NCBI RefSeq assembly: GCF_023721715.1
Contig: NZ_JAMDLG010000001.1
Coordinates: 3,387,784-3,451,783 of the forward strand
Reading direction: 5' to 3'
Origin: Parasegetibacter sp. NRK P23
Lineage (GTDB): Bacteria > Bacteroidota > Bacteroidia > Chitinophagales > Chitinophagaceae
Length of the DNA: 64,000 bases
Below the pieces are notes generated by a model. That model was given only the letters and a program-made list of their open reading frames with translations, had not been told where the DNA came from and did no database searches. This document shows positions 1 to 64,000 of the stretch, piece after piece (position 1 is the first letter of the stretch; every line of letters starts with the position of its first letter). Made by a program: the position numbers and the translations under genes.

Positions 1-1
1 T

Positions 2-1105
2 TTTGATTCTAAAGGTAATCCTGATCTTACATGGGAAACTTCCCAAATGTTTCAGGCAGGCCTTGAATTCAGGCTTGGGCAGTTCCTAACAGGTTCGGTT
101 GATTATTATGTAAAAAATACTAAAGACCTGATTTTCGACCGAAGAGTTGGACCATCTATCGGTTATGCGCTTATTAAAGTAAATGATGGTGTACTTCGTA
201 ATCAGGGACTTGAGTTTGACCTTACAGGGCATATCATCAAGAAAAAGGATACTTACATTGATTTGAACATCAATGGTGAAACCTTTAAGAACAAGATTAT
301 TGAAATGCCAATCGATCCATCTACCGGTGAGCAAAAAGTTATTGATGTACAAGCTCCGTTTGGTTGGGCAAAAGGGAAATCAATTTATGATTTCTATATG
401 AGAGACTTCGCTGGTGTTGATCCGGCTGATGGAACAAGCACATGGGTACTTTACTACGATGATCTGAACAATAATGATATCGCAGACGCGGGAGAAGGAA
501 TCGCGAACATGGCCACCTTCCTTGCTGCAAATCCAAGCAAAGAAAGTTCTCTTAAGCAAACAACCACCAAAGCCTATTCTTCTGCAACCCAGTACTATGT
601 TGGAAAATCCGCTATTCCTAAATTAAGAGGAGCGGCCAACCTGCGTGCGGGATGGAAGAACTTCAACCTTGCCGTTCAAATGTTGTATAGTTTTGGAGGT
701 TATGCAAATGATGGGGCTTATGCATCGCTGATGGATAACGGCATTATCGGCACCAACAACTGGCACGCAGACATGTTCAACAGATGGCAAAAGGCTGGAG
801 ATATTACCGATGTACCCCGCCTATCTAACTCCGAAGACCAAAACGTGATTTCAACCTCTACACGATTCCTTACCAAGTCGAACTTCCTGGCCTTGAACAA
901 CATCAGACTTGGTTATGATTTACCTGCAGCACTTATGGCAAGACTTGGAGTTGGAAGCGCTTCCTTCTGGGTGTCTGGTGATAACCTTTGGATTCATTCA
1001 GCAAGAAAAGGATTCAATCCATCTACTTCTGAAAGCGGAGCGAGCAGTATCTATAATTACGCGCCACTTACAACTGTTACGGTTGGTCTTAAAGTAAGGC
1101 TCTAA
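2..1105 (+). CDS. SusC/RagA-family TonB-dependent receptor, C-terminal part
   Basis: The frame is open from the first bases, so only the last ~367 residues of the gene are here; its start lies upstream of the window. The visible part begins with an NPDLTWETS segment, a SusC-family hallmark inside the beta-barrel, and continues through alternating aromatic/polar strands to a terminal barrel strand (TVTVGLKVRL). SusC proteins are outer-membrane barrels that import glycans or other large nutrients using TonB energy, with a SusD lipoprotein as lid. A SusD gene follows after 18 nt, in the same operon. The substrate cannot be told because no glycoside hydrolase or other degradative enzyme of this locus lies inside the window. 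Confidence 0.93.
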   Translation, partial: FDSKGNPDLTWETSQMFQAGLEFRLGQFLTGSVDYYVKNTKDLIFDRRVGPSIGYALIKVNDGVLRNQGLEFDLTGHIIKKKDTYIDLNINGETFKNKIIEMPIDPSTGEQKVIDVQAPFGWAKGKSIYDFYMRDFAGVDPADGTSTWVLYYDDLNNNDIADAGEGIANMATFLAANPSKESSLKQTTTKAYSSATQYYVGKSAIPKLRGAANLRAGWKNFNLAVQMLYSFGGYANDGAYASLMDNGIIGTNNWHADMFNRWQKAGDITDVPRLSNSEDQNVISTSTRFLTKSNFLALNNIRLGYDLPAALMARLGVGSASFWVSGDNLWIHSARKGFNPSTSESGASSIYNYAPLTTVTVGLKVRL

Positions 1106-1123
1106 CTTTAAACATTAAATATT

Positions 1124-2632
1124 ATGAAAGCAAAATATTGGATAACGGTGGGACTTGCTGGTTCTATCGCACTCACAGGATGTAAAAAAGATTTTCTTGA
1201 AGCTGAACCTTCTCAGTTTGTTTCTGCGGAGCAATTACAACGTGCATCGGAGCAAGATCCTGGCCTTTTGAATGGTAACATCGCTGGTTTATATACCACG
1301 ATGTATAATACAGGGGTTGGGGGAACTACCGGGCACGACGATTTCGGCCAAAAGGGAATTGATATTTACACCGACATGCTCTGCTCTGATATGGTGTTGG
1401 GTGGTGTGAACTACGGGTGGTATGAAACAGTTGCCAGGTATCAGTCTACACTTGACTTCACAAGAAATGAAGCTTATATTCCCTGGAGGTATTATTACAG
1501 GATTATTTTTGGTGCGAATATTATAATCGATGCCTTAGGTGGTACCGATTTCGAACCAACAGAGGAAGATAAACGACAAATCATGGGCCAGTCAAAAGCC
1601 ATGCGTGCTTATGGTTATTTTTATCTCTCTCAATTGTATGCGAAAGAATATGGTGACGGGAACGCTAAAACACTGCCAATTTACAAAGACACAAAGGTTC
1701 CCAACCAGCCAAAGAGCACTACAAAAGAGGTGTATGACCTTATGATTTCGGATTTGGAAGAGGCCATTACATACCTGGACGGGTTTACCAGAACTACAAA
1801 AGATCAGGTGGATCAGAATGTAGCCAAAGGGCTTCTAGCTTATGTGCTCGCATCAAGAGGCACGTCAGCTGATTGGGCCCGGGTAGAAACGCTAACGGCA
1901 GAAATTACCGCCGAATACCCTGTTACGCGGAAGAGTGAAGCAGTTGGGGTTGTAACCGCCCTTAGCGGAGTTCCGGCTACAAATCCTGAATCAGGGTTTA
2001 ACAATATTGCTACGGCAAGCTGGATATGGGGTGTAGACCTTACTTTGGCAAGTGACATTGATCTCATCTCCTGGTGGGGCCAGGTGGATTATTTTACCTA
2101 TAGCTATGCATGGGCCGGAGACCCAAAGGTTATGGACAGAGGTCTCTATAACACAATGCGTACCGACGACATCAGAAGGGGACAATTCCATTCTACCATG
2201 CGCCCGCTCTATAAATTCTTTGCGCCAGCAAGGGTGATCGGAGGACAGCGGCAGGTAACAACAGATCTTTTGTACATGAGAGCGGATGAGTTTTATATTT
2301 TGAACGCAGAAGCTAAAGCACGCCAAAGCAGAGATAACGATGCCAGAACTGCGCTCAAAAACTATCTTACTACCGCGGAAAGAATTGCTGATGTGTCTTA
2401 TATTGATGCACTGTCCGGACAAAGTTTGCTCAATGAAATATACCTGCAAACACGTCTCGAATTTTGGGGTGAAGGTAAATCCTACCTGGCTATGAAGCGC
2501 AATAAAGCAACAATTACAAGAGGTACTAATCACTTGTTTAACGCGGGACAATCTTATCAGTATAATGCTAATGAGTTGACATTCCTTATTCCACAGGCGG
2601 AAGTTCTAAACAACCCCGTACTTAACGACTAG
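1124..2632 (+). CDS. SusD/RagB-family nutrient-binding lipoprotein
   Basis: This 502-residue protein has a lipoprotein signal with lipobox LTGC (Cys20), so it should be lipid-anchored at the outer membrane and exposed at the cell surface. The RYYYRIIFGANIIIDAL and KAMRAYGYFYLSQLYAKEYG segments are typical of the TPR-like helices of SusD, and the C-terminal LLNEIYLQTRLEFWGEGK block is the conserved RagB/SusD end region. SusD proteins bind the substrate and hand it to the SusC barrel encoded 18 nt upstream. The gene ends in front of a strong hairpin that also serves the convergent AraC gene. Substrate unknown. Confidence 0.95.
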   Translation: MKAKYWITVGLAGSIALTGCKKDFLEAEPSQFVSAEQLQRASEQDPGLLNGNIAGLYTTMYNTGVGGTTGHDDFGQKGIDIYTDMLCSDMVLGGVNYGWYETVARYQSTLDFTRNEAYIPWRYYYRIIFGANIIIDALGGTDFEPTEEDKRQIMGQSKAMRAYGYFYLSQLYAKEYGDGNAKTLPIYKDTKVPNQPKSTTKEVYDLMISDLEEAITYLDGFTRTTKDQVDQNVAKGLLAYVLASRGTSADWARVETLTAEITAEYPVTRKSEAVGVVTALSGVPATNPESGFNNIATASWIWGVDLTLASDIDLISWWGQVDYFTYSYAWAGDPKVMDRGLYNTMRTDDIRRGQFHSTMRPLYKFFAPARVIGGQRQVTTDLLYMRADEFYILNAEAKARQSRDNDARTALKNYLTTAERIADVSYIDALSGQSLLNEIYLQTRLEFWGEGKSYLAMKRNKATITRGTNHLFNAGQSYQYNANELTFLIPQAEVLNNPVLND

Positions 2633-2656
2633 GTCAGCTTTAAACAGTGAGGAATA

Positions 2657-2693
2657 AAATAGGGCGCATCAATCATTTTGATGCGCCCTATTT
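2657..2693. terminator. bidirectional terminator between susD and araC-type gene
   Basis: A perfect 16-bp stem (AAATAGGGCGCATCAA, 2657-2672, with its complement at 2678-2693) encloses a 5-nt loop. A/T tracts on both sides let it end transcription from both convergent genes. Confidence 0.88.
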
Positions 2694-2709
2694 ATTTAGT
2701 ATTTCTCGC

Positions 2710-3618
2710 CTACACCGCCACATTATGGTGCATCTTCCTGAACTGTTCCGGTGTTATCATCGCGTACTTCTTAAAAAATCTGCAGAAATAGGAATTGTCA
2801 TCAAAATTCAGCTCACTAGCAATCTCGCTCACCGTATTGTCCGAATGCAGCAGCAATCTTTTCGCCTCCAGCATAATGCGCTCACGGATATGCTCACCTG
2901 CTGATTTACCCGTCACTTTCGTACACACGGCATTCAGGTAATTGGGCGTAATGCACAACCGAGCCGCGTAATCCTTCACGCCTTTCATCACCTTGAATTT
3001 CTCGTTGATCAGGTGCTCAAACTTCTGCACGATCATCTGGCTGTGTTTGTCTGCCACCTGTTCGTTCAGCGGAACGTAGCTGCGGTTGATCTCTACCAGT
3101 AATATGTTCAGGTACGATTTTAACACCTTCTCCTTATCCGTTTTTTTACCGGTATATTCCTCGTCCATTTTACGGAACAGGTAACTGAATTGTTCCATCT
3201 GGCCGGGTTCCAGGTGCAGGTAGGGAAGGTGTTGGTTGTAATTGAAGAAAGGAAATTCGAAAAGGTTATTGCTGTTGTACCGGAGCGTAAAGAATTCCGA
3301 CGTGAACAGCAGCATATAGCCCTGTGCGTTGTGCAGTGTTTTCCAGGAATGGATTTGTCCGGGATACATGAAGAAAATGCTGCCGGGCTGTAGTTCGTAA
3401 GTTTTGAAGTCGATATCATGGGCGCCGCCGCCACCGGTTACCAGCAGGAGCATGTAAAAATCGTGGCGGTGCGGACGGGTGAAGGATTCTACCCTTGAGG
3501 AGAATTCTTCCAGCTGGGTGATCTCAAAATGGAGCCCTTGCTGGCTGGGTTGTGTTCTTACCTCTTCCAGGGTTACCAGGGGGATCACCTTCTCCATGTT
3601 CTCTTTGGCGGTTCTCAT
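2710..3618 (-). CDS. AraC-family transcriptional regulator
   Basis: A 302-residue regulator with an N-terminal cupin-like sensing domain (roughly residues 30-140; HRHDFYMLLLVTGGGGAHDID is the typical cupin strand pair) and a C-terminal double helix-turn-helix. The first HTH helix pair lies around VKDYAARLCITPNYLNAVCT; the second contains VSEIASELNFDDNSYFCRFFKKY, the AraC signature. Such proteins usually sense a small molecule and activate nearby genes. It is convergent with susCD and divergent from ccoI, so either side could be a target, and the sequence does not decide. A TATCTTCG box (3640-3647, minus strand) sits ~21 bp before the start. Confidence 0.93.
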   Translation of the reverse strand: MRTAKENMEKVIPLVTLEEVRTQPSQQGLHFEITQLEEFSSRVESFTRPHRHDFYMLLLVTGGGGAHDIDFKTYELQPGSIFFMYPGQIHSWKTLHNAQGYMLLFTSEFFTLRYNSNNLFEFPFFNYNQHLPYLHLEPGQMEQFSYLFRKMDEEYTGKKTDKEKVLKSYLNILLVEINRSYVPLNEQVADKHSQMIVQKFEHLINEKFKVMKGVKDYAARLCITPNYLNAVCTKVTGKSAGEHIRERIMLEAKRLLLHSDNTVSEIASELNFDDNSYFCRFFKKYAMITPEQFRKMHHNVAV

Positions 3619-3639
3619 AAAGATTTGCGTAGATGGTTA

Positions 3640-3647
3640 CGAAGATA
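3640..3647 (-). promoter_or_regulatory. -7 promoter element of araC-type gene (TATCTTCG)
   Basis: Reads TATCTTCG on the minus strand, one base from the Bacteroidota consensus TAnnTTTG, ~21 bp upstream of the start codon at 3618. Several other promoters in the window show the same TTCG variant. Confidence 0.45.
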
Positions 3648-3729
3648 GGTAAAAAATACCAGTTTGAAATAATTTGTCCCATAGTCGGCAGATAATCCCC
3701 CAATCCTGGTCCGCGATAGATAAACCCGG

Positions 3730-3794
3730 TGATGAAGATCAGTTTTTTCCCTGACGTCCATCAGTTTTATCACCTGCCCGCCCCGGTATTTTCG
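3730..3794 (+). promoter_or_regulatory. ccoI promoter with two CRP/FNR-like palindromes
   Basis: Two TGA-N6-TCA palindromes lie upstream of ccoI: GTGATGAAGATCAG (core 3730-3741) and CTGACGTCCATCAG (core 3752-3763). The second is centred at 3757.5. A -7-like box TATTTTCG occupies 3787-3794, so the palindrome centre is 29.5 bp from the first base of the box, corresponding to about -41 from the expected transcription start (a class II activator position). The ccoS promoter has the same spacing. A CRP/FNR-family activator is inferred; no such gene lies in the window. Confidence 0.6.
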
Positions 3795-3814
3795 TACCAA
3801 ATTCCCGTATCGGT

Positions 3815-6202
3815 ATGCCGGAGATCGCTTCTTCTTCTAAAATCACCTGTTTTCACTGTGGCGATGATTGCGCGGGTAACCCTGTTGTGCTCGACGGAAA
3901 AGCCTTCTGTTGCGAAGGCTGCAAAACGGTATATGGTATTTTGAACAAGGAAGGGCTGTGTGATTATTACAGCCTGAACCCGAACCCTGGTGTGAACAGA
4001 AAAGAAATCCCCAGGAAAGACAAGTTCAGTTTCCTCGACAACGACGAAATCGTTTCCAAACTCATTGATTTTAAAGATGATGAGCAGATGCAGGTACTGC
4101 TTTACCTGCCACAGATCCATTGTAGTTCCTGCCTTTGGCTCCTCGAAAACCTCCACAAGCTTAACGACGGGGTGATCGGTGCAAAAGTGGACTTCACCCG
4201 GAAAGAAATCCGCGTCCGTTTCCGGTACATAAGTCTTTCCCTCCGGGAACTGGCCGAGCTGCTCACCAGTATCGGCTACGAACCTTACATCAGTTTAAAC
4301 AGCATCACCGGGAAAAAACCGCCTTCCAATAAAGGGCTTATTTATCGTTTAGGCATCGCCGGGTTCTGCTTCGCGAACATCATGCTGATGAGTTTTCCCG
4401 AATACCTGGGATTGCCCGAGGCGGAGGCCATGCTGGGAAAACTGTTCCGTTACCTCAACCTGTTGTTGTCGTTGCCCGTATTTTTCTACTCCGCCACCAC
4501 GTTTTTTCACTCGGCCTGGGGCGCGTTAAAAGCACGCTACCTCAATATCGACGCACCCATAGCGCTGGCGCTCATCGTTACTTTCGCCCGCAGTGTATAC
4601 GAGGTGCTTTCCGGTACAGGCGCGGGTTATTTTGATTCCATGAGCGGCATCGTTTTCTTTATGCTCGCCGGTCGTGTGCTGCAGGACCGTACCTACCGTA
4701 AACTATCTTTTGAACGGGATTATTCTTCCTATTTCCCTTTAGGCGTAACGGTATTAAAAGGAGAGGAGGAAAAAGCCATTCCGCTGCCCGATATTCAACT
4801 CAACGATACATTGCTGATCCACTATGCCGAACTGGTTCCGGCAGACGGCATTCTTACAAGAGGAAAGGCCCTGATCGATTATAGTTTCGTAACCGGCGAA
4901 TCCGTTCCCGTGGAAAAAGAAATGGGCGAAATTATTTATGCGGGCGGAAAGCAGGTGGGTGGTAACATTGAAATGCTGGTGATACGAGAAGTGACGCAAA
5001 GCTACCTGACCAGCCTCTGGAACAGGAACGAAGAAAATTCCGTTGATAAACAGACTTCTTTCGTGGAAACCATCAGCAGGTATTTTACCATCGTGGTACT
5101 GGCCATTGCATTGTCCGCAGCAGTGTTCTGGTATATAAAGGACCAGTCTGTGGTGTGGAACGCGGTTACCGCCGTACTCATTGTCGCATGTCCATGCGCG
5201 TTACTTTTGTGCCACACCTTTACCAATGGGAACATGTTGCGCCTGTTCAGCCGCAAAGGGCTTTACCTGCGCAACGCCGCGGCCATCGAAAGAATGGCGG
5301 GCACCACCTTCATTGTATTCGACAAAACGGGAACGCTTACTTCTTCCATTAGTAAGGAAATCAGTTTCGAAGGCGATCACCTCTGTTCTAAAACAAAAGA
5401 AAAGATCGCTGCGCTGGCGGCGCAATCCACCCACCCGCTCAGTAAAAGCATCGTACGTTTCCTGGATGTGAAAGGACGTCGTTCCGTAAATGGTTTCCGC
5501 GATGTGCCCGGCCAGGGCATTGAAGGCATTGTGGAAGGCGACCTGGTGAGCCTGGGTTCCGCGCGGTTCGTGCTGGGAAAAACACCGGGTTCCAACGAAA
5601 CATCCGTATATGTTTCCATTGAAAATAAAGTACTGGGAAGATTTGTGTTCAGGAACGAATACCGCCAGGGTGTGCAGGAACTGGTCGCTTCCCTCAAAAG
5701 GCAGGTCAAACTCGCGGTGTTGAGTGGCGACAATGACGCTGAACGTCCGCTCCTCGAACAACTTCTCGGCACCGATGTGCCCATGCGTTTCAAACAGCAA
5801 CCGGATGATAAACTGCATTTCATCCGGCAACTCAGGGCACGGGGTGAAAACGTAATGATGATCGGCGACGGGCTGAATGACGCGCCCTCACTCCGGGCCG
5901 CCGATACAGGCATCGCCATTACCGACGATACCAATCTTTTCACACCGGCCAGCGATGCTATCCTTGAAGGGAAATCGCTTGGCGATACCGCACGCTTTAT
6001 TCGCATGGCCAAAGCTTCACGCCGCATCATACTTTCTGCCTTTGCCTTTTCCATCCTGTACAACATTATTGGGATCTCCTTCGCCGTATGCGGCCTGCTC
6101 AGTCCTATGATCGCGGCCATCCTAATGCCCGCAAGTTCCATCTCCATCCTGCTCATTACCTACGGATGCACTTCCTGGTTAGGCAGAAAGAAAGCTGACT
6201 AA
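3815..6202 (+). CDS. ccoI: copper-translocating P1B-type ATPase, CcoI/FixI type
   Basis: A 795-residue heavy-metal P-type ATPase. The N-terminus has the Cys-rich ATPase-associated metal-binding segment (CFHCGDDC, CCEGC), then an HMA-like domain with CSSC near residues 101-105. The transmembrane metal site CPC is at 459-461, the phosphorylation motif DKTGT starts at Asp503, and the GDGLNDAPSLRAAD hinge motif is present. The CPC motif and location directly before ccoS-ccoNO identify it as the pump that supplies copper for cbb3 oxidase assembly (FixI/CcoI, CopA2 subclass), not primarily a detoxifying exporter. It has its own promoter with CRP/FNR-like sites; 114 bp separate it from ccoS. Confidence 0.92.
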   Translation: MPEIASSSKITCFHCGDDCAGNPVVLDGKAFCCEGCKTVYGILNKEGLCDYYSLNPNPGVNRKEIPRKDKFSFLDNDEIVSKLIDFKDDEQMQVLLYLPQIHCSSCLWLLENLHKLNDGVIGAKVDFTRKEIRVRFRYISLSLRELAELLTSIGYEPYISLNSITGKKPPSNKGLIYRLGIAGFCFANIMLMSFPEYLGLPEAEAMLGKLFRYLNLLLSLPVFFYSATTFFHSAWGALKARYLNIDAPIALALIVTFARSVYEVLSGTGAGYFDSMSGIVFFMLAGRVLQDRTYRKLSFERDYSSYFPLGVTVLKGEEEKAIPLPDIQLNDTLLIHYAELVPADGILTRGKALIDYSFVTGESVPVEKEMGEIIYAGGKQVGGNIEMLVIREVTQSYLTSLWNRNEENSVDKQTSFVETISRYFTIVVLAIALSAAVFWYIKDQSVVWNAVTAVLIVACPCALLLCHTFTNGNMLRLFSRKGLYLRNAAAIERMAGTTFIVFDKTGTLTSSISKEISFEGDHLCSKTKEKIAALAAQSTHPLSKSIVRFLDVKGRRSVNGFRDVPGQGIEGIVEGDLVSLGSARFVLGKTPGSNETSVYVSIENKVLGRFVFRNEYRQGVQELVASLKRQVKLAVLSGDNDAERPLLEQLLGTDVPMRFKQQPDDKLHFIRQLRARGENVMMIGDGLNDAPSLRAADTGIAITDDTNLFTPASDAILEGKSLGDTARFIRMAKASRRIILSAFAFSILYNIIGISFAVCGLLSPMIAAILMPASSISILLITYGCTSWLGRKKAD

Positions 6203-6217
6203 GATCATACTTCGGCT

Positions 6218-6260
6218 TGAGCCATGTCATTTCCATGTCATAATCCGGAAGCTACTTTTG
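6218..6260 (+). promoter_or_regulatory. ccoS-ccoNOQP promoter with CRP/FNR-like site
   Basis: TTGAGCCATGTCAT (core TGA-N6-TCA at 6218-6229, centre 6223.5) lies 29.5 bp before a perfect -7 box TACTTTTG (6253-6260). The spacing equals that at the ccoI promoter. The region also holds a direct repeat of CCATGTCAT with an 11-bp period (6222-6230 and 6233-6241), which overlaps the palindrome. Confidence 0.65.
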
Positions 6261-6316
6261 TTACTGTAAATAACCCCTGATCCCTATCCCGGAAAACCAC
6301 CCAAACCGTAACAAAC

Positions 6317-6475
6317 ATGCAGATCATTCTCCTCTTACTTATCATCTCGCTCTCCATAGCGGCGCTCTTCCTGGGCGCCTTCCTATGGAGCGTGCGCACG
6401 GGGCAGTATGAAGATGAAGAAGCGCCTCCGGTAAGGATTTTATTCGACGATCAACCTAAAACAAATACTCCCTGA
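6317..6475 (+). CDS. ccoS: cbb3 oxidase maturation protein CcoS
   Basis: A 52-residue protein: one N-terminal membrane helix (residues 2-24, LLLLIISLSIAALFLGAF), then the family signature W-S-V-R-T-G-Q-Y-E-D and a short acidic tail with RILFD. CcoS is a small inner-membrane factor needed to install cofactors in cbb3 oxidase, working with the CcoI copper pump. The stop codon is 2 nt before the ccoNO start, so the two are surely cotranscribed. Its shortness makes it easy to miss. Confidence 0.92.
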   Translation: MQIILLLLIISLSIAALFLGAFLWSVRTGQYEDEEAPPVRILFDDQPKTNTP

Positions 6476-6477
6476 CC

Positions 6478-8601
6478 ATGCAAGCAGAGCAATTTTATTA
6501 CGACAACCGGATTGTAAAGTGGTTCGCCTACGCCACCATGTTCTGGGGCATCATCGGGATGCTCGCGGGCTTGTACGCGGCCATCGCCATGTATTACCCC
6601 GCCATCAGTTTCGATTTCGCGCCCACTACTTTCGGCCGCCTGAGGCCCGTGCACACCAACGCAGTCATCTTCGCGTTCGTGGGCAACGGTATTTTCATGG
6701 GTGTGTACTATTCACTGCAACGCCTGTGCAAGGCCAGGATGTTCAGCGATAAATTATCGAATATCCACTTCTGGGGATGGCAGCTCATCATCGTGGTGGC
6801 CGCCATCACACTGCTCCTCGGTTACACTACCGGTAAAGAATATGCGGAGCTGGAATGGCCGGTGGACATCGCCATCACATTGGTATGGGTATTGTTCGGC
6901 ATCAACATGTTCGGCACCATCATCAAAAGAAGGGAATCGCATCTGTATGTGGCCATCTGGTTCTACATCGCCACCTGGGTTACGGTGGCCATGCTGCACA
7001 TCGTGAACTCTTTTGAAATGCCGCTTACGCTTTTCAAAAGTTATTCCTGGTACGCCGGGGTACAGGATGCCCTGGTGCAGTGGTGGTACGGGCACAACGC
7101 CGTGGCCTTCTTCCTGACCACGCCTTACCTCGGGTTGATGTATTATTTTCTGCCTAAAGCAGCCAACAGACCGGTATATTCCTACCGCCTTTCCATCATA
7201 CACTTCTGGGCGCTCATCTTTATTTATATATGGGCCGGTCCACACCATCTGTTATATACTTCTTTGCCAGACTGGGCACAGTCGCTGGGCGTGGTATTCT
7301 CCGTGATGCTCATCGCGCCATCCTGGGGTGGTATGCTGAACGGGTTGTTCACGCTCCGCGGCGCATGGGATAAGGTTCGTGAAGAACCGGTGCTGAAGTT
7401 TCTCGTGGTAGCCATCACCTGTTATGGTATGGCCACTTTTGAAGGACCGATGCTTTCGTTGAAAAACGTGAACGCCATCGCGCACTTCACCGACTGGATC
7501 GTAGCGCACGTACACGTTGGCGCGCTGGGCTGGAACGGCTTCCTCACCTTCGGTGTGATCTACTGGCTGGTGCCTAAGATGTGGAACACTTCACTTTACT
7601 CTAAAAAACTGGCGGGAACACATTTCTGGATCGGCACCATCGGTATTGTGCTCTATGCTGTACCGTTGTACTGGGCAGGCTTCGCGCAAAGCAGCATGTG
7701 GAAACAGTTCACGGAAGAAGGACAACTGAAATACCAGTTCCTGGAAACCGTTACCAATATCCTTCCCCTGTACATCACGCGCAGTGTGGGCGGAACCCTT
7801 TACCTGGCGGGTGTTTTCATCATGGTGTACAATATCGCGAAAACGGTAAAGAAAGGAAGTTTTGTGGCCAACGAAGCCGTAGAAGCCGCTCCGCTTCCGA
7901 AGAACCCCGTATTGCATGGCAAAGAACACTGGCACCGCTGGATCGAGAAACGCCCGGTTCAGATGCTGGTATGGAGCCTTGTGGTGGTGGCCATTGGCGG
8001 CGCGCTGGAAATGGTGCCCACCTTCCTGGTAAAATCGAATGTGCCTACCATCAGCAGCGTGAAACCCTATACCCCGCTTGAATTGCATGGCCGTGATATT
8101 TATATCCGTGAAGGATGTTATACCTGTCACTCGCAAATGGTGCGTCCGTTCAGGGATGAGGTGGCGCGTTACGGAGAATACTCCAAAGCAGGTGAGTTCG
8201 TGTACGATCACCCGTTCCAGTGGGGATCGAAAAGAACCGGTCCCGACCTCGCGCGCATTGGCGGAAAGTATCCCGATTCCTGGCACTACAACCACATGCT
8301 GGAACCGGCTTCTATGTCGCCGGGCTCGGTGATGCCTACTTACGGCTGGCTCTTTAAACAGAATATTGATACCACGCTTACGCCGGGTATGATCCGGGTG
8401 ATGCAGAAGCTGGGTGTGCCTTACGAAGAGGGCTACGATGCCCAGGCGAATAAGGACCTGGTGGAACAGGCTTCAGCCATCAAAGGACGCCTTGCCGGCG
8501 ATAAAATAAAAGTAGGGGAACAACGGGAGATCGTGGCGTTGATCGCGTACCTCCAGCGCATGGGAACCGATATTAAAGTTTCAGCAGTAACGCAAAAATA
8601 A
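6478..8601 (+). CDS. ccoNO: cbb3-type cytochrome c oxidase, fused subunits I and II (CcoN-CcoO)
   Basis: This 707-residue protein joins two subunits that are separate in Proteobacteria. Residues ~1-480 are the 12-helix CcoN core with His-rich haem-copper segments (for example WYGHNAVAFFLT, GPHHLLYTSLPDW and HVHVGALGWNGF). Residues ~500-707 are CcoO, a membrane-anchored monohaem cytochrome c with CYTCH at 547-551 and a probable Met ligand in PGSVMPTYGW. The complex reduces O2 to water at high affinity in the inner membrane and pumps protons. The N-O fusion is common in Bacteroidota. It is translated right after ccoS and is followed by ccoQ after 6 nt. Confidence 0.97.
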   Translation: MQAEQFYYDNRIVKWFAYATMFWGIIGMLAGLYAAIAMYYPAISFDFAPTTFGRLRPVHTNAVIFAFVGNGIFMGVYYSLQRLCKARMFSDKLSNIHFWGWQLIIVVAAITLLLGYTTGKEYAELEWPVDIAITLVWVLFGINMFGTIIKRRESHLYVAIWFYIATWVTVAMLHIVNSFEMPLTLFKSYSWYAGVQDALVQWWYGHNAVAFFLTTPYLGLMYYFLPKAANRPVYSYRLSIIHFWALIFIYIWAGPHHLLYTSLPDWAQSLGVVFSVMLIAPSWGGMLNGLFTLRGAWDKVREEPVLKFLVVAITCYGMATFEGPMLSLKNVNAIAHFTDWIVAHVHVGALGWNGFLTFGVIYWLVPKMWNTSLYSKKLAGTHFWIGTIGIVLYAVPLYWAGFAQSSMWKQFTEEGQLKYQFLETVTNILPLYITRSVGGTLYLAGVFIMVYNIAKTVKKGSFVANEAVEAAPLPKNPVLHGKEHWHRWIEKRPVQMLVWSLVVVAIGGALEMVPTFLVKSNVPTISSVKPYTPLELHGRDIYIREGCYTCHSQMVRPFRDEVARYGEYSKAGEFVYDHPFQWGSKRTGPDLARIGGKYPDSWHYNHMLEPASMSPGSVMPTYGWLFKQNIDTTLTPGMIRVMQKLGVPYEEGYDAQANKDLVEQASAIKGRLAGDKIKVGEQREIVALIAYLQRMGTDIKVSAVTQK

Positions 8602-8607
8602 ACAGCC

Positions 8608-8781
8608 ATGAAATTCATCAACTATATCGAATCCATCAGTGGCGTAAGCATCTTCGGATTGATCTCGCTGCTGCTCTTCACCGGGTTCTTCAGCCTGATG
8701 CTGGTCTGGACCCTCAAAGCCGACAAGCGATTGATAGAAGAGATAAGTCATATTCCACTTGACCCCGAACAGAACCACTAA
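8608..8781 (+). CDS. ccoQ: CcoQ-like small subunit of cbb3 oxidase
   Basis: A 57-residue protein with one membrane helix (about residues 15-35, FGLISLLLFTGFFSLMLVW) followed by a short charged tail (KADKRLIEEISHIP). Size, topology and place between ccoNO and ccoP fit CcoQ/FixQ, a non-catalytic subunit thought to stabilise the oxidase. Sequence similarity in this family is weak, so the assignment rests mainly on position. Confidence 0.8.
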   Translation: MKFINYIESISGVSIFGLISLLLFTGFFSLMLVWTLKADKRLIEEISHIPLDPEQNH

Positions 8782-8797
8782 CCGCAAACTCATTTGT

Positions 8798-9886
8798 ATG
8801 TTTTCCATATCTATGCTTCAGAAATATATTCCGGCCCTGTGCTTAACGGCGCTGCTCCTCCCCACGCAACTCCGCGCGGAGGGGCCGCCCCGTCCTTCTG
8901 AAATCGAACACCCCGTAGCTATTGTATTGCTGGTGGTAATCGTTGGATTACTCATCGCCATCGGCGTACTCGCTAATGTGGTACTGGGTGCCTCCCAGGT
9001 GTTCAGGGAAAAAATGGAGAAGCTGAAAAAAGCCGCGCAAGCCACTACCATACTTTTCCTGCTCTTTATGGCGGTCCCCGCTTTCGCGCAGGAGGAAACA
9101 GCACAACCCGCGGCCGTACCTTTCCAGGCTGTGGAAGGACTTTCAAATTTTTCCTTCTTCACCATGATGTCCATCATCGCCCTGGAACTTATCATCATCG
9201 TGGCGCTTCTTTTCAACCTCCGTTTTTTACTCGGATTACAAAAAGTAAAAACACCGGTTGCTGAAGCGGAAAAAAAACAGGGCCCATCCTGGTTTGAGAA
9301 ATGGAACGGTTTTGTGTCGAAAGAAAAAGAAGCTTCCATCGATTTGGGCCACGACTACGATGGGATCCGCGAACTGGATAACCGGCTGCCGCCGTGGTGG
9401 CTTTATGGATTTTACCTTACCATCATTTTCGGCGTAATCTACCTGTGGCGCTTCCATGTTTCGGAAACCGCGCCTTCCAGCGCGGAAGAGTTCCGCATCG
9501 CCATGGAAAACGCGGAACGTGAGCAGGAGGAATACCTTAAAAAAGCCGCCAACCGTGTAGATGAGAGCAATGTGGAAATGATCAGTGATGCCGCACAACT
9601 CACCGCGGGCAAAAATGTGTTCATCGCCAGCTGTGTGGCCTGTCATGGCAAAGCGGGTGAAGGTGGCGTAGGCCCCAATCTTACAGATGCGTACTGGCTG
9701 CACGGCGGTTCTGTGAAAGATATTTTCAAAACAATTAAATATGGTGTTCCTGAAAAAGGGATGAAGGCCTGGAAAGATGATTTCTCGCCTTCACAGATCG
9801 CGCAACTGGCATCGTATATCAGAACATTGAAAGGAACGAATCCCGCCGGGGCGAAGGAGAAGCAGGGGGATTTGTTTGAGGAATAA
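8798..9886 (+). CDS. ccoP: cbb3 oxidase subunit III, monohaem cytochrome c (CcoP)
   Basis: A ~362-residue protein counted from ATG 8798; ATG 8813 is also possible, and an in-frame TTG at 8759 would overlap ccoQ and is less likely. It has an N-terminal hydrophobic segment and further helices at about residues 42-68 and 125-145, then another before the haem domain (LPPWWLYGFYLTIIFGVIYLW), the conserved CcoP anchor. Only one haem motif is present, CVACH at 279-283, with LTDAYWLHGG typical of CcoP. Proteobacterial CcoP is dihaem, so one haem domain is absent here. It passes electrons to CcoNO. A 216-bp inverted-repeat element separates it from ccoG. Confidence 0.93.
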   Translation: MFSISMLQKYIPALCLTALLLPTQLRAEGPPRPSEIEHPVAIVLLVVIVGLLIAIGVLANVVLGASQVFREKMEKLKKAAQATTILFLLFMAVPAFAQEETAQPAAVPFQAVEGLSNFSFFTMMSIIALELIIIVALLFNLRFLLGLQKVKTPVAEAEKKQGPSWFEKWNGFVSKEKEASIDLGHDYDGIRELDNRLPPWWLYGFYLTIIFGVIYLWRFHVSETAPSSAEEFRIAMENAEREQEEYLKKAANRVDESNVEMISDAAQLTAGKNVFIASCVACHGKAGEGGVGPNLTDAYWLHGGSVKDIFKTIKYGVPEKGMKAWKDDFSPSQIAQLASYIRTLKGTNPAGAKEKQGDLFEE

Positions 9887-9887
9887 G

Positions 9888-10103
9888 TTCACGCAAAGAC
9901 GCGAGGGGGCAAGGACGCAAAGCCTTGATGGTTGGGATCGTTCTTGCAGCTTTTATTGCTGGTCTTCTTATAACAAAGTTTATTAATAGTAGCTCAACTA
10001 ATTGCAGTGCGAATAGCATCATTTACATACATCTTAAAAAGCATCGGGGTTTCATCCAATAAACCACCCCTTGCGTCCTTGCTCCCTCGCGTCTTTGCGT
10101 GAA
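9888..10103. repeat. inverted-repeat element, TTCACGCAAAGACGC family, copy 1
   Basis: The left arm (9888-9922) reads TTCACGCAAAGACGCGAG then GGGGCAAGGACGCAAAG. The right arm (10069-10103) is its near-perfect reverse complement (about 33 of 35 positions). The inside (~145 bp) shows no gene. Related elements occur at 34158-34392 and 55323-55531. The right arm ends 25 bp before the ccoG start. Confidence 0.88.
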
Positions 10104-10128
10104 AAATAACCACTATAGAAAACAAAAA

Positions 10129-11532
10129 ATGCCCGATCCATCCAACATACCATCACAAACCTTCCGCGACACCCTCGCCACCGTTTCCGCCACCGGTAAG
10201 CGCAACTGGATTTACGCGCAACAGCCAAAAGGAAAATGGTACACCCGTCGCACGGTATTGAGTTGGGCCTATTTTATATTGTTCTTCAGCGTGCCATTCA
10301 TTTATATTCATGGCGTGCCGCTGTTTCAGATCAATATCCCGCAGGGCAAGTTCATCCTCTTCACCAAAGTATTCTGGCCCCAGGACTTCTTCATCTTCGC
10401 GCTGGCCATGATCGCGTTCATCGTGTTCATTATTCTCTTCACCGCGGCGTTCGGAAGGTTGTTCTGCGGTTGGGCCTGTCCGCAGACCATTTTTATGGAA
10501 ATGCTTTTCCGCAGGCTCGAATACTGGATTGAAGGCTCCGCCGCAAAGCAGAAATTGCTGAACAAAGCGCCCTGGAATACAGATAAGATTATGCGTAAAA
10601 CGGGTAAGCACATCGCCTTCTTCCTGCTTTCTTTTTTGATCGCGAATACATTCCTGGCTTATATCATTGGTATCCACGACCTGAAAAAGATCATCACCGA
10701 GCCTGTGACTGAACACCTTGGCGGGTTCTTCTCGCTCATCATTTTTACGGGCATATTTTACAGCGTGTATGCTTTTTTCCGCGAACAGGCCTGTACCGTT
10801 GTTTGTCCGTACGGCAGGTTGCAGGGCGTATTGCTGGATAAGAATTCCGTGGCCGTGGCTTATGATTACAACCGCGGGGAGCCGAGGGGGAAATTCAAAA
10901 AAGGAAATACTTCAGGCGGCGATTGTATTGATTGTTTCCAATGTGTGAAAGTGTGCCCAACGGGCATAGATATACGAAATGGCATCCAGATGGAGTGTGT
11001 GGGTTGTACGGCCTGTATTGATGCCTGCGACCGCATGATGGAAAGCATCGGAAAGCCACTCGGGCTGATCCGCTACGCTTCGGAAAATTCGATCGCTAAA
11101 AAGCAGCCGCTTCGTTTTACCGCTCGCATGAAGTTATATTCTGCGCTGTTGCTGGTGATTGTTGGATTGCTTTCTTTCATGATCTATACCCGGAAAGATG
11201 TGATCGTTACCGTGCTCCGCGCCCCTGGTATGTTGTACCAGGAAAGGGGCACAGACAGTCTTTCCAACCTCTACAATGTAAAGTTGTCCAATAAAACCAT
11301 TCATCCCCTGGAACTTACCTTGGAAGTGGATTTTCCCGGGGCGAGGGTGGAATATGTCGGGAAACGTTCGTTGCACGTGGCGCCGCAGGCGCAGGGGGAA
11401 GGGACTTTCTTTATTGTACTTCCGCAGCAAAACATCAAAGGACGTAAAACAGCTTTGCAAATCAATATTTACGAGGGCGATAAGAAACTGGCGCATACGG
11501 CTACCAGTTTTCTCGGTCCCGTTCAACCTTAA
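10129..11532 (+). CDS. ccoG: cbb3 oxidase accessory ferredoxin-like protein CcoG
   Basis: A 467-residue membrane-bound iron-sulfur protein. I start it at ATG 10129; an in-frame GTG at 10099 lies inside the repeat arm. It has several membrane helices (about residues 40-65, 80-105, 160-185, 195-215) with conserved CGWACPQT and ACTVVCPYGRLQG segments, then a two-cluster 4Fe-4S ferredoxin domain (CIDCFQCVKVCPTGID, CVGCTACIDACD), one more helix and an Ig-like C-terminal domain. CcoG/FixG/RdxA reduces copper for insertion into cbb3 oxidase. CcoH follows after 10 nt. Confidence 0.95.
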   Translation: MPDPSNIPSQTFRDTLATVSATGKRNWIYAQQPKGKWYTRRTVLSWAYFILFFSVPFIYIHGVPLFQINIPQGKFILFTKVFWPQDFFIFALAMIAFIVFIILFTAAFGRLFCGWACPQTIFMEMLFRRLEYWIEGSAAKQKLLNKAPWNTDKIMRKTGKHIAFFLLSFLIANTFLAYIIGIHDLKKIITEPVTEHLGGFFSLIIFTGIFYSVYAFFREQACTVVCPYGRLQGVLLDKNSVAVAYDYNRGEPRGKFKKGNTSGGDCIDCFQCVKVCPTGIDIRNGIQMECVGCTACIDACDRMMESIGKPLGLIRYASENSIAKKQPLRFTARMKLYSALLLVIVGLLSFMIYTRKDVIVTVLRAPGMLYQERGTDSLSNLYNVKLSNKTIHPLELTLEVDFPGARVEYVGKRSLHVAPQAQGEGTFFIVLPQQNIKGRKTALQINIYEGDKKLAHTATSFLGPVQP

Positions 11533-11542
11533 ATAAACGACC

Positions 11543-11977
11543 ATGAACTGGGGTAAAGGAATACTGATCGTTTTCATTTTGTTCGCCACACTCATAGGCA
11601 CACTCGTGTTTAAAAGCAATGGCGTGAAAACGGAGCTTGTCACGAAGAATTATTATGAAGAAGAGCTGGCGTACCAGGATAAGATTGATGGCATGACCAA
11701 CGCGCGGCGCCATGATATGAACGCGACAGTTTCACAGGACAACGAAACGCTCCGTTTCCAATGGCCGGATTCGCTGGACTTTCCCACAGAAGGAGAGCTA
11801 TGGTTCTACTATGCTTCAGATGCATCAAGGGATCGGAAGATGCGTTTTTCCACAGCGGGTTCCGGTGTTTTTGAGCTGGATAAATCGGTGTTATCAACGG
11901 GGGATTACCAGGTGAAAATCAGTTGGGAAAAGGCGGGTAAAAAATACTATCAATCATGTCCGGTATCCATCTACTGA
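11543..11977 (+). CDS. ccoH: FixH/CcoH family protein
   Basis: A 144-residue protein with one N-terminal membrane helix (about residues 5-24) and an extracytoplasmic domain. The LVTKNYYEEELAYQDKIDGMTNA segment is the FixH family signature. FixH/CcoH takes part in cbb3 assembly and stays associated with the complex. Its last 22 nt overlap the next gene, showing translational coupling. Confidence 0.92.
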   Translation: MNWGKGILIVFILFATLIGTLVFKSNGVKTELVTKNYYEEELAYQDKIDGMTNARRHDMNATVSQDNETLRFQWPDSLDFPTEGELWFYYASDASRDRKMRFSTAGSGVFELDKSVLSTGDYQVKISWEKAGKKYYQSCPVSIY

Positions 11978-12687
11978 GTGTGAACTTTTCGTTGTTCCTG
12001 CCTGCTTTGGTATTGGGGGCCATCAGCAGTATGCACTGCGTGGGCATGTGCGGGCCCATCGCTTTTGCGTTGCCGGGCATGAACGGAGGCATGTGGAAAC
12101 GGTGGGTGAACATAGGCCTGTACAATATAGGCCGTGTGTCGAGTTATGCGGTAATCGGAACAGGAGCCGGACTGATAGGTAGAACATTTTATGAATACCG
12201 GTGGCACCAGTGGTTCTCCGTGATAGCCGGAGTGCTGATTATAGTGGTGGTTTTTTCGGGTAAGTTGTACAAAAGAAGAGGGGCCACTCCAAAATATGTG
12301 GCCAAACTGCAACAATTTACGGGGAAATGGTTCCACAGTGAAAAGCGTTTTGCCCCCTTCCTGATTGGGATTGGCAATGGATTTTTGCCCTGTGGGGTCG
12401 TTTACCTGGCCGTAATTTCGGCCTCCGGGATGTCGCAATCGGTGGCCGACGGGGCATTTTTTATGGCTGCTTTTGGGGTGGGAACTATTCCCGCTTTGCT
12501 GGCGCTATCCGCTTTTGGCTTCTTCTTCAGGGCATCCGTGAGGAACTCCTATAGAAAGATGATCCCATATATCTCAATAGTGGCGGGCGTTTTATTGATT
12601 TTAAGGGGGATGAACCTGGGCATTCCGTTCCTGAGTCCGGAGATCAATAACCTGATGAAAGGCGCTATACACTGCGCAAATAATTAG
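11956..12687 (+). CDS. DsbD_2/SafE-like transmembrane protein of the cbb3 locus
   Basis: A 243-residue membrane protein with about six helices in two halves. The first half carries MHCVGMCGPIAFALPG (Cys28, Cys32) and the second GIGNGFLPCGVVYLAV, both marks of the DsbD_2 domain often annotated as sulfite exporter TauE/SafE or UreH-like. Proteins of this type follow ccoG-ccoH in many cbb3 loci and have been proposed to move copper or reducing power for oxidase assembly; here that is an inference from context. It overlaps ccoH by 22 nt and is the last gene of the cluster. Confidence 0.88.
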   Translation: MSGIHLLSVNFSLFLPALVLGAISSMHCVGMCGPIAFALPGMNGGMWKRWVNIGLYNIGRVSSYAVIGTGAGLIGRTFYEYRWHQWFSVIAGVLIIVVVFSGKLYKRRGATPKYVAKLQQFTGKWFHSEKRFAPFLIGIGNGFLPCGVVYLAVISASGMSQSVADGAFFMAAFGVGTIPALLALSAFGFFFRASVRNSYRKMIPYISIVAGVLLILRGMNLGIPFLSPEINNLMKGAIHCANN

Positions 12688-12776
12688 CGGTAGAAATTAG
12701 GTATTATGAAAAAAACAATGTAACTTTTATACGTGCTTTAATCTTTTCTTAACAGCACTACACCCTTTATTGGTAT

Positions 12777-12871
12777 TAGTTTTGCCATTAAGAAAGTATA
12801 GAAGAAAAGCAGTCAATTTTCTCATAAGCAGTTAGTTTTGGTTACAGCCCCTGTTTCTACAGGGGCTTTTT
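12777..12871 (+). ncRNA. possible short transcript (promoter-like box plus terminator)
   Basis: A perfect -7 box TAGTTTTG (12777-12784) lies ~62 bp before a strong terminator (12846-12871), with no gene between. If it is used, it would give an RNA of ~85 nt. No good -33 element is seen, and the hairpin may simply end the cco operon, whose last gene stops at 12687. Weak evidence. Confidence 0.25.
12846..12871 (+). terminator. rho-independent terminator downstream of cco locus
   Basis: Stem AGCCCCTGT / ACAGGGGCT (12846-12854, 12859-12867) with loop TTCT, followed by a T run. It overlaps the 3' end of the convergent VanZ-like gene. Confidence 0.85.
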
Positions 12872-13243
12872 ATTTTGAGCTGCTTTCCACCAGTGTTTCA
12901 AGAAGAAATTTCCTATTAATACACCCGCTATGTCGGCTACAATATCTTCCCATTCAAAAGACCGGTTCGGAACGAAGAAATGCTGAATGAACTCCATGAT
13001 GATCCCGAACGCGATGATATAAAATGCTATCCTTGCAGATGGTGCATATTCCTGTTGAACAGAGCGTACCCAAAGAATCTGGAGTACAGCGAAGAGTACA
13101 ACATGAACGGCCATATCAGTACCCGGGGGGAACTTAAAACTACCGGCGGTTTTGGGCACTTTTGATCCCGGCATACAGAGCAGAAAGATGATGGTGGAGG
13201 TCCAAAGTATTGCGAGTAGCCAGTAGCCGGTTTTGCGCGTCAT
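12857..13243 (-). CDS. VanZ-like family membrane protein
   Basis: A 128-residue protein with four predicted membrane helices: about 6-24, 45-62, 72-88 (ARIAFYIIAFGIIMEFIQHF) and 100-118. The conserved FIQHFF...R.FEWEDIVADIAGVLIG pattern is the VanZ-like family signature. The name comes from teicoplanin resistance protein VanZ, but most members have no known role. It is a single gene, convergent with the cco locus, and its 3' end overlaps the cco terminator. Confidence 0.88.
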   Translation of the reverse strand: MTRKTGYWLLAILWTSTIIFLLCMPGSKVPKTAGSFKFPPGTDMAVHVVLFAVLQILWVRSVQQEYAPSARIAFYIIAFGIIMEFIQHFFVPNRSFEWEDIVADIAGVLIGNFFLKHWWKAAQNKKPL

Positions 13244-13288
13244 GAAAAATGAAATGGTTCGTGGCTAAGATACAACGCGGTTCCGGGT

Positions 13289-13318
13289 AAAAAAAGGCCG
13301 GACCAAAAAGCCCGGCCT
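13289..13318 (-). terminator. terminator of fasciclin gene
   Basis: On the minus strand, a 7-bp GC-rich stem (AGGCCGG/CCGGCCT, 13295-13301 with 13312-13318) is followed by a run of seven T. It lies ~47 bp past the stop codon at 13365. Confidence 0.8.
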
Positions 13319-13364
13319 GGGGTTGGGAAAAACCCCGCCTTGAGAAACCAGCTATTTCACGGTA

Positions 13365-13916
13365 TTATTTGGGAAGCACCACGGTATCTATCACGTGGAT
13401 CACACCATTGCTCTGGTAAACATCTTTAATGGTTACCATGGCTGAATGTCCGCTTTCGTCCATCAATACCAATTTGTTACCTTTCATGGAAGCCGTGAGT
13501 TTACCACCCTGTACAGTGGTGAACACCGCTTTACCGTTTCCTTCTTTGATCTTGGCCATAATGGCGGCCGCATCGTATTTTCCTGCCACCACATGGTAGG
13601 TTAATACAGCGGTGAGTTTGCTTTTATTTTCAGGTTTCAACAGTGTTTCCACGGTGCCGGAGGGCAGTTTGTCGAATGCGCGGTTCACCGGTGCGAAAAC
13701 CGTAAACGGCCCTTCTCCCTGCAATGTCTCCACCAACCCCGCGGCTTTTACCGCCGCCACAAGCGTGGTATGGTCCTTTGAATTCACTGCATTCTGTACG
13801 ATATTCTTAGACGGATACATAGGTGCACCACCTACTTCAACAGTTTTTTCCTGTGCGCAAACGGTTGTGGTTACCAGTAAGGCCAGCGCGGCAAGCGCGT
13901 GTTTCATCTTTTTCAT
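13365..13916 (-). CDS. exported fasciclin (FAS1) domain protein
   Basis: A 183-residue protein with a signal peptide (residues 1-21, ...VTTTVCA|QEK) and one FAS1 domain. The H1 motif is GPFTVFAPVNRAFDKLP, the YH motif LTYHVVAGKYDAA, and the H2 region GVIHVIDTVVLPK; these three blocks define the fold. Bacterial single-FAS1 proteins are secreted or periplasmic and are linked to adhesion, with no established ligand. The gene stands alone with its own terminator and is divergent from gcvH. Confidence 0.93.
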   Translation of the reverse strand: MKKMKHALAALALLVTTTVCAQEKTVEVGGAPMYPSKNIVQNAVNSKDHTTLVAAVKAAGLVETLQGEGPFTVFAPVNRAFDKLPSGTVETLLKPENKSKLTAVLTYHVVAGKYDAAAIMAKIKEGNGKAVFTTVQGGKLTASMKGNKLVLMDESGHSAMVTIKDVYQSNGVIHVIDTVVLPK

Positions 13917-14042
13917 TCTATTTTATTTTAAATGTTTTGAAGTGGAGAAACCGGCCGGTTCCGAAGATTTATTTTGCATCATCTACGGTTTTGTAGTTGG
14001 ATTGGATTTACAGATATTTGCAGCAAACCAAAAAAACATCAA

Positions 14043-14420
14043 ATGAACTTTCCTGATAACCTGAAGTACACCAAGGACCACGAATGGATCCGCCTGGAAG
14101 GAAACGTAGCCACCATTGGCATTACCGAATTCGCACAAAGTGAACTGGGCGACATCGTTTATGTGGAAGTGGAAACAGTGGGAAAGGCCCTGGCCGCAAA
14201 TGAAGTTTTCGGAACCGTGGAAGCGGTAAAAACCGTGAGCGACCTGTTCCTCCCCGTTGCAGGCACCATTACTGAACTTAACCCGGCATTGGCCAACGCA
14301 CCCGAACTCGTGAACTCCGATCCATACGGTGAAGGATGGATGGTGAAAATGACCGTGGACAATGTAGCAGACGTGGAATCGCTGCTGGATGCCGCCGCCT
14401 ACCAGGCTGTAGTGGCATAA
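14043..14420 (+). CDS. gcvH: glycine cleavage system H protein
   Basis: A 125-residue lipoyl carrier protein. The start at ATG 14043 gives the usual H-protein N-terminus ([15 protein letters not shown]). The lipoylated lysine is Lys63 in [29 protein letters not shown] and [12 protein letters not shown] are family signatures. It shuttles the aminomethyl group between the P, T and L proteins of glycine cleavage; the partner genes are not in this window. A hairpin terminator follows. Confidence 0.97.
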
Positions 14421-14462
14421 TTTTTTCATCAGGAAAAAATCTCCCCGACATAATTTATCGTA

Positions 14463-14487
14463 AGTGGTGTAACAGCCACTTTTTTTG
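14463..14487 (+). terminator. gcvH terminator
   Basis: Stem AGTGG/CCACT (14463-14480 overall) followed by seven T. It lies between gcvH and the sigma factor gene. Confidence 0.7.
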
Positions 14488-14528
14488 TGCGTTGTTTGGG
14501 AAAGCCTATATTCGTTTTAAACATTGCC

Positions 14529-15068
14529 TTGAGTACGCCGATCAAATACAATGAACAGGAGCTTATCTCTTTGCTAAAAGCAAAGGACAGCAACGCGTTC
14601 TCGTATCTGTACGAGCATTACTCAGGGGCTTTGCACAATATAGTGCTGCAGATCGTAACCGATGGCGAAACCGCAAGAGATGTATTGCAGGAAGCCTTCG
14701 TGAACATCTGGAAGAAGATAGACAGCTACGACCCCCAAAAGGGCAGGCTCTTCACCTGGATGCTCAACGTAACACGCAACCTCTCGATAGATACCGTCCG
14801 CTCGAAAGGATTCCAGAACAACCAGAAAAACACGGAACTCAACGATGTAACCGAGGCCTACACCCAGGTGGTGAAGCCCGATATCGACAACATAGGATTG
14901 AAAAAAGTGCTACAGAAACTGAAGGAAGAACACCGGCTTTTGATTGACCTTTCTTATTTCAAAGGGTACACCCACGATGAAATCGCCCAAATGCAGGGCA
15001 TCCCGCTGGGAACCGTGAAAACAAGAATACGAACGGCATTGATACAATTAAAAGAATATTTAAAATAG
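14529..15068 (+). CDS. ECF-type RNA polymerase sigma factor
   Basis: About 179 residues if started at TTG 14529 (MSTPIKYNEQELISLLK), which fits related sigma factors. The upstream in-frame GTG at 14487 lies on the T run of the gcvH terminator, so I reject it. Region 2 (NAFSYLYEHYSGALHNIV ... DVLQEAFVNIWKKIDSYDP...LFTWMLNVTRNLSID) and region 4 (LIDLSYFKGYTHDEIAQMQGIPLGTVKTRIRTAL) are clear. It directs transcription of stress or envelope genes. The anti-sigma gene follows after 57 nt. Confidence 0.92.
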   Translation: MSTPIKYNEQELISLLKAKDSNAFSYLYEHYSGALHNIVLQIVTDGETARDVLQEAFVNIWKKIDSYDPQKGRLFTWMLNVTRNLSIDTVRSKGFQNNQKNTELNDVTEAYTQVVKPDIDNIGLKKVLQKLKEEHRLLIDLSYFKGYTHDEIAQMQGIPLGTVKTRIRTALIQLKEYLK

Positions 15069-15125
15069 CAAACAAAACAACCATCTTTCAAACACAAACA
15101 GGAACTTTAAAATAGCAATAGAAAG

Positions 15126-15956
15126 TTGAATACGCAGGAGTACATATCAAGTGGAATTGTTGAGAGCTACGTGCTTGGACTGGCCTCACAGGAAGAAGCC
15201 GCCGAATTCGAGCGGGCCTGTGTCACCTATCCCGAAGTACTTGCCGCCCGTGAAGCCTTCGAGCTTTCACTGGAACAGCAGCTGCTTGCAAATGCTGTAC
15301 CTCCGCCTGCCGGCTTGCTGGATGATATTTTCGCCGCGGCCGATATAGATAATTCACCTACCACTGTTGAGATTGACCCCAACGGGTCGCCAACTTTCCC
15401 CGTGGATCCCGTGGCACCACAGGCGCCTGTGGTGACCATGCAGCGCACCCCCTCCTTCGGATGGATGGCCGCGGCAGCATTGATCCTGCTGATCGGAAGC
15501 GCCGCCCTTAATTTCTACCTGTACCGCCAGTATGAAGGGGTGAAGGCGGAACAAGCCGCCCTCGCTTCACAAAATAAAGAGGTGATGGACAGGATCGCGG
15601 AAGCGGAAAAAAGCCTGGCGCTCCTAAAAGACCCGGCTAACCAGCCCGTGATCATGAACGGCGTAGGCAATTCGCCCGATGCTAAAGCCACTGTTTACTG
15701 GAACACCAATACCAAAGATGTTTATCTCCTCGTCAATAACCTGCCTGTTCCCGAAGCCGGTAAACAATACCAGTTGTGGGCGCTCGTAGACGGAAAACCC
15801 GTAGATGCCGGTGTTTTTGAAGTGGATCCCGCAGGCAACCTGGTTACTAAAATGAAGAATATTCCCCAGGCGCAGGCATTCGCCGTTACCCTGGAGAAGA
15901 AAGGGGGCAGCCCAACGCCAACCCTCACCGCGATGTATGTAATGGGACAGATCTAA
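15126..15956 (+). CDS. RskA-type anti-sigma factor
   Basis: A 276-residue membrane protein. An N-terminal zinc-finger-like helical part (YISSGIVESYVLGLASQEEAAEFE), a linker rich in Pro/Val, one membrane helix (about residues 112-133) and an extracytoplasmic C-terminal RskA domain (YWNTNTKDVYLLVNNLP, YQLWALVDGKPVDAGVF, FAVTLEKKGGSPTPT). RskA-like proteins hold an ECF sigma at the membrane and release it on a signal. The likely partner is the sigma factor just upstream. The start is a TTG; no ATG is suitable. Its stop overlaps the stop of the convergent next gene. Confidence 0.92.
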   Translation: MNTQEYISSGIVESYVLGLASQEEAAEFERACVTYPEVLAAREAFELSLEQQLLANAVPPPAGLLDDIFAAADIDNSPTTVEIDPNGSPTFPVDPVAPQAPVVTMQRTPSFGWMAAAALILLIGSAALNFYLYRQYEGVKAEQAALASQNKEVMDRIAEAEKSLALLKDPANQPVIMNGVGNSPDAKATVYWNTNTKDVYLLVNNLPVPEAGKQYQLWALVDGKPVDAGVFEVDPAGNLVTKMKNIPQAQAFAVTLEKKGGSPTPTLTAMYVMGQI

Positions 15957-16297
15957 AAATCGTGTTCCTGGAAATACAATAATATATGATCTTTCAGAAA
16001 TGCCTCCTGCTCGGGTAACGCCATAGGAGGCACTTCTTTTAACTGCCTGAAATGCGGCCATCCGTCGCCGTCATGTCCTTCCAATACAAAAAAACCGCTC
16101 GGCGCCAGCACGGTACATACTGCAATGTGCATCAGGTCCTGCTTCTGTTCCTTCGAAAATTTATTTTCCGTTTGCCCGCTTTCCTGGATGCCGATCAGGA
16201 ACAGGATCGTTTCCATATCCGGCTTTTTCCCGAACCTTTCCACCAGTTTCGCCTCCAGTGTCCACCACCGCTGTTGCAGATCATCATTGATATTCAT
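15953..16297 (-). CDS. conserved hypothetical protein, 114 aa
   Basis: I do not recognise a named domain. The protein is soluble, with no signal or membrane helix, and starts MNINDDLQQRWWTLE. A C-terminal stretch PSGFFVLEGHDGDGWPHF is rich in aromatic residues. A good -7 box TACCTTTG (minus strand, 16302-16309) lies exactly 4 nt before this ATG, which both supports the start and suggests a leaderless mRNA. A longer in-frame extension upstream would run antisense through serS and is rejected. The stop codon overlaps the stop of the anti-sigma gene. Confidence 0.82.
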   Translation of the reverse strand: MNINDDLQQRWWTLEAKLVERFGKKPDMETILFLIGIQESGQTENKFSKEQKQDLMHIAVCTVLAPSGFFVLEGHDGDGWPHFRQLKEVPPMALPEQEAFLKDHILLYFQEHDF

Positions 16298-16301
16298 GGC
16301 C

Positions 16302-16330
16302 CAAAGGTAATACCGTATCCTGTATCTTTG
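16302..16330. promoter_or_regulatory. back-to-back promoters of serS and the 114-aa gene
   Basis: Two perfect -7 boxes point away from each other: TACCTTTG on the minus strand (16302-16309) for the hypothetical gene and TATCTTTG on the plus strand (16323-16330) for serS. Only 13 bp separate them, so their upstream elements must overlap and they may compete for polymerase. Confidence 0.7.
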
Positions 16331-16346
16331 CCCAAAACAGCGTAAC

Positions 16347-17618
16347 ATGTTACAGGTAGCCGTGATAAGGCAGCAACCGGAATGGGTCAAGGAAAGACTG
16401 GCCATAAGGAATTTCAAGGAAACCGACCTGGTGGACCAAATCATTGAACTGGATGAAAAAAGAAGAAAACTGCAGGCTGAATTTGATGCCACGCAGTCGA
16501 AAATAAACAGTGCCTCCAAAGAGATCGGCATACTGATGGGGAAAGGCGATAAGGCTGGCGCAGAGCAGAAAAAACTGGAAGTGCCCGCACTGAAAGCTTC
16601 CCTGCAACCTATTACCGAACAACTCCAGGAAGCGGAAAAGGCCCAGCACGACCTGCTGGTGAAATTGCCCAACCTGCCATCCGGTGAAGTACCCCCCGGT
16701 ACTTCCGCCGAAGATAATGTGGTGGTGAGAAGCGGAGGCCCCGAACCACAACTGGGCGCCGACGCGCTCCCGCACTGGGACCTCATCGTGAAATACGACC
16801 TCATCGATTTTGAAACCGGCTCCAAAATCACCGGCCGCGGTTTCCCTTTGTACAAAGGAAGGGGTGCACGTCTGCAACGCGCTATGGTGCAGTATTTCCT
16901 CGATTTCAATACCAATGCGGGGTACACCGAATACCAGCCGCCACTGCTGGTGAACGAAGCCTCCGCTTACGGAACCGGGCAACTACCCGATAAGGAAGGG
17001 CAAATGTATTTTGTAACAGAAGATAATTTCTACCTCATCCCCACTTCAGAAGTACCCCTCACCAATATTTACAGAGATGATATTCTGAAGGAAACGGAAC
17101 TTCCGGTGAAGATAACCGCCTATACCCCCTGTTTCCGCCGCGAAGCGGGTAGTTTCGGCAAAGATGTGCGCGGCCTCAACCGCCTGCACCAGTTCGATAA
17201 AGTGGAAGTGGTACAGATTGTTCACCCGGAAAAAAGTTACGAAGTACTCGATGAAATGGTGCGCCACGTAGAGCACTTGCTGCAGAGTCTGGAACTGCCT
17301 TACCGCATCCTGAAACTGTGTGGCGGCGATATGGGCTTCACTTCCGCGCTCACCTACGATTTCGAAGTGTTCTCCGCCGCCCAGCAACGCTGGCTGGAAG
17401 TGAGTTCCGTTTCCAATTTCGAGACGTACCAGACCAACCGCGCCAAAATCCGCTTCAAAGATGAACACGGTAAAATACACCTGGCACACTCCCTTAACGG
17501 AAGTTCACTCGCCCTGCCGCGCATCATCGCGTGTTTATTGGAGAACAACCAGAAAGAAGACGGGATACACCTGCCTGTTAGTCTGCACAATTATTTCGGT
17601 GCGAAGGTGATTAGTTGA
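16347..17618 (+). CDS. serS: seryl-tRNA synthetase
   Basis: A 423-residue class II synthetase. Residues ~1-105 form the long coiled-coil arm that grips tRNA-Ser (EKRRKLQAEFDATQSKINSAS). The catalytic core carries motif 2 (TPCFRREAGSFGKDVRGLNRLHQF) and motif 3 (LNGSSLALPRIIACLLEN). It charges tRNA-Ser with serine in the cytoplasm. Expressed from a TATCTTTG promoter 17 bp upstream of the ATG and closed by a hairpin terminator 28 bp downstream. Confidence 0.98.
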   Translation: MLQVAVIRQQPEWVKERLAIRNFKETDLVDQIIELDEKRRKLQAEFDATQSKINSASKEIGILMGKGDKAGAEQKKLEVPALKASLQPITEQLQEAEKAQHDLLVKLPNLPSGEVPPGTSAEDNVVVRSGGPEPQLGADALPHWDLIVKYDLIDFETGSKITGRGFPLYKGRGARLQRAMVQYFLDFNTNAGYTEYQPPLLVNEASAYGTGQLPDKEGQMYFVTEDNFYLIPTSEVPLTNIYRDDILKETELPVKITAYTPCFRREAGSFGKDVRGLNRLHQFDKVEVVQIVHPEKSYEVLDEMVRHVEHLLQSLELPYRILKLCGGDMGFTSALTYDFEVFSAAQQRWLEVSSVSNFETYQTNRAKIRFKDEHGKIHLAHSLNGSSLALPRIIACLLENNQKEDGIHLPVSLHNYFGAKVIS

Positions 17619-17645
17619 TCTTTATTCAGACATTTTGATACTGAA

Positions 17646-17670
17646 AAGTGAGCCCCGGCTCACTTTTTTG
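17646..17670 (+). terminator. serS terminator
   Basis: Stem AAGTGAGCC/GGCTCACTT (17646-17654, 17657-17665) followed by a T run. The core AAGTGAGC...GCTCACTTTTTTGTT is nearly identical to the hairpin at 18528-18551. Confidence 0.85.
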
Positions 17671-17775
17671 TTTGGTGCTATAATATGCAGGTGTATTTGA
17701 ATAACTTCGCCCCCAATATGGGCCGCATGTCCCATGTTGTATAACCCTTTTTTACATTTTAAACCCTTACTTGGC

Positions 17776-18435
17776 ATGAAAAAGCTATCGCTTTTACTCA
17801 GTCTTCTTGTGTGCTGTTTTTCCGTTAACGCACAGTTCAAAAAAGATCAGTTACTTATTGGTACAGGCATTAACTGGCGCTACAGTCTGGATGACGGCTA
17901 TCCGGATGGAACTGTTACCGGACCATCAAAGAGAAAAACAAACTACATGCTCTTCTCTCCTCAAGTAGGCATATTTTTAAATGCCAGCACGGTACATGGA
18001 GTAAAACTGAATATTGGCTTCTCTTCAGAGAAAGAATACCGGCGAACATATAGCAATCCGGCAACCCTGGCATCGCGAATGAATACGACCATGTTAGGGG
18101 CCGGATATTTCCTGAAAAAATTTATTCCTTTGCATGATAGGGTAGGTCTCTATGGAGAAGGTCTGTTAGAGTTCCTGCATTTATCAGAAAAGCTTAGGAT
18201 TGAACCTGAGTTTGGCGGAAGTGGTATCGGCTTTCAGGATAAACCTTTCCAAGTGACCCTGAACGCTGCTGCAGGTCTTTACTTTAAACCCTCATCCCGT
18301 TTTCTGCTGATGGCGGGGACCTCGCTGGCAGGTGCTGAATACATGCGGAGCAAAAAACTCTCGACCCATGATTTTGATATTCACGCAGGCGTGAGCTCAG
18401 GACTGCAATTGAGTGTGTACTACATTGTTCCGTAA
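17776..18435 (+). CDS. outer-membrane beta-barrel protein, tandem paralogue 1
   Basis: A 219-residue protein with a signal peptide (MKKLSLLLSLLVCCFSVNA|QF) and a series of amphipathic strands. Shared landmarks with the next gene are the N-terminal QFKKDQLLIGTG, the central GAGYFLKKFIPL (second copy GAGYFLRKYIPV) and GLYGEG/GFYGEL. It is probably a small integral outer-membrane barrel of unknown function. ATG 17776 is chosen because it starts the signal peptide; an upstream in-frame ATG at 17734 would place 14 residues before it. Confidence 0.85.
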   Translation: MKKLSLLLSLLVCCFSVNAQFKKDQLLIGTGINWRYSLDDGYPDGTVTGPSKRKTNYMLFSPQVGIFLNASTVHGVKLNIGFSSEKEYRRTYSNPATLASRMNTTMLGAGYFLKKFIPLHDRVGLYGEGLLEFLHLSEKLRIEPEFGGSGIGFQDKPFQVTLNAAAGLYFKPSSRFLLMAGTSLAGAEYMRSKKLSTHDFDIHAGVSSGLQLSVYYIVP

Positions 18436-18527
18436 CATAGCTCCAGGATGACGCATTCATTGTGTGTTTATATATATGCATGCCGGTTAACAAAACCTTC
18501 TGTTAATCTATTTTGAATACGGTGTTA

Positions 18528-18551
18528 AAGTGAGCTCCCGCTCACTTTTTT
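18528..18551 (+). terminator. terminator after barrel paralogue 1
   Basis: Stem AAGTGAGC/GCTCACTT (18528-18535, 18540-18547) with loop TCCC and a T run. Near-copy of the serS terminator. Confidence 0.82.
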
Positions 18552-18607
18552 GTTGGGCCAGACATTACATTTACGCCCGTAAACCAGGTGACCTAACACT
18601 TATCATA

Positions 18608-19228
18608 ATGAAACATTTTTTATCCTTCATCGCCTTATTCTTCATCTTTCAATCAGCATCAGCGCAATTCAGTAAAGGAAATAAATTATTAGGCGGCACA
18701 GTAAACTTCAGTAGTATTTCTTCATTTGATGTACCTCAACTTTCAAGTGGTATTTCTTCCGCCGCTTCTACCAACATCAGTTTTTTACCTTCTGTTTCCT
18801 TCTTTACTTCTTCTTCCTTATCGCATGGTATAAGGTTGAAAGGATCATTTTATTCGAATAAGACGGAGTATCTGGAAGGGGGAACAACCAGGGTTTCCCG
18901 GTATAGCAATAATAGTTTTGGCGCCGGCTATTTTTTAAGGAAGTACATACCGGTTATAGAAACAATGGGCTTTTACGGAGAGCTGGCACCGCAATTCATA
19001 TATTCAACCTTTAAATGGACCGCGTCAAACACCAATAACTCCGGAACAGAAATTTCACTACCTATAGGCACCGGACTGTATTACCTCGCCGGGAAAAAGT
19101 GTATGTTGTCGGTAGATTTTACCCTCGCTAATATTTCAAGGTCATCTTCCGACTGGTCAGGGGTTACCTGGGAAACCAAAGGACTCCTTTCCTCCGGCAT
19201 CGGCTTCAGCGGCTACTACAGATTCTGA
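18608..19228 (+). CDS. outer-membrane beta-barrel protein, tandem paralogue 2
   Basis: A 206-residue exported protein with signal peptide MKHFLSFIALFFIFQSASA|QF, homologous along its length to the gene just upstream (QFSKGNKLLGGT; SNNSFGAGYFLRKYIPV; GFYGEL; final GFSGYYRF strand). It is likely an outer-membrane barrel; no substrate or partner is known. The pair looks like a tandem duplication that has diverged. The ATG at 18608 directly begins the signal peptide. No clear terminator is seen after it. Confidence 0.85.
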   Translation: MKHFLSFIALFFIFQSASAQFSKGNKLLGGTVNFSSISSFDVPQLSSGISSAASTNISFLPSVSFFTSSSLSHGIRLKGSFYSNKTEYLEGGTTRVSRYSNNSFGAGYFLRKYIPVIETMGFYGELAPQFIYSTFKWTASNTNNSGTEISLPIGTGLYYLAGKKCMLSVDFTLANISRSSSDWSGVTWETKGLLSSGIGFSGYYRF

Positions 19229-19305
19229 TTACCTTAACATTTTTTTCCGCCCCGCTTAAACCCTGGCACTTTTATTTCTTCTATAACGGTAAATACATAC
19301 ATTGT

Positions 19306-20757
19306 ATGGCCGTTTCTAACCAGCAGAAAAATCAACATCTTTTGTGGCGCGCGGGCTTTGGTCCGGCAGCGGAAGAAATGGAGCAGTTGAAGACTGCTAC
19401 CCCCAAAGCATACCTGAAAGCTTTGATGGCCGCTTCCGCAAAGGCCCCCGCACCCATTGATGTAGTAGACAACAACACCCGTGAACTTTTCCGGATGATA
19501 TCCGATGCGCAGTTGAAAAGGAAAGAACTGTCGGATATGCAAAGGCGCGAGTTGCAGAAAAATTACCGCGACGGCATAAAACGGCTGAACCTCGCCTGGA
19601 TGAACCAGATGGTAAACTCCGACGCGCAGCTCCGGGAAAAGATGGCGCTTTTCTGGCATGGACATTTCGCTTCCCGCCAGGTAAACCTCTTCTTCAACCA
19701 GGCTCTACTCAATGAAATAAGAACCCACGCACTAGGGAACTTTGGCGATCTGCTGAAAGCCGTTTCTCATTCAGCTTCCATGCTCGCCTTCCTCAACAAC
19801 CAGCAGAACAGGAAACAATCGCCCAACGAAAACTTCGCACGGGAAGTGATGGAGTTGTTTACGATGGGCCGTGGAAATTATACGGAGAAAGACATTAAAG
19901 AAGCCGCCCGTGCCTTTACCGGATGGGGTTACAATGCACAAGGTGATTTCGTTTTCAGAAAAAATGTGCACGATGAAGGCGTAAAAACCGTACTTGGCAA
20001 AACAGGTAACCTTACCGGGGATGATGTGTTGAATATTCTGTTGGAACAAAAACAAACCGCGACCTACATCACCACAAAAATCTACCGGTATTTTGTAAAC
20101 GAAGAAGTGAATCAGCAACATGTGAACTGGCTCGCCGAAAGATTTTACAAGAACGGATACAGGATTGACCAGTTGATGAGCGATATTTTTTCTTCGGATT
20201 GGTTTTATGAAGAAAAGAACATCGGGGTGAAAATAAAATCGCCCGTTGAACTACTGGCGGGCATCCGCCGGCTGGTGCCGATGAACATTGAGAATGAAGA
20301 AGTGCAATTACTTTTTCAACGCGCCCTGGGTCAACTACTTTTCTATCCGCCCAACGTGGCCGGCTGGCCCGGTGGAAAAAACTGGATCGACAGCTCCACA
20401 CTCATGCTCCGGATGCGTATTCCTCAACTCATTTCCGAATCCGCTGTATTCAGTCTTTCTCCCAAAGATGATGATGATATTATGATGGGTATGAAAGACA
20501 AAGCCGCCACCGCGCTGTTGAAAGCGAAGGGCGGCGGTCAGCAGATAAAAGTGGTGATCAACTGGAACATATATACGAAGCAGTTTGAACAGGTGCCCCG
20601 CGAGCAATTGCTCAATAAACTATCGGATGCGCTGCTGCAACTGAAGCCTGCGAATACCACGCCGGTGGCTAAGTACACCGATAGTACCAATCGCGAACAA
20701 TTCATTAAAACAGCCACCATTCAACTGATGAGTACACCGGAATACCAGTTGTGCTAA
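19306..20757 (+). CDS. DUF1800 family protein
   Basis: A 483-residue protein with DUF1800 landmarks: HLLWRAGFGPAAEEM at the N-terminus, MALFWHGHFASRQV, NENFAREVMELFTMGRGNYTEKDIKEAARAFTGWG (the most conserved block) and NVAGWPGGKNWIDSSTL. DUF1800 genes nearly always pair with DUF1501 genes, as here (26 nt downstream). The molecular role is not established. No signal peptide is evident in this copy. Confidence 0.93.
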   Translation: MAVSNQQKNQHLLWRAGFGPAAEEMEQLKTATPKAYLKALMAASAKAPAPIDVVDNNTRELFRMISDAQLKRKELSDMQRRELQKNYRDGIKRLNLAWMNQMVNSDAQLREKMALFWHGHFASRQVNLFFNQALLNEIRTHALGNFGDLLKAVSHSASMLAFLNNQQNRKQSPNENFAREVMELFTMGRGNYTEKDIKEAARAFTGWGYNAQGDFVFRKNVHDEGVKTVLGKTGNLTGDDVLNILLEQKQTATYITTKIYRYFVNEEVNQQHVNWLAERFYKNGYRIDQLMSDIFSSDWFYEEKNIGVKIKSPVELLAGIRRLVPMNIENEEVQLLFQRALGQLLFYPPNVAGWPGGKNWIDSSTLMLRMRIPQLISESAVFSLSPKDDDDIMMGMKDKAATALLKAKGGGQQIKVVINWNIYTKQFEQVPREQLLNKLSDALLQLKPANTTPVAKYTDSTNREQFIKTATIQLMSTPEYQLC

Positions 20758-20783
20758 TTCCTCCATCCTCCAAATTCAACGCC

Positions 20784-21983
20784 ATGTTCATAAAGAGAAG
20801 AACTTTCCTACAAACCGGCTCACTCGCCACCGCCAGCCTGATGCTGCCGAAATTCCTGAAAGCATTTGAGCAGCCAGCCATGGTACCCCCCGGCAACAAA
20901 GTGTTGGTGGTATTGCAATTGAGCGGCGGGAACGATGGTTTGAATACCGTGATACCCGTTCGCAACGACCTGTACTTCCAAGCACGCCCGAAGATTGGCA
21001 TCGAAAGAACGGCAGCCTTGTCGCTGACCGATGAGGTTGGCCTGCACCCCGCGCTTACCGGGTTCAAAGCCTTATACGACGAAGGTGCGCTCGGCATCAT
21101 GAACAGCGTGGGATATCCGAACCCCGACCGCTCCCATTTCAGAAGTATGGACATCTGGCATACCGCCAGCAAAAGTGATGAGTATTGGAACACCGGCTGG
21201 CTCGGACGCTACCTCGACGCGCAGTGCAGCGGATGCGACAAACCCACCCAGGCGCTGGAAGTAGACGATGTGCTGAGCCTGGCTTTGAAAGGAAAAGATG
21301 CCAAAGGCATCGCACTGAAGGATCCACGCAAGTTGTTCGGCACCAGCCAGGATAAATTCCTGAAAGATATCCTGAAAGAACATGATACTTCCCACAACGA
21401 ACGGCCTGTGGATTACCTCTATAAAACGATGGCTGAAACCATCAGTTCCGCCGATTACATCTACAAACAAAGTAAACTCCGCCCTAGTTCCGCAGGATAT
21501 CCCGGAACGGAAATGGGGCAAAGTCTGAAAACTATCGCTTCGTTGATCTTCTCTGATATCAATACAAAAGTATATTACCTCTCCCTGGGTAGTTTTGATA
21601 CACACGTGAACCAGGACGCCCAGCAGAAAAGGCTTTTCACCGAAATGAACGATGCCGTTACCGCTTTCGTAAAAGACCTGAAGACCAACAACCGCTTCAA
21701 CGATGTGGTGCTGATGAGTTTTTCCGAATTCGGCAGAAGGGTGAAACAGAATGCCAGCAACGGCACCGACCATGGTACCGCCAACAACATGTTCTTCGTG
21801 GGCGGCGGCTTAAAGGAAAAAGGACTCCTCAACGCCATGCCCGATCTCGCCAACCTTAAAGATGGTGACCTTCAATATAAGGTAGACTTTAAAAATGTGT
21901 ACGCCACGTTGCTCCGCAACTGGCTCGGTGTAGACGATGCGGCTATCCTTGGCAGAAAATACGATCACCTCAGTTTTGTGTAA
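20784..21983 (+). CDS. DUF1501 family exported protein
   Basis: A 399-residue protein with a twin-arginine-type N-terminus (FIKRRTFLQTGSLATASLMLP), so export by Tat is likely. Family motifs: VVLQLSGGNDGLNTVIPV, GYPNPDRSHFRSMDIWHTAS, DTHVNQDAQQKRLFTEM and SEFGRRVKQN..GTDHGTANNMFFVGG. The layout resembles the alkaline phosphatase/sulfatase superfamily to which DUF1501 is related, but the activity is unknown. ATG 20784 starts the signal. Partner of the DUF1800 gene upstream. Confidence 0.93.
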   Translation: MFIKRRTFLQTGSLATASLMLPKFLKAFEQPAMVPPGNKVLVVLQLSGGNDGLNTVIPVRNDLYFQARPKIGIERTAALSLTDEVGLHPALTGFKALYDEGALGIMNSVGYPNPDRSHFRSMDIWHTASKSDEYWNTGWLGRYLDAQCSGCDKPTQALEVDDVLSLALKGKDAKGIALKDPRKLFGTSQDKFLKDILKEHDTSHNERPVDYLYKTMAETISSADYIYKQSKLRPSSAGYPGTEMGQSLKTIASLIFSDINTKVYYLSLGSFDTHVNQDAQQKRLFTEMNDAVTAFVKDLKTNNRFNDVVLMSFSEFGRRVKQNASNGTDHGTANNMFFVGGGLKEKGLLNAMPDLANLKDGDLQYKVDFKNVYATLLRNWLGVDDAAILGRKYDHLSFV

Positions 21984-22014
21984 ACTTCTTATATAGATGG
22001 CTCGGTCAAAGGTC

Positions 22015-22042
22015 AATGCCCTGCGCAAGCGGGGCATTTTTT
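22015..22042 (+). terminator. terminator after DUF1501 gene
   Basis: Stem AATGCCC/GGGCATT (22015-22021, 22032-22038) with an extra GC/GC pair inside the loop, then a T run; 31 bp past the stop codon. Confidence 0.8.
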
Positions 22043-22066
22043 GTTGCCGCTAACATTATTACTCCG

Positions 22067-22086
22067 ATATTTGTATCTACAAATAT
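22067..22086. promoter_or_regulatory. operator-like palindrome before LLM oxidoreductase
   Basis: A perfect 9-2-9 inverted repeat, ATATTTGTA-TC-TACAAATAT, ending 7 bp before the ATG at 22094. Position and symmetry fit binding by a dimeric repressor (MarR- or TetR-like), but no regulator gene is adjacent. Confidence 0.5.
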
Positions 22087-22093
22087 TGAAAGG

Positions 22094-23086
22094 ATGAAGT
22101 TTGAACAGTTGAAACTGAGTGTACTCGACCAGTCGATCGTGAGAAAAGGCGGCACCGCGGCTGAAGCGGTGGCCAATACCATTGCCACGGCTAAACTGGC
22201 TGAAAAGCTTGGCTATCACAGGTTTTGGGTATCAGAACACCACAATTCCACCATGATAGCCGGTTCCGCCCCAGAATTGTTAATGGTGAAACTGGGTTCT
22301 GAAACCAGTACTATACGCATCGGTTCGGGTGGTATCATGCTGCCCAACCACAGCGCCCTGAAAGTGGCGGAAAACTTCAGGATGCTGGAAACGCTTTTCC
22401 CGGGCCGCATCGATCTGGGGATGGGCCGCGCACCCGGAGGCGACCGCATCACGGCTTCCTTACTCAATCCATCCAACACGTTCAGCGAAGCCGATTACCT
22501 CGAACAACTGAAACACCTCCAGGCATTCTTTCGCGACGAAGCCCGCACACAGTATGGAGATATTATTGCCGTTCCGCAGTGCGCCACCATTCCGCAGCAA
22601 TGGATACTCAGTTCCAGCGGTGGCAGCAGCGCAATAGCGGCCAGGTTCGGGATGGGACTGGCCATTGCACGGTTCATCAACGGGAACGCTACGCCTGAAG
22701 TGGCGGAAACTTACCGCAAACAATTCGTGCCCAGCGAAGCGTTTCCTGAACCGCACGCTATTTTGTCCATCTCCGTACAATGTGCTGATACAGAAGAAAA
22801 AGCAATGGAACTCCGTAAACTGGCTGATTACACACTGATCCAGTTTGAGAAAGGATATTTCGGTCCCATCGGGAGCTATGATGAAATAAAAGATTATGTT
22901 TTTTCACCCGCGGAAGAAGAACGTATCCGGCAGAACGCGGGGCGCATCGTTTCCGGAACGCCGGACCAGGTGAAGGAGCAGCTTGCCCGTCTCGCCAATG
23001 ATTTCGGAGTGGACGAGATCGTGGTAACGTGTATGACTTACGCGCAGGAGGATAGGGTGAGGTGTTTGGAGCTGCTGAAAGGATAG
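22094..23086 (+). CDS. LLM-class flavin-dependent oxidoreductase
   Basis: A 330-residue TIM-barrel oxidoreductase of the bacterial luciferase-like family. Landmarks: LGYHRFWVSEHHNS, IRIGSGGIMLPNHSALKVAENFRMLETLFPGRIDLGMGRAPGGD (the conserved flavin pocket block) and GTPDQVKEQLARLANDFGVDEIVV at the end. It resembles the MsnO8/YhbW group, which uses FMN; substrate unknown. ATG 22094 is chosen because the ORF upstream runs through the terminator and palindrome. Confidence 0.93.
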   Translation: MKFEQLKLSVLDQSIVRKGGTAAEAVANTIATAKLAEKLGYHRFWVSEHHNSTMIAGSAPELLMVKLGSETSTIRIGSGGIMLPNHSALKVAENFRMLETLFPGRIDLGMGRAPGGDRITASLLNPSNTFSEADYLEQLKHLQAFFRDEARTQYGDIIAVPQCATIPQQWILSSSGGSSAIAARFGMGLAIARFINGNATPEVAETYRKQFVPSEAFPEPHAILSISVQCADTEEKAMELRKLADYTLIQFEKGYFGPIGSYDEIKDYVFSPAEEERIRQNAGRIVSGTPDQVKEQLARLANDFGVDEIVVTCMTYAQEDRVRCLELLKG

Positions 23087-23089
23087 TTG

Positions 23090-23328
23090 TTTCTCGCAAC
23101 GGCGCTACGACGCCACGTTAGAACGTGCTGATGTGTTCAGCGTAAGCTGGTAAACCGCAGGCGTTGAGCATCGGATAAACGCAAATGCATCCAACAGAAA
23201 CAAATAAAAATGGAGTGGTGTATCAAAGGATGATATGCCACTCCATTTTTTTATTTATTCGATTTACCATTATAACAGACAACCCAACAAATCAACAGCC
23301 CGTTGCGTCGTAGCGCCGTTGCGAGAAA
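23090..23328. repeat. 239-bp inverted-repeat element with perfect 24-bp arms
   Basis: The arms read TTTCTCGCAACGGCGCTACG then ACGC at 23090-23113 and the exact reverse complement at 23305-23328. The element fills the space between the convergent LLM and POT genes and encloses a terminator hairpin (23207-23252). No open frame of note is inside. Confidence 0.88.
23207..23252. terminator. bidirectional terminator inside the inverted-repeat element
   Basis: Stem AATGGAGTGG/CCACTCCATT (23209-23218, 23239-23248), extended by a partly wobble-paired TGTATCA/TGATATG, with A and T tracts on the two sides. Serves both convergent genes. Confidence 0.82.
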
Positions 23329-23349
23329 TTAACCTAAAGTGAAACCTAT

Positions 23350-25107
23350 TTACTTCACCCCGTGCATCAACTTCTTCAGCAACGGATTCAACACAAACAA
23401 TATCAGCGCGCCCGCTGCCGGTACCAGCGTGAAAATGAGAAAGAAAGTAGAAAGCGAGTATGCTTCCGTGATCTTATCGATCATACCGCCCATGGTACCC
23501 GCGGCTTTGTTACCAATGGCGATGGCGAGGTACCAGATACCGAACATGATGGCGATCATCCTTGCGGGCACCAGCTTACTTACATAAGAAAGTCCCACGG
23601 GAGAGATGCACAACTCGCCTAAAGTATGGAACAGGTAAGCGAGGATCAGCCAGATCATACTAACGGAGGCGACTTTGGCGCCTTGCGGAATTTCGGAGGA
23701 GCCGAAGGCGAGGAAGCCGAAGCCCAGGCCGAGCAACAGTAACCCGATGCCGAACTTCACAGCACCGCTGGGGTTAAACTTACTCTCCCAGAGTTTGGAG
23801 AACAGGGGAGCGAACGTGATGATGAAAAGTGAGTTCAGGATACCGAACCAGGTGGCGGGAACCTCGGTACCCGTCGCGGAGAATTGCCTGGAGAGCATCC
23901 AGATCACGATACCCCAGATCAGGACAAAACTGAGGGAAAGAATAATATTGGCCAGCGCGTATTTCGCGAAGGTTTGCTGGAAGAGTTTGAACAATACATA
24001 AGAGATGATGCCCAAAGGAACGATGGTGATCAGCGTATTGATGACCTTAAAAGCCATGGCACTCGCACCTTCCAGGGAGCGATTGGTGTAATCGCCCGCA
24101 AAGATGGTCATGGAGCCGCCCGCCTGTTCAAATGCCGCCCAGAAAAACACGGTGAAGAACGCGAATATCACCACGGCGATCATCCGGTCTCTTGTAATAC
24201 GGTCGTAGCGGATGATCCGGCTGATCAGAATAAATACAAAGATGAGCACGGCGGATACGATGGCGAACGTATCACCGGGGTTTCCGGCTACTGTAAAGTT
24301 GAAGAAATTGTACTCGGATATTTTCGACATCGGGTCGTTGATGATCCAGAGTAACCCGGTGATGGCCACTATTGCGATGAGGAACAGGTCCAATTTGGTA
24401 AAGGGATTCAGTTTATCTCCGTTCTCATCTACCGTTTTTTTCACAGCGGAAGTATCCGTGTTTTTCTCCGGTTTCAGACCAACGTTCCCGAAAATATTCT
24501 GGGAGAAATAAAACTGCAGCATGCCGAAGAACATGAAGATACCGGCGAGTCCGAAGCCCCAGCTCCAGGAAACCGTTTCCCCGATGTATCCGCAGAGCAT
24601 GATGCCCAGGAAGGCTCCGGCGTTCACACCCATGTAGAATATAGTATAAGCACCATCTTTTTTATCCTGATGGTCCTTGTACATGTTGGAAACGATGGAG
24701 GTCATGTTGGGTTTGAAGAAGCCGTTCCCGATCACCAACAGGAAAAGTCCGAGGTACATGAAGAACTGCGTTTCGAAGGCCATGGAAGCATGTCCCAGTG
24801 TCATTAATGTGGCGCCCAATACTACCGCCCACCGGTAACCGATGATTTTGTCCGCCACATATCCGCCTAAAATGGTGGTGAGGTAAGCGAGGGAAGTGTA
24901 GGAACCGTAAAGTGCCAGGGCGTTCTCCCGCGGCCATCCCCAGCCGGGGTTATCGCCAATGATAGACGAGGTAAGGAACAATACAAGCAGGGCGCGCATG
25001 CCGTAGTAGGAGAACCTTTCCCACATTTCGGTGAAGAACAACACGAACAGTCCGGAAGGATGCCCTAATACTTTTGATTTGAAAAAATCATTGGTTTCAA
25101 AGTTCAT
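23350..25107 (-). CDS. POT/PTR2-family peptide transporter, paralogue A
   Basis: A 585-residue proton-coupled oligopeptide transporter with about 14 membrane helices. Signatures: GHPSGLFVLFFTEMWERFSYYGMRALLVLF in helix 1 (the ExxERFxYY motif that binds protons), KPNMTSIVSNMY, and the PTR2 block DGAYTIFYMGVNAGAFLG. These carriers import di- and tripeptides across the inner membrane. A close paralogue lies 20 bp upstream on the same strand; together they form an operon that ends in the terminator of the inverted-repeat element. Confidence 0.95.
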   Translation of the reverse strand: MNFETNDFFKSKVLGHPSGLFVLFFTEMWERFSYYGMRALLVLFLTSSIIGDNPGWGWPRENALALYGSYTSLAYLTTILGGYVADKIIGYRWAVVLGATLMTLGHASMAFETQFFMYLGLFLLVIGNGFFKPNMTSIVSNMYKDHQDKKDGAYTIFYMGVNAGAFLGIMLCGYIGETVSWSWGFGLAGIFMFFGMLQFYFSQNIFGNVGLKPEKNTDTSAVKKTVDENGDKLNPFTKLDLFLIAIVAITGLLWIINDPMSKISEYNFFNFTVAGNPGDTFAIVSAVLIFVFILISRIIRYDRITRDRMIAVVIFAFFTVFFWAAFEQAGGSMTIFAGDYTNRSLEGASAMAFKVINTLITIVPLGIISYVLFKLFQQTFAKYALANIILSLSFVLIWGIVIWMLSRQFSATGTEVPATWFGILNSLFIITFAPLFSKLWESKFNPSGAVKFGIGLLLLGLGFGFLAFGSSEIPQGAKVASVSMIWLILAYLFHTLGELCISPVGLSYVSKLVPARMIAIMFGIWYLAIAIGNKAAGTMGGMIDKITEAYSLSTFFLIFTLVPAAGALILFVLNPLLKKLMHGVK

Positions 25108-25127
25108 AACTAATCAGATTGATGTTT

Positions 25128-26675
25128 TTATTTAACGCCGTGCATGTATTTCTTAAGGAAGGGAGAGAGCAGGAGCAGCAGTCCTCCGGAGATCAGGCCC
25201 ACGATAAACAGGAACCAGAACAACTCGGAATAGGCGTTCAGCGAAGCTTTCACATCGGTTACCACGCCGCCCACGGTTTCCACGCTGGCGATATTGGCCA
25301 GCACCGCGGCGATGAATTCAGAACCGGCGGTAGCCAGGAACCAGGCGCCCATCATAAAGCCCACAATGCGGGGCACGGATAATTTGGTTACCGCTGAAAG
25401 TCCTACGGGTGAAAGCGATAATTCGCCCAGGGTATGGAACAGGTAGGTGAGCACGAGCCATACCAGCGGTACTTTACCCAGGCTATCCGCGTTTTTGATG
25501 CCCAATACCAGCACGCCGAAGCCGATGCCCGCGAAAAGCAGTCCCATAGCGAATTTCACCGGTGTATTGGGTTCCATCTTTTTCTTCGCCAGTTTGATCC
25601 ACAGCCAGGCCAGTACCGGGGCGAGCAATATAATAAAGAGTGAATTGAGGGATAAGATCTGACTGGCTTTCACTTCTCCGCCTAAAACGTTGCGGTCCAC
25701 CACCCGGTCGGCGAACAGGTTCATGGAAGTATAGGCCTGTTCGAAGAGCGCCCAGAATACCACGGTAAATATGATCAGGATCAGGAGCACCAGCATCTGT
25801 CCTTTTTCCTGGGGCGTACATTTCCGCAGGATGAACCAGAGCAGGAAGGCCACCACCGCGATGGATACGGCCGACAGAATGGTGCCCACCACATGGTGGT
25901 ACTGCACCAGTTGCCAGCACACGAAAACGCCTGCGAGGGAAAGAATATAGATCAGCCATTCCCGGCTGATGCCAACAGGTGTTTTTTGTTGGAGCAGCGC
26001 CGGGTCCTTGGGTTCGGCCTTGCCCATCAGAAATTTCTGTCCCCAGATGAATACGATCAGTCCAAGCAGCATCCCGATGCCCGCCGCGCCAAAGCCGTAG
26101 CGCCAGCCATAGGTTTCCCCCAGCCATCCGCACAACAGCGTCGCGATGAATGAACCGGTGTTGATGCCCATATAAAATATAGTGAACCCGGAATCCCTGC
26201 GGGGATCGTCTTTTTCATACAAAGCGCCCACGATGGTGGAGATATTGGGTTTCAGGAATCCCACGCCCATGATGATCAGCCCCATGGAAAGGTAGAATAC
26301 CTGTATGGCCGATTCATCCCGCACCACATTGCCCGCAGCGTCGTAATAGGCCTGGAAGCCTTCCACGGCCATGCCGAGGTGACCAAGTACCAACAGGATG
26401 GCGCCGAAGATCACGGCTTTCCGGAAACCGAGGTATTTATCGGCCAGCAGTCCGCCCAGGATGGGCAACGCATAAACGAGCGCCGCGTAGTTGCCCACGA
26501 TTTCGTTGCCTGCTTTGTCGGTAAAAAAATGGTATTTGGTGAGGTAGAAGATCAGGAGGGCTTTCATGCCGTAGAAAGAGAACCTTTCCCACATTTCGGT
26601 AAAAAAGAGCACAAAGAGACCGGGTGGGTGCCCGGCAATAGTCCGCTGCCCCAATGCAGGGTTAGGTGAATTCAT
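25128..26675 (-). CDS. POT/PTR2-family peptide transporter, paralogue B
   Basis: A 515-residue POT carrier with the same helix-1 motif (GHPPGLFVLFFTEMWERFSFYGMKALLIF), KPNISTIVGALY and the PTR2 block SGFTIFYMGINTGSFIATLLCGWLGE. It is the first gene of the pair; paralogue A follows after 20 bp. The two differ in their central cytoplasmic region, and A is about 70 residues longer. Substrates are probably small peptides; different specificities for the two copies are an inference. Confidence 0.95.
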   Translation of the reverse strand: MNSPNPALGQRTIAGHPPGLFVLFFTEMWERFSFYGMKALLIFYLTKYHFFTDKAGNEIVGNYAALVYALPILGGLLADKYLGFRKAVIFGAILLVLGHLGMAVEGFQAYYDAAGNVVRDESAIQVFYLSMGLIIMGVGFLKPNISTIVGALYEKDDPRRDSGFTIFYMGINTGSFIATLLCGWLGETYGWRYGFGAAGIGMLLGLIVFIWGQKFLMGKAEPKDPALLQQKTPVGISREWLIYILSLAGVFVCWQLVQYHHVVGTILSAVSIAVVAFLLWFILRKCTPQEKGQMLVLLILIIFTVVFWALFEQAYTSMNLFADRVVDRNVLGGEVKASQILSLNSLFIILLAPVLAWLWIKLAKKKMEPNTPVKFAMGLLFAGIGFGVLVLGIKNADSLGKVPLVWLVLTYLFHTLGELSLSPVGLSAVTKLSVPRIVGFMMGAWFLATAGSEFIAAVLANIASVETVGGVVTDVKASLNAYSELFWFLFIVGLISGGLLLLLSPFLKKYMHGVK

Positions 26676-26761
26676 ACGCAGGTTGCAAAAATGTTGACAA
26701 TAAAATAACGGGGCGTAAAATACTGATTAATTTGACGAATTTCGTGGCTCATTTACGGTTT

Positions 26762-28039
26762 ATGAATATTTTACTGATAGGATCAGGCGGGCGTGAACAC
26801 GCACTGGCCTGGAAATTAACACAAAGCAAGGATTGTGATCAACTCTTTATAGCCCCCGGAAATGCGGGTACTTCGGGCTGCGGTACCAACCTGAACATCG
26901 GGGTCTCCGATTTCGAAGGACTGAAAGCCGCCTGCCTGGAACACCAGGTCGGTTTGGTAGTGGTGGGGCCGGAAGAACCACTGGTGAAAGGAATTGTAGA
27001 CTTTTTTAAAGCCGATGGTGCACTGGCACATATCCCCGTAATCGGTCCTGCGGCCTACGGCGCGCAACTGGAAGGCAGCAAGGCTTTCGCAAAAGCATTC
27101 ATGCAGCGGCACAACATTCCCACGGCAGCCTATGCTGAATTTACAGCGGATAATTATGCGGAAGGAGTGGCTTATTTAGAACAACACGACCTGCCCATCG
27201 TATTAAAAGCCGATGGACTTGCCGCCGGCAAAGGCGTACTGATCTGCCAGAGCAGAGAAGAAGCCATTGCGGAATTCGAGCAGATGATTCAACATGCGAA
27301 ATTCGGTTCCGCGAGCGCGAAAGTGGTGGTGGAAGCTTTTTTAGATGGGATCGAACTGAGTGTTTTCGCCCTTACTGATGGTAAGAACTACGTGCTGTTG
27401 CCCGAAGCGAAAGATTACAAACGCATCGGCGAAGGCGATTCCGGGTTAAATACCGGGGGCATGGGCGCGGTATCTCCCGTACCATTCGCGGATGCCGCAT
27501 TTATGAAGATGGTGGAAGAACGTATCGTGAAACCCACTATCGACGGGTTCTACAAAGAGAATATCGACTATACCGGGTTCGTATTCTTCGGGCTGATTAA
27601 AGTGAAGGGCGAGCCTTTCGTGATCGAATACAACTGCCGGATGGGCGATCCCGAAACAGAAGTGGTGATGCCCAGGCTGAAAACCGATCTCGTTACCTTG
27701 CTGGTATCAGCCGCTAAAAAAGAACTGGACCAGGTAAAAGTGGAAGCCGATGCACGCTTTGCCGTTACGACCATGGCCGTGAGCGGAGGTTATCCCGGGG
27801 ATTATGGCAAGGGTTTTGTTATATCGGGGCACGATGCAAACCTTCCCGAAGAAGCAGTGCTTTTCCATGCAGGCACTACGGAAAAAAACGGATCCGTGGT
27901 TACGGCTGGCGGAAGGGTACTCGCACTTACGGCTTACGGCAACACCGTAAAAGAAGCGGCTGAACTTTCAAGATCGTTCCTCGGCAAAGTAGTGTTCGAA
28001 GGAATGTATTTCAGAAAAGACATCGGTTACGAATTCTAA
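26762..28039 (+). CDS. purD: phosphoribosylamine-glycine ligase
   Basis: A 425-residue ATP-grasp enzyme. MNILLIGSGGREHALAWKL is the family N-terminus and fixes the start at ATG 26762. It has the ATP-grasp blocks PIVLKADGLAAGKGVLICQS and LKVKGEPFVIEYNCRMGDPETEVVMPRL; LLPEAKDYKRIGEGDSGLNTGGMGAVSP is the PurD substrate-loop signature. It joins glycine to 5-phosphoribosylamine, the second step of purine synthesis, in the cytoplasm. It stands alone, divergent from the POT operon and upstream of mreB (158 bp gap with a weak hairpin at 28067-28094). Confidence 0.97.
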   Translation: MNILLIGSGGREHALAWKLTQSKDCDQLFIAPGNAGTSGCGTNLNIGVSDFEGLKAACLEHQVGLVVVGPEEPLVKGIVDFFKADGALAHIPVIGPAAYGAQLEGSKAFAKAFMQRHNIPTAAYAEFTADNYAEGVAYLEQHDLPIVLKADGLAAGKGVLICQSREEAIAEFEQMIQHAKFGSASAKVVVEAFLDGIELSVFALTDGKNYVLLPEAKDYKRIGEGDSGLNTGGMGAVSPVPFADAAFMKMVEERIVKPTIDGFYKENIDYTGFVFFGLIKVKGEPFVIEYNCRMGDPETEVVMPRLKTDLVTLLVSAAKKELDQVKVEADARFAVTTMAVSGGYPGDYGKGFVISGHDANLPEEAVLFHAGTTEKNGSVVTAGGRVLALTAYGNTVKEAAELSRSFLGKVVFEGMYFRKDIGYEF

Positions 28040-28197
28040 ACAATTAGGTGAATGGTTTCATTGGGCTGAAACCCTTGTAAACACACGGGTTTCACAATAC
28101 TTGTATAAAACCTGGAAACAACAACCTGTAAAATTGTATATTCGAATAATTTGCATCAATTTTGCAACATCCTTTCTAACCATCAGATTCCGAAAAA

Positions 28198-29223
28198 ATG
28201 GGATTATTTAACTTCCTGACACAGGAAATTGCCATGGATCTGGGTACCGCGAATACCCTCATCATACATAACGACGAGATTGTAGTGAACGAACCTTCGA
28301 TTGTAGCGCTCGACCGCAACAATCCGAAGTCGGTGCTGGCTGTGGGTAAACGCGCATTGATGATGCACGAAAAAACGCACGAGAGCATCCGCACCGTGCG
28401 CCCGTTGAAAGACGGGGTGATCGCCGATTTTAACGCCGCTGAACTCATGATACGGGAAATGATCAAAATGATCTATCCCAAAAAACCGCTCTTCCCCCCA
28501 AGCTGGCGGATGATGATCTGCATCCCCTCCAGCATTACGGAAGTAGAAAAAAGGGCCGTGCGCGACAGTGCCGAACAGGCTGGCGCCAAAGAAGTTTACC
28601 TGATCCACGAACCCATGGCCGCCGCACTGGGTATCGGGATTGACGTGGAAGAACCCGTGGGCAACATGATCATCGACATTGGTGGCGGTACCACCGGTAT
28701 TACCGTGATTGCCCTGGCCGGTATCGTTTGCGACCAGAGTATACGCATCGCCGGTGATGAATTCACCGCCGATATCATGGAAGCGCTTCGCCGCTACCAT
28801 AGCCTGCTCATCGGGGAAAGAACCGCTGAGCAGATCAAGATACAGATCGGCGCTGCCATGAAGGACCTCGATAACCCACCCGATGACCTTCCCGTAAACG
28901 GACGCGACCTGGTGACCGGCATTCCGAAACAAATCATGGTCTCTTTCCAGGAAATCGCCGAGGCCCTCGACAAAAGCATCTTCAAAATAGAAGAAGCCAT
29001 CCTGAAAGCGCTGGAAACCACTCCGCCCGAACTCGCGGCGGATATCTATAGAAGAGGTTTGTACCTCACAGGTGGCGGTGCCCTGCTCCGTGGCCTCGAC
29101 AAGCGCCTCAGCCAAAAAATCAAACTGCCCGTTCACGTAGCCGACGATCCGCTGAAAAGCGTGGTGCGCGGTACCGGACTGGCCCTCAAACACTACGATA
29201 AGTACCCATTTGTTATGCGATAA
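28198..29223 (+). CDS. mreB: rod shape-determining protein MreB
   Basis: A 341-residue bacterial actin. Phosphate 1 motif AMDLGTANTLI, phosphate 2 IIDIGGGTTGITVIAL, adenosine motif LTGGGALLRGLDK; the N-terminal amphipathic MGLFNFLTQ probably binds the membrane. It forms short filaments that steer side-wall peptidoglycan synthesis. First gene of the elongasome operon mreB-mreC-mreD-mrdA-rodA. A TATATTCG box at 28137-28144 may be the promoter. A short AT-rich inverted repeat lies between it and mreC. Confidence 0.98.
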   Translation: MGLFNFLTQEIAMDLGTANTLIIHNDEIVVNEPSIVALDRNNPKSVLAVGKRALMMHEKTHESIRTVRPLKDGVIADFNAAELMIREMIKMIYPKKPLFPPSWRMMICIPSSITEVEKRAVRDSAEQAGAKEVYLIHEPMAAALGIGIDVEEPVGNMIIDIGGGTTGITVIALAGIVCDQSIRIAGDEFTADIMEALRRYHSLLIGERTAEQIKIQIGAAMKDLDNPPDDLPVNGRDLVTGIPKQIMVSFQEIAEALDKSIFKIEEAILKALETTPPELAADIYRRGLYLTGGGALLRGLDKRLSQKIKLPVHVADDPLKSVVRGTGLALKHYDKYPFVMR

Positions 29224-29224
29224 T

Positions 29225-29290
29225 TTTGAACGTTGAATGCCGGATGTTGAACTGAACTTCATCCCAAATTCAAAATTCAGAATTCAAAAT
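29225..29290. repeat. AT-rich intra-operon inverted repeat, copy A (mreB|mreC)
   Basis: Left half TTTTGAACGTTGAATGCCGG, right half CAAATTCAAAATTCAGAATT; imperfect hairpin made of TTGAAT/ATTCAA units, ending ~11 bp before the GTG start of mreC. Related copies at 41926, 50264 and 58249. Confidence 0.75.
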
Positions 29291-29301
29291 ATAAAGAAAC
29301 C

Positions 29302-30150
29302 GTGCGCAACATTTTCCTCTTCATCAGAAGATATGCCATCTTCCTCTTCTTCCTGGTGTTGCAGGTTGTGTCGCTTTCTTTACTTTTCTCCTACAATAAG
29401 TTTCACCAGGCCACTTTCATGGGGATATCCAATGAAGTGAGCGGGAAACTCAATTCCGAGTACAACGATGTGGAGTTGTATTTCAAACTCAAGCAAAAGA
29501 ACAAGGAACTGCTGGAAGAGAACAACCGGCTCCGCAATCAGTTGTCCGTGAACTACGGGAAAAGAGATACTTCCGTCCAGGTGATCAGTGATACCGTCCG
29601 GATCGATAGTACCGGGTTCTACCGGAAATTCCTTTCGCTGCCCGCTCAGGTAATCGACAATTCCACCTCGCGCCAGAGCAATTACCTGATGATAGACCGT
29701 GGGGCCAACCAGGGCATCAAAAAAGACATGGGCATCGTTTCCGCGTCGGGTGTAGTAGGGAAGGTGGTAGATGTGAGTGGCAATTACGCCGTTGTGATGA
29801 GCTTGTTGCACCGCCAGAACCGGATCAGCGCCAGCGTAAAGAAAACAGGAGAAACCGGTTCTGTAGAGTGGGATGGTAAAAACCCGCTGTTTATTACCAT
29901 GAAAGAAATTCCCAAAAGCGTGCAATTAAAGAAAGGAGATAGTGTGGTTACCAGCCGTTATTCCGATCATTTCCCCCCCGACATACTGGTAGGTACGGTG
30001 GAAGAAATCACTTCCGAACCGGCCAGCAACTTCCATACTGTTAAATTGAGAACAGCCAATAATTTTTTCAACGTTCAATACGTCTATGCGATAGAGAACC
30101 TTGAAAAAGGCGAACTGCAACAATTAAAGCAGGCAACCAGGAACCAATGA
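29302..30150 (+). CDS. mreC: rod shape-determining protein MreC
   Basis: A 282-residue protein with one N-terminal membrane helix (about residues 10-28), a coiled coil (about 50-80, KLKQKNKELLEENNRLRNQL) and a periplasmic beta-barrel pair (MIDRGANQGIKKDMGIVSASGVVGKVVDVS; VTSRYSDHFPPDILVGTVEEI). MreC links MreB filaments to PBP2 and RodA. The start is a GTG. The gene overlaps mreD by 4 nt (ATGA), a sign of coupled translation. Confidence 0.96.
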   Translation: MRNIFLFIRRYAIFLFFLVLQVVSLSLLFSYNKFHQATFMGISNEVSGKLNSEYNDVELYFKLKQKNKELLEENNRLRNQLSVNYGKRDTSVQVISDTVRIDSTGFYRKFLSLPAQVIDNSTSRQSNYLMIDRGANQGIKKDMGIVSASGVVGKVVDVSGNYAVVMSLLHRQNRISASVKKTGETGSVEWDGKNPLFITMKEIPKSVQLKKGDSVVTSRYSDHFPPDILVGTVEEITSEPASNFHTVKLRTANNFFNVQYVYAIENLEKGELQQLKQATRNQ

Positions 30151-30680
30151 GTGAACTTCTGAAAAATATCATCCGTTACGTGGTGTTCCTGTTGGTGCAG
30201 GTATTCGTGCTGAACAATATTCCACCGCTGCACCAGTTTGTGGTCCCTTATCTTTATTTTCTTTTCATATTATGGTTGCCCTTCCATATCAACCGTTTCG
30301 CGTTGTTGCTGATCGGTTTCCTGTTTGGACTGAGCATGGACGCGTTCACCAAAACGCCTGGTCTGCATGCCGCGGCCTGCATACTCATCGCTTATGTCAG
30401 GCCCTTCATCATTAACCTGCTTACCTCCCGTGATACCGCTGAATTCAATTATGTGTCTCCTTCCGCTAAAAGTATGGGTTGGGCGCCTTATGCCACCTAC
30501 GCCCTCGTGCTTACGCTGATGCACCATACCTGGATGGTATTGCTGGAATGGATGCAGTTCGGAACTTTTCTGTATTTTATTGGAAAAGTAGCGGCCACCA
30601 CCGGCATCAGTTTCCTGATGATCATGCTGGTGGAAATGCTGTTTCCAAGAAAACAAAGGTTCCGTACCAATACCGCATAA
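30147..30680 (+). CDS. mreD: rod shape-determining protein MreD
   Basis: A 177-residue inner-membrane protein with about five helices (for example VVFLLVQVFVLNNIPP, LYFLFILWLPFHINRFALLLIGFLFGLSMDAF). The QVFVLNNI...P...YLYFLFILWLP pattern is usual for Bacteroidota MreD. It is a member of the elongasome; exact biochemical role not known. Overlaps mreC by 4 nt; mrdA starts 33 nt downstream. Confidence 0.93.
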   Translation: MSELLKNIIRYVVFLLVQVFVLNNIPPLHQFVVPYLYFLFILWLPFHINRFALLLIGFLFGLSMDAFTKTPGLHAAACILIAYVRPFIINLLTSRDTAEFNYVSPSAKSMGWAPYATYALVLTLMHHTWMVLLEWMQFGTFLYFIGKVAATTGISFLMIMLVEMLFPRKQRFRTNTA

Positions 30681-30713
30681 CTTACTTCGCACTGAAATAA
30701 ACCTGTTCGCAGC

Positions 30714-32813
30714 ATGTCTGTATTCAATCAATCTAGGAGTAATGTGGTCCGGGTGATCTTCCTGGCCATGTTCCTCATCATCGTGGTACGGCTCTTCACC
30801 CTCCAGGTGCTTACGAGTAAGTACCAGAAGCTGGCGGAAGACAATGCGCTGCTGATTAAGACTGTTTACCCCGACCGCGGTATCATATACGACCGCAACG
30901 GGAAAGCCATTCTCAACAATTCACGGGCCTATGACCTGATGATTACCCCGGCGCAACTGAAGAACCCTGATACCCTTACGCTTTGCCGGTTACTCGGCAT
31001 AGATACGGCGGAATTCAAACAAAGGGTGATCACGGCGGTGCTGAAGAACGGCAGGTACCGCCCATCGGTGTTCCAGGGGCTGCTTTCCCCGGAACAATAC
31101 GCAGGTATCAACGAGAACATCTGGAAGTTCACGGGGTTCGACCTGCTGCAACGTCCCATCCGGCAGTACCCGTACAATGTGGGCGCGCATATTTTCGGTT
31201 ACGTGGGTGAAGTGGATTCCGCGGCCATCAGGCGTTCCAACTATTTCTACCGCATGGGTGATTATATCGGGAAATCCGGACTGGAAAACACCTACGAATC
31301 TGTATTAATGGGCCAGCGTGGGGTGGAAGTGCTCATCAAAGACAACAGGAACAGGATACAGGGATCATACGAGAACAAACGCTATGATACCCAAGCGGTG
31401 GCAGGAAGAAACCTCCGCACCTACCTTGACGTTGACCTCCAGGTGATGGCGGAAAAAATGATCGCCAACAAAGTTGGAGCCGTAGTGGCCATTGAACCGA
31501 AAACCGGTGGTATCCTCGCCATGGCCTCCGGCCCCACATTCGATCCCAACATGCTTACGGGCAGCGATGGTAAGAAGAACCTCAACAGGATGTTGCTGGA
31601 CGTGGCCGCGCCACTGATGAACCGGGGAATCAAAGGGCAATATCCTCCGGGATCTACATTTAAGCCGCTCCAGGCATTAGTGGCATTGGATGAAGGCATC
31701 ATCACCCCGGCCTTCGGCTACCCATGTTCAGGAAGATATTATGCCTGCGGACATGGCAAACCCGCCTGTACCCACAGCAATGCCGGGCACGCCGCCAACC
31801 TGCGACTCGCCATCGCCAACTCTTGTAACTCTTATTTCTCGCATATCTACAGGATGAGTGTTGATAATCCGGCGCTCGGAGGTGTGAAGAACGGCTACCA
31901 CAAATGGGCCGAATACATGGACCACATGGGCCTTGGACATACCCTGGGCGTGGACCTGCCCAGTGAAGACAAAGGCAATATACCAGATACCGCCAAGTAC
32001 AACGCTACTTACCGCGGTGCCTGGAACTCCTGCACCAACCTCACATTGGGCATCGGCCAGGATATGATGACGGCAACGCCGTTGCAACTCGCCAACGCGA
32101 TGTGCATCATCGCAAACAAAGGATATTATTACATCCCGCATATTGTTGAAAAAATTGAAGGGGAAACCGAGGCCGATACATTGCTGAATAAATACAGGGT
32201 AAAACAAACGCCCCTCGTAAACCTTTCCAACGATACATATGAAGCGGTAATGGATGGTATGCAGGACGTGGTAATCAGCGGTACAGCTATTTCTGCCGCA
32301 ATCCCAGGCATCAATATCTGCGCGAAAACAGGTACGGCACAGAACAGAAGGTACATCGACGGAAAAGTAGTAGAACTGAAAGACAACGCGGTGTTCGTTT
32401 GCTTTGCGCCCCGCGAGGATCCGAAAATCGCCATTGCCGTAGTCGTGGAGAATGCCGGTTATGGCGGAACCTGGGGTGGCCCCATCGCCTCCATTATGAT
32501 GGAGAAATACCTGAACGATACCCTTCGTCCGGAGCGGATCAAAAAAATGGAAGAAGTGGCCAGCGCCAACCTGATGCCCTGGTACCTGAAAAGACTTCAG
32601 TTCAAGGCTGACTCTGTTCGTGCATACAAGTGGCTCGAAGCGTACAAAGACAGTTCCATGCTGAAAAGGTTCTTCGAGAACAACCGGGTGAAAACCGATT
32701 CCACCAAAAAGCCTGAAACCCCGAAGAAAGAAGGTGGCCAAACGTTTACCAACAGGATCGTTTTCCTGAAGCCTGATGAAAAATACTATTCTTCCAAAAC
32801 CCTATCCGCATAA
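30714..32813 (+). CDS. mrdA: penicillin-binding protein 2
   Basis: A 699-residue class B PBP: N-terminal membrane helix (residues ~11-28), dimerisation domain with YPDRGIIYDRNG, transpeptidase domain with the STFK active site (Ser314), SCN (370-372) and KTGT (Lys538). It cross-links side-wall peptidoglycan and pairs with the RodA glycosyltransferase encoded 3 nt downstream. Between STFK and SCN is a Cys/His-rich loop (Cys338, Cys345, Cys352 with nearby His) that could bind a metal, as a zinc site is known from E. coli PBP2; here this is only a suggestion. The C-terminal ~60 residues are a charged extension. Confidence 0.96.
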   Translation: MSVFNQSRSNVVRVIFLAMFLIIVVRLFTLQVLTSKYQKLAEDNALLIKTVYPDRGIIYDRNGKAILNNSRAYDLMITPAQLKNPDTLTLCRLLGIDTAEFKQRVITAVLKNGRYRPSVFQGLLSPEQYAGINENIWKFTGFDLLQRPIRQYPYNVGAHIFGYVGEVDSAAIRRSNYFYRMGDYIGKSGLENTYESVLMGQRGVEVLIKDNRNRIQGSYENKRYDTQAVAGRNLRTYLDVDLQVMAEKMIANKVGAVVAIEPKTGGILAMASGPTFDPNMLTGSDGKKNLNRMLLDVAAPLMNRGIKGQYPPGSTFKPLQALVALDEGIITPAFGYPCSGRYYACGHGKPACTHSNAGHAANLRLAIANSCNSYFSHIYRMSVDNPALGGVKNGYHKWAEYMDHMGLGHTLGVDLPSEDKGNIPDTAKYNATYRGAWNSCTNLTLGIGQDMMTATPLQLANAMCIIANKGYYYIPHIVEKIEGETEADTLLNKYRVKQTPLVNLSNDTYEAVMDGMQDVVISGTAISAAIPGINICAKTGTAQNRRYIDGKVVELKDNAVFVCFAPREDPKIAIAVVVENAGYGGTWGGPIASIMMEKYLNDTLRPERIKKMEEVASANLMPWYLKRLQFKADSVRAYKWLEAYKDSSMLKRFFENNRVKTDSTKKPETPKKEGGQTFTNRIVFLKPDEKYYSSKTLSA

Positions 32814-32816
32814 ATT

Positions 32817-34151
32817 ATGAAGAACCCCGGTATATCAAAAGGAGTTGATTGGGTGGTGATCTGGATATACGTGTTCCTGGTGGTGATCGGGATCATGAGC
32901 ATCTTCGCGAACGAATACCGTGATGGCGAAGACTGGGTGCAAGGGCTGCTGTCGTTTAAAACGGATTACAGCAAACAGTTCTTTTACTTCGGTGTATCGC
33001 TGGTGCTGGCCACCTTCATACTGGTAACAGACAGCAAATTCTTTACGGCTACCGCGAACATATTTTATGCCTTCGGGATATTCCTGATGTTGCTGGTATT
33101 CCCCTTCCATACGGAAGTAAAAGGAACGGAATCGATCATTCGTTTCGGAGGAGGCTTTCAGTTGCAGCCCGCGGAACTGTGTAAAGTGTTCGCGAACCTG
33201 GCCCTGGCCAAATACCTTTCCCGGGTGGAAACGGATTTCACGAAAACAAAGTCGCAACTGATTGCGGCCGCTATTGCCCTGGTGCCCGCCATCCTCAGTA
33301 TCGCGCAAAAAGAAACGGGTCTGGCCCTGGTCTATTTTTCATTCTTTCTCGTGATGTACCGGGAAGGCCTACCTATCACCGTATTGCTCATTGGCTCTTC
33401 CCTGGGCATCCTTGTGGTGGCTACCCTGTTGCTGGACCCCAATACCCTCGCCATCGCATTAACCATACTGGCTGTTCTGGCGGCCTATCTTATGCGCCGA
33501 CAGATCAGGCGGCGGAAGTCGTTGCTGGTCTCCATTGCCCTGATATGGCTGGTGGCCGTAGGCATACAGCGTTTCGGTGTGCCCTTCCTGTTCACCAAAG
33601 TATTCGCCAAACACCAGGTGGAACGCATTTTCGACCTCGTGGGCCGGGAGAACCCTTATGCCGCCAATACGCCGGAAGAGATCGCGGCCAGCCTGAATAA
33701 AAAGAAGCCGGAAGAGAACTACAATGTTCGTCAATCCAAAATCGCCATCGGCTCCGGCGGATGGATCGGGAAAGGCTACCTGAAAGGCACACAGACCCGC
33801 TACGATTTTGTGCCCGAACAACGAACGGATTTTATTTTTTGTACGATAGGTGAAGGATTCGGCTTCGTGGGCAGTGTGCTGTTCCTCGGCATCTACACCT
33901 TCCTGTTGCTCCGCATCGTGATGATCGCGGAACGCCAACGCAGTACTTTCTCACGCGTATACGCTTATGGTGTGGCCAGCATCTTTTTCGCCCATATCGC
34001 CATTAACATCTGTATGACCATCGGGCTTGCTCCGGTAATCGGTATCCCATTGCCTTTCGTGAGCTACGGCGGTACTTCGCTGCTGAGTTTCTCGGTGCTG
34101 CTGTTCATCATGATCCGGCTTGATGCGGACAGGCAGATGGTGTTGCGGTAG
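32817..34151 (+). CDS. rodA: peptidoglycan glycosyltransferase RodA
   Basis: A 444-residue SEDS-family membrane protein with about ten helices. Typical blocks are GFQLQPAELCKVFANLALAKYLS, ALVYFSFFLVMYREG, KIAIGSGGWIGKGYLKGTQTRYDFVPEQRTDFIF and the end motif GIPLPFVSYGGTSLLSFS. It polymerises lipid II into glycan strands with PBP2. A long soluble loop around residues 265-310 holds the DLVGRENPYAANTPEEIAASLNKKKPEENYN segment. Last gene of the elongasome operon; a TTCACGCAA-type repeat begins 7 bp after the stop. Confidence 0.96.
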   Translation: MKNPGISKGVDWVVIWIYVFLVVIGIMSIFANEYRDGEDWVQGLLSFKTDYSKQFFYFGVSLVLATFILVTDSKFFTATANIFYAFGIFLMLLVFPFHTEVKGTESIIRFGGGFQLQPAELCKVFANLALAKYLSRVETDFTKTKSQLIAAAIALVPAILSIAQKETGLALVYFSFFLVMYREGLPITVLLIGSSLGILVVATLLLDPNTLAIALTILAVLAAYLMRRQIRRRKSLLVSIALIWLVAVGIQRFGVPFLFTKVFAKHQVERIFDLVGRENPYAANTPEEIAASLNKKKPEENYNVRQSKIAIGSGGWIGKGYLKGTQTRYDFVPEQRTDFIFCTIGEGFGFVGSVLFLGIYTFLLLRIVMIAERQRSTFSRVYAYGVASIFFAHIAINICMTIGLAPVIGIPLPFVSYGGTSLLSFSVLLFIMIRLDADRQMVLR

Positions 34152-34157
34152 GTTTTT

Positions 34158-34392
34158 TTCACGCAACTGCTTTACTGCTTCGTTTCTCGCAGTGCGCAGC
34201 GCAAAGGAGCAAGGACGCAAAGCCTTGTTTGTTTGCAGCGGGTTGATATTTCAAGCACTTATTTGTTCACTGAAGACATAAGTGTTGAATATTGGCGCCA
34301 ATTGCCTGATAAAAGGCTAAAAAGCCTTAACCGCTCCTTGCGTCCTTGCACCCTTGCGTTGCGAAGTGCGCAGCACAAAGCAATTGCGTGAA
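34158..34392. repeat. inverted-repeat element, TTCACGCAA family, copy 2
   Basis: Left end TTCACGCAACTGCTTTACTG..., with GCGCAAAGGAGCAAGGACGC near 34200; right end is the complementary GCACAAAGCAATTGCGTGAA with CTCCTTGCGTCCTTGCACCC before it. About 235 bp, no gene inside. It fills the gap between rodA and the metallo-hydrolase. Confidence 0.82.
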
Positions 34393-34405
34393 CTACACTA
34401 AACGC

Positions 34406-34413
34406 TATCTTCG
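34406..34413 (+). promoter_or_regulatory. -7 element TATCTTCG of the metallo-hydrolase gene
   Basis: TATCTTCG 20 bp upstream of the ATG at 34434, just outside the right arm of the repeat element; the TTCG variant of TAnnTTTG. Confidence 0.45.
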
Positions 34414-34433
34414 CACCGAACAAACATGCTCCC

Positions 34434-35177
34434 ATGAAAATCATCCCGCTTTCGGAAGGCTCTTTCTCCATCGATCAAACCAAGCAATTCGTTCCTTTCA
34501 ACAAAGAAAACGATGATATCCAGCAGCGGCCCACCGGCAGCTTACTGGTAGAGGTACAGCCGTTCGTGGTGATCACTTCCGAAGACATCCTCCTGCTGGA
34601 TGCGGGATTGGGCTTCGCAACTGAAAACGGCGTATTACAACTCCATAAAAACCTGATGGACAACGGCATCAACCCATCGGAAATCACGAAAGTGCTGATG
34701 AGCCACCTGCACAAAGACCATGCGGGTGGTGTTTCACAAAAGAATGAAACCACCGGCGAAAGAACATTATCCTTTCCCAACGCCACTTATTATGTGCAAC
34801 GTGCTGAAATGGATTTCGCCTTCTCCAAAGGGTTGCCCTCATTCATCCCCGAAGAACTTGCGCCACTTCAACAGGCACCAAACGTTCAGATACTGGAGGG
34901 CGATGGCGTTTTAAACGGATACATCAAATACGAAATAACGGGGGGACATTCTCCCTACCACCAAGTGTTCACGATTGTAGATGGCGGCGAAACAGTATTC
35001 TTTGGTGGAGACGAAGCGCCGCAACTGGGGCAGATGAAAAAGAAGTATATCGCTAAATACGATTATGACGGTAAAAAAGCGATGGAATTACGGCAGGAAT
35101 GGTGGGAAAAAGGCCAGGAAGCAGGATGGCATTTCCTGTTTTACCATGATGTGAAAACACCGGTTTGGGGTGGGTGA
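34434..35177 (+). CDS. MBL-fold metallo-hydrolase
   Basis: A 247-residue cytoplasmic protein of the metallo-beta-lactamase superfamily. The zinc-binding HxHxDH motif is at residues 91-96 (SHLHKDHAGG), further ligands are likely in GGHSPYHQVF and GGDEAP, and the last His is in FYHDVKTPVWG. Similar proteins include lactonases and glyoxalase II-like hydrolases; the substrate cannot be told. Single gene, with the repeat element upstream and a toxin-antitoxin pair convergent downstream. Confidence 0.92.
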   Translation: MKIIPLSEGSFSIDQTKQFVPFNKENDDIQQRPTGSLLVEVQPFVVITSEDILLLDAGLGFATENGVLQLHKNLMDNGINPSEITKVLMSHLHKDHAGGVSQKNETTGERTLSFPNATYYVQRAEMDFAFSKGLPSFIPEELAPLQQAPNVQILEGDGVLNGYIKYEITGGHSPYHQVFTIVDGGETVFFGGDEAPQLGQMKKKYIAKYDYDGKKAMELRQEWWEKGQEAGWHFLFYHDVKTPVWGG

Positions 35178-35188
35178 AAGCGCTTTAT

Positions 35189-35491
35189 TTACCAGCAAAT
35201 ACGTTTAGTGGATATGAATTCACATACAATCAACTCTTCCTCTGTTTCTATGAATACGACAGTATATTTTCTTTTATAGGAGATGCACTTAAATCCCAGC
35301 AGTGCTCTTTCCGGTTCCCGGCATAAAGCATAGGATTTTCTTGAATCGGAAAGTTTTAAGAAAAAATCATATGCATCATCAACAAATTTTTCCGCGGTAG
35401 CCACCAGACCTTTTGATTCCGTGAACCAGGCAATTTCGGCGAGGCTATCTGCAACGGATTGTTTGATGATTACTTTTCTGCCGCCGCCCAT
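35189..35491 (-). CDS. RelE/ParE-family toxin
   Basis: A 100-residue protein with the RelE/ParE fold pattern: KQSVADSLAEIAWFTESKGLVATAEKFVDDAYDFFLKLSDS (two helices), CREPERALLGFKCISYKRKYTVVFIETEEELIVCEFIST (central beta sheet). RelE toxins cut mRNA on the ribosome, while ParE toxins block gyrase; the sequence does not let me choose. The start overlaps the end of the small upstream gene by 22 nt, the usual antitoxin-toxin arrangement. Confidence 0.88.
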   Translation of the reverse strand: MGGGRKVIIKQSVADSLAEIAWFTESKGLVATAEKFVDDAYDFFLKLSDSRKSYALCREPERALLGFKCISYKRKYTVVFIETEEELIVCEFISTKRICW

Positions 35492-35643
35492 TTGTGAATC
35501 AACTTTTTACTATGTAATCGCGCTTGCTCAATCGTAAGTGTTTTCTCTGGCTTTATTTTAAGCGCTGCTTTTTTTTGTAAAGCCGTATAGTTCTTGATGG
35601 GAACAAATACATACTTCTTATTGTCAATAATCACTTCATTCAT
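35470..35643 (-). CDS. small antitoxin partner of the RelE/ParE toxin
   Basis: A 57-residue protein translated before the toxin and overlapping it by 22 nt. It starts MNEVIIDNKKYVFVPIKNYT and has a basic helical C-terminus (EQARLHSKKLIHKWAAAEK). The short beta strand followed by a helix that would wrap the toxin fits an antitoxin. I do not recognise its family. The frame was checked codon by codon: it is intact and ends at TAA. Confidence 0.8.
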   Translation of the reverse strand: MNEVIIDNKKYVFVPIKNYTALQKKAALKIKPEKTLTIEQARLHSKKLIHKWAAAEK

Positions 35644-35777
35644 GGTATTCGAATTGTAGCTGTAAATTACAATAATCTTTGTACCGGACGCATTACAAAA
35701 AAAGAGGCCTGCCCTGAAAAGAGCCGGCCGTTGCTAACCTATGAAAAACACCTAGTTTAAATAAGGTGAAAATAGCT

Positions 35778-36182
35778 TTACCTGAGGTTATTCTTTCTGT
35801 TGTTCTGCCGTTCCAACCTGCGTTCCTGGATCTCTTTCTGCACGTAACGGTTGAATTCTTTTTCTTCCGTGAAAACCTTATTGGCTTTTTCTTTGCCCAA
35901 TACCTTTGAAAACTCCTCCCTGTACTTCTTCCTAACGCCAACCACTTTTTCTTCAAAGGCGATTTCATCGTCCTGGTTCTTCATTTCCTGCCTTGTTTTC
36001 CGGATTTCCGCTTCGTAATTGTTGTATACCGGCCAGAACTTTTGCGCTTCTTCGGGAGAGAGGTCCAGTTTTCTGGTGAGAAAAGCAATCTTCAGGGCTT
36101 GCACCCTTCCAGCCGGATTTTGCGCCAACGATACAGTCGTGAAACCAAGGAAAACCAATGCAAGTAATAATATTTTTTTCAT
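35778..36182 (-). CDS. Spy/CpxP-like periplasmic protein
   Basis: A 134-residue exported protein: signal peptide MKKILLLALVFLGFTTVSLA|Q, then an almost wholly helical, charged body. FLTRKLDLSPEEAQKFWPVYNNYEAEIRKTRQ resembles the LTxxQ-type helices of Spy/CpxP, periplasmic chaperone-like stress proteins. It is third in a minus-strand operon after a sigma factor and its membrane anti-sigma, so it may be either a sensor or a target of that system (inference). Confidence 0.82.
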   Translation of the reverse strand: MKKILLLALVFLGFTTVSLAQNPAGRVQALKIAFLTRKLDLSPEEAQKFWPVYNNYEAEIRKTRQEMKNQDDEIAFEEKVVGVRKKYREEFSKVLGKEKANKVFTEEKEFNRYVQKEIQERRLERQNNRKNNLR

Positions 36183-36227
36183 CTGATTGTATTTTTTTTA
36201 AGACTCTGCCGAAAATTTAGAAGATAT

Positions 36228-36812
36228 CTAATGAAGGCTTCCTTCCTTTAGATATTGTTCCTTCACATACTTTTCAAGTTCTTCGGTGGAATAGTCTGTA
36301 AGCATCGCCTGAATGTCCTGGTCAGAAATTCCTGTTGGTTCAGCCTCTTTGGTTGTCGGGTCCGTGGGGGTGAGCGCTTCGGCGTATTTGGAAAGCTCTT
36401 CATCTGAAACCTGGCTGAAAGCTACTGCCGGAGCGGCCCCGGTAATTTCCTCGTTACCGATGAACCGCCATACGGCGATGCCCATTACAGCTACGATGCA
36501 CGCGGCCGCGAGCCAGCGCAAACGCTTCGGAAACAATTGCACCACTTTTCCCGGTTGCTGCTCCTCCTGTTTCACCCTGGCCAGGAGGGTTTGCGGAAGT
36601 TCCTCAAAATACCCTACGGGTACCTGCTGTGGCATCGAAGGGCTTTTTTCCCATAACGGCGCTTCCTCCAGCCCAACGATGGCGGCCATCGTTGTGGGGA
36701 GTTCATCGAAATATCCTTCGGGCACACGGTAGGTGGGTACCCGTGGGATATCGGCCACCAACTGGCTGATGCTCAATAATTCATTGTGTATTTGCTCGTT
36801 CATCTCATTCAT
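36228..36812 (-). CDS. membrane protein, probable anti-sigma factor
   Basis: A 194-residue protein with one membrane helix (about residues 99-117). The N-terminal cytoplasmic part has two copies of a short motif, VPEGYFDELP (30-39) and VPVGYFEELP (64-73), and the extracytoplasmic part is acidic. Topology and position just after an ECF sigma gene (25 nt) indicate an anti-sigma factor, though no zinc-finger or RskA domain is visible. The GYFxELP motif is common in Bacteroidota proteins in this gene position. Confidence 0.85.
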   Translation of the reverse strand: MNEMNEQIHNELLSISQLVADIPRVPTYRVPEGYFDELPTTMAAIVGLEEAPLWEKSPSMPQQVPVGYFEELPQTLLARVKQEEQQPGKVVQLFPKRLRWLAAACIVAVMGIAVWRFIGNEEITGAAPAVAFSQVSDEELSKYAEALTPTDPTTKEAEPTGISDQDIQAMLTDYSTEELEKYVKEQYLKEGSLH

Positions 36813-36837
36813 TAAGACCCTTGTATCAAAGAAAAGT

Positions 36838-37389
36838 TTAATGATTCTTTATGAAATCCTCTATTTTTTTGACCGCGTGGTGGTACGATGCTTTCAGTGC
36901 GCCTTCGGAAGTTTCCAGTACACGGCTCATTTCTTCGTAAGGCATTTCATCATAATAGCGCAGCGAAAATACGATCCGTTGTTTTTCAGGCAGTTGCTGG
37001 ATGGCCAATTGCAGTTTCCATTCCAGTTGTTTCGGATCGAAAAATGGGTCGGCCTTCACCTTATTGCTCATCGTTTCCACCTGCTCATCAAGGGATGCCG
37101 TGCTTTTTTTCTTTTGTTGTTCGAGAAAGCTAAGGCATTCGTTTGTGGCCACGCGGTACAACCAGGTGTACAGTTGCGCATCTTCCCTGAAATTCGCCAG
37201 GCCGTTCCAAACCCGGATAAATGTATTCTGCAATACATCATTCGCGTCTTCATGTTCTACAACCATCCTCCGGATATGCCAATACAGCTTCTGTTGGTAC
37301 TTCCGGATAATGGCCGTGTAAGCGCCTTCCTTTGTGGCGGGTTCCCGGAATTGGATGAGTAAAAGCCTGTCGTCGTCGTTCAACGCCAT
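36838..37389 (-). CDS. ECF-type RNA polymerase sigma factor
   Basis: A 183-residue sigma factor. Region 2: AYTAIIRKYQQKLYWHIRRMVVEHEDANDVLQNTFIRVWNGLANF..LYTWLYRVATNECLSFL; region 4: AIQQLPEKQRIVFSLRYYDEMPYEEMSRVLETSEGALKASYHHAVKKI. It heads a three-gene operon with the probable anti-sigma factor and the Spy-like protein, which suggests control of an envelope stress response. Confidence 0.94.
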   Translation of the reverse strand: MALNDDDRLLLIQFREPATKEGAYTAIIRKYQQKLYWHIRRMVVEHEDANDVLQNTFIRVWNGLANFREDAQLYTWLYRVATNECLSFLEQQKKKSTASLDEQVETMSNKVKADPFFDPKQLEWKLQLAIQQLPEKQRIVFSLRYYDEMPYEEMSRVLETSEGALKASYHHAVKKIEDFIKNH

Positions 37390-37675
37390 TCGGTGCGATT
37401 TGCGGGGAAGATAGGGATTTTGAGGAATTTCTGGCGGTGTTTTACATGTCCTGATTTGGGTGGTTGCATCGACTTCGGTGCAGTGTTTTTCTTTTCAGGG
37501 GAATTTGTGGCGTTAAAAATGCGGCAAAGCCTTGCCTGGCGAGGGGTTGGGGGAGAAGCGGGTCTCCGGAGCCGGTTTGGAACCGGTGCCACCGACGTTG
37601 TTTTCCGGCGGCTTCCACGGTGTAACAGGGTTACTTGCGTTGGTGTTTACACCGTAACGTTTGCGTATGAAGGTT
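37390..37675. other. gene-free GC-rich segment with small hairpins
   Basis: I see no gene here. It holds several stem-loops: CCGGTT-TGG-AACCGG near 37573-37587, and ACGGTGTAA/TTACACCGT (37617-37625, 37647-37655), the latter enclosing GTAAC-AGG-GTTAC. It shares the 11-mer CGGTGCCACCG with the perfect palindrome at 51218-51249, so it may include a decayed copy of that repeat. Confidence 0.4.
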
Positions 37676-37714
37676 GAAAAAAAAGAGGTGCCGCATTTAC
37701 TGCAACACCTCTTT
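37676..37714 (-). terminator. terminator of the rfbA-galE-transketolase operon
   Basis: Stem AAAGAGGTG/CACCTCTTT (37682-37690, 37706-37714); on the minus strand it is followed by a long T run. It lies 56 bp past the stop of the transketolase gene. Confidence 0.82.
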
Positions 37715-37769
37715 AAATATTAATCTTATGGCTATGCCCTCTTTTTTAAAGAAGGCCATCCGCCATAAA

Positions 37770-38726
37770 CTATCCTTTTCTTTTGATCGCTTTCTCCGCC
37801 GCTTCCACGATGAAAGGCGTATCCAGACCGTACTTCTTCAGGAGTTCAGTAGGTGTACCGCTTTCCCCGAAGGTATCGTTGGTACCGATGTATTCGATGG
37901 GGATGGGGAGGTTTTTCGCAGCTACCTGTGCGATGCTGTCGCCCAGACCACCAATAATATTGTGCTCTTCCACGGTTACCGCGCATTTGGTTTTGCTGAT
38001 GGATTTCAGCACGGCTTCCGTATCCAGCGGTTTGATGGTGTGGATGTTGATCACTTCCACGCTATAGCCTTTTTCTTCGAGTTGCAGGCCGGCTTCAATG
38101 GCTTTCCATACCATGTGGCCGCAGGCGAAGATGGAAACGTCGGTTCCTTCTGAAAGCACCTGTGCTTTACCGATTTCGAATGGCATATCAGTAGTGAAGA
38201 TGGGCCAGGAGGGGCGACCGAAACGCAGGTAAACGGGGCCTTCGTAATCCGCTACGGCGATGGTGGCCGCTTTGGTTTGCGCATAATCACAGGGAACGAT
38301 CACGGTCATACCGGGAAGCATCTTCATCATGCCGATGTCTTCCAGGATCTGGTGGGTAGCGCCGTCTTCGCCGAGGGTAAGTCCGGCGTGGGAAGCGCAT
38401 ATTTTCACGTTCTTACCGGAATAGGCCACGGATTGACGGATCTGGTCATACACGCGTCCGGTAGAGAAGTTGGCGAAAGTAGTGGTGAAGGGAATTTTTC
38501 CGCCGATGGTAAGTCCTGCGGCGATACCGATCATGTTGGCTTCGGCGATACCTACCTGGATAAAACGGTCGGGATTTTCCTTGATGAATTGCTGGAGTTT
38601 CATGGAACCCGCGAGATCGGCGGTGAGCGCCACCACGTTGGGGTTGGTGCGTCCCAACTCGGCGATACCGTCTCCGAAACCACTGCGGGTATCCTTGTTA
38701 CCAATTGATTTGATTGATTGTAGCAT
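37770..38726 (-). CDS. transketolase, C-terminal subunit
   Basis: A 318-residue protein equal to the C-terminal half of transketolase: the pyrimidine-binding domain (NKDTRSGFGDGIAELGR...VGIAEANMIGIAAGLTIGGKIPFTTTFANFSTGRVYDQIRQSVAYSG) and the C-terminal domain (AQVLSEGTDVSIFACGHMVWKAIEAG). In split transketolases this part works with a separate thiamine-diphosphate-binding N-terminal subunit; that gene usually sits next door but is absent here. The conserved Glu of VGIAEANMIG would activate the cofactor. Operon with galE (36 bp upstream) and rfbA. Confidence 0.9.
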   Translation of the reverse strand: MLQSIKSIGNKDTRSGFGDGIAELGRTNPNVVALTADLAGSMKLQQFIKENPDRFIQVGIAEANMIGIAAGLTIGGKIPFTTTFANFSTGRVYDQIRQSVAYSGKNVKICASHAGLTLGEDGATHQILEDIGMMKMLPGMTVIVPCDYAQTKAATIAVADYEGPVYLRFGRPSWPIFTTDMPFEIGKAQVLSEGTDVSIFACGHMVWKAIEAGLQLEEKGYSVEVINIHTIKPLDTEAVLKSISKTKCAVTVEEHNIIGGLGDSIAQVAAKNLPIPIEYIGTNDTFGESGTPTELLKKYGLDTPFIVEAAEKAIKRKG

Positions 38727-38762
38727 GATGTTTTGTTTTGAAAAACTATAAAAATAGCAAAC

Positions 38763-39818
38763 TTAGTTCAACCCTGCGTGCTGGTTGGAATAGAAACTTT
38801 CGTCGGCTTTCAGCTTCTGTTCCCATTTCCAGGCGGTGGACATCATATCATCGATATTGTATTTGATGTCCCAGCCCAGGGTCTTAACGGCGTATTCGTT
38901 GTTGGCGTAAATGGCCATCACATCACCGGGACGACGGGGTCCCACCATATAGTTCAGTTTTTCACCCGATACTTTTTCAAAAGCCTTGATGGCTTCGAGC
39001 ACGGTTACGCCTACGCCTGTGCCGAGGTTGAATACTTCACATCTTTTATCAGATTTGCCGGCGATCAGGAAGTCTACCGCGAGGGTATGGGCGCGGGAAA
39101 TGTCGCAAACATGGATGTAATCGCGGAGGCAGGAGCCGTCGCGGGTGTCGTAATCGCCGCCGAATACCTGTACCTGCGGCAGTTTACCGATGGCGGTCTG
39201 GGTAATCACGGGCACCAGGTTGCTGGGTTTACCCAGCGGAAGTTCTCCGATCAGCGCGGAAGGGTGTGCGCCTACCGGGTTGAAGTAACGGAGCAACACA
39301 CATTGCGTATTCACCGCTTTAGAGAATTCGTTGATGATCTGCTCACCCATTTGTTTGGTATAACCGTAAGGCGATTCCGCCGGTTTAGGTGGTGTTGCTT
39401 CGGTAACCGGAATCTTATCAGGACTTCCATACACGGTGCAGGAAGAAGAGAATACGAAATAAGGCACATTGAATTCCTGCACGCATTTCAGCAGGTTGAT
39501 CAGCGAAGTGAGGTTGTTCTCGAAATACATCAGCGGTTGCTCCACCGATTCGCCCACGGCTTTGTAGGCGGCGAAGTGGATGATTCCCGCAATGTCTTCA
39601 TTCTCCTGGAAAATAGCCCTGGTGTCATCGAAATTGCAAAGGTCCACTTTGTAATTCTTGATGCCCCTGCCCACGATTTTTTCAGCGCCCTCAAGGATGC
39701 GCATGGTGGAACGGGAGTTGTTGTCTACGGAGATAACGTCGTAACCATGTTCAATCAGGTCTACTATAGTGTGGGCTCCTATATAACCGCAGCCCCCGGT
39801 AACTAAAATCTTAGGCAT
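38763..39818 (-). CDS. galE: UDP-glucose 4-epimerase
   Basis: A 351-residue short-chain dehydrogenase/epimerase. NAD-binding TGGCGYIGAHT at the N-terminus, SSSCTVYG, and the catalytic YGYTK pair (Tyr-x-x-x-Lys); RYFNPVGAHPSALIGE, DGSCLRDYIHVCDIS and GPRRPGDVMAIYA are GalE signatures. It interconverts UDP-glucose and UDP-galactose in the cytoplasm and feeds surface polysaccharide or galactose use. Located 20 bp after rfbA in the same operon. Confidence 0.96.
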   Translation of the reverse strand: MPKILVTGGCGYIGAHTIVDLIEHGYDVISVDNNSRSTMRILEGAEKIVGRGIKNYKVDLCNFDDTRAIFQENEDIAGIIHFAAYKAVGESVEQPLMYFENNLTSLINLLKCVQEFNVPYFVFSSSCTVYGSPDKIPVTEATPPKPAESPYGYTKQMGEQIINEFSKAVNTQCVLLRYFNPVGAHPSALIGELPLGKPSNLVPVITQTAIGKLPQVQVFGGDYDTRDGSCLRDYIHVCDISRAHTLAVDFLIAGKSDKRCEVFNLGTGVGVTVLEAIKAFEKVSGEKLNYMVGPRRPGDVMAIYANNEYAVKTLGWDIKYNIDDMMSTAWKWEQKLKADESFYSNQHAGLN

Positions 39819-39838
39819 ATATATTATGTTGGTAATTT

Positions 39839-40696
39839 TTATATCAGCTCCATCAAATATTTTCCATAACCGCTTTTCATCAGTGGTTTAGCGATCTCTT
39901 CCAGTTTCTCTTTCCCGATAAATCCTTTGCGGTAGGCGATCTCTTCAATGCAGGCGATCTTGATGCCCTGGCGTTGCTCGATCACCTGCACGAATTGTGA
40001 GGCCTGCATTAGCGAATCGAAAGTGCCGGTATCCAGCCAGGCGGTACCACGGTCCATTACGGAAACGCGGAGCTTGCCTCTTTTCAGGTATTCTTTGTTC
40101 ACGTCGGTGATTTCATATTCCCCGCGCGGTGAGGGCTGAAGGTTTTTGGCGATCTCAATTACATCATTGTCGTAGAAATAAAGTCCGGGAACGGCGTAAT
40201 TGCTTTTGGGCTGAAGGGGCTTTTCTTCAATGGACACCACTTTATTGTCCGCGTCAAATTCCACCACACCATACCTTTCGGGGTCGCTCACGTGGTAGGC
40301 GTATACGATACCGCCATCCGGGGTGGTATTCTTTTCCAGTTGCTGGCCCAGGCCCACACCGTGGAAGATGTTATCGCCGAGTACCAGCGCCACATTGTCT
40401 TTCCCGATAAAGGATTCGCCGATCACGAAAGCCTGTGCCAGTCCGTTGGGAACGGCCTGTTCGGCATAAGACAAGGAAAGTCCGATCTGTTCCCCTGTGC
40501 CCAGCAGTTTTTTAAACAGTGGAAGATCCTGTGGCGTGGATATAATCAGAATTTCGCGGATACCTGCCATCATCAGGGTGGAAAGCGGGTAATAGATCAT
40601 GGGTTTATCGTACACCGGCATGATCTGCTTGCTGATGGCATAGGTGATGGGGTGCAAACGGGTTCCGGATCCTCCGGCGAGAATAATTCCCTTCAT
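39839..40696 (-). CDS. rfbA: glucose-1-phosphate thymidylyltransferase
   Basis: A 285-residue nucleotidyltransferase of normal length. [39 protein letters not shown] is the diagnostic N-terminus; [32 protein letters not shown] and [17 protein letters not shown] complete it. It makes dTDP-glucose, the first step towards dTDP-rhamnose and other deoxysugars. The rest of the rfb/rml set is not in the window. First gene of the operon with galE and the transketolase half. Confidence 0.96.
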
Positions 40697-40805
40697 GAAT
40701 GATTTTTTATGATCGCAACCGGCTCAACGGGTTTTTTCAGGCAAGCCGTGGTTGCGGGGTTGTTGGATAAGTTTCCAAAATAACAACATAATTCACTAAA
40801 AAAAG

Positions 40806-40835
40806 AACCCGCAACGGGATTCATTGCGGGTTTTT
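40806..40835. terminator. terminator of the PiT operon
   Basis: Stem AACCCGCAA/TTGCGGGTT (40806-40814, 40824-40832) with A and T tracts on the two sides; lies 25 bp past the stop of the PiT gene. Confidence 0.85.
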
Positions 40836-40856
40836 ATCATACAAACGGTTGTCCGT

Positions 40857-41918
40857 TTATTTAAAGAGTGTTACAATGTAATATACCAGGGCCGCCAGCA
40901 GGGCACTTACCGGTATCGTGAGTATCCAGGCCCAGAGCAGGTTGATGGTGACCCCCCAGCGCACGGCCGATACCCTTTTGGTAAGTCCGACCCCGATGAT
41001 GGAACCGGTAATGGTATGTGTGGTACTTACCGGGATACCCAGTTTTTCGGTGATGAACAGCGTGAAGGCTCCCGCGGTTTCGGCGCTTACGCCTTCCAGT
41101 GGTGTTACTTTGGTGATGCGGGTTCCCATGGTTTTAACGATCTTCCAGCCGCCCATCATGGTACCCAGGCCGATGGCTGTGTAACATACAATGGGTACCC
41201 AGGTGGGAATATGGGCGATTTTGGCTTTCCCCGTAGCGGCATCCACTGTTTGCTCCACAAGCGCCCAGTGTGGAATTTCACCGCCTGCCGCTGTTACCTG
41301 TGTGGCATACACCAGGAGCGCAGCGGAAATAATGCCCATTACCTTTTGGGAGTCGTTACCGCCGTGACCAATACTGAACAACGCCGAAGAAACAAGTTGT
41401 AATCGCTTGAACCATTTATCGGCCCGATAGGGATTTGATTTCCGGCAGATGTTCACGATAATGATGGTAATAATATAGGCCATGATCATCCCTACAAAAG
41501 GCGCGATGAAGATGAAGGCGAAAATCTGCAATATTTTATCCTGGGCCACCACGGTAAAGCTGCCGGCGTGCGCGATGGCGGCGCCCGCGAATCCACCGAT
41601 AAGCGTATGCGAGGAACTGGAGGGAATGCCGAACCACCAGGTAAGCAGGTTCCAGCTGATGGCGGCAATGAGCCCGGCGAAAATCACTTCCAGGTTGATG
41701 CTGCTGTTCTTCACGGTTTTCGCCACGGTATCGGCCACGTTCAGGTCGAAGATAAAGTAGGCCACTACGTTGAAGAAAGCGGCCCAAACCACCGCCTGGA
41801 AAGGTGTGAGTACTTTGGTGGAAACGATGGTGGCTATGGAGTTGGCCGCGTCGTGAAACCCGTTGATGAGGTCGAAGATCACGGCCAGGATGATGATAAT
41901 GATGAGGAAGGAGAGCAT
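40857..41918 (-). CDS. PiT-family inorganic phosphate transporter
   Basis: A 353-residue membrane protein with about ten helices. Both PiT signature repeats are present: DLINGFHDAANSIATIVSTKVLTP near the N-terminus and GGNDSQKVMGIISAALL in the middle; SSSHTLIGGFAGAAIAH and STTHTITGSIIGVG are the paired S/T-H-T motifs. It imports phosphate with protons or as a metal-phosphate complex. It follows the DUF47 gene on the minus strand, as is usual for this transporter, with an AT-rich inverted repeat in the 85-bp gap. Confidence 0.96.
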   Translation of the reverse strand: MLSFLIIIIILAVIFDLINGFHDAANSIATIVSTKVLTPFQAVVWAAFFNVVAYFIFDLNVADTVAKTVKNSSINLEVIFAGLIAAISWNLLTWWFGIPSSSSHTLIGGFAGAAIAHAGSFTVVAQDKILQIFAFIFIAPFVGMIMAYIITIIIVNICRKSNPYRADKWFKRLQLVSSALFSIGHGGNDSQKVMGIISAALLVYATQVTAAGGEIPHWALVEQTVDAATGKAKIAHIPTWVPIVCYTAIGLGTMMGGWKIVKTMGTRITKVTPLEGVSAETAGAFTLFITEKLGIPVSTTHTITGSIIGVGLTKRVSAVRWGVTINLLWAWILTIPVSALLAALVYYIVTLFK

Positions 41919-41925
41919 AAATAGT

Positions 41926-42002
41926 ATTTTGGATTCTGGATGTTGGATTTTGAATTAGAAGCAACTGTTCATCCAACATTCAAAATTCAACATTCAAAAT
42001 TT
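41926..42002. repeat. AT-rich intra-operon inverted repeat, copy B (DUF47|PiT)
   Basis: One side reads ATTTTGGATTCTGGATGTTG, the other ends CCAACATTCAAAATTCAACA TTCAAAATTT. Imperfect hairpin placed between the two minus-strand genes. Confidence 0.78.
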
Positions 42003-42003
42003 C

Positions 42004-42651
42004 CTACGCGTATTTGATAATAATGGATTCGATCACGTTTGCGGCGTCTTCGCATTTATCGGTCACGGTTTCCATTGCCTGGTAAATCTCTCTTTTCTTG
42101 ATCACTTCTTTGGCGTCGGGTTCCATTTCGAAGAGGCGGTCGATGCTGAGGTCGAAGATATCATCGGCCTGGTTCTCGATGCTGTTCACTTTCACGAGCG
42201 CGTCGGTGATCTGGCGCATGTTCTTCATGTTGCGCAGTTCTACCAGTGCCATGTGAATCTGTTTGGCGCCCTGTTCAATAAGGTCGGCCATTTTCTGGAT
42301 ACCCTGGTCGTTGGGGTTAACTTTATAGAAGTTGATCTTTTTCGCGGAAGAATAAATGTAATCGGCGATATCGTCCAGCGCGGAGGCGAGGTAGTGGATG
42401 TCTTCCCGGTCGAAAGGGGTGATGAAGTTGCGCCCGAGTTCAGTGAAGATTTTATGGGTGAAATCGTCGTTGATGTGTTCCATATCTTCTATCTGGGAGA
42501 TGAGGGCGGCTCTTTTATCGAAGGAGGGTTCTGAAACAACATCTTTGAGGACCACACCCATTTTTTCCACGTTCTCACCAACCTGTTCAAAGAGGGAGTA
42601 GAATACCTTGTCTTTCGGCATGAAGAACTTCATAATTGAATTCAGGGCCAT
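42004..42651 (-). CDS. DUF47 (PhoU-like) partner of PiT transporter
   Basis: A 215-residue, wholly helical cytoplasmic protein of the DUF47/PhoU-like family. HINDDFTHKIFTELGRNFITPFDREDIHYLASALDDIADYIYSSAKKI is the family signature, with acidic residues that can bind metal. Members sit beside PiT carriers and are thought to control their activity. First gene of the pair. A TAATTTCG box (42670-42677, minus strand) lies ~18 bp before the start. Confidence 0.94.
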   Translation of the reverse strand: MALNSIMKFFMPKDKVFYSLFEQVGENVEKMGVVLKDVVSEPSFDKRAALISQIEDMEHINDDFTHKIFTELGRNFITPFDREDIHYLASALDDIADYIYSSAKKINFYKVNPNDQGIQKMADLIEQGAKQIHMALVELRNMKNMRQITDALVKVNSIENQADDIFDLSIDRLFEMEPDAKEVIKKREIYQAMETVTDKCEDAANVIESIIIKYA

Positions 42652-42669
42652 ATAGCTAAAAATTTGGTG

Positions 42670-42677
42670 CGAAATTA
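42670..42677 (-). promoter_or_regulatory. -7 element TAATTTCG of the DUF47-PiT operon
   Basis: TAATTTCG on the minus strand, ending 18 bp upstream of the start at 42651. TTCG variant of TAnnTTTG. Further upstream (42779-42795) the minus strand carries AAAACA-N5-TTAACA, a weak Pho-box-like pair. Confidence 0.4.
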
Positions 42678-42877
42678 GAATTACTAACCCTGTAACCCTT
42701 GCGGGATGGGAGAGTTAATAATTCCTTAACATTGGAAACATGAAGTTAACAAAGAACCGGTGTAAGTAGGCGGTGTTTTGTTAATTGACTGTTTTTGAAT
42801 GAGTTAATGATTTGATAATACTGAATGCTGTGAAACAGCAGCAAACCCGTACTCGAAAGTGCGTTTTGTGTTATGGC

Positions 42878-42955
42878 TTAACATTGGGTTAATATTCACT
42901 TCATAATTCGGTAACACTGCGTTAACAAGGAGGTAACATTCGGTTGGTTCTTTTG
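42878..42955 (+). promoter_or_regulatory. Pho-box-like array of 11-bp repeats plus promoter
   Basis: Six hexamers lie at an exact 11-bp period: TTAACA 42878, TTAATA 42889, TTCATA 42900, GTAACA 42911, TTAACA 42922, GTAACA 42933, with a degenerate seventh (TTGGTT, 42944). A -7-like box TTCTTTTG occupies 42948-42955, 17 bp before the ATG of the TonB-dependent receptor. Direct hexamers with 5-bp spacers are the layout bound by PhoB/PhoP-type regulators (TTAACA is the Bacillus PhoP motif). The rest of the 321-bp gap (42652-42972) holds scattered single TTAACA/TTAATA copies, for example 42715-42731. Confidence 0.7.
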
Positions 42956-42972
42956 CACCACAAATTGACTGT

Positions 42973-45795
42973 ATGCAATCTTCTTCTTTACTCAAACCGT
43001 TTCTCTCTCTCTTTTTCATAATGTGTTTCGGCATTCTGAATGCGCAGCAGCCAACCCGTTTAAGCGGAAAAATCATCAACGCGAAAAATGAAGCCATAGC
43101 CGGTGCCACCGTTGAAGTAGTGGGGGTGGGTAAATCACAGGCCGCAAACGTGGAAGGACGCTTCAGCATCGCATTAGAGCCAGGTAAGAAATATACGCTC
43201 ATCGTATCCAATGTTGGGTACGACACGAAGATGCTGGAAGATGTGGAAGTGAAAGCCGGTACGGACAATGATATCCAGATTGTACTGGAAGTGAGCAACG
43301 CCACACTTTCAGAAGTGGTGGTGAAAACATCCGTTAAGAAAGAAAGTACAAGCGCCCTGATTAATTTTCAACGCAACAACACGGCTGTTTCAAGTGGTGT
43401 GGCCGCGGATTTTATTAAGAAAACCCCTGACCGTAACACCGGTGAGGTGCTCAAAAGGGTAAGCGGCGCCAGCATTCAGGATAATAAATATGTGGTGGTG
43501 CGCGGACTGGGCGATCGTTACAATGCCGCCATCATCAATGGTGCGCAGATGCCAAGCTCTGAACCCGACCGTAAGACTTTCTCTTTCGATATCATTCCGT
43601 CTTCTGTAATCGACAATATTGTAATCAACAAAACCGCTACGCCAGATCTTCCCGGAGAATTTGCCGGGGGATTGGTACAAGTGACCACAAAAGACGTTCC
43701 TACGAGAAACTTTCTGAACGTAGGCGTGAGTTTCGGATATAACACTAATTCCACTTTCAGGGATTTTGTAAGCAACGAACGTGGAAAATATGACTGGATA
43801 GGTTTTGACGATGGAAGAAGAGATCTGCCCAAAGGATTTCCTTCATCGGCCCAGGAATACAGGGCTTTGGGCAATGAGGTTGGGGGCACACAAAAGCAGT
43901 TGGACCTCACCAGAAGTTTCCGTAACGATGTTTACAGGCAGGATAATTCCAGAACAGCGCCTATTCAAACCTACCAGATCGCGTATGGCGCCGGAAAGCG
44001 CCTGAAGAACGACGCGCAGATTGGCGCGGTGTTCTCCCTGATTTACCGCAACGCGAAAATGTTGTACGATGTGGAGCGCGCGCAGTATGAGCAGGCAGGT
44101 AACGCGATCTTTAACTATGTGGATGAACAGAACAGGTACAGCACTACCGTGGGTGCCATGGCCAACATCGCTTACGTGAAAGGTCGTCATAAGTTTGCTT
44201 TCAAGAACCTGTACAACCGCTTTTTTGAAGACAATTATTATACAAGGTCAGGCGTAAACAACAACAGGTTGCAGGATATCCGGTTGTGGTCCTCGTTCCT
44301 TAACCAGAGAAGTTTGTACAGCACCCAACTGGAAGGCGAACATCAGCTCACCAACAGCGGAATCAAGTTCAAATGGAACGGTAACTACGCGCTGAATATG
44401 AAACAACAGCCTGATCTCCGCACCTCTTTGTATGTGAATCCGATTGGTGGTGCCGACAGGTTTGAAGTGGATCCCGATGATACGCGCCGCTTCTTCTCCC
44501 AGTTACAGGACCACAGTGCAGGTGCAGGTGGTTATTTCACCGTGCCTTTTAACCTGCTCGGTGAAAAGCAGACTTTCAAAGCCGGAGGTTCAGTGTTGCT
44601 TCGTTTCCGTGACTTTAAATCCAGGATATTCCGGTATGTTCCTTTCTCCGGATCTAATTTCAATACCGACCTGAATTTCCTTCCCTACGATAAGATTTTT
44701 GAACCCCAGAATATTAGTGAATCAGGCTTCGTGCTGGATGAGTTCACCAACAATGAAGACAAATACTTTGGTATCTCTGCCCTGGATGCGGGTTATGCCA
44801 TGTTCGATACAAAATTTTCAGACCGTGTGCGCCTTGTATGGGGACTTCGCGTAGAGTTCTTTGAACAATTCCTCCGTACGAAAGACCGTTCCGCTGAGCA
44901 GGTAGTGATCAACAATGAGCAATGGGATGTATTGCCCTCCGCCAACTTAACTTTCTCCATTAACAGAGATAACAACATACGGGCTTCAATTTCTAAAACA
45001 GTATCCCGCCCTGAATTCAGGGAAATCGCACCATTCCAGTTCTACGATTACGAATCCAACTATGGCGTTTCAGGCGCGCCTTCTCTTGAAAGCGCGGATA
45101 TCTACAATGCCGACCTTCGTTACGAGTGGTACCCTGCACCCGGAGAGGCCCTCACTTTAGGAGGCTTCTACAAGAGATTCGTGAAGCCGATTGAGTTCCG
45201 CCTTGACCCCGGAAGCAACGCCGACAGAAGGTTGTACTTCTACCAGAACGCGAAAGACGCCGATACTTATGGTATTGAATTTGAACTCCGCAAAAACTTT
45301 AGTTTCCTTAACCCCAACAGTGATTTCTTCCAGAACCTCGCCTTCTTCGGCAACCTGACCTATATCTTCTCGCAAGTGAGATTCTCTGACCAGGTACTTG
45401 GAAAGGATGTTTCTGCTGACCGTCCGATCCAGGGACAATCTCCTTACCTGATCAACGGAGGCTTCCAGTATTCCGCTGATAAAAGCGGACTGTCGGCAAG
45501 CTTACTCTACAACAGGGTGGGACAACGCCTTTCACTTGTGGGAAACAATTCTTTGGGCTTCCCGGATATTTATGAAAATCCCCGCGATCTGATCGACTTC
45601 CAACTCGCGAAAAAGGTAGCCAACAAAAGAGGAGAAATTAAACTCACTATTTCAGACATTCTCAACCAAAAGATCATGCTGTACGAGAATGTGGATACCG
45701 ATAAAATCTATAAGAAAGGAACCGACCGCGTGTTCAGTTCCTTCACCCCCGGCAGCACCATCACACTTGGATTCACCTACGATTTCAGCCTCTAA
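42973..45795 (+). CDS. TonB-dependent receptor with carboxypeptidase-regulatory-like domain
   Basis: A 940-residue outer-membrane receptor. Signal peptide (about residues 1-24, ...GILNA|QQP), CarboxypepD_reg-like domain (RLSGKIINAKNEAIAGATVEVVGVGKSQAANVEGRFSI), plug domain (KKTPDRNTGEVLKRVSGASIQDNKYVVVRGLGDRYNAAIINGAQMPSSEPDRKTFSFDIIPSSVID), and a 22-strand-type barrel ending in TITLGFTYDFSL with a terminal hydrophobic residue. It is not of the SusC type and has no SusD partner. The Pho-box-like array upstream and the PiT/DUF47 operon next door suggest a role in phosphorus uptake (inference). A lipoprotein gene follows after 41 nt. Confidence 0.94.
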   Translation: MQSSSLLKPFLSLFFIMCFGILNAQQPTRLSGKIINAKNEAIAGATVEVVGVGKSQAANVEGRFSIALEPGKKYTLIVSNVGYDTKMLEDVEVKAGTDNDIQIVLEVSNATLSEVVVKTSVKKESTSALINFQRNNTAVSSGVAADFIKKTPDRNTGEVLKRVSGASIQDNKYVVVRGLGDRYNAAIINGAQMPSSEPDRKTFSFDIIPSSVIDNIVINKTATPDLPGEFAGGLVQVTTKDVPTRNFLNVGVSFGYNTNSTFRDFVSNERGKYDWIGFDDGRRDLPKGFPSSAQEYRALGNEVGGTQKQLDLTRSFRNDVYRQDNSRTAPIQTYQIAYGAGKRLKNDAQIGAVFSLIYRNAKMLYDVERAQYEQAGNAIFNYVDEQNRYSTTVGAMANIAYVKGRHKFAFKNLYNRFFEDNYYTRSGVNNNRLQDIRLWSSFLNQRSLYSTQLEGEHQLTNSGIKFKWNGNYALNMKQQPDLRTSLYVNPIGGADRFEVDPDDTRRFFSQLQDHSAGAGGYFTVPFNLLGEKQTFKAGGSVLLRFRDFKSRIFRYVPFSGSNFNTDLNFLPYDKIFEPQNISESGFVLDEFTNNEDKYFGISALDAGYAMFDTKFSDRVRLVWGLRVEFFEQFLRTKDRSAEQVVINNEQWDVLPSANLTFSINRDNNIRASISKTVSRPEFREIAPFQFYDYESNYGVSGAPSLESADIYNADLRYEWYPAPGEALTLGGFYKRFVKPIEFRLDPGSNADRRLYFYQNAKDADTYGIEFELRKNFSFLNPNSDFFQNLAFFGNLTYIFSQVRFSDQVLGKDVSADRPIQGQSPYLINGGFQYSADKSGLSASLLYNRVGQRLSLVGNNSLGFPDIYENPRDLIDFQLAKKVANKRGEIKLTISDILNQKIMLYENVDTDKIYKKGTDRVFSSFTPGSTITLGFTYDFSL

Positions 45796-45836
45796 ATTTT
45801 ATAAAACCAATCAAAGACTTTCAAACCAGAATAAAC

Positions 45837-47258
45837 ATGAAAAAAGTTTTCTTAGCAGCGGTAGCAGGCATGTTTGCGCTTACTTCCTGCGTAAAGGTGG
45901 AGTTTAACGAGAACAACGGCTCAGGTGGTGGAACTTCTACCGATGATCCTAACGTTACCAAAATTCTTACAGGTACTTACGACAGGAGCATTACCCTGGC
46001 GAAAGGAACCTATACACTGAAAGGATATGTATATGTGAACAATGGCGCCGTGGTAACCATCGCTCCGGGTTCTATCATCAAAAGTGATATCACTGAAAAA
46101 GGAGCCCTTATTGTTGAAAGAGGTTCACGCCTTATCGCAGATGGTTCTCCCACCGAGCCCATCATCTTTACTTCAGGAAAAGCTTCCGGTCAGCGCCAGC
46201 CTGGCGACTGGGGTGGAATTATCCTGCTGGGTAAAGCAACTACTAACCGGCCCACTTCTCCCGCACCTATTATCGAAGGTGGTGTAAACCGTCCTTATGG
46301 CGGAACTGAAGCTGAAGACAATTCTGGTATCCTCCGTTATGTGCGCATTGAATTCGCGGGGATCGCCGCAGAACCCGGATCTGAGATCAATGGTCTTACT
46401 TTGGGTGGCGTAGGTTCTAAAACCATCATCGAAAATGTACAGGTTTCTTATGGAAACGATGATGCGTATGAGTTCTTCGGCGGAACAGTAAACTGTAAGA
46501 ACCTGGTTGCTTTCGCAACAGCGGATGATGATTTCGATTTCGATTTCGGTTACACCGGAAAAATCCAGTTCGCGGTGTCACTGCGCGACAAATTCGCGGA
46601 TACCGACGCCGCCAATGGCATTGAAGCGGATAACGATGGTAGCGGTACTGCTGCAACGCCTTTCACCCGTCCTGTTCTTTCTAACTTCACCTTCATCGGA
46701 CCATACGATACCACAGGATCGGCGGCTACACACAACTATTCCAACAGATGGAGACGCGCTGTTCGCTTTGCCGTGCACAACTCTATCCTGTTAGGTCATA
46801 GGAAAGGTGGTTTTTCCATCGAGTCCGCTGCAACATGGAACGCTTTTTACACCGATAATAATTCTTCTTTCAAGAACAATATCATCGCGGTTTATGCAAA
46901 CCCTGTGTTGGCCGATTCCTCTGCTTCCCGTGCATTTACCGGTGCAAAATATGGCGCTAACCCATTAAGCAGTTCCGACCGTTCTGCCATGATCGCTGAA
47001 ACTGTGGCTGCAATGCGCACGAAAGTAGAAGGCGAGGGTAATACCATTCTTGCTAAACGCGAAGATGTAATGCTGACCAGCCCCTTCATGCTGAATGCAC
47101 CGAACTTTATTCCTGCTTCAGGTTCCCCTGCATTGTCTGGAGCCAGCTTTACAGGACTTGATGCTTACTTCAGCGCAACAACTTACCGCGGCGCGTTCGG
47201 CACCACCAACTGGCTTACCGGTTGGGCAAGCTTTACACCGCAGACCAATAACTACTAA
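45837..47258 (+). CDS. lipoprotein with beta-helix-like repeats, partner of the TonB receptor
   Basis: A 473-residue protein with a lipoprotein signal (ALTSC, Cys18) and then an Asn/Gly/Ser-rich linker. The body looks like a right-handed parallel beta-helix (YVYVNNGAVVTIAPGSIIKS; LIVERGSRLIADGSPTEPIIFTSG; GGIILLGKA). Long GDWGG and DDAYEFFGGTVNCKNLVAFATADDDFDFDFGYTGKIQF blocks recur in Bacteroidota proteins beside TonB receptors. No catalytic residues are evident. It lies 41 nt after the receptor, so probably a surface partner for it. Confidence 0.85.
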   Translation: MKKVFLAAVAGMFALTSCVKVEFNENNGSGGGTSTDDPNVTKILTGTYDRSITLAKGTYTLKGYVYVNNGAVVTIAPGSIIKSDITEKGALIVERGSRLIADGSPTEPIIFTSGKASGQRQPGDWGGIILLGKATTNRPTSPAPIIEGGVNRPYGGTEAEDNSGILRYVRIEFAGIAAEPGSEINGLTLGGVGSKTIIENVQVSYGNDDAYEFFGGTVNCKNLVAFATADDDFDFDFGYTGKIQFAVSLRDKFADTDAANGIEADNDGSGTAATPFTRPVLSNFTFIGPYDTTGSAATHNYSNRWRRAVRFAVHNSILLGHRKGGFSIESAATWNAFYTDNNSSFKNNIIAVYANPVLADSSASRAFTGAKYGANPLSSSDRSAMIAETVAAMRTKVEGEGNTILAKREDVMLTSPFMLNAPNFIPASGSPALSGASFTGLDAYFSATTYRGAFGTTNWLTGWASFTPQTNNY

Positions 47259-47311
47259 AATCTGCTTTTATATTCGTTCGTAGCAATATCAGAGTAAAGA
47301 GTAGATTTAAG

Positions 47312-47342
47312 CCGCCCCGATTCTTCGGGGCGGAATTTTTTT
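47312..47342 (+). terminator. terminator of the TonB receptor-lipoprotein operon
   Basis: Stem CCGCCCCGA/TCGGGGCGG (47312-47320, 47325-47333) with loop TTCT and a T run. It directly precedes the promoter of the next gene. Confidence 0.9.
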
Positions 47343-47349
47343 AAATTTG
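47342..47349 (+). promoter_or_regulatory. TAAATTTG box 4 nt before a start codon
   Basis: A perfect TAnnTTTG box followed by CACC and the ATG at 47354. The expected transcription start falls on or next to the ATG, so the mRNA would be leaderless. Confidence 0.6.
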
Positions 47350-47353
47350 CACC

Positions 47354-47812
47354 ATGAAAAAACTACGCTTTGTCTTCCCGGTACTGGTGGTATTTTTCTT
47401 CGCCTGTAATTTAGGGCAACCAACTCCCGATCCCGTGGTTAAAGTAAAGGAAAATCCCGCCCCGGTCCATTTTTCCGCGGACAGTATGGAAGTCATCTAT
47501 TTTAAAGACACGTCGAACCTCAGGTATTTTACAGTAACTCGTACCACTGAAGCCAGGCTTATTGCGCCGGTTTTAAACTCCTTGCAAGACACACTTCCCA
47601 AAGAAACCCCATGCCTGAAAGAGGGCAAGGTTTATCTTTTTGAAAAAGGAGCCGTGGTGAATACACTGTATTTTGTAAGTGACCGCAGCCATTGCAAATA
47701 CATCAGCTATATTAAAAATGGTGAATTAATCAGGTTTAACCTGAGCGACAGCGCCCAAGCTGCCTTGCAGGGGATGAAAAAGGAGGCAATTGAGCCTGAA
47801 GCGGCGAAATGA
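47354..47812 (+). CDS. hypothetical lipoprotein
   Basis: A 152-residue protein with a lipoprotein signal (VFFFAC, Cys18). I recognise no domain. The body is mixed alpha/beta with two further Cys residues, in KETPCLKEGKVYLF and SDRSHCKYISYI, which could form a disulfide in the periplasm. It lies after the terminator of the previous operon and has its own promoter. The stop is only 3 bp from the stop of the convergent next gene. Confidence 0.8.
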   Translation: MKKLRFVFPVLVVFFFACNLGQPTPDPVVKVKENPAPVHFSADSMEVIYFKDTSNLRYFTVTRTTEARLIAPVLNSLQDTLPKETPCLKEGKVYLFEKGAVVNTLYFVSDRSHCKYISYIKNGELIRFNLSDSAQAALQGMKKEAIEPEAAK

Positions 47813-47815
47813 TTT

Positions 47816-48676
47816 TTACCTCCCGTGCCCCGGCTCCCAGATCACGCGCACAAAACTACTGAAACGCTGGTTCTCCCTCCTTACCGGGATACCGCCCACA
47901 ATGCCTATCAACAGGTTATCGGCTATCCCTACCCGTAGTTGCGGCCTGATCACCATATCAAAATCGGAACCGTGCAGTTCCTTGTTGAATTCGGTTCCCA
48001 CGAAGTTCCGGGTGCCCGGAATCATATAATGAAAACTGGTATTGATCTCGTAGCGGCTGTGCCACCCGCCGCCAGCGAAGGGCTTTTCCAGCACAGGACC
48101 CGTGTACAGCAACGAATGGAAATTATTGCCCCAGCGCTTTGCGGCGATGAGGAAAGGGTTGAATATGTTCCCCGTAACCGATCGTTGTTTGCCGAGTTTG
48201 TTCAGGTCCGCCAATTCAAGTTCGTTGATGTAACCGATGGCCATACTGGTGCTGGCACGCTGTGAAACAAGGAAAGTCCATTGGATAGCGGTTTTGATGC
48301 TTTCCAGTTTATTGGCGGGCTTCTCGCTGTTGGGTGTTCCGTTGAGTTTCGAGTAGAAGGTGAATGGCAGTTCTACTTCCAGTCCCAATCTGTTAACGGG
48401 TGCCCATTCGTATTCCACCAAAGCTTCGTAACTGTCGTATTTGAGGTTATCGGTGATGCCCAGACCGAAGTTCCATTCTTTCTCTCCTTTTCTTGCGCCA
48501 AGGTCGCGGATCAGGTCAATGTAAAGTGGTTCGGCGTGTAATACTTTATCGGGTTCTTTGGTTTCCTGGATCTTATGGATATAGGCGCTATCTGTATGGG
48601 CCTTGCTTTTTTCTTGTGCATTGGCGGTTATGACCATCAGGCACAAAACACCTGCAGTCGAAAATATTTTTCGCAT
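47816..48676 (-). CDS. exported outer-membrane-like protein, function unknown
   Basis: A 286-residue protein with signal peptide (MRKIFSTAGVLCLMVITANA|QEK). The mature part starts with a His/acidic segment (DKVLHAEPLYIDLIRDLGARKGEKEWNFG) and then has repeated amphipathic strands (AIQWTFLVSQ, NNFHSLLYTGPVLE, MVIRPQLRVGI) ending in VRVIWEPGHGR. The HAEPLYIDLIRDLGARKGEKEWN block seems to be a conserved family mark that I cannot link to a function. It may be a beta-barrel, by analogy only. Confidence 0.8.
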   Translation of the reverse strand: MRKIFSTAGVLCLMVITANAQEKSKAHTDSAYIHKIQETKEPDKVLHAEPLYIDLIRDLGARKGEKEWNFGLGITDNLKYDSYEALVEYEWAPVNRLGLEVELPFTFYSKLNGTPNSEKPANKLESIKTAIQWTFLVSQRASTSMAIGYINELELADLNKLGKQRSVTGNIFNPFLIAAKRWGNNFHSLLYTGPVLEKPFAGGGWHSRYEINTSFHYMIPGTRNFVGTEFNKELHGSDFDMVIRPQLRVGIADNLLIGIVGGIPVRRENQRFSSFVRVIWEPGHGR

Positions 48677-48759
48677 AATTATAATAGACTGATGCTGCGC
48701 TGGCGGACCCCTGGAATGGCGCAGGAATTAACTGAAATGTGAAGTTGGAAATGGTTTGT

Positions 48760-49176
48760 TTACACGGAATGCGTATCGGGAGGTGGCGTAAGTATAAAAG
48801 TGATTTTGATGCCGTTTGAGGCAGAATAGAAGCCCGATGGACTTCCGCAATGGAGGGGAGGGTGGACCAATTGTAATTCCTGGAAAGGAAGTTTCAGACA
48901 ATCGATACCTATGGAACCCTGTTCTTCTTCCGAAGAATCATCGGCTTCGGGCAGGTGGTCTTCCCATCCTAAAGTGATCTCGGTAATAAGTTCGTAAATG
49001 GATTCAATATCGTTGTGGAAAGGACTTTCAGCATAAGACTCCCCGTTCCACACATAATTGTTGAGGTGTTCGCGTGTATCCGCGCTGCTGTTCAACACCA
49101 GTAAGGCCAGTAGTGCCAGGAGCGATTTTGTGGCGAAGGTTTTTATCCTTTTATATGTTTTTCTGCGGAGAAGCAC
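48760..49176 (-). CDS. small exported protein, function unknown
   Basis: About 138 residues if started at GTG 49176. The frame is open up to 49245, but that would overlap the kinase gene by 47 nt; a perfect TATCTTTG box (minus strand, 49181-49188) ends 4 nt before the GTG and supports the shorter form. A hydrophobic segment (KSLLALLALLVLNSSADT) looks like a signal peptide. The rest is acidic, with DHLPEADDSSEEEQG and a Pro-rich end (FILTPPPDTHSV). No known domain. Confidence 0.6.
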   Translation of the reverse strand: MLLRRKTYKRIKTFATKSLLALLALLVLNSSADTREHLNNYVWNGESYAESPFHNDIESIYELITEITLGWEDHLPEADDSSEEEQGSIGIDCLKLPFQELQLVHPPLHCGSPSGFYSASNGIKITFILTPPPDTHSV

Positions 49177-49180
49177 TTCG

Positions 49181-49188
49181 CAAAGATA
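49181..49188 (-). promoter_or_regulatory. TATCTTTG box 4 nt before a GTG start
   Basis: A perfect TAnnTTTG box on the minus strand, located just past the 3' end of the histidine kinase gene and 4 nt before the GTG of the small exported protein. Confidence 0.55.
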
Positions 49189-49198
49189 AGGCTTGCCA

Positions 49199-50248
49199 TT
49201 AATCTTTCTTCGCGTCCAATGTAAAGCCGATAGTGGTGCCCACATCTATCTTGCTTCTCACGTGAATGGTTTGACCATGTGCCTCCACGATGTGTTTGCA
49301 GATGGCGAGCCCCAGACCGGTACCGCCTTTATCGCGGCTGCGCGCCTTGTCGGTGCGGTAAAAGCGTTCGAATATGCGGATAAGGTGTTCTTCTTCTATA
49401 CCCAGTCCGTCATCGGAAATTTCAATCAATACGTGTTTTCCATCGGTATTGTACATACTGGCCACGATGGTGCCGCCTGCCTTACCGTATTTGGTGGCGT
49501 TCTCCACGAGGTTGATGAGCACCTGCCTGATCTTCTCTTTGTCGGCGAAAACGGTGAGTGGCGGTTCGCATCCCTTTTTGATGCTGCATTTGATGCCCTT
49601 CTCATTGGTTTTGATGGAGAGGGATTCAAACACTTCTTTCGTGAGGTCCTGGATCACGAAATTCTGTTTGTACAACGCCTGTTCTCCTCTTTCCAGTTTG
49701 GAGATTTCATCGAGGTCGTTCATCAGGTTCACCAGGCGGTCCACGTTTTTGGAGGCGTTGGTGAGGAAGCGCTTGCTGATGTCAGGGTCTTCCATGGCGC
49801 CGTTCAGCAGGGTATCCACGTAGCCCTGGATGGCGAAGATGGGCGTTTTGAATTCATGCGCGAGGTTCTGGAGAAACTCTTTCCTGTAGGCTTCGTTCTG
49901 CTTGAGGTTTTCGATTTCCTGTTTGCGTTGGTTGGCCCATTTCTCCACATCCATCCTTACTTCATCAATGCCTTTCTGGGGAATGATGTATTTGTAATAC
50001 ATCTCCTCCTTTTTAGAGGCTTTGGTCTGGTAAATGTATTTGTAGATGAGTTTTATTTTCCGGTAGATAAAGCGTTGAAGGGTGATGGCCACGAGCGCGT
50101 AGCTGCCGGCGAACACCAGGAAAAAAGCGGATACACCGATCCACCATACGGGACGGAGCCAGTAAATACCCAGCGCGATGGGCACGGATAGCATAAACGC
50201 CGTAAGTGCCGAAAGCTGTCGGGGCGAAAGGTTTTTGGTATCGAACAT
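49199..50248 (-). CDS. PhoR-like sensor histidine kinase
   Basis: A 349-residue membrane kinase. Two close N-terminal helices (about 13-30 and 36-57) with almost no periplasmic loop, so it probably does not bind a ligand outside. HisKA domain with the phosphorylated His131 in NLAHEFKTP; HATPase domain with N box NLVENATKYG, G1 DDGLGIE, FERFYR and G2 GGTGLGLAICKHIVEAHG. The overall form is that of Bacteroidota PhoR proteins, which sense phosphate state through other proteins. The cognate regulator gene lies 130 bp upstream with an AT-rich inverted repeat between them. Confidence 0.93.
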   Translation of the reverse strand: MFDTKNLSPRQLSALTAFMLSVPIALGIYWLRPVWWIGVSAFFLVFAGSYALVAITLQRFIYRKIKLIYKYIYQTKASKKEEMYYKYIIPQKGIDEVRMDVEKWANQRKQEIENLKQNEAYRKEFLQNLAHEFKTPIFAIQGYVDTLLNGAMEDPDISKRFLTNASKNVDRLVNLMNDLDEISKLERGEQALYKQNFVIQDLTKEVFESLSIKTNEKGIKCSIKKGCEPPLTVFADKEKIRQVLINLVENATKYGKAGGTIVASMYNTDGKHVLIEISDDGLGIEEEHLIRIFERFYRTDKARSRDKGGTGLGLAICKHIVEAHGQTIHVRSKIDVGTTIGFTLDAKKD

Positions 50249-50263
50249 GTATTGGAAGGTAGG

Positions 50264-50309
50264 AAATTTTGGATGTTGAATTTTGAATTTCGAATGATGA
50301 ATTTTTAAA
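50264..50309. repeat. AT-rich intra-operon inverted repeat, copy C (regulator|kinase)
   Basis: Contains AAATTTTGGATGTTGAATTT and TGAATTTCGAATGATGAATT; shorter than the other copies. Lies between the response regulator and kinase genes, ending close to the kinase start. Confidence 0.65.
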
Positions 50310-50378
50310 CAGGGAGCTATAGCTCAGGATAGGGCATGCCCTTACTTCATCCACCATTCAAATCCTGCGTCAAAATGA

Positions 50379-51071
50379 TTACAGCTCAAACTTGTAGCCC
50401 ACACCTTTTACAGTCGTGATGCAGTCCATCCCCATTTTCTGCCTGACTTTCCTGACGTGTACATCGATGGTGCGGTCGCCAACGATCACATCGTTGCCCC
50501 ATATCTGGCTGAGGATTTCGTTGCGGAGGAACACGCGGCCGGGTTTGGAGGCGAGCAGGTAGAGGAGTTCGAATTCTTTTTTGGCGAGGATGATCTCGTG
50601 GTCGTCGGCCATGACCACGAACTTCACGGGGTCGATGGTGAGGTTATCTATTTTCAGTACCCCGCCTTCTTCTTTGGTATTGATGTTCTTGTTGAGCCGG
50701 CGGAACAGGGCGTTTACGCGGCTGGTCAGTACTTTCGGGCTGATGGGTTTGTTTACGTAGTCGTCGGCGCCGCTTTCCAGTCCTTTGATATGGGAGTGCT
50801 CGTCGCTGAGCGCGGTGAGCATGATGATCAGTGTGTCGCGGAAGGCTTCCTGGCTGCGGAGGATTTCACAAACTTCTAGTCCTGTTCTTTTCGGCATCAT
50901 GATGTCCAGCACAATGAGGTCGGGTTTCTGGGCTTTGGCCTGTTCCAGCGCTTCGTCTCCATTGGCGGCCCTCACTACTTCGTAGCCTTCCTTTCTGAGG
51001 TTATAATCCAGTATTTCCAGGATATCGGGCTCGTCGTCGGCGATGAGTATCTTCTTGCCTTTCGGTTCCAT
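50379..51071 (-). CDS. PhoB-like response regulator
   Basis: A 230-residue OmpR/PhoB-type regulator. Receiver domain (residues ~7-122) with acidic pocket DD (12-13), phosphorylated Asp56 in VLDIMMP, Thr in MLTALS and Lys in VNKPIS; C-terminal winged helix (about 135-228: LAKKEFELLYLLASKPGRVFLRNEILSQIWG, VGDRTIDVHVRKVRQKM). PhoB-like proteins bind direct repeats with an 11-bp period; such an array lies at 42878-42949. First gene of the two-component operon. No clear -7 box was found upstream. Confidence 0.95.
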   Translation of the reverse strand: MEPKGKKILIADDEPDILEILDYNLRKEGYEVVRAANGDEALEQAKAQKPDLIVLDIMMPKRTGLEVCEILRSQEAFRDTLIIMLTALSDEHSHIKGLESGADDYVNKPISPKVLTSRVNALFRRLNKNINTKEEGGVLKIDNLTIDPVKFVVMADDHEIILAKKEFELLYLLASKPGRVFLRNEILSQIWGNDVIVGDRTIDVHVRKVRQKMGMDCITTVKGVGYKFEL

Positions 51072-51217
51072 TTAACAATATATTTACACAAAAATAATTT
51101 GCGGAGGGCTTCTAATGTTAAATGTAGGGATTATGTAATTGTTAAGTCGGAATAAGCTGTGTATGGAAGGGTATGCATGGTGAATACACGGAAAAACCGG
51201 CCCGTAAAAAAACGGTA

Positions 51218-51249
51218 CCCGGTGGCACCGCTATAGCGGTGCCACCGGG
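51218..51249. promoter_or_regulatory. perfect 32-bp palindrome upstream of the caspase-like gene
   Basis: CCCGGTGGCACCGCTA followed directly by its exact reverse complement, without a loop. Centre at 51233.5, ~34 bp before the -7 box. It is too GC-rich to be part of the AT-rich surroundings. Could be an operator, or a REP-like repeat. Confidence 0.6.
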
Positions 51250-51266
51250 GTTAAGTAAATTGGTCG

Positions 51267-51274
51267 TATTTTTG
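51267..51274 (+). promoter_or_regulatory. -7 element TATTTTTG of the caspase-like gene
   Basis: A perfect TAnnTTTG box, 27 bp before the ATG at 51302. No matching -33 TTG at the usual distance, as that place is taken by the palindrome. Confidence 0.6.
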
Positions 51275-51301
51275 CATCTTATTTCTCATATCCTGTTCAT
51301 T

Positions 51302-53488
51302 ATGAAGGTACTTGTACGAATTTGCTGTTCTCTGCTGCTGATGGCTACCGTTTCCGGGGTATGGGCCCAAACTTCGGATACACCTGCTAAGAATATCCTG
51401 CGTTCCAACCCCAGGATATTGTGGCACGATAAGATAGATGAAGAACAGAAAAAAGCGCTGGCCCTGGGCAAAGCATCCGATGTGGTAAAGGTTTCAGAAG
51501 ATGAATCCATTAACCTCCAGGTAACGGACGCGGTTATCCGGAAAGTAGATAAATTCCAGGATGAAGTGGAAGCCGATTCCACCCTGGACCACCGGCTGAA
51601 AGTGAAATACCTCCGTGGTATGGAGGATGTGCTGCGTTTGTACAACACTGGCTGGCAGGACCGTTCCTTCAAACCCGCGCAGGCGCCCGAACTTGTAGCC
51701 GCGTATTTCGAAACGATGAAGGCGGACAAAAAAGGGGAGAACATGACACTGCAGATCGCGAAATATCCCTATGCCGTTGGAAACGTGTTGATCAGGGCGT
51801 CTTCTTTTATTGACAATCCAGGTTTGAAAGAGAGTGGCTATATCGTTTTCAGAAAATATTGCGCCCTCCATCCAAATGATATTCTGCCCAAACTCAGGGT
51901 GAATTCTGATTATCCCTTCACCGATAGCCTGATCATCGCCGCCGCGCACCGTGATCCGAAAAAGTTATACGACTATGCCGCCGCCGGGAACAAACTGGGG
52001 AGCAGGATACGCAATGTGGACGAACCACTGGTAAGAACCGTGTCGCAACTGGCCACCAGCCGGAGCGGGCAGTTGTATTTCCCCTTCCTCGATAACCTCT
52101 ACCACGGAAAGATCACACTCGACCAGGTGGATAAGGCTGCGGAAAATGACGAAACTTACTATAAACTGCTGGTGAAAACCCAGATCGAATACGCCGGTCG
52201 CCTACCCGAAAGGGATACCCCCATGGAAATGCAGGCGCTCACGGATATGTTGGGCAGAAAGGGCAAACAGGTGTATGTGAGCCAGATCAACGCGTTGCAC
52301 GATTCCCCCGATGCCATCCGCTTTAAAATACTGCAATCCCTTACCCCGGAAGAACTGTATTACCTGGCGGTATTGGGAGAAGATGAAATTTATACTTCCA
52401 GCTATACCAATGGTGTGTACAAACTGATCTTTCAGAAAATGGCCGTTCCCCGCGGCGATAGTTTACTGATGCGGGTGAACTTCGACCATTTCAGGAAGTT
52501 CATTAAAATGTCTGCGGGATACAATACCCTCGATCATTTCCTGGGCACCATGGAGAAAGACAATGCCATCGCACTGATGCGCGCCTTCGCGCTCCGCCTG
52601 GAAAAGACCCGCGACATGGAAGATCCTGTGGACGTGGCCGATTCCTACGGAAGCATCCGCAATGAAGAAATTAAGGCGATCGTATTAAGGGAAATCAAAC
52701 AGGGATATGCCACCAACAGGCAGAATGGCAACAAAAAAGGAGAAGTGATCTACAATATCCTCGAAACCCTTTTTGCCTCCTCCGATACTTCACAACATGT
52801 GGACCTGTCCGCCAAACTCGGTATTCCCCCCGTGTACAATGTTTCTTACAAATCTCTTTCCAGCGACAGCGGCGCGGTGATCCAGCAGGTATTCTTTTAC
52901 GGCGACAAAGATGGTATTGATTCCTACGCCAACTTTATGGGCATGTTCCGCGGAAATCCCAATTGGAAAGTGGTTTCCAATAAGCAATGGGTGGAAATCA
53001 GTTCCACCAAAGGCAAGCCCGTACGCATTTTTGCCAACCTTCCGCTGGACAATGATACCGACCAGGATGCGAAGGCGCAACATGCACTCTCCGCTTATAT
53101 GTCGGAGAAAGGACTCAGCCCCACCATCGTGGTGCACCGCGGGCACAGTTACCATGTGAAATATACCATCGCGCAACTGGCACCCTCGGCAAGAGTGGTG
53201 ATTCTCGGGTCCTGTGGCGGTTACCATAACCTGGACCAGGTGCTGGATATTTCGCCCGACGCGCACATCATTTCTTCCAAGCAGGTGGGTACCCGCGTGG
53301 TGAACGAGCCTATTCTTCAATCCATCAACGAATGTGTGCGCAGTGGAAAGAATATAGAATGGATCAGCATGTGGGGCGACCTGGCCTCCAGGGTAAAAGA
53401 TGAACGTTTTGAAGATTATATCCCTCCCCACAAAAACCTGGGCGCGATATTCATAAAGGCTTACAAGAAAGCAATGGGAGAGGAGTAA
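51302..53488 (+). CDS. large exported protein with a putative C-terminal caspase-like fold
   Basis: A 728-residue protein with signal peptide (MKVLVRICCSLLLMATVSGVWA|QTS) and a long helical body (residues ~40-560) without a recognised domain. The last ~165 residues show an alpha/beta pattern like clan CD peptidases: strand plus D (QQVFFYGDKDG), strand with His (TIVVHRGHSYHV; His615), helix, strand with Cys (ARVVILGSCGGYHNL; Cys638), then AHIISSKQVGTRVV. His before Cys at the ends of neighbouring strands is the caspase/gingipain/clostripain dyad order. Their 23-residue distance is shorter than in known members, so activity is unproven. An ABC transporter gene follows after 21 nt. Confidence 0.75.
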   Translation: MKVLVRICCSLLLMATVSGVWAQTSDTPAKNILRSNPRILWHDKIDEEQKKALALGKASDVVKVSEDESINLQVTDAVIRKVDKFQDEVEADSTLDHRLKVKYLRGMEDVLRLYNTGWQDRSFKPAQAPELVAAYFETMKADKKGENMTLQIAKYPYAVGNVLIRASSFIDNPGLKESGYIVFRKYCALHPNDILPKLRVNSDYPFTDSLIIAAAHRDPKKLYDYAAAGNKLGSRIRNVDEPLVRTVSQLATSRSGQLYFPFLDNLYHGKITLDQVDKAAENDETYYKLLVKTQIEYAGRLPERDTPMEMQALTDMLGRKGKQVYVSQINALHDSPDAIRFKILQSLTPEELYYLAVLGEDEIYTSSYTNGVYKLIFQKMAVPRGDSLLMRVNFDHFRKFIKMSAGYNTLDHFLGTMEKDNAIALMRAFALRLEKTRDMEDPVDVADSYGSIRNEEIKAIVLREIKQGYATNRQNGNKKGEVIYNILETLFASSDTSQHVDLSAKLGIPPVYNVSYKSLSSDSGAVIQQVFFYGDKDGIDSYANFMGMFRGNPNWKVVSNKQWVEISSTKGKPVRIFANLPLDNDTDQDAKAQHALSAYMSEKGLSPTIVVHRGHSYHVKYTIAQLAPSARVVILGSCGGYHNLDQVLDISPDAHIISSKQVGTRVVNEPILQSINECVRSGKNIEWISMWGDLASRVKDERFEDYIPPHKNLGAIFIKAYKKAMGEE

Positions 53489-53509
53489 ACGCCCGTTGCA
53501 ACAAAAGTT

Positions 53510-55306
53510 ATGACTGAAAAGAAGGAAAAGAAGCAATTTTTTGATACGAAGCTGTTAAGAAGGGTTTTTCAGTACACGCGCCCCTACCGCGGAAGTTTTT
53601 ACACTTCGGTGTTCCTCGCCATATTCCTGGCGGTGATTTCCCCGGTGCGCCCGCTCCTGATACAACAAACCGTAAACGATTATATCCGTAACGATGCCTT
53701 ACAGATGTTGTTCTGGATCACAGCCATCCAGGTTGGCGTACTTATCATTGAAACGGTGGCCCGGTTTTTCTTCTCCTTCATCACTTCAGCCCTCGGGCAG
53801 AACGTGGTGCGCGATCTCCGCCGGAACGTATTCGGCAAAGTGCTGCGGCTCAACCTCAGTCAATACGACCGTACACCCATCGGTACCCTCACCACCCGTA
53901 CCATCAACGATATAGAATCTATCAACGACATCTTCGCCGACGGACTGATCCCCATCATTTCGGACCTGCTCACCATATTGTTTGTACTCGGTACCATGTT
54001 CTGGGTCGATTGGCGGCTCACGTTGGTTTGTCTGATCCCGTTCCCGATTCTTATCATCGCCACCTATTTCTTCAAGGAAAGCGTGAACAAATCTTTTCAT
54101 AAGGTACGGAACGCGGTAGCAGCGCTGAATGCCTTTGTGCAGGAACACATCACGGGAATGGGCATCGTGCAGGCTTTCGCTTCTGAAGAAAGGGAGATGA
54201 ACAAGTTTGTTCAGATCAATAAAGACCATCGCAACGCCAATATCCGCGCCATCTTCGCCTATTCGGTATTTTTTCCGGTGGTGGAAATCATCTCGGCCCT
54301 TTCCATTGGCCTGCTCGTTTGGTGGGGCGCCACGCAGGTAGCGCCGGGGGTGGGTGCGGCTATCTCTTCCAATGGTGCGGATGCGCTGGCCGGCAACCTG
54401 ATCGCTTTTATCCTGTACATCAACCAGATTTTCCGTCCGCTCCGGGTGATCGCCGATAAATTCAACGTGATCCAGATGGGCATGATCGCCTCCGAAAGGG
54501 TATTTAAGTTGATGGATAATCCGGATGTTACGGAAGATGAAGGCACCCACGCCCCTGCCACGGTGAAGGGGAAAATCGAATTCGATAAGGTGTGGTTCGC
54601 TTATGAGGCGGAGAATTATGTGTTGAAAGATGTAAACTTTAAAGTGAATCCTGGGGAAACCCTGGCCATAGTAGGCCATACGGGCAGCGGGAAAACTTCC
54701 ATTATCAGTCTGCTGAACCGGCTTTACCATATTAATAAAGGTAGTATCCTCATTGATGATGTATCCATAGAAGCTTATAAGCTGGATGCCCTGCGTTCCA
54801 GGATCGGCGTGGTACTACAGGATGTGTTCCTTTTCTCCGGAACCGTGCTGGACAACCTCACGCTCCGCAACCCGGATATCCCTTTCGAAAGGGTGGAAGC
54901 CGCTGCCAAACTGATTGGTTTACACGAATTTATCCTCCAGCTACCTGGCGGATACCACTATAATGTCATGGAAAGAGGGAATACACTCTCCATGGGCCAG
55001 CGGCAACTGATGTCGTTCGCGCGGGCCCTGTTATATGACCCTTCCATCCTGATCCTGGACGAAGCTACTTCTTCCGTGGATACTGAATCGGAACACCTCA
55101 TCCAACATGCCATCGATACCCTGATCGCCGGCAGAACCGCCATCGTGATCGCCCACCGCCTCTCCACGATCCGCAAAGCCGACAAAATTCTTGTGCTGGA
55201 TAAGGGGGTGATCAAAGAAATGGGGTCTCATGAGGAACTGATGGCACAGGGCGGGTATTACGCGGGGTTGGTGGAAATGCAGTTCGGGACGGTGAGTGCG
55301 GTGTGA
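53510..55306 (+). CDS. ABC exporter, fused permease and ATPase
   Basis: A 598-residue half-transporter of the MsbA/multidrug type. The N-terminal six-helix exporter domain (to about residue 340) is followed by the ATPase with Walker A GHTGSGKTS (near 388), Q loop VVLQDVFLFSGTV, signature LSMGQRQ, Walker B ILILDEATSSVD and switch His in IAHRLSTI. It would work as a homodimer (or with another half) in the inner membrane; substrates of this group are lipids or drugs. It starts 21 nt after the caspase-like gene, so the two are likely cotranscribed. Confidence 0.95.
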   Translation: MTEKKEKKQFFDTKLLRRVFQYTRPYRGSFYTSVFLAIFLAVISPVRPLLIQQTVNDYIRNDALQMLFWITAIQVGVLIIETVARFFFSFITSALGQNVVRDLRRNVFGKVLRLNLSQYDRTPIGTLTTRTINDIESINDIFADGLIPIISDLLTILFVLGTMFWVDWRLTLVCLIPFPILIIATYFFKESVNKSFHKVRNAVAALNAFVQEHITGMGIVQAFASEEREMNKFVQINKDHRNANIRAIFAYSVFFPVVEIISALSIGLLVWWGATQVAPGVGAAISSNGADALAGNLIAFILYINQIFRPLRVIADKFNVIQMGMIASERVFKLMDNPDVTEDEGTHAPATVKGKIEFDKVWFAYEAENYVLKDVNFKVNPGETLAIVGHTGSGKTSIISLLNRLYHINKGSILIDDVSIEAYKLDALRSRIGVVLQDVFLFSGTVLDNLTLRNPDIPFERVEAAAKLIGLHEFILQLPGGYHYNVMERGNTLSMGQRQLMSFARALLYDPSILILDEATSSVDTESEHLIQHAIDTLIAGRTAIVIAHRLSTIRKADKILVLDKGVIKEMGSHEELMAQGGYYAGLVEMQFGTVSAV

Positions 55307-55322
55307 GGGTTCACGTAATTTT

Positions 55323-55531
55323 TTCACGCAACTGCTTTGCGCTTCGCGCTGCGCAGCGCAAGGGAGCAAGGACGCAAGGCTTTGATTGGTTGGGGGGGGC
55401 TTCATTATCGGAATGTTCCTGATGTGTTTCATGGCCCTAATTAACGCTTTTGTATGGTAGATTGCAGGTATTTAATTGTTTAAAAAGATCAGCCACTCCT
55501 TGCGTCCTTGCTCCCTTGCGTCTTTGCGAGA
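55323..55531. repeat. inverted-repeat element, TTCACGCAA family, copy 3
   Basis: Left arm TTCACGCAACTGCTTTGCGC..., with GCGCAAGGGAGCAAGGACGC near 55360; right arm ACTCCTTGCGTCCTTGCTCC followed by CTTGCGTCTTTGCGAGAA. About 209 bp, no gene inside. It lies in the 372-bp gap between the ABC exporter and atpB, together with the atp promoter. Confidence 0.82.
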
Positions 55532-55625
55532 ACTAATCTCTACCGCCACTGTGCAACCAGCGATTTCTGCGTGAAAACAGGAATATCTCCCGGCATGATG
55601 GAACTTTTCACTTTATTTTCCTGAA

Positions 55626-55658
55626 TTTTGACTTTACCGCCCTTCCGTCATATCTTTG
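55626..55658 (+). promoter_or_regulatory. atp operon promoter
   Basis: TTTTG (55626-55630), a 20-bp spacer and TATCTTTG (55651-55658): the full -33/-7 layout of Bacteroidota housekeeping promoters. The atpB ATG at 55679 follows 20 bp later. Confidence 0.8.
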
Positions 55659-55678
55659 CCGCAAATTTTGAGACAGGT

Positions 55679-56791
55679 ATGGCACGAATTAGCATGAAAT
55701 CTTTATTGGTAGCGGTTTTCAGCGTATTCACGCTGCTGAATTCGCAGGTGGCGCTGGCCAACGAAGGAGGCGAGCACGCTGCGGAACAAAAAGCCGAACT
55801 TGATCCGGGTAAAGAGATCCTGCACCACATCATGGATTCCCACGAGTTCCACTTCGCTACCGTGGGCCATACCCATGTGACCATTCCCCTGCCCATCATC
55901 CTGTATTCCCCCGAAAAAGGTCTCTCCGTTTTCTCTTCTTCCAAATTCGAGCACGGCCATGCCACTTATGAAGGGTACAAAATGGAGCACGACCATATTT
56001 TCGCTGTAAAAGAAGACGGCACCGTGGATGAATCAGTAAAAGTGTACGATTTCTCCATGACCAAAAACGTGGTACAAATGATCCTCGCACTGGTGGTACT
56101 GGTGCTCATCATGACCAGCGTGGCGAAAAAATACAAAAAGAACGGCGCTTCCAAAGCACCGAGCGGACTGCAGAACGCTATTGAACCCGTGATCACTTTC
56201 GTGCGCGACGATGTGGCCAAACCCAACCTGGGACACAAAGCCGGTAAATACCTGCCCTACCTGCTCACCGTATTCTTCTTCATTCTCATCAACAACATAT
56301 TCGGACTCATACCAGGCGCCGCCAACGTAACAGGTAATATCGCCTTTACCATGGTGCTGGCGCTTATTTCCCTGCTCGTGATCCTGTTCAGTACCAACGG
56401 TCATTTCTGGGGCCATATCTTCTGGCCTCCGGGGGTTCCCTTCCTGGTGAAGCTGATCCTGATCCCGGTGGAACTGATGGGGGTGTTCATTAAACCTGCG
56501 GCCCTCATGATCCGTCTTTTCGCGAACATGACCGCGGGACACATCGTGATCCTGAGTTTCGTTTCGCTTATCTTTATCTTTGGTCAGATGTCTACGGTTG
56601 CCGGCTGGGGATTCTCTCCCATCTCAGTTGCTTTCTCCGTGTTCATTTACCTTATTGAAGTACTGGTGGCGTTCATCCAGGCGTTCATCTTCACCAACCT
56701 CACCGCGGTATTCATCGGTCAGGCTTTTGAAGGCGGACACACGGAAGAGCATGGTGGTCATCACGATGATGGCTTCGTAGCCGGTGTTTAA
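55679..56791 (+). CDS. atpB: ATP synthase F0 subunit a
   Basis: About 370 residues from ATG 55679 (ATG 55694 also possible). It has a signal-like segment and a long His-rich extracytoplasmic N-terminal domain (HHIMDSHEFHFATVGHTHVTIPLP, FEHGHATYEGYKMEHDHIF), usual in Bacteroidota. The helical core has the essential Arg in IRLFANMTAGHIV and ends with a His-rich tail. Subunit a forms the proton half-channels next to the c ring. First gene of atpB-E-F-H-A. Confidence 0.96.
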   Translation: MARISMKSLLVAVFSVFTLLNSQVALANEGGEHAAEQKAELDPGKEILHHIMDSHEFHFATVGHTHVTIPLPIILYSPEKGLSVFSSSKFEHGHATYEGYKMEHDHIFAVKEDGTVDESVKVYDFSMTKNVVQMILALVVLVLIMTSVAKKYKKNGASKAPSGLQNAIEPVITFVRDDVAKPNLGHKAGKYLPYLLTVFFFILINNIFGLIPGAANVTGNIAFTMVLALISLLVILFSTNGHFWGHIFWPPGVPFLVKLILIPVELMGVFIKPAALMIRLFANMTAGHIVILSFVSLIFIFGQMSTVAGWGFSPISVAFSVFIYLIEVLVAFIQAFIFTNLTAVFIGQAFEGGHTEEHGGHHDDGFVAGV

Positions 56792-56803
56792 ATCGTTTTT
56801 TAA

Positions 56804-57070
<267 letters not shown>

Positions 57071-57165
57071 GATCATTTTAAATTCATTACTGCATCCAAA
57101 GCACAGGGCGGAGGATGCAGTTTTGTAACTTCGCCCGTTATTAAAACAACATATAGAAATCTGTT

Positions 57166-57660
57166 ATGGAACTCTTATTACCTGGTCTTGGTTTCTTCTT
57201 CTGGACATTGCTGGCCTTTGTGATCGTATTCCTGATCCTGAAGAAATTCGCCTGGAAACCCATCATCTCTACCCTGAACGAAAGGGAGAAAACAATCGCT
57301 GATTCCATCGAAAGCGCTGAACGCGTGAAAGCGGAAATGGCGCAGATGAAGAGCGAGAACGAATTGCTGATGCAGAAGGCACGTGAAGAACGCAGCCTTA
57401 TCCTGAAAGAAGCGAAAGAAGTGAAGGACCGCATCATCGCTGAAGCGAAGGAGCAGGCAAAAGCTGAAGCCAATAAGATCATGATTGATGCCCAGGCCGC
57501 TATCCAGGCGCAGAAAATGGCCGCGCTTACCGAGGTGAAAAACCAGGTGGGTAAACTGGTGGTGGAAGTGAGCGAGAAAGTACTTCGCCGCGAACTGTCC
57601 GACAAGGCCAACCAGGAGAATTATATTCAGCAGCTGGCTGAAGATGTGAAACTTAACTAA
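57166..57660 (+). CDS. atpF: ATP synthase F0 subunit b
   Basis: A 164-residue protein with one N-terminal membrane helix (about residues 5-26, LGFFFWTLLAFVIVFLILKKFAW) and a long coiled-coil stalk (AERVKAEMAQMKSENELLMQKAREERSLILKEAKEV...). The dimer joins F1 to F0. It lies 95 bp after atpE and 24 bp before atpH. Confidence 0.96.
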   Translation: MELLLPGLGFFFWTLLAFVIVFLILKKFAWKPIISTLNEREKTIADSIESAERVKAEMAQMKSENELLMQKAREERSLILKEAKEVKDRIIAEAKEQAKAEANKIMIDAQAAIQAQKMAALTEVKNQVGKLVVEVSEKVLRRELSDKANQENYIQQLAEDVKLN

Positions 57661-57684
57661 GGAATTATTTCCAAAATATTAACG

Positions 57685-58248
57685 ATGCAGAATCCCCGTT
57701 TAGCAGGAAGATACGCGAAAAGTCTGGTCGATCTGGCAACAGAACGCAACCAACTGGAAGTGGTATTCAAGGATATGGAATTTTTACAGGCTGTCTGCAA
57801 ACAGAACCCTGATTTTGTAACGCTGATGAAAAGTCCCGTGATTCCCGGCGATAAAAAGCTGAAGATCATGGAAGCCGTGCTGAGCGGAAGGATCAGTGAA
57901 CTAACTACTGCGTTCGCGTCTTTGCTGATCAGGAAAGGAAGGGAGAATGTGTTGCCCGAAATCGCCACCGCGTTCCTGCAACAATACAAACTGCTGAAAG
58001 GTATTCACGAAGTGAAGCTTACCACCGCTGTTCCGGTAAGCGAAGAGCTGAAAGACACCATCGTGAAGAGGATCCAGGCTTCCACACCTATGCAGAACGT
58101 GGAACTGGAAACAGTGGTGGACGAAAGCATCATCGGCGGGTTTGTCCTCGAAATGGGGGATAGCCTGGTAGATGCCAGCATCATCCGCGACCTGCGCGAC
58201 GTGAAGAAGCAGTTCCTGAACAACGACTATATTTTTAATATCAGATAA
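57685..58248 (+). CDS. atpH: ATP synthase F1 subunit delta
   Basis: A 187-residue peripheral stalk protein. N-terminal six-helix domain (NPRLAGRYAKSLVDLATERNQLEVVFKDM...) and C-terminal part with VELETVVDESIIGGFVLEMGDSLVDASI, the family signature. It ties the b stalk to the top of the alpha subunits. An AT-rich inverted repeat begins directly after the stop. Confidence 0.96.
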   Translation: MQNPRLAGRYAKSLVDLATERNQLEVVFKDMEFLQAVCKQNPDFVTLMKSPVIPGDKKLKIMEAVLSGRISELTTAFASLLIRKGRENVLPEIATAFLQQYKLLKGIHEVKLTTAVPVSEELKDTIVKRIQASTPMQNVELETVVDESIIGGFVLEMGDSLVDASIIRDLRDVKKQFLNNDYIFNIR

Positions 58249-58313
58249 TGTTGAATGTTGAATGCTGGATTTTGGATTGGTCTTAATTCAAAATTCAACA
58301 TCCAAAATTTTTA
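58249..58313. repeat. AT-rich intra-operon inverted repeat, copy D (atpH|atpA)
   Basis: Left TGTTGAATGTTGAATGCTGG ATTTTGG; right AATTCAAAATTCAACATCCA AAATTTTT. Imperfect hairpin beginning right after the atpH stop and ending 26 bp before the atpA ATG. Confidence 0.82.
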
Positions 58314-58339
58314 AAACAAACGCTTTAAATAAACAGAAA

Positions 58340-59917
58340 ATGGTAGACATCAAACCAGATGAGATTTCGGCGATATTGCGTCAGCAATTGAGCAATTTCA
58401 ATGCTTCTGCAGATCTGGAAGAAGTAGGCACCGTACTCCAGGTGGGTGATGGTATCGCCCGCGTGTACGGACTGAGCAGCGTTCGCTCAGGGGAACTGGT
58501 TGAATTTGAGAACGGCGTAAAAGCCATCGCACTGAACCTGGAAGAAGACAACGTAGGTGTCGTTCTGATGGGAGAGAGTGGCGACATCAGGGAAGGTTCC
58601 AAAGTACGCCGCACCGGTAAAATCGCCTCTATTAATGTAGGTGAAGGTGTGGTTGGACGGGTAATCAACACCCTGGGTGAACCCATCGATGGTAAAGGCC
58701 CCATCACCGGTGACCTCTACGAGATGCCATTGGAAAGAAAAGCGCCCGGCGTTATTTTCCGTGAACCCGTTAAAGAACCCCTCCAAACTGGTATCAAGGC
58801 CATCGATGCCATGATTCCTATCGGTCGTGGTCAAAGGGAACTGATCATCGGCGACCGTCAGACCGGTAAAACCGCCATCGCTGTTGACACCATCATCAAC
58901 CAGAAAGAATTCTACAAAGCAGGTAAGCCTGTTTATTGTATATATGTGGCCATCGGACAGAAAGCATCCACCATCGCTGGTGTGATGAAAACCCTGGAAG
59001 ACAATGGCGCGATGGAATATACGACCATCGTGGCGGCTTCCGCTTCCGACCCCGCTCCACAACAGTTCTACGCGCCTTTCGCTGGAGCCGCCATCGGTGA
59101 GTTCTTCCGCGATACAGGTCGCCCCGCACTGATCATTTTCGATGACCTGTCCAAGCAAGCCGTGGCCTACCGTGAGGTGTCCCTGCTGCTTCGCCGTCCC
59201 CCAGGACGTGAGGCCTATCCCGGTGACGTATTCTACCTGCACTCCCGCTTGCTGGAACGCGCCGCCAAAGTGATCGCGAAAGATGAGATCGCCGCTAAAA
59301 TGAACGATCTCCCCGAATCCATCAAACACCTCGTGAAAGGTGGTGGCTCACTGACCGCCCTGCCCATCATCGAGACACAGGCCGGTGACGTATCCGCTTA
59401 TATCCCGACGAACGTGATCTCCATCACCGATGGACAGATCTTCCTGGAAGGTAACCTCTTCAACGCAGGTATCCGCCCGGCCATTAACGTGGGTATCTCC
59501 GTAAGCCGCGTAGGTGGTAACGCCCAGATCAAGTCCATGAAGAAGGTATCCGGTACCCTGAAGCTCGACCAGGCGCTCTACCGCGAAATGGAAGCCTTCT
59601 CCAAGTTCGGTGGTGACCTCGATGCCGCTACCAAACTGGTACTCGACAAGGGTGCCCGTAACGTGGAAATCCTGAAACAGGCCCAGTTCGCACCTTTCTC
59701 CGTAGAAAAGCAGGTGGCCATGATCTACCTCGGTACACAAGGTTTGCTCCGCGAAGTACCCGTTAAAAAGGTGAAGGAATTCGAAGAGCAATTCCTCCTC
59801 GAAATGGAAAACAAACTCCCCGACGTACTGGCTGAATTCAAAAAAGGCAATCTGCCCGACGCAGGTATCGCCAAAATGACCGAGCTCGCTAAGAACATCG
59901 CGGCCCAGTTCAAATAA
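58340..59917 (+). CDS. atpA: ATP synthase F1 subunit alpha
   Basis: A 525-residue subunit. ATG 58340 ([17 protein letters not shown]) is the family start; the ORF upstream of it belongs to the repeat. P-loop [19 protein letters not shown] near residue 170, and the alpha signature [35 protein letters not shown]. It forms the F1 hexamer with beta. It is last in this cluster: a terminator follows 23 bp later where atpG would be expected, and atpD/atpC are also not in the window. Confidence 0.98.
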
Positions 59918-59940
59918 GAATTAGTTTCTTCCTTATACAA

Positions 59941-59969
59941 TCCCTCCGGTTCCCGGGGGGATTTTTTTT
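59941..59969 (+). terminator. terminator of the atpBEFHA operon
   Basis: Stem TCCCTCCGG/CCGGGGGGA (59941-59949, 59953-59961; one G-U pair) with loop TTC and eight T. The next ~200 bp up to the following gene show no gene or clear promoter. Confidence 0.88.
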
Positions 59970-60170
59970 GCGTGTTATTCTGGATTAACAATAAGTGAAT
60001 ATACTTATCGTTATTAGTGGAAATATCTATGATGAATAAGTGAAAAACTGTTTCAGAGTAGATGGTTTATGTTTTTTGGCTGAAATACTACTTGACTTCT
60101 TAAAAATCAAAGAAGTGATCCGGTAAGCCAGCCAGGTAAATGGTAAACAACATTCATCCAATATCCAGAC

Positions 60171-63128
60171 ATGCGAAAGCTTTACCCCTTTCCCCTGAAG
60201 ATTGCCGTTGCTGCCTGCATAGGCGTTTTCTTTGGTTTTCTTTGCTTTACCGGCCAGCTTTTTACTCCTGAAGAACGGGAGGAGGAAGAAGGCGAAGGCG
60301 TTCCGGGCATTTTCTCCGCTATGAACCTTTGGGGAGAAATGCGCACCTATCCCAACAAAAAACTTAATGCTGCCGCCTATTCCGGCGCTTTTTTCCGCTC
60401 CCGGAAAATGGACATCCTCACGCAGAAAAGAAGTAATGGCCTGCAAGCCAGAACGAATACCACCGATTGGGAGGCGCTTGCACCGATGAACTTTGCCGGG
60501 AGGATACTCTGTATCGGGTTCCACCCCACCAATGCCAACATCATGTATGCTGGTTCCGCCAGTGGTGGCTTGTGGAGAACAACGGTTGGCGGTACCGGCG
60601 GTACAAACGGTATTTCCTGGGAATATGTCTCTACCGGGTTCCCGGTGCTTGGTGTGAGTTCCATTCTGTTTCATCCCACCGATCCCGATATCATCCTCGT
60701 AGGAACGGGGGAAGTATACAATTACGGCACCACTGAATCGGGCACCACGGGTTCGGGCAACATCCGCACCTTCCGGGGATCCTATGGCGTGGGCATCCTG
60801 CGTTCCACCGATGGCGGCACCACCTGGAGCAAGGCCCTCGATTTTTCCGTAAACAACATGATGAGTGTGAACGATATGGTGGCTGATCCGAACAATGCGG
60901 ATGTCATGTACGCCGCCACCACCGATGGCGTGTACAAAACAAGTGACGCGGGTGCTTCATGGACGAAGATTCATTCTGTGGTCATGGCCATGGACCTCTG
61001 TATGAAGCCCGGCAGTTCAAGCGTATTGTACGTGGGCTGCGGAAACTTTGAATCAACCGGAACAGGATTGTATAAATCCACCAACGTGAACACCGCAACG
61101 CCCAGCTTCACCAAATTGGGTGGCGGATTGCCCACTTCCATTTCCGGAAAGATCATGGTGGATATCAGTCCCAACAACAGCAGCCGTGTATATGTGAGTA
61201 TTGGAAAAGCTCCCCAGACCTCGAATACAAACGGACTATATTATTCCGCTGATGAAGGGGCCAGCTTCACCAAAAGCACGACCTCCATCATCAATAACCA
61301 GGGCTGGTACGCGCACGATGTGGCCGTAAGCAGAAGCTCCGCCGCTACCGTATTCTGGGCCGAAATGGATGTGTACCGTTCCACAAACAGCGGCAGTTCC
61401 TTCACCAAAAGAAGTGACTGGAGCCAATGGGATGTAAACAAAACCACCGTGGGCACTACCGCGGAAGGTACGGCTAACACCTATGTACATGCGGATATTC
61501 ATAAACTCATTTTCTCGCCGCACAACGACAATCACCTGTACATCTGCACCGACGGGGGCATCTTCCGGCAGGACATCAGCGGCACCAACAGCTACGTAGC
61601 ATTGAACGGCGGGTTACAAACCGCACAGATTTATGCCAATATGAGCGTGTCCCAACAGGATCCAGATTTTATGCTCGGCGGCATGCAGGACAACGAAGGT
61701 GTGGTATATGCCGGATCACCCGGTTGCAGGAGGGTACCCAACCTGGGTGATGGTTTCCATACGGCGATCCACCCAACAGATGATGATATCTGTTTCATCG
61801 CCTCTTACTTTCTTAACATTAAAAAATCAACAAACAGGGCGGGAAGTTTTACTGGTGTGTTGACCAATTCAGGCTTACCACCTACTGAAAACGCCTGTTT
61901 CAATGCGCCTTTCGTAATCGCGCCATCCACACCATCCACCATGTACGGCGGCACCATCTACTTCAAAAGAAGCACCAATACAGGGGGCAACTGGAGCAAC
62001 AGGAATGGAGGCAATGTGCTCGTAAACAGTTCGGCTCCCATTCTCACGATGACCGTTGCGCCCAATGATGCAAACATGGTCTATCTTTCCACCTGCCCTG
62101 GTGGCGGCGCTTCCACACGCATGTACCGTACCGGCGATGGGGGCGGAACATTCACCAACATTACGGCCGGACTGCCCGACAGGTATTTCTCCAAAATAGC
62201 GGTGGACCCCGCCAACAAGAACCGTGTGGCCGTAACGCTTTCCGGCTTTGGCACCTCGCATGTATTCCTGAGTCACGACGGCGGCGCGAACTGGAGCGAT
62301 ATAGACGGCAACCTGCCTGATGTACCGCACAACACGCTCGCGTTCGATCCGAACAATACCGGCAACCTCTACGTGGGCAACGACATCGGTGTGTTCTATG
62401 TACAAAATCTGCCCACTTCCGGAACACTGCCCTCCACTATTTCCACCAATTGGACCGCTTACAACGAAGGATTCGGCGATGCGATCCTGGTGAGTGACAT
62501 CGTGATTACATCGGGGAACGAACTGCGTATGTCCTCTTACGGTAGAGGCTTCTGGGGCCGGGCGCTCGCGCCCCAGGGTACGCTTCCCGTGAAAATGACT
62601 TACTTCAAAGGCGTGAGCAAAGTGAAAGAGAACGAGCTCACCTGGCAAACGGAGATGGAAGAAAGTATCCGGCATTTTGTGGTGGAATACAGTACGGATG
62701 CGGTTCATTTCATGGAAGCGGGAAGAGTCCTACCTAAGGCGAACAATGGCGGTGGCGCCAGCTATAACTTCCGCCACGCCATTACCTGGAACGGAAAAAT
62801 CTACTACAGGCTGAAGATTCTCAACAACGACGGTACACACGAATACAGCGAAACCATCAACTTATTGCAAAGGGCTTCGGAAGGATGGAACATCTATCCG
62901 AACCCGGTACTGTCGGACATAACGGTATCATGTAACCTGAGAAATTCCGGTTCCTACCAATGGAAGGTATTTGACAACAACGGTCGCCTGTTGTGGAAAC
63001 GGGAACTCAAACTTTCCGCAGGCGCGCAACAATATACATTGCCCATGAGCCAGTTGCATCCGGGCCTTTACCAATTCGTGGTGGAAGGAATGGATCAGCG
63101 GCAGGCATTTCCATTCATCAAAAAATAA
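60171..63128 (+). CDS. T9SS-sorted protein with BNR/sialidase-like propeller repeats
   Basis: A 985-residue exported protein. After an N-terminal hydrophobic segment (IAVAACIGVFFGFLCF) come many BNR/VPS10-like repeats with the SxDxGxTW pattern (RSTDGGTTWSKALDFS, KTSDAGASWTKIH, RTGDGGGTFTNITAG, SHDGGANWSDIDGN), which would form one or two beta-propellers. The C-terminal ~80 residues are a type IX secretion sorting domain of type A (GWNIYPNPVLSDITVSC, LHPGLYQFVV, IKK end). So it is exported by T9SS and probably bound to the cell surface or released. Enzyme activity is not certain. Confidence 0.93.
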   Translation: MRKLYPFPLKIAVAACIGVFFGFLCFTGQLFTPEEREEEEGEGVPGIFSAMNLWGEMRTYPNKKLNAAAYSGAFFRSRKMDILTQKRSNGLQARTNTTDWEALAPMNFAGRILCIGFHPTNANIMYAGSASGGLWRTTVGGTGGTNGISWEYVSTGFPVLGVSSILFHPTDPDIILVGTGEVYNYGTTESGTTGSGNIRTFRGSYGVGILRSTDGGTTWSKALDFSVNNMMSVNDMVADPNNADVMYAATTDGVYKTSDAGASWTKIHSVVMAMDLCMKPGSSSVLYVGCGNFESTGTGLYKSTNVNTATPSFTKLGGGLPTSISGKIMVDISPNNSSRVYVSIGKAPQTSNTNGLYYSADEGASFTKSTTSIINNQGWYAHDVAVSRSSAATVFWAEMDVYRSTNSGSSFTKRSDWSQWDVNKTTVGTTAEGTANTYVHADIHKLIFSPHNDNHLYICTDGGIFRQDISGTNSYVALNGGLQTAQIYANMSVSQQDPDFMLGGMQDNEGVVYAGSPGCRRVPNLGDGFHTAIHPTDDDICFIASYFLNIKKSTNRAGSFTGVLTNSGLPPTENACFNAPFVIAPSTPSTMYGGTIYFKRSTNTGGNWSNRNGGNVLVNSSAPILTMTVAPNDANMVYLSTCPGGGASTRMYRTGDGGGTFTNITAGLPDRYFSKIAVDPANKNRVAVTLSGFGTSHVFLSHDGGANWSDIDGNLPDVPHNTLAFDPNNTGNLYVGNDIGVFYVQNLPTSGTLPSTISTNWTAYNEGFGDAILVSDIVITSGNELRMSSYGRGFWGRALAPQGTLPVKMTYFKGVSKVKENELTWQTEMEESIRHFVVEYSTDAVHFMEAGRVLPKANNGGGASYNFRHAITWNGKIYYRLKILNNDGTHEYSETINLLQRASEGWNIYPNPVLSDITVSCNLRNSGSYQWKVFDNNGRLLWKRELKLSAGAQQYTLPMSQLHPGLYQFVVEGMDQRQAFPFIKK

Positions 63129-63166
63129 GCAGACTACCCTCAATCCTCACCCGAAAACAAATATCC

Positions 63167-64000
63167 ATGAAACAGTTCTACTCACTCAAAAGAAGTGTGT
63201 ACATGTTGTTTGCCGCGTGCTCTTTACTAACAATGCATGTACAGGCTCAATTTAATTGCGACGGCATCACGAACATGTATGGCGTTTTTATCAGGGCTAC
63301 CAACCCAACTGGTGTATATGTGGCGCCCATCGCATTCTCAAACGGTAATATCGGAACAACCGTGCGTTCTTTTTCAGTACCTGCCTACAATACAATGACA
63401 GGCTCGTATGGTGCGGCAACCCTGGCTATTTCCTCGGCTACCGGAAGAATGTTTTATTTGACCAGGGATGCAGGTGCCAAGTATTTCTGGACACATGATC
63501 CTGTTTCGAATACCAGGTACCGCACCACCACACCATCGTCCATGAACAATGAGTTCTACGTTAAACTGGCTGTTGGTCCGGACAACAGAGTTTACGGGCT
63601 TGCAACGAATTCAACGCTTGCGGATTCAGTTGGCAGAACCCGCGTGGTAAGGTTCAGCGACTGCTTTACCGGAAACAACTGTACCACCATAGAAACCCTT
63701 GGTTTTATTCCCGCGGCTGAAATGTACAACTGGTACCAATACAACGGTGACATCTGCTTTTCGAGCAATGGCGACCTGTTTCTTTTCGGATCACACTATG
63801 TACGTACTTCTTCATCAACCGGCTATTACGATCAATCCCGGGTTTACCGTATACCGGCAGCCAATATTCCCACCACCGCGGGAACAGGTGATATTCATGT
63901 AGATTATATTGGCACCGTTCCGGCGTTACAGGGCAGGGGCGTTTCCGGCGCGGCATTCGACAGCTATGGCAACTTTTATATTTCTTCCGCCGATCAGAAT
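63167..64000 (+). CDS. exported protein, 3' end cut by the window
   Basis: The frame is open from ATG 63167 to the last base (278 codons, no stop), so the C-terminus is missing. Signal peptide MKQFYSLKRSVYMLFAACSL plus LTMHVQA|QF. The mature part looks like repeated beta strands with kinetic-type phrases as in propellers (LAISSATGRMFYLTRDAG, LAVGPDNRVYGLATNS, CFSSNGDLFLFGSHYV, AAFDSYGNFYISSADQN), similar to NHL/SMP-30-like or other propellers. It lies 38 bp after the T9SS protein and may also carry a T9SS domain outside the window. Function unknown. Confidence 0.85.
   Translation, partial: MKQFYSLKRSVYMLFAACSLLTMHVQAQFNCDGITNMYGVFIRATNPTGVYVAPIAFSNGNIGTTVRSFSVPAYNTMTGSYGAATLAISSATGRMFYLTRDAGAKYFWTHDPVSNTRYRTTTPSSMNNEFYVKLAVGPDNRVYGLATNSTLADSVGRTRVVRFSDCFTGNNCTTIETLGFIPAAEMYNWYQYNGDICFSSNGDLFLFGSHYVRTSSSTGYYDQSRVYRIPAANIPTTAGTGDIHVDYIGTVPALQGRGVSGAAFDSYGNFYISSADQN

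Follow-up and report, generated by a model that had tools for sequence, protein, structure and literature searches.

A Probable Phosphate-Starvation Operator Upstream of a TonB-Dependent Receptor Gene of Parasegetibacter sp. NRK P23 and Its Recurrence among Relatives

The DNA analyzed here (hereafter the window, a whole stretch of 64,000 nucleotides from Parasegetibacter sp. NRK P23) carries a gene for a TonB-dependent receptor of 940 amino acids (42973..45795, plus strand), in which carboxypeptidase-like, plug, and barrel domains were recognized. Its best named relative was TIGR01782, whose score fell below the cut-off. The SusC model TIGR04056 gave 29.1 bits against a cut-off of 368.25 bits, and the partner gene product has no Pfam match, with no SusD found; the original prediction that the receptor is of a non-SusC type was thus borne out. 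This partner is a putative lipoprotein of 473 amino acids (45837..47258, plus strand), for which neither Pfam nor NCBIfam gave a match. Its structure model (mean pLDDT of 86.3) is rich in predicted β-strands and may be read as a parallel β-helix. A Foldseek search with the model returned weak matches of β-helix type, none of them at E ≤ 0.001, and the lipoprotein profile, when searched against PDB sequences, returned no match. The lipoprotein gene adjoins a non-SusC receptor gene by coordinates (gaps up to approximately 0.4 kb) in all 12 genomes of a test set, which we chose among those with good receptor matches. Relatives of the lipoprotein also occur on 21 plasmid records, Pseudoalteromonas and Sphingomonas among them. 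A HAEPLYID family protein (47816-48676) is encoded between the lipoprotein and phoR genes.

Farther downstream, a histidine kinase (49199..50248) and a response regulator (50379..51071) are encoded on the minus strand. The kinase is PhoR-like, with HisKA and HATPase_c domains and no PAS domain among its Pfam matches. The regulator consists of receiver and Trans_reg_C domains, and it is the single protein of its genome matched at E ≤ 1e-55 by NF053854, the NCBI model for PhoB of Bacteroidota. Since it scored below both curated PhoB cut-offs (229 against 296.2 for TIGR02154 and 216.8 against 270 for NF053854), PhoB-like is its proper name. The same holds across the 12 genomes, each of which gave exactly one NF053854 match at E ≤ 1e-55, with scores of 203.5–222.3 that exceeded the cut-off of 270 in none of them, so that the model itself would not name these proteins PhoB. 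This single match lies within approximately 21 kb of the receptor gene in 10 of the 12. A 771-residue protein encoded divergently from phoB (51173-53488), which has no Pfam or NCBIfam match, is found beside phoB both here and in 9 of 11 relatives.

On the other side of the receptor gene, and divergent from it, lie a DUF47/PhoU_div protein gene (42004..42651, minus strand) and, in tandem with it, a gene for a PHO4-family (PiT) phosphate transporter (40857..41918, minus strand), both assigned by Pfam. The neighborhood proposed originally, with a divergent PiT–DUF47 pair and a PhoB/PhoR-like system nearby, therefore stands, the regulator being the best PhoB-model match of its genome. DUF47 was detected in all 12 genomes, 8 of which carry PiT–DUF47 beside the receptor gene. 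PhoU was detected in none of the 12 (13 of 14 control genomes were positive), and PstC exceeded its cut-off in none, with three weak matches below it (12 of 14 controls were over the cut-off). A classical Pst-PhoU-PhoR system was hence not found here, as neither PhoU nor an above-cut-off PstC was detected in these genomes.

Direct reading of the plus strand upstream of the receptor gene confirmed the predicted Pho-box-like array (42878..42938), composed of six (T/G)T(A/C)A(C/T)A hexamers at exact 11-bp steps: TTAACA (42878-42883), TTAATA (42889-42894), TTCATA (42900-42905), GTAACA (42911-42916), TTAACA (42922-42927), and GTAACA (42933-42938). Such a six-hexamer array appeared in none of 100 dinucleotide-preserving shuffles. 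A six-hexamer KTMAYA-N5 pattern matched the window exactly once, and tolerating three mismatches added the one-unit shift of the array itself. When an 11-mer weight matrix was built from 71 receptor regions, that of the window among them, the array scored 44.5; elsewhere in the window no four-unit score reached 14 apart from the array's own shifts, and the top score across 40 simulated 64-kb strands was 15.6. A pattern of three KTWAYA hexamers gave one match in the 4.83-Mb genome and one for its reversed control, which means that three hexamers by themselves are not decisive. A second three-hexamer site, with one mismatch, is present at 18501-18528 on the minus strand.

The promoters of Bacteroidota possess a −7 element with the consensus TAnnTTTG in addition to a −33 element. 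In the window, the octamer TTCTTTTG (42948..42955, plus strand) has one mismatch to this consensus and is separated from the last hexamer by nine bases (42939-42947); the receptor ATG at 42973 follows 17 bp past it. The array accordingly ends where the −33 region is expected, as had been proposed, a placement that follows from this consensus. The spacing is not peculiar to the window. With a strict script, the distance from the hexamer end to a TAnnTTTG-like element was exactly 9 in 55 of 71 receptor regions, and a TTT[GC] at the matching phase was found in 62 of the 71, the runner-up phase having 8. TTTGC was almost invariant in the 55 arrays, which had been picked by this very element. In 49% of these 55, the spacer AATT occurs at the fourth unit from the promoter (unit −4), against 0–9% at the remaining units; the half-site at 42900..42910 of the window (plus strand) carries such an AATT-type spacer, which thus marks position −4 in about half of the arrays. 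The fixed 9-bp spacing to the −7 element suggests that the array sits in place of the −33 element, and its position over that region would fit an activator touching the sigma factor.

Conservation was examined for 71 receptors, consisting of L002, 30 loci (the window's own included), and 40 more with a frame of 928–967 amino acids; these last 40 places were part of a longer match list, to which a few genomes contribute two. One partial relative with 26% identity (L003) was excluded from the count. Spacings of 7 to 15 bp were compared by the best four consecutive hexamers within at most 300 bp upstream, and 11 bp was the best spacing in all 71, including that of the window, with some of the margins small. 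The unit can be written (T/G/a)TAA(C/T)A, and the first spacer bases after it are rich in T. For paralogues from the same genome set, namely TonB receptors larger than 1050 amino acids, 11 bp was best in 5 of 20. Three paralogous pairs, in each of which a lipoprotein relative accompanies a further TonB receptor (L143, L145, and L146, with receptors of G093, G021, and G015), were also noted. The large paralogous receptor L095 (G015), which adjoins a lipoprotein relative and is the one receptor of the three pairs that was examined, has no array, and none was found at receptor L098, approximately 5.5 kb from L144.

The period also extends over other families. Relatives of the lipoprotein were matched in 106 of 158 genomes, and we took 40 upstream stretches, one per genome, among the matches listed. 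A receptor gene precedes the lipoprotein gene in 25 of these 40, and period 11 was the best at 23 of the 25 when projected starts were used (the misses being L211 and L226) and at 22 of the 25 with ORF starts (L226, L231, and L246 missing). Receptors with period 11 come from 13 of the 14 families sampled; several of the 23 win narrowly, for example with 14.2 against 13.5, and some arrays are weak. As a control, other large ORFs in the same stretches exhibited period 11 in 2 of 10 cases. In the 15 stretches lacking a receptor gene, period 11 was observed before the lipoprotein gene in 12.

The length of the array was evaluated by numbering the half-sites back from the −7 element, to which 66 of the 71 arrays could be anchored and 5 could not. 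Half-sites −1 to −4 were each present in 94–98% of the 66, half-sites −5 and −6 occurred together in 31, were both missing in 33, and were split in 2, and half-site −7 was present in none. The number of split cases was 6, 2, and 2 of 66 at thresholds of −2, 0, and 3, respectively. A Fisher test on the co-occurrence of −5 and −6 gave 2e-16, a value that ignores kinship. Array length varies with the counting scheme: strict unbroken runs of 4, 5, and 6 units numbered 31, 1, and 25 of 66, the remaining 9 being shorter; a TTT[GC]-anchored count of 62 arrays gave 4, 5, and 6 units in 29, 1, and 30, and none in 2; and a looser, unanchored count of all 71 gave 3, 4, 5, and 6 units in 4, 35, 6, and 26. 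The fives labelled by script are doubtful, as unit −5 of L025 is a poor hexamer, and L068 has half-site −6 while scoring −21 at −5. A quick tree was made for 70 receptors, 65 of them labelled. The three length labels need 22 changes on it, and the two main ones need 20–21 each; starred branches force 16 of the latter, the stars of such a quick tree being less reliable. The labels are approximately as scattered as shuffled ones. These repeated changes suggest that the array has switched between four and six units many times, with fives hardly seen.

Other genes sharing the array were sought by the genome scan that the original prediction had proposed. It pointed to genes for PhoX, a PlcP-like protein, and a SusC; as a detector in itself it was of limited use, since a composite pattern gave 12 matches (two of them the receptor array) against 14 in the reversed control. 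A looser pattern gave 9 matches, again with two from the receptor array, against 1 in the control. The three genes were picked from the pattern matches after the fact by position and function, and the PlcP-like and PhoX arrays were then tested in relatives. Further matches concern two TonB receptors (L039, L050) and one AraC-type gene (L041). Matches inside genes and those before adenylate kinase-, transketolase-, and LacI-type regulator-like genes were set aside by eye.

The PlcP-like gene encodes a calcineurin-type phosphoesterase (PF12850) and is followed by a glycosyltransferase gene (PF13528). It was matched in 12 of 12 genomes (in one at just 38% identity), and in all 12 hexamers in 11-bp register were located directly upstream with scores of 13.4–28.5; as the case in the genome of the window had led us to the gene, 11 of 11 are new cases. 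Two of these upstream regions, L166 and L171, gave high scores on the other strand as well (15.5 and 18.9). TTT[GC] stands in the same phase in 9 of the 12, the other 3 promoters being left unanchored by the script. By eye, eight of the arrays have four units and four have six, and L167 could be six. PhoX was found in 4 of the 12 genomes, and each gene has the array (3 of 3 among new cases), with scores of 12.5, 17.3, 29.0, and 25.2; two are irregular (five units in L127 and up to seven in L128), and two of the four promoters were unanchored by the TTT[GC] script. The expectation that the array should stand upstream of receptor orthologues and of other Pho genes hence agrees with what was observed at the receptors (71/71), the PlcP-like genes (12/12), and PhoX (4/4, two of them irregular). 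A SusC–SusD–phospholipase C operon gave an array score of 7.7, which is inside the chance range for 64 kb, so that its membership is suggestive at most.

A shorter form of the motif was found upstream of phoB itself, where TTAACA-N5-ATAATC (51129..51145, minus strand) makes two half-sites 74 bp before the ATG. A pair of the form TTAACAATTNN-(A/G/T)TAA (or GTAACA) is present at this place in 8 of the 12 genomes and missing in 4, and a full array was found in none of the 12. The pair pattern was written after inspection of these same upstream regions. Its only match in the window is at 51145 on the minus strand, and it gave 10 matches on both strands in 277,714 bases of related stretches, the phoB regions included.

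The E. coli PHO box consists of tandem direct 11-nt units, two per box, in which a well conserved portion alternates with a less conserved one (PMC4415409). PhoB binds there as dimers in tandem, the box overlaps the promoter upstream element, and several boxes occur at some promoters (PMC4415409, PMC3348028). The present array is likewise made of tandem direct repeats of 11-nt units and precedes phosphate-starvation genes in the genomes that carry it (PlcP-like in 12/12 and PhoX in 4/4, with two irregular). It differs in its core, which is (T/G)TAA(C/T)A rather than CTGTCAT, in its Bacteroidota-type −7 element, in its length of four or six half-sites set at a constant phase, and in belonging to genomes with no PhoU and no above-cut-off PstC (12 examined). 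The PhoP box of Bacillus subtilis, TT(A/T/C)ACA with spacers of approximately 5 bp and four or more repeats, has nearly the same hexamer and spacing, whereas phylum, promoter type, and regulon differ.

For Bacteroidota, the low-phosphate response has been measured in Flavobacterium johnsoniae, where phosphate depletion raises a TonB-dependent transporter (TBDT) and the lipoprotein FII of the PhoBR operon, together with PlcP, a glycosyltransferase, and PhoB (PMC8115612). The FC values in Table 1 of that paper are 8.02 for the TBDT, 9.91 for FII, 8.59 for PlcP, 5.42 for the glycosyltransferase, and 3.06 for PhoB; that of PhoR is 0.76, and PhoR was not significantly induced. By domain and context, the locus resembles the PUSIV of F. 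johnsoniae, in which PhoBR likewise has a TonB receptor and a lipoprotein as neighbors. The F. johnsoniae PlcP belongs to pf12850, as does the PlcP-like protein here. The glycosyltransferase of F. johnsoniae is of pf04101 and lies in the PhoBR operon, whereas here a PF13528 protein follows the PlcP-like gene. Plant-associated Bacteroidetes are reported in the same paper to lack PstSABC, with pstS found in 26 of 102 Flavobacterium strains (PMC8115612). In Caulobacter, the low-phosphate lipoprotein ElpS (CC0170) is encoded next to the TonB receptor CC0171, with which it co-occurs in genomes; CC0171 is said to be constitutive, and the locus is linked to type II secretion (PMC2996285). Compared by context and fold, the present pair resembles both ElpS and FII–TBDT in that the lipoprotein adjoins a non-SusC receptor and its predicted fold agrees. 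The F. johnsoniae paper (PMC8115612) nowhere uses the word "promoter", PMC3547664 mentions the Pho box once and in general terms, and we found no described Pho operator for Bacteroidota among the open-access papers listed by our searches.

From sequence comparison, the six words before the receptor gene are very probably landing sites of a phosphate-starvation regulator. The reading we favor, to which we assign a probability of approximately 0.88, is that the array serves as an operator-promoter of a Bacteroidota Pho regulon, at which PhoB-like dimers switch on the receptor and lipoprotein genes. Under phosphate starvation, the PhoR-like kinase would phosphorylate the PhoB-like regulator, whose gene lies 4.6 kb past that of the receptor. 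The phosphorylated dimers would then line up on the DNA in head-to-tail order, each taking 22 bp (two half-sites). Three dimer sites would be filled at the array of the window, and two or three in its relatives. The stacked-dimer reading, on a promoter that would depend on its activator, is taken from the E. coli PHO box, where two 11-nt units make a box and PhoB binds as dimers. The promoter-proximal dimer would lie over the −33 region, in constant helical register with the −7 element, and would recruit RNA polymerase through the sigma factor, replacing the −33 element. The genes thereby switched on would form an outer-membrane pair, similar to Fjoh_0545/0546 and CC0171/ElpS, that may import a phosphorus compound, and the PlcP-like phosphoesterase–glycosyltransferase operon and PhoX would be co-induced, perhaps together with the SusCD–phospholipase C operon. 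A phosphate-starvation regulon including the receptor, as proposed originally, is supported by this comparative evidence, and F. johnsoniae genes of matching type are induced at low phosphate (PMC8115612). To that first reading the comparison adds the breadth over families, the fixed phase, the length of four or six, further members of the regulon, and the failure to find PhoU or an above-cut-off PstC in the genomes examined.

A different regulator might occupy the same sites. WalR-, RpaB-, and MtrA-like members of the OmpR family bind direct repeats of about this spacing, in which case the phosphate link would be coincidental. The regulator indeed scored under the PhoB cut-offs and has MtrA as its best PDB sequence match, but the second best is RegX3, itself a phosphate regulator, and each genome has a single match at E ≤ 1e-55 that is near the receptor gene in 10 of 12. 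Moreover, PhoX and PlcP-like genes carry the array too, the phoB pair is present in 8 of 12 genomes, and the F. johnsoniae counterparts, as judged by domain and context, are induced at low phosphate (PMC8115612). We regard binding by such a regulator as quite improbable. A repeat that arose by chance or for structural reasons and has no regulatory role is a scarcely credible account of the hexamers: the chance level of three-hexamer patterns genome-wide would suit this, but the array was absent from 100 of 100 shuffles, and period 11 was kept in 71 of 71 receptors while the length changed and the phase stayed fixed.

The cargo is a separate question, since the receptor could be Pho-regulated and still import something other than phosphorus, such as a metal chelate or a glycan, with the lipoprotein binding or cutting glycans. 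The lipoprotein model weakly resembles pectate lyase and tailspike, FI and FII of F. johnsoniae were modelled as polygalacturonase-like (PMC8115612), and a scan of ten neighboring proteins gave no phosphatase family among the Pfam matches. Against this, the Caulobacter relative is said to be accessory to phosphatase activity (PMC8115612), and the pair stands beside PiT–DUF47 in 8 of 12 genomes and near PhoBR in 10 of 12. A non-phosphorus cargo thus appears unlikely, if by no great measure.

Returning to control of the array by PhoB-like dimers, the lengths of four or six units look as if evolution had recorded in them that binding proceeds by dimers. The array offers a concrete Pho-box model (unit, spacing, and phase to the −7 element) for Bacteroidota, which would allow phosphate regulons to be predicted from sequence and would tie the TonB receptor–lipoprotein pair to phosphate. 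It also poses the question of how phosphate is sensed by PhoR in genomes where no PhoU and no above-cut-off PstC were detected. A bold reading is that PiT–DUF47 stands in for Pst-PhoU in feeding PhoR. The fuller version, in which PiT–DUF47 signals phosphate to a minimal PhoR in a regulon devoid of Pst-PhoU, and PhoB acts as whole dimers only, two or three of them stacked at a fixed phase, is offered tentatively, as possible though short of probable. Under this version, promoter strength would evolve by gain and loss of whole 22-bp dimer sites and not of single half-sites.

In the genome of the window, approximately seven variable hexamers in 11-bp register were also observed upstream of a Porin_O_P gene (L038 1479-1555, G000:C1 near 708468). 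They point away from this gene, neither a gene nor a −7 element is clearly recognizable downstream of them, and they could drive a small RNA or be due to chance. A second DUF47 gene was observed approximately 1.4 kb from the PlcP-like gene at L266 and L174 (G131:C8).
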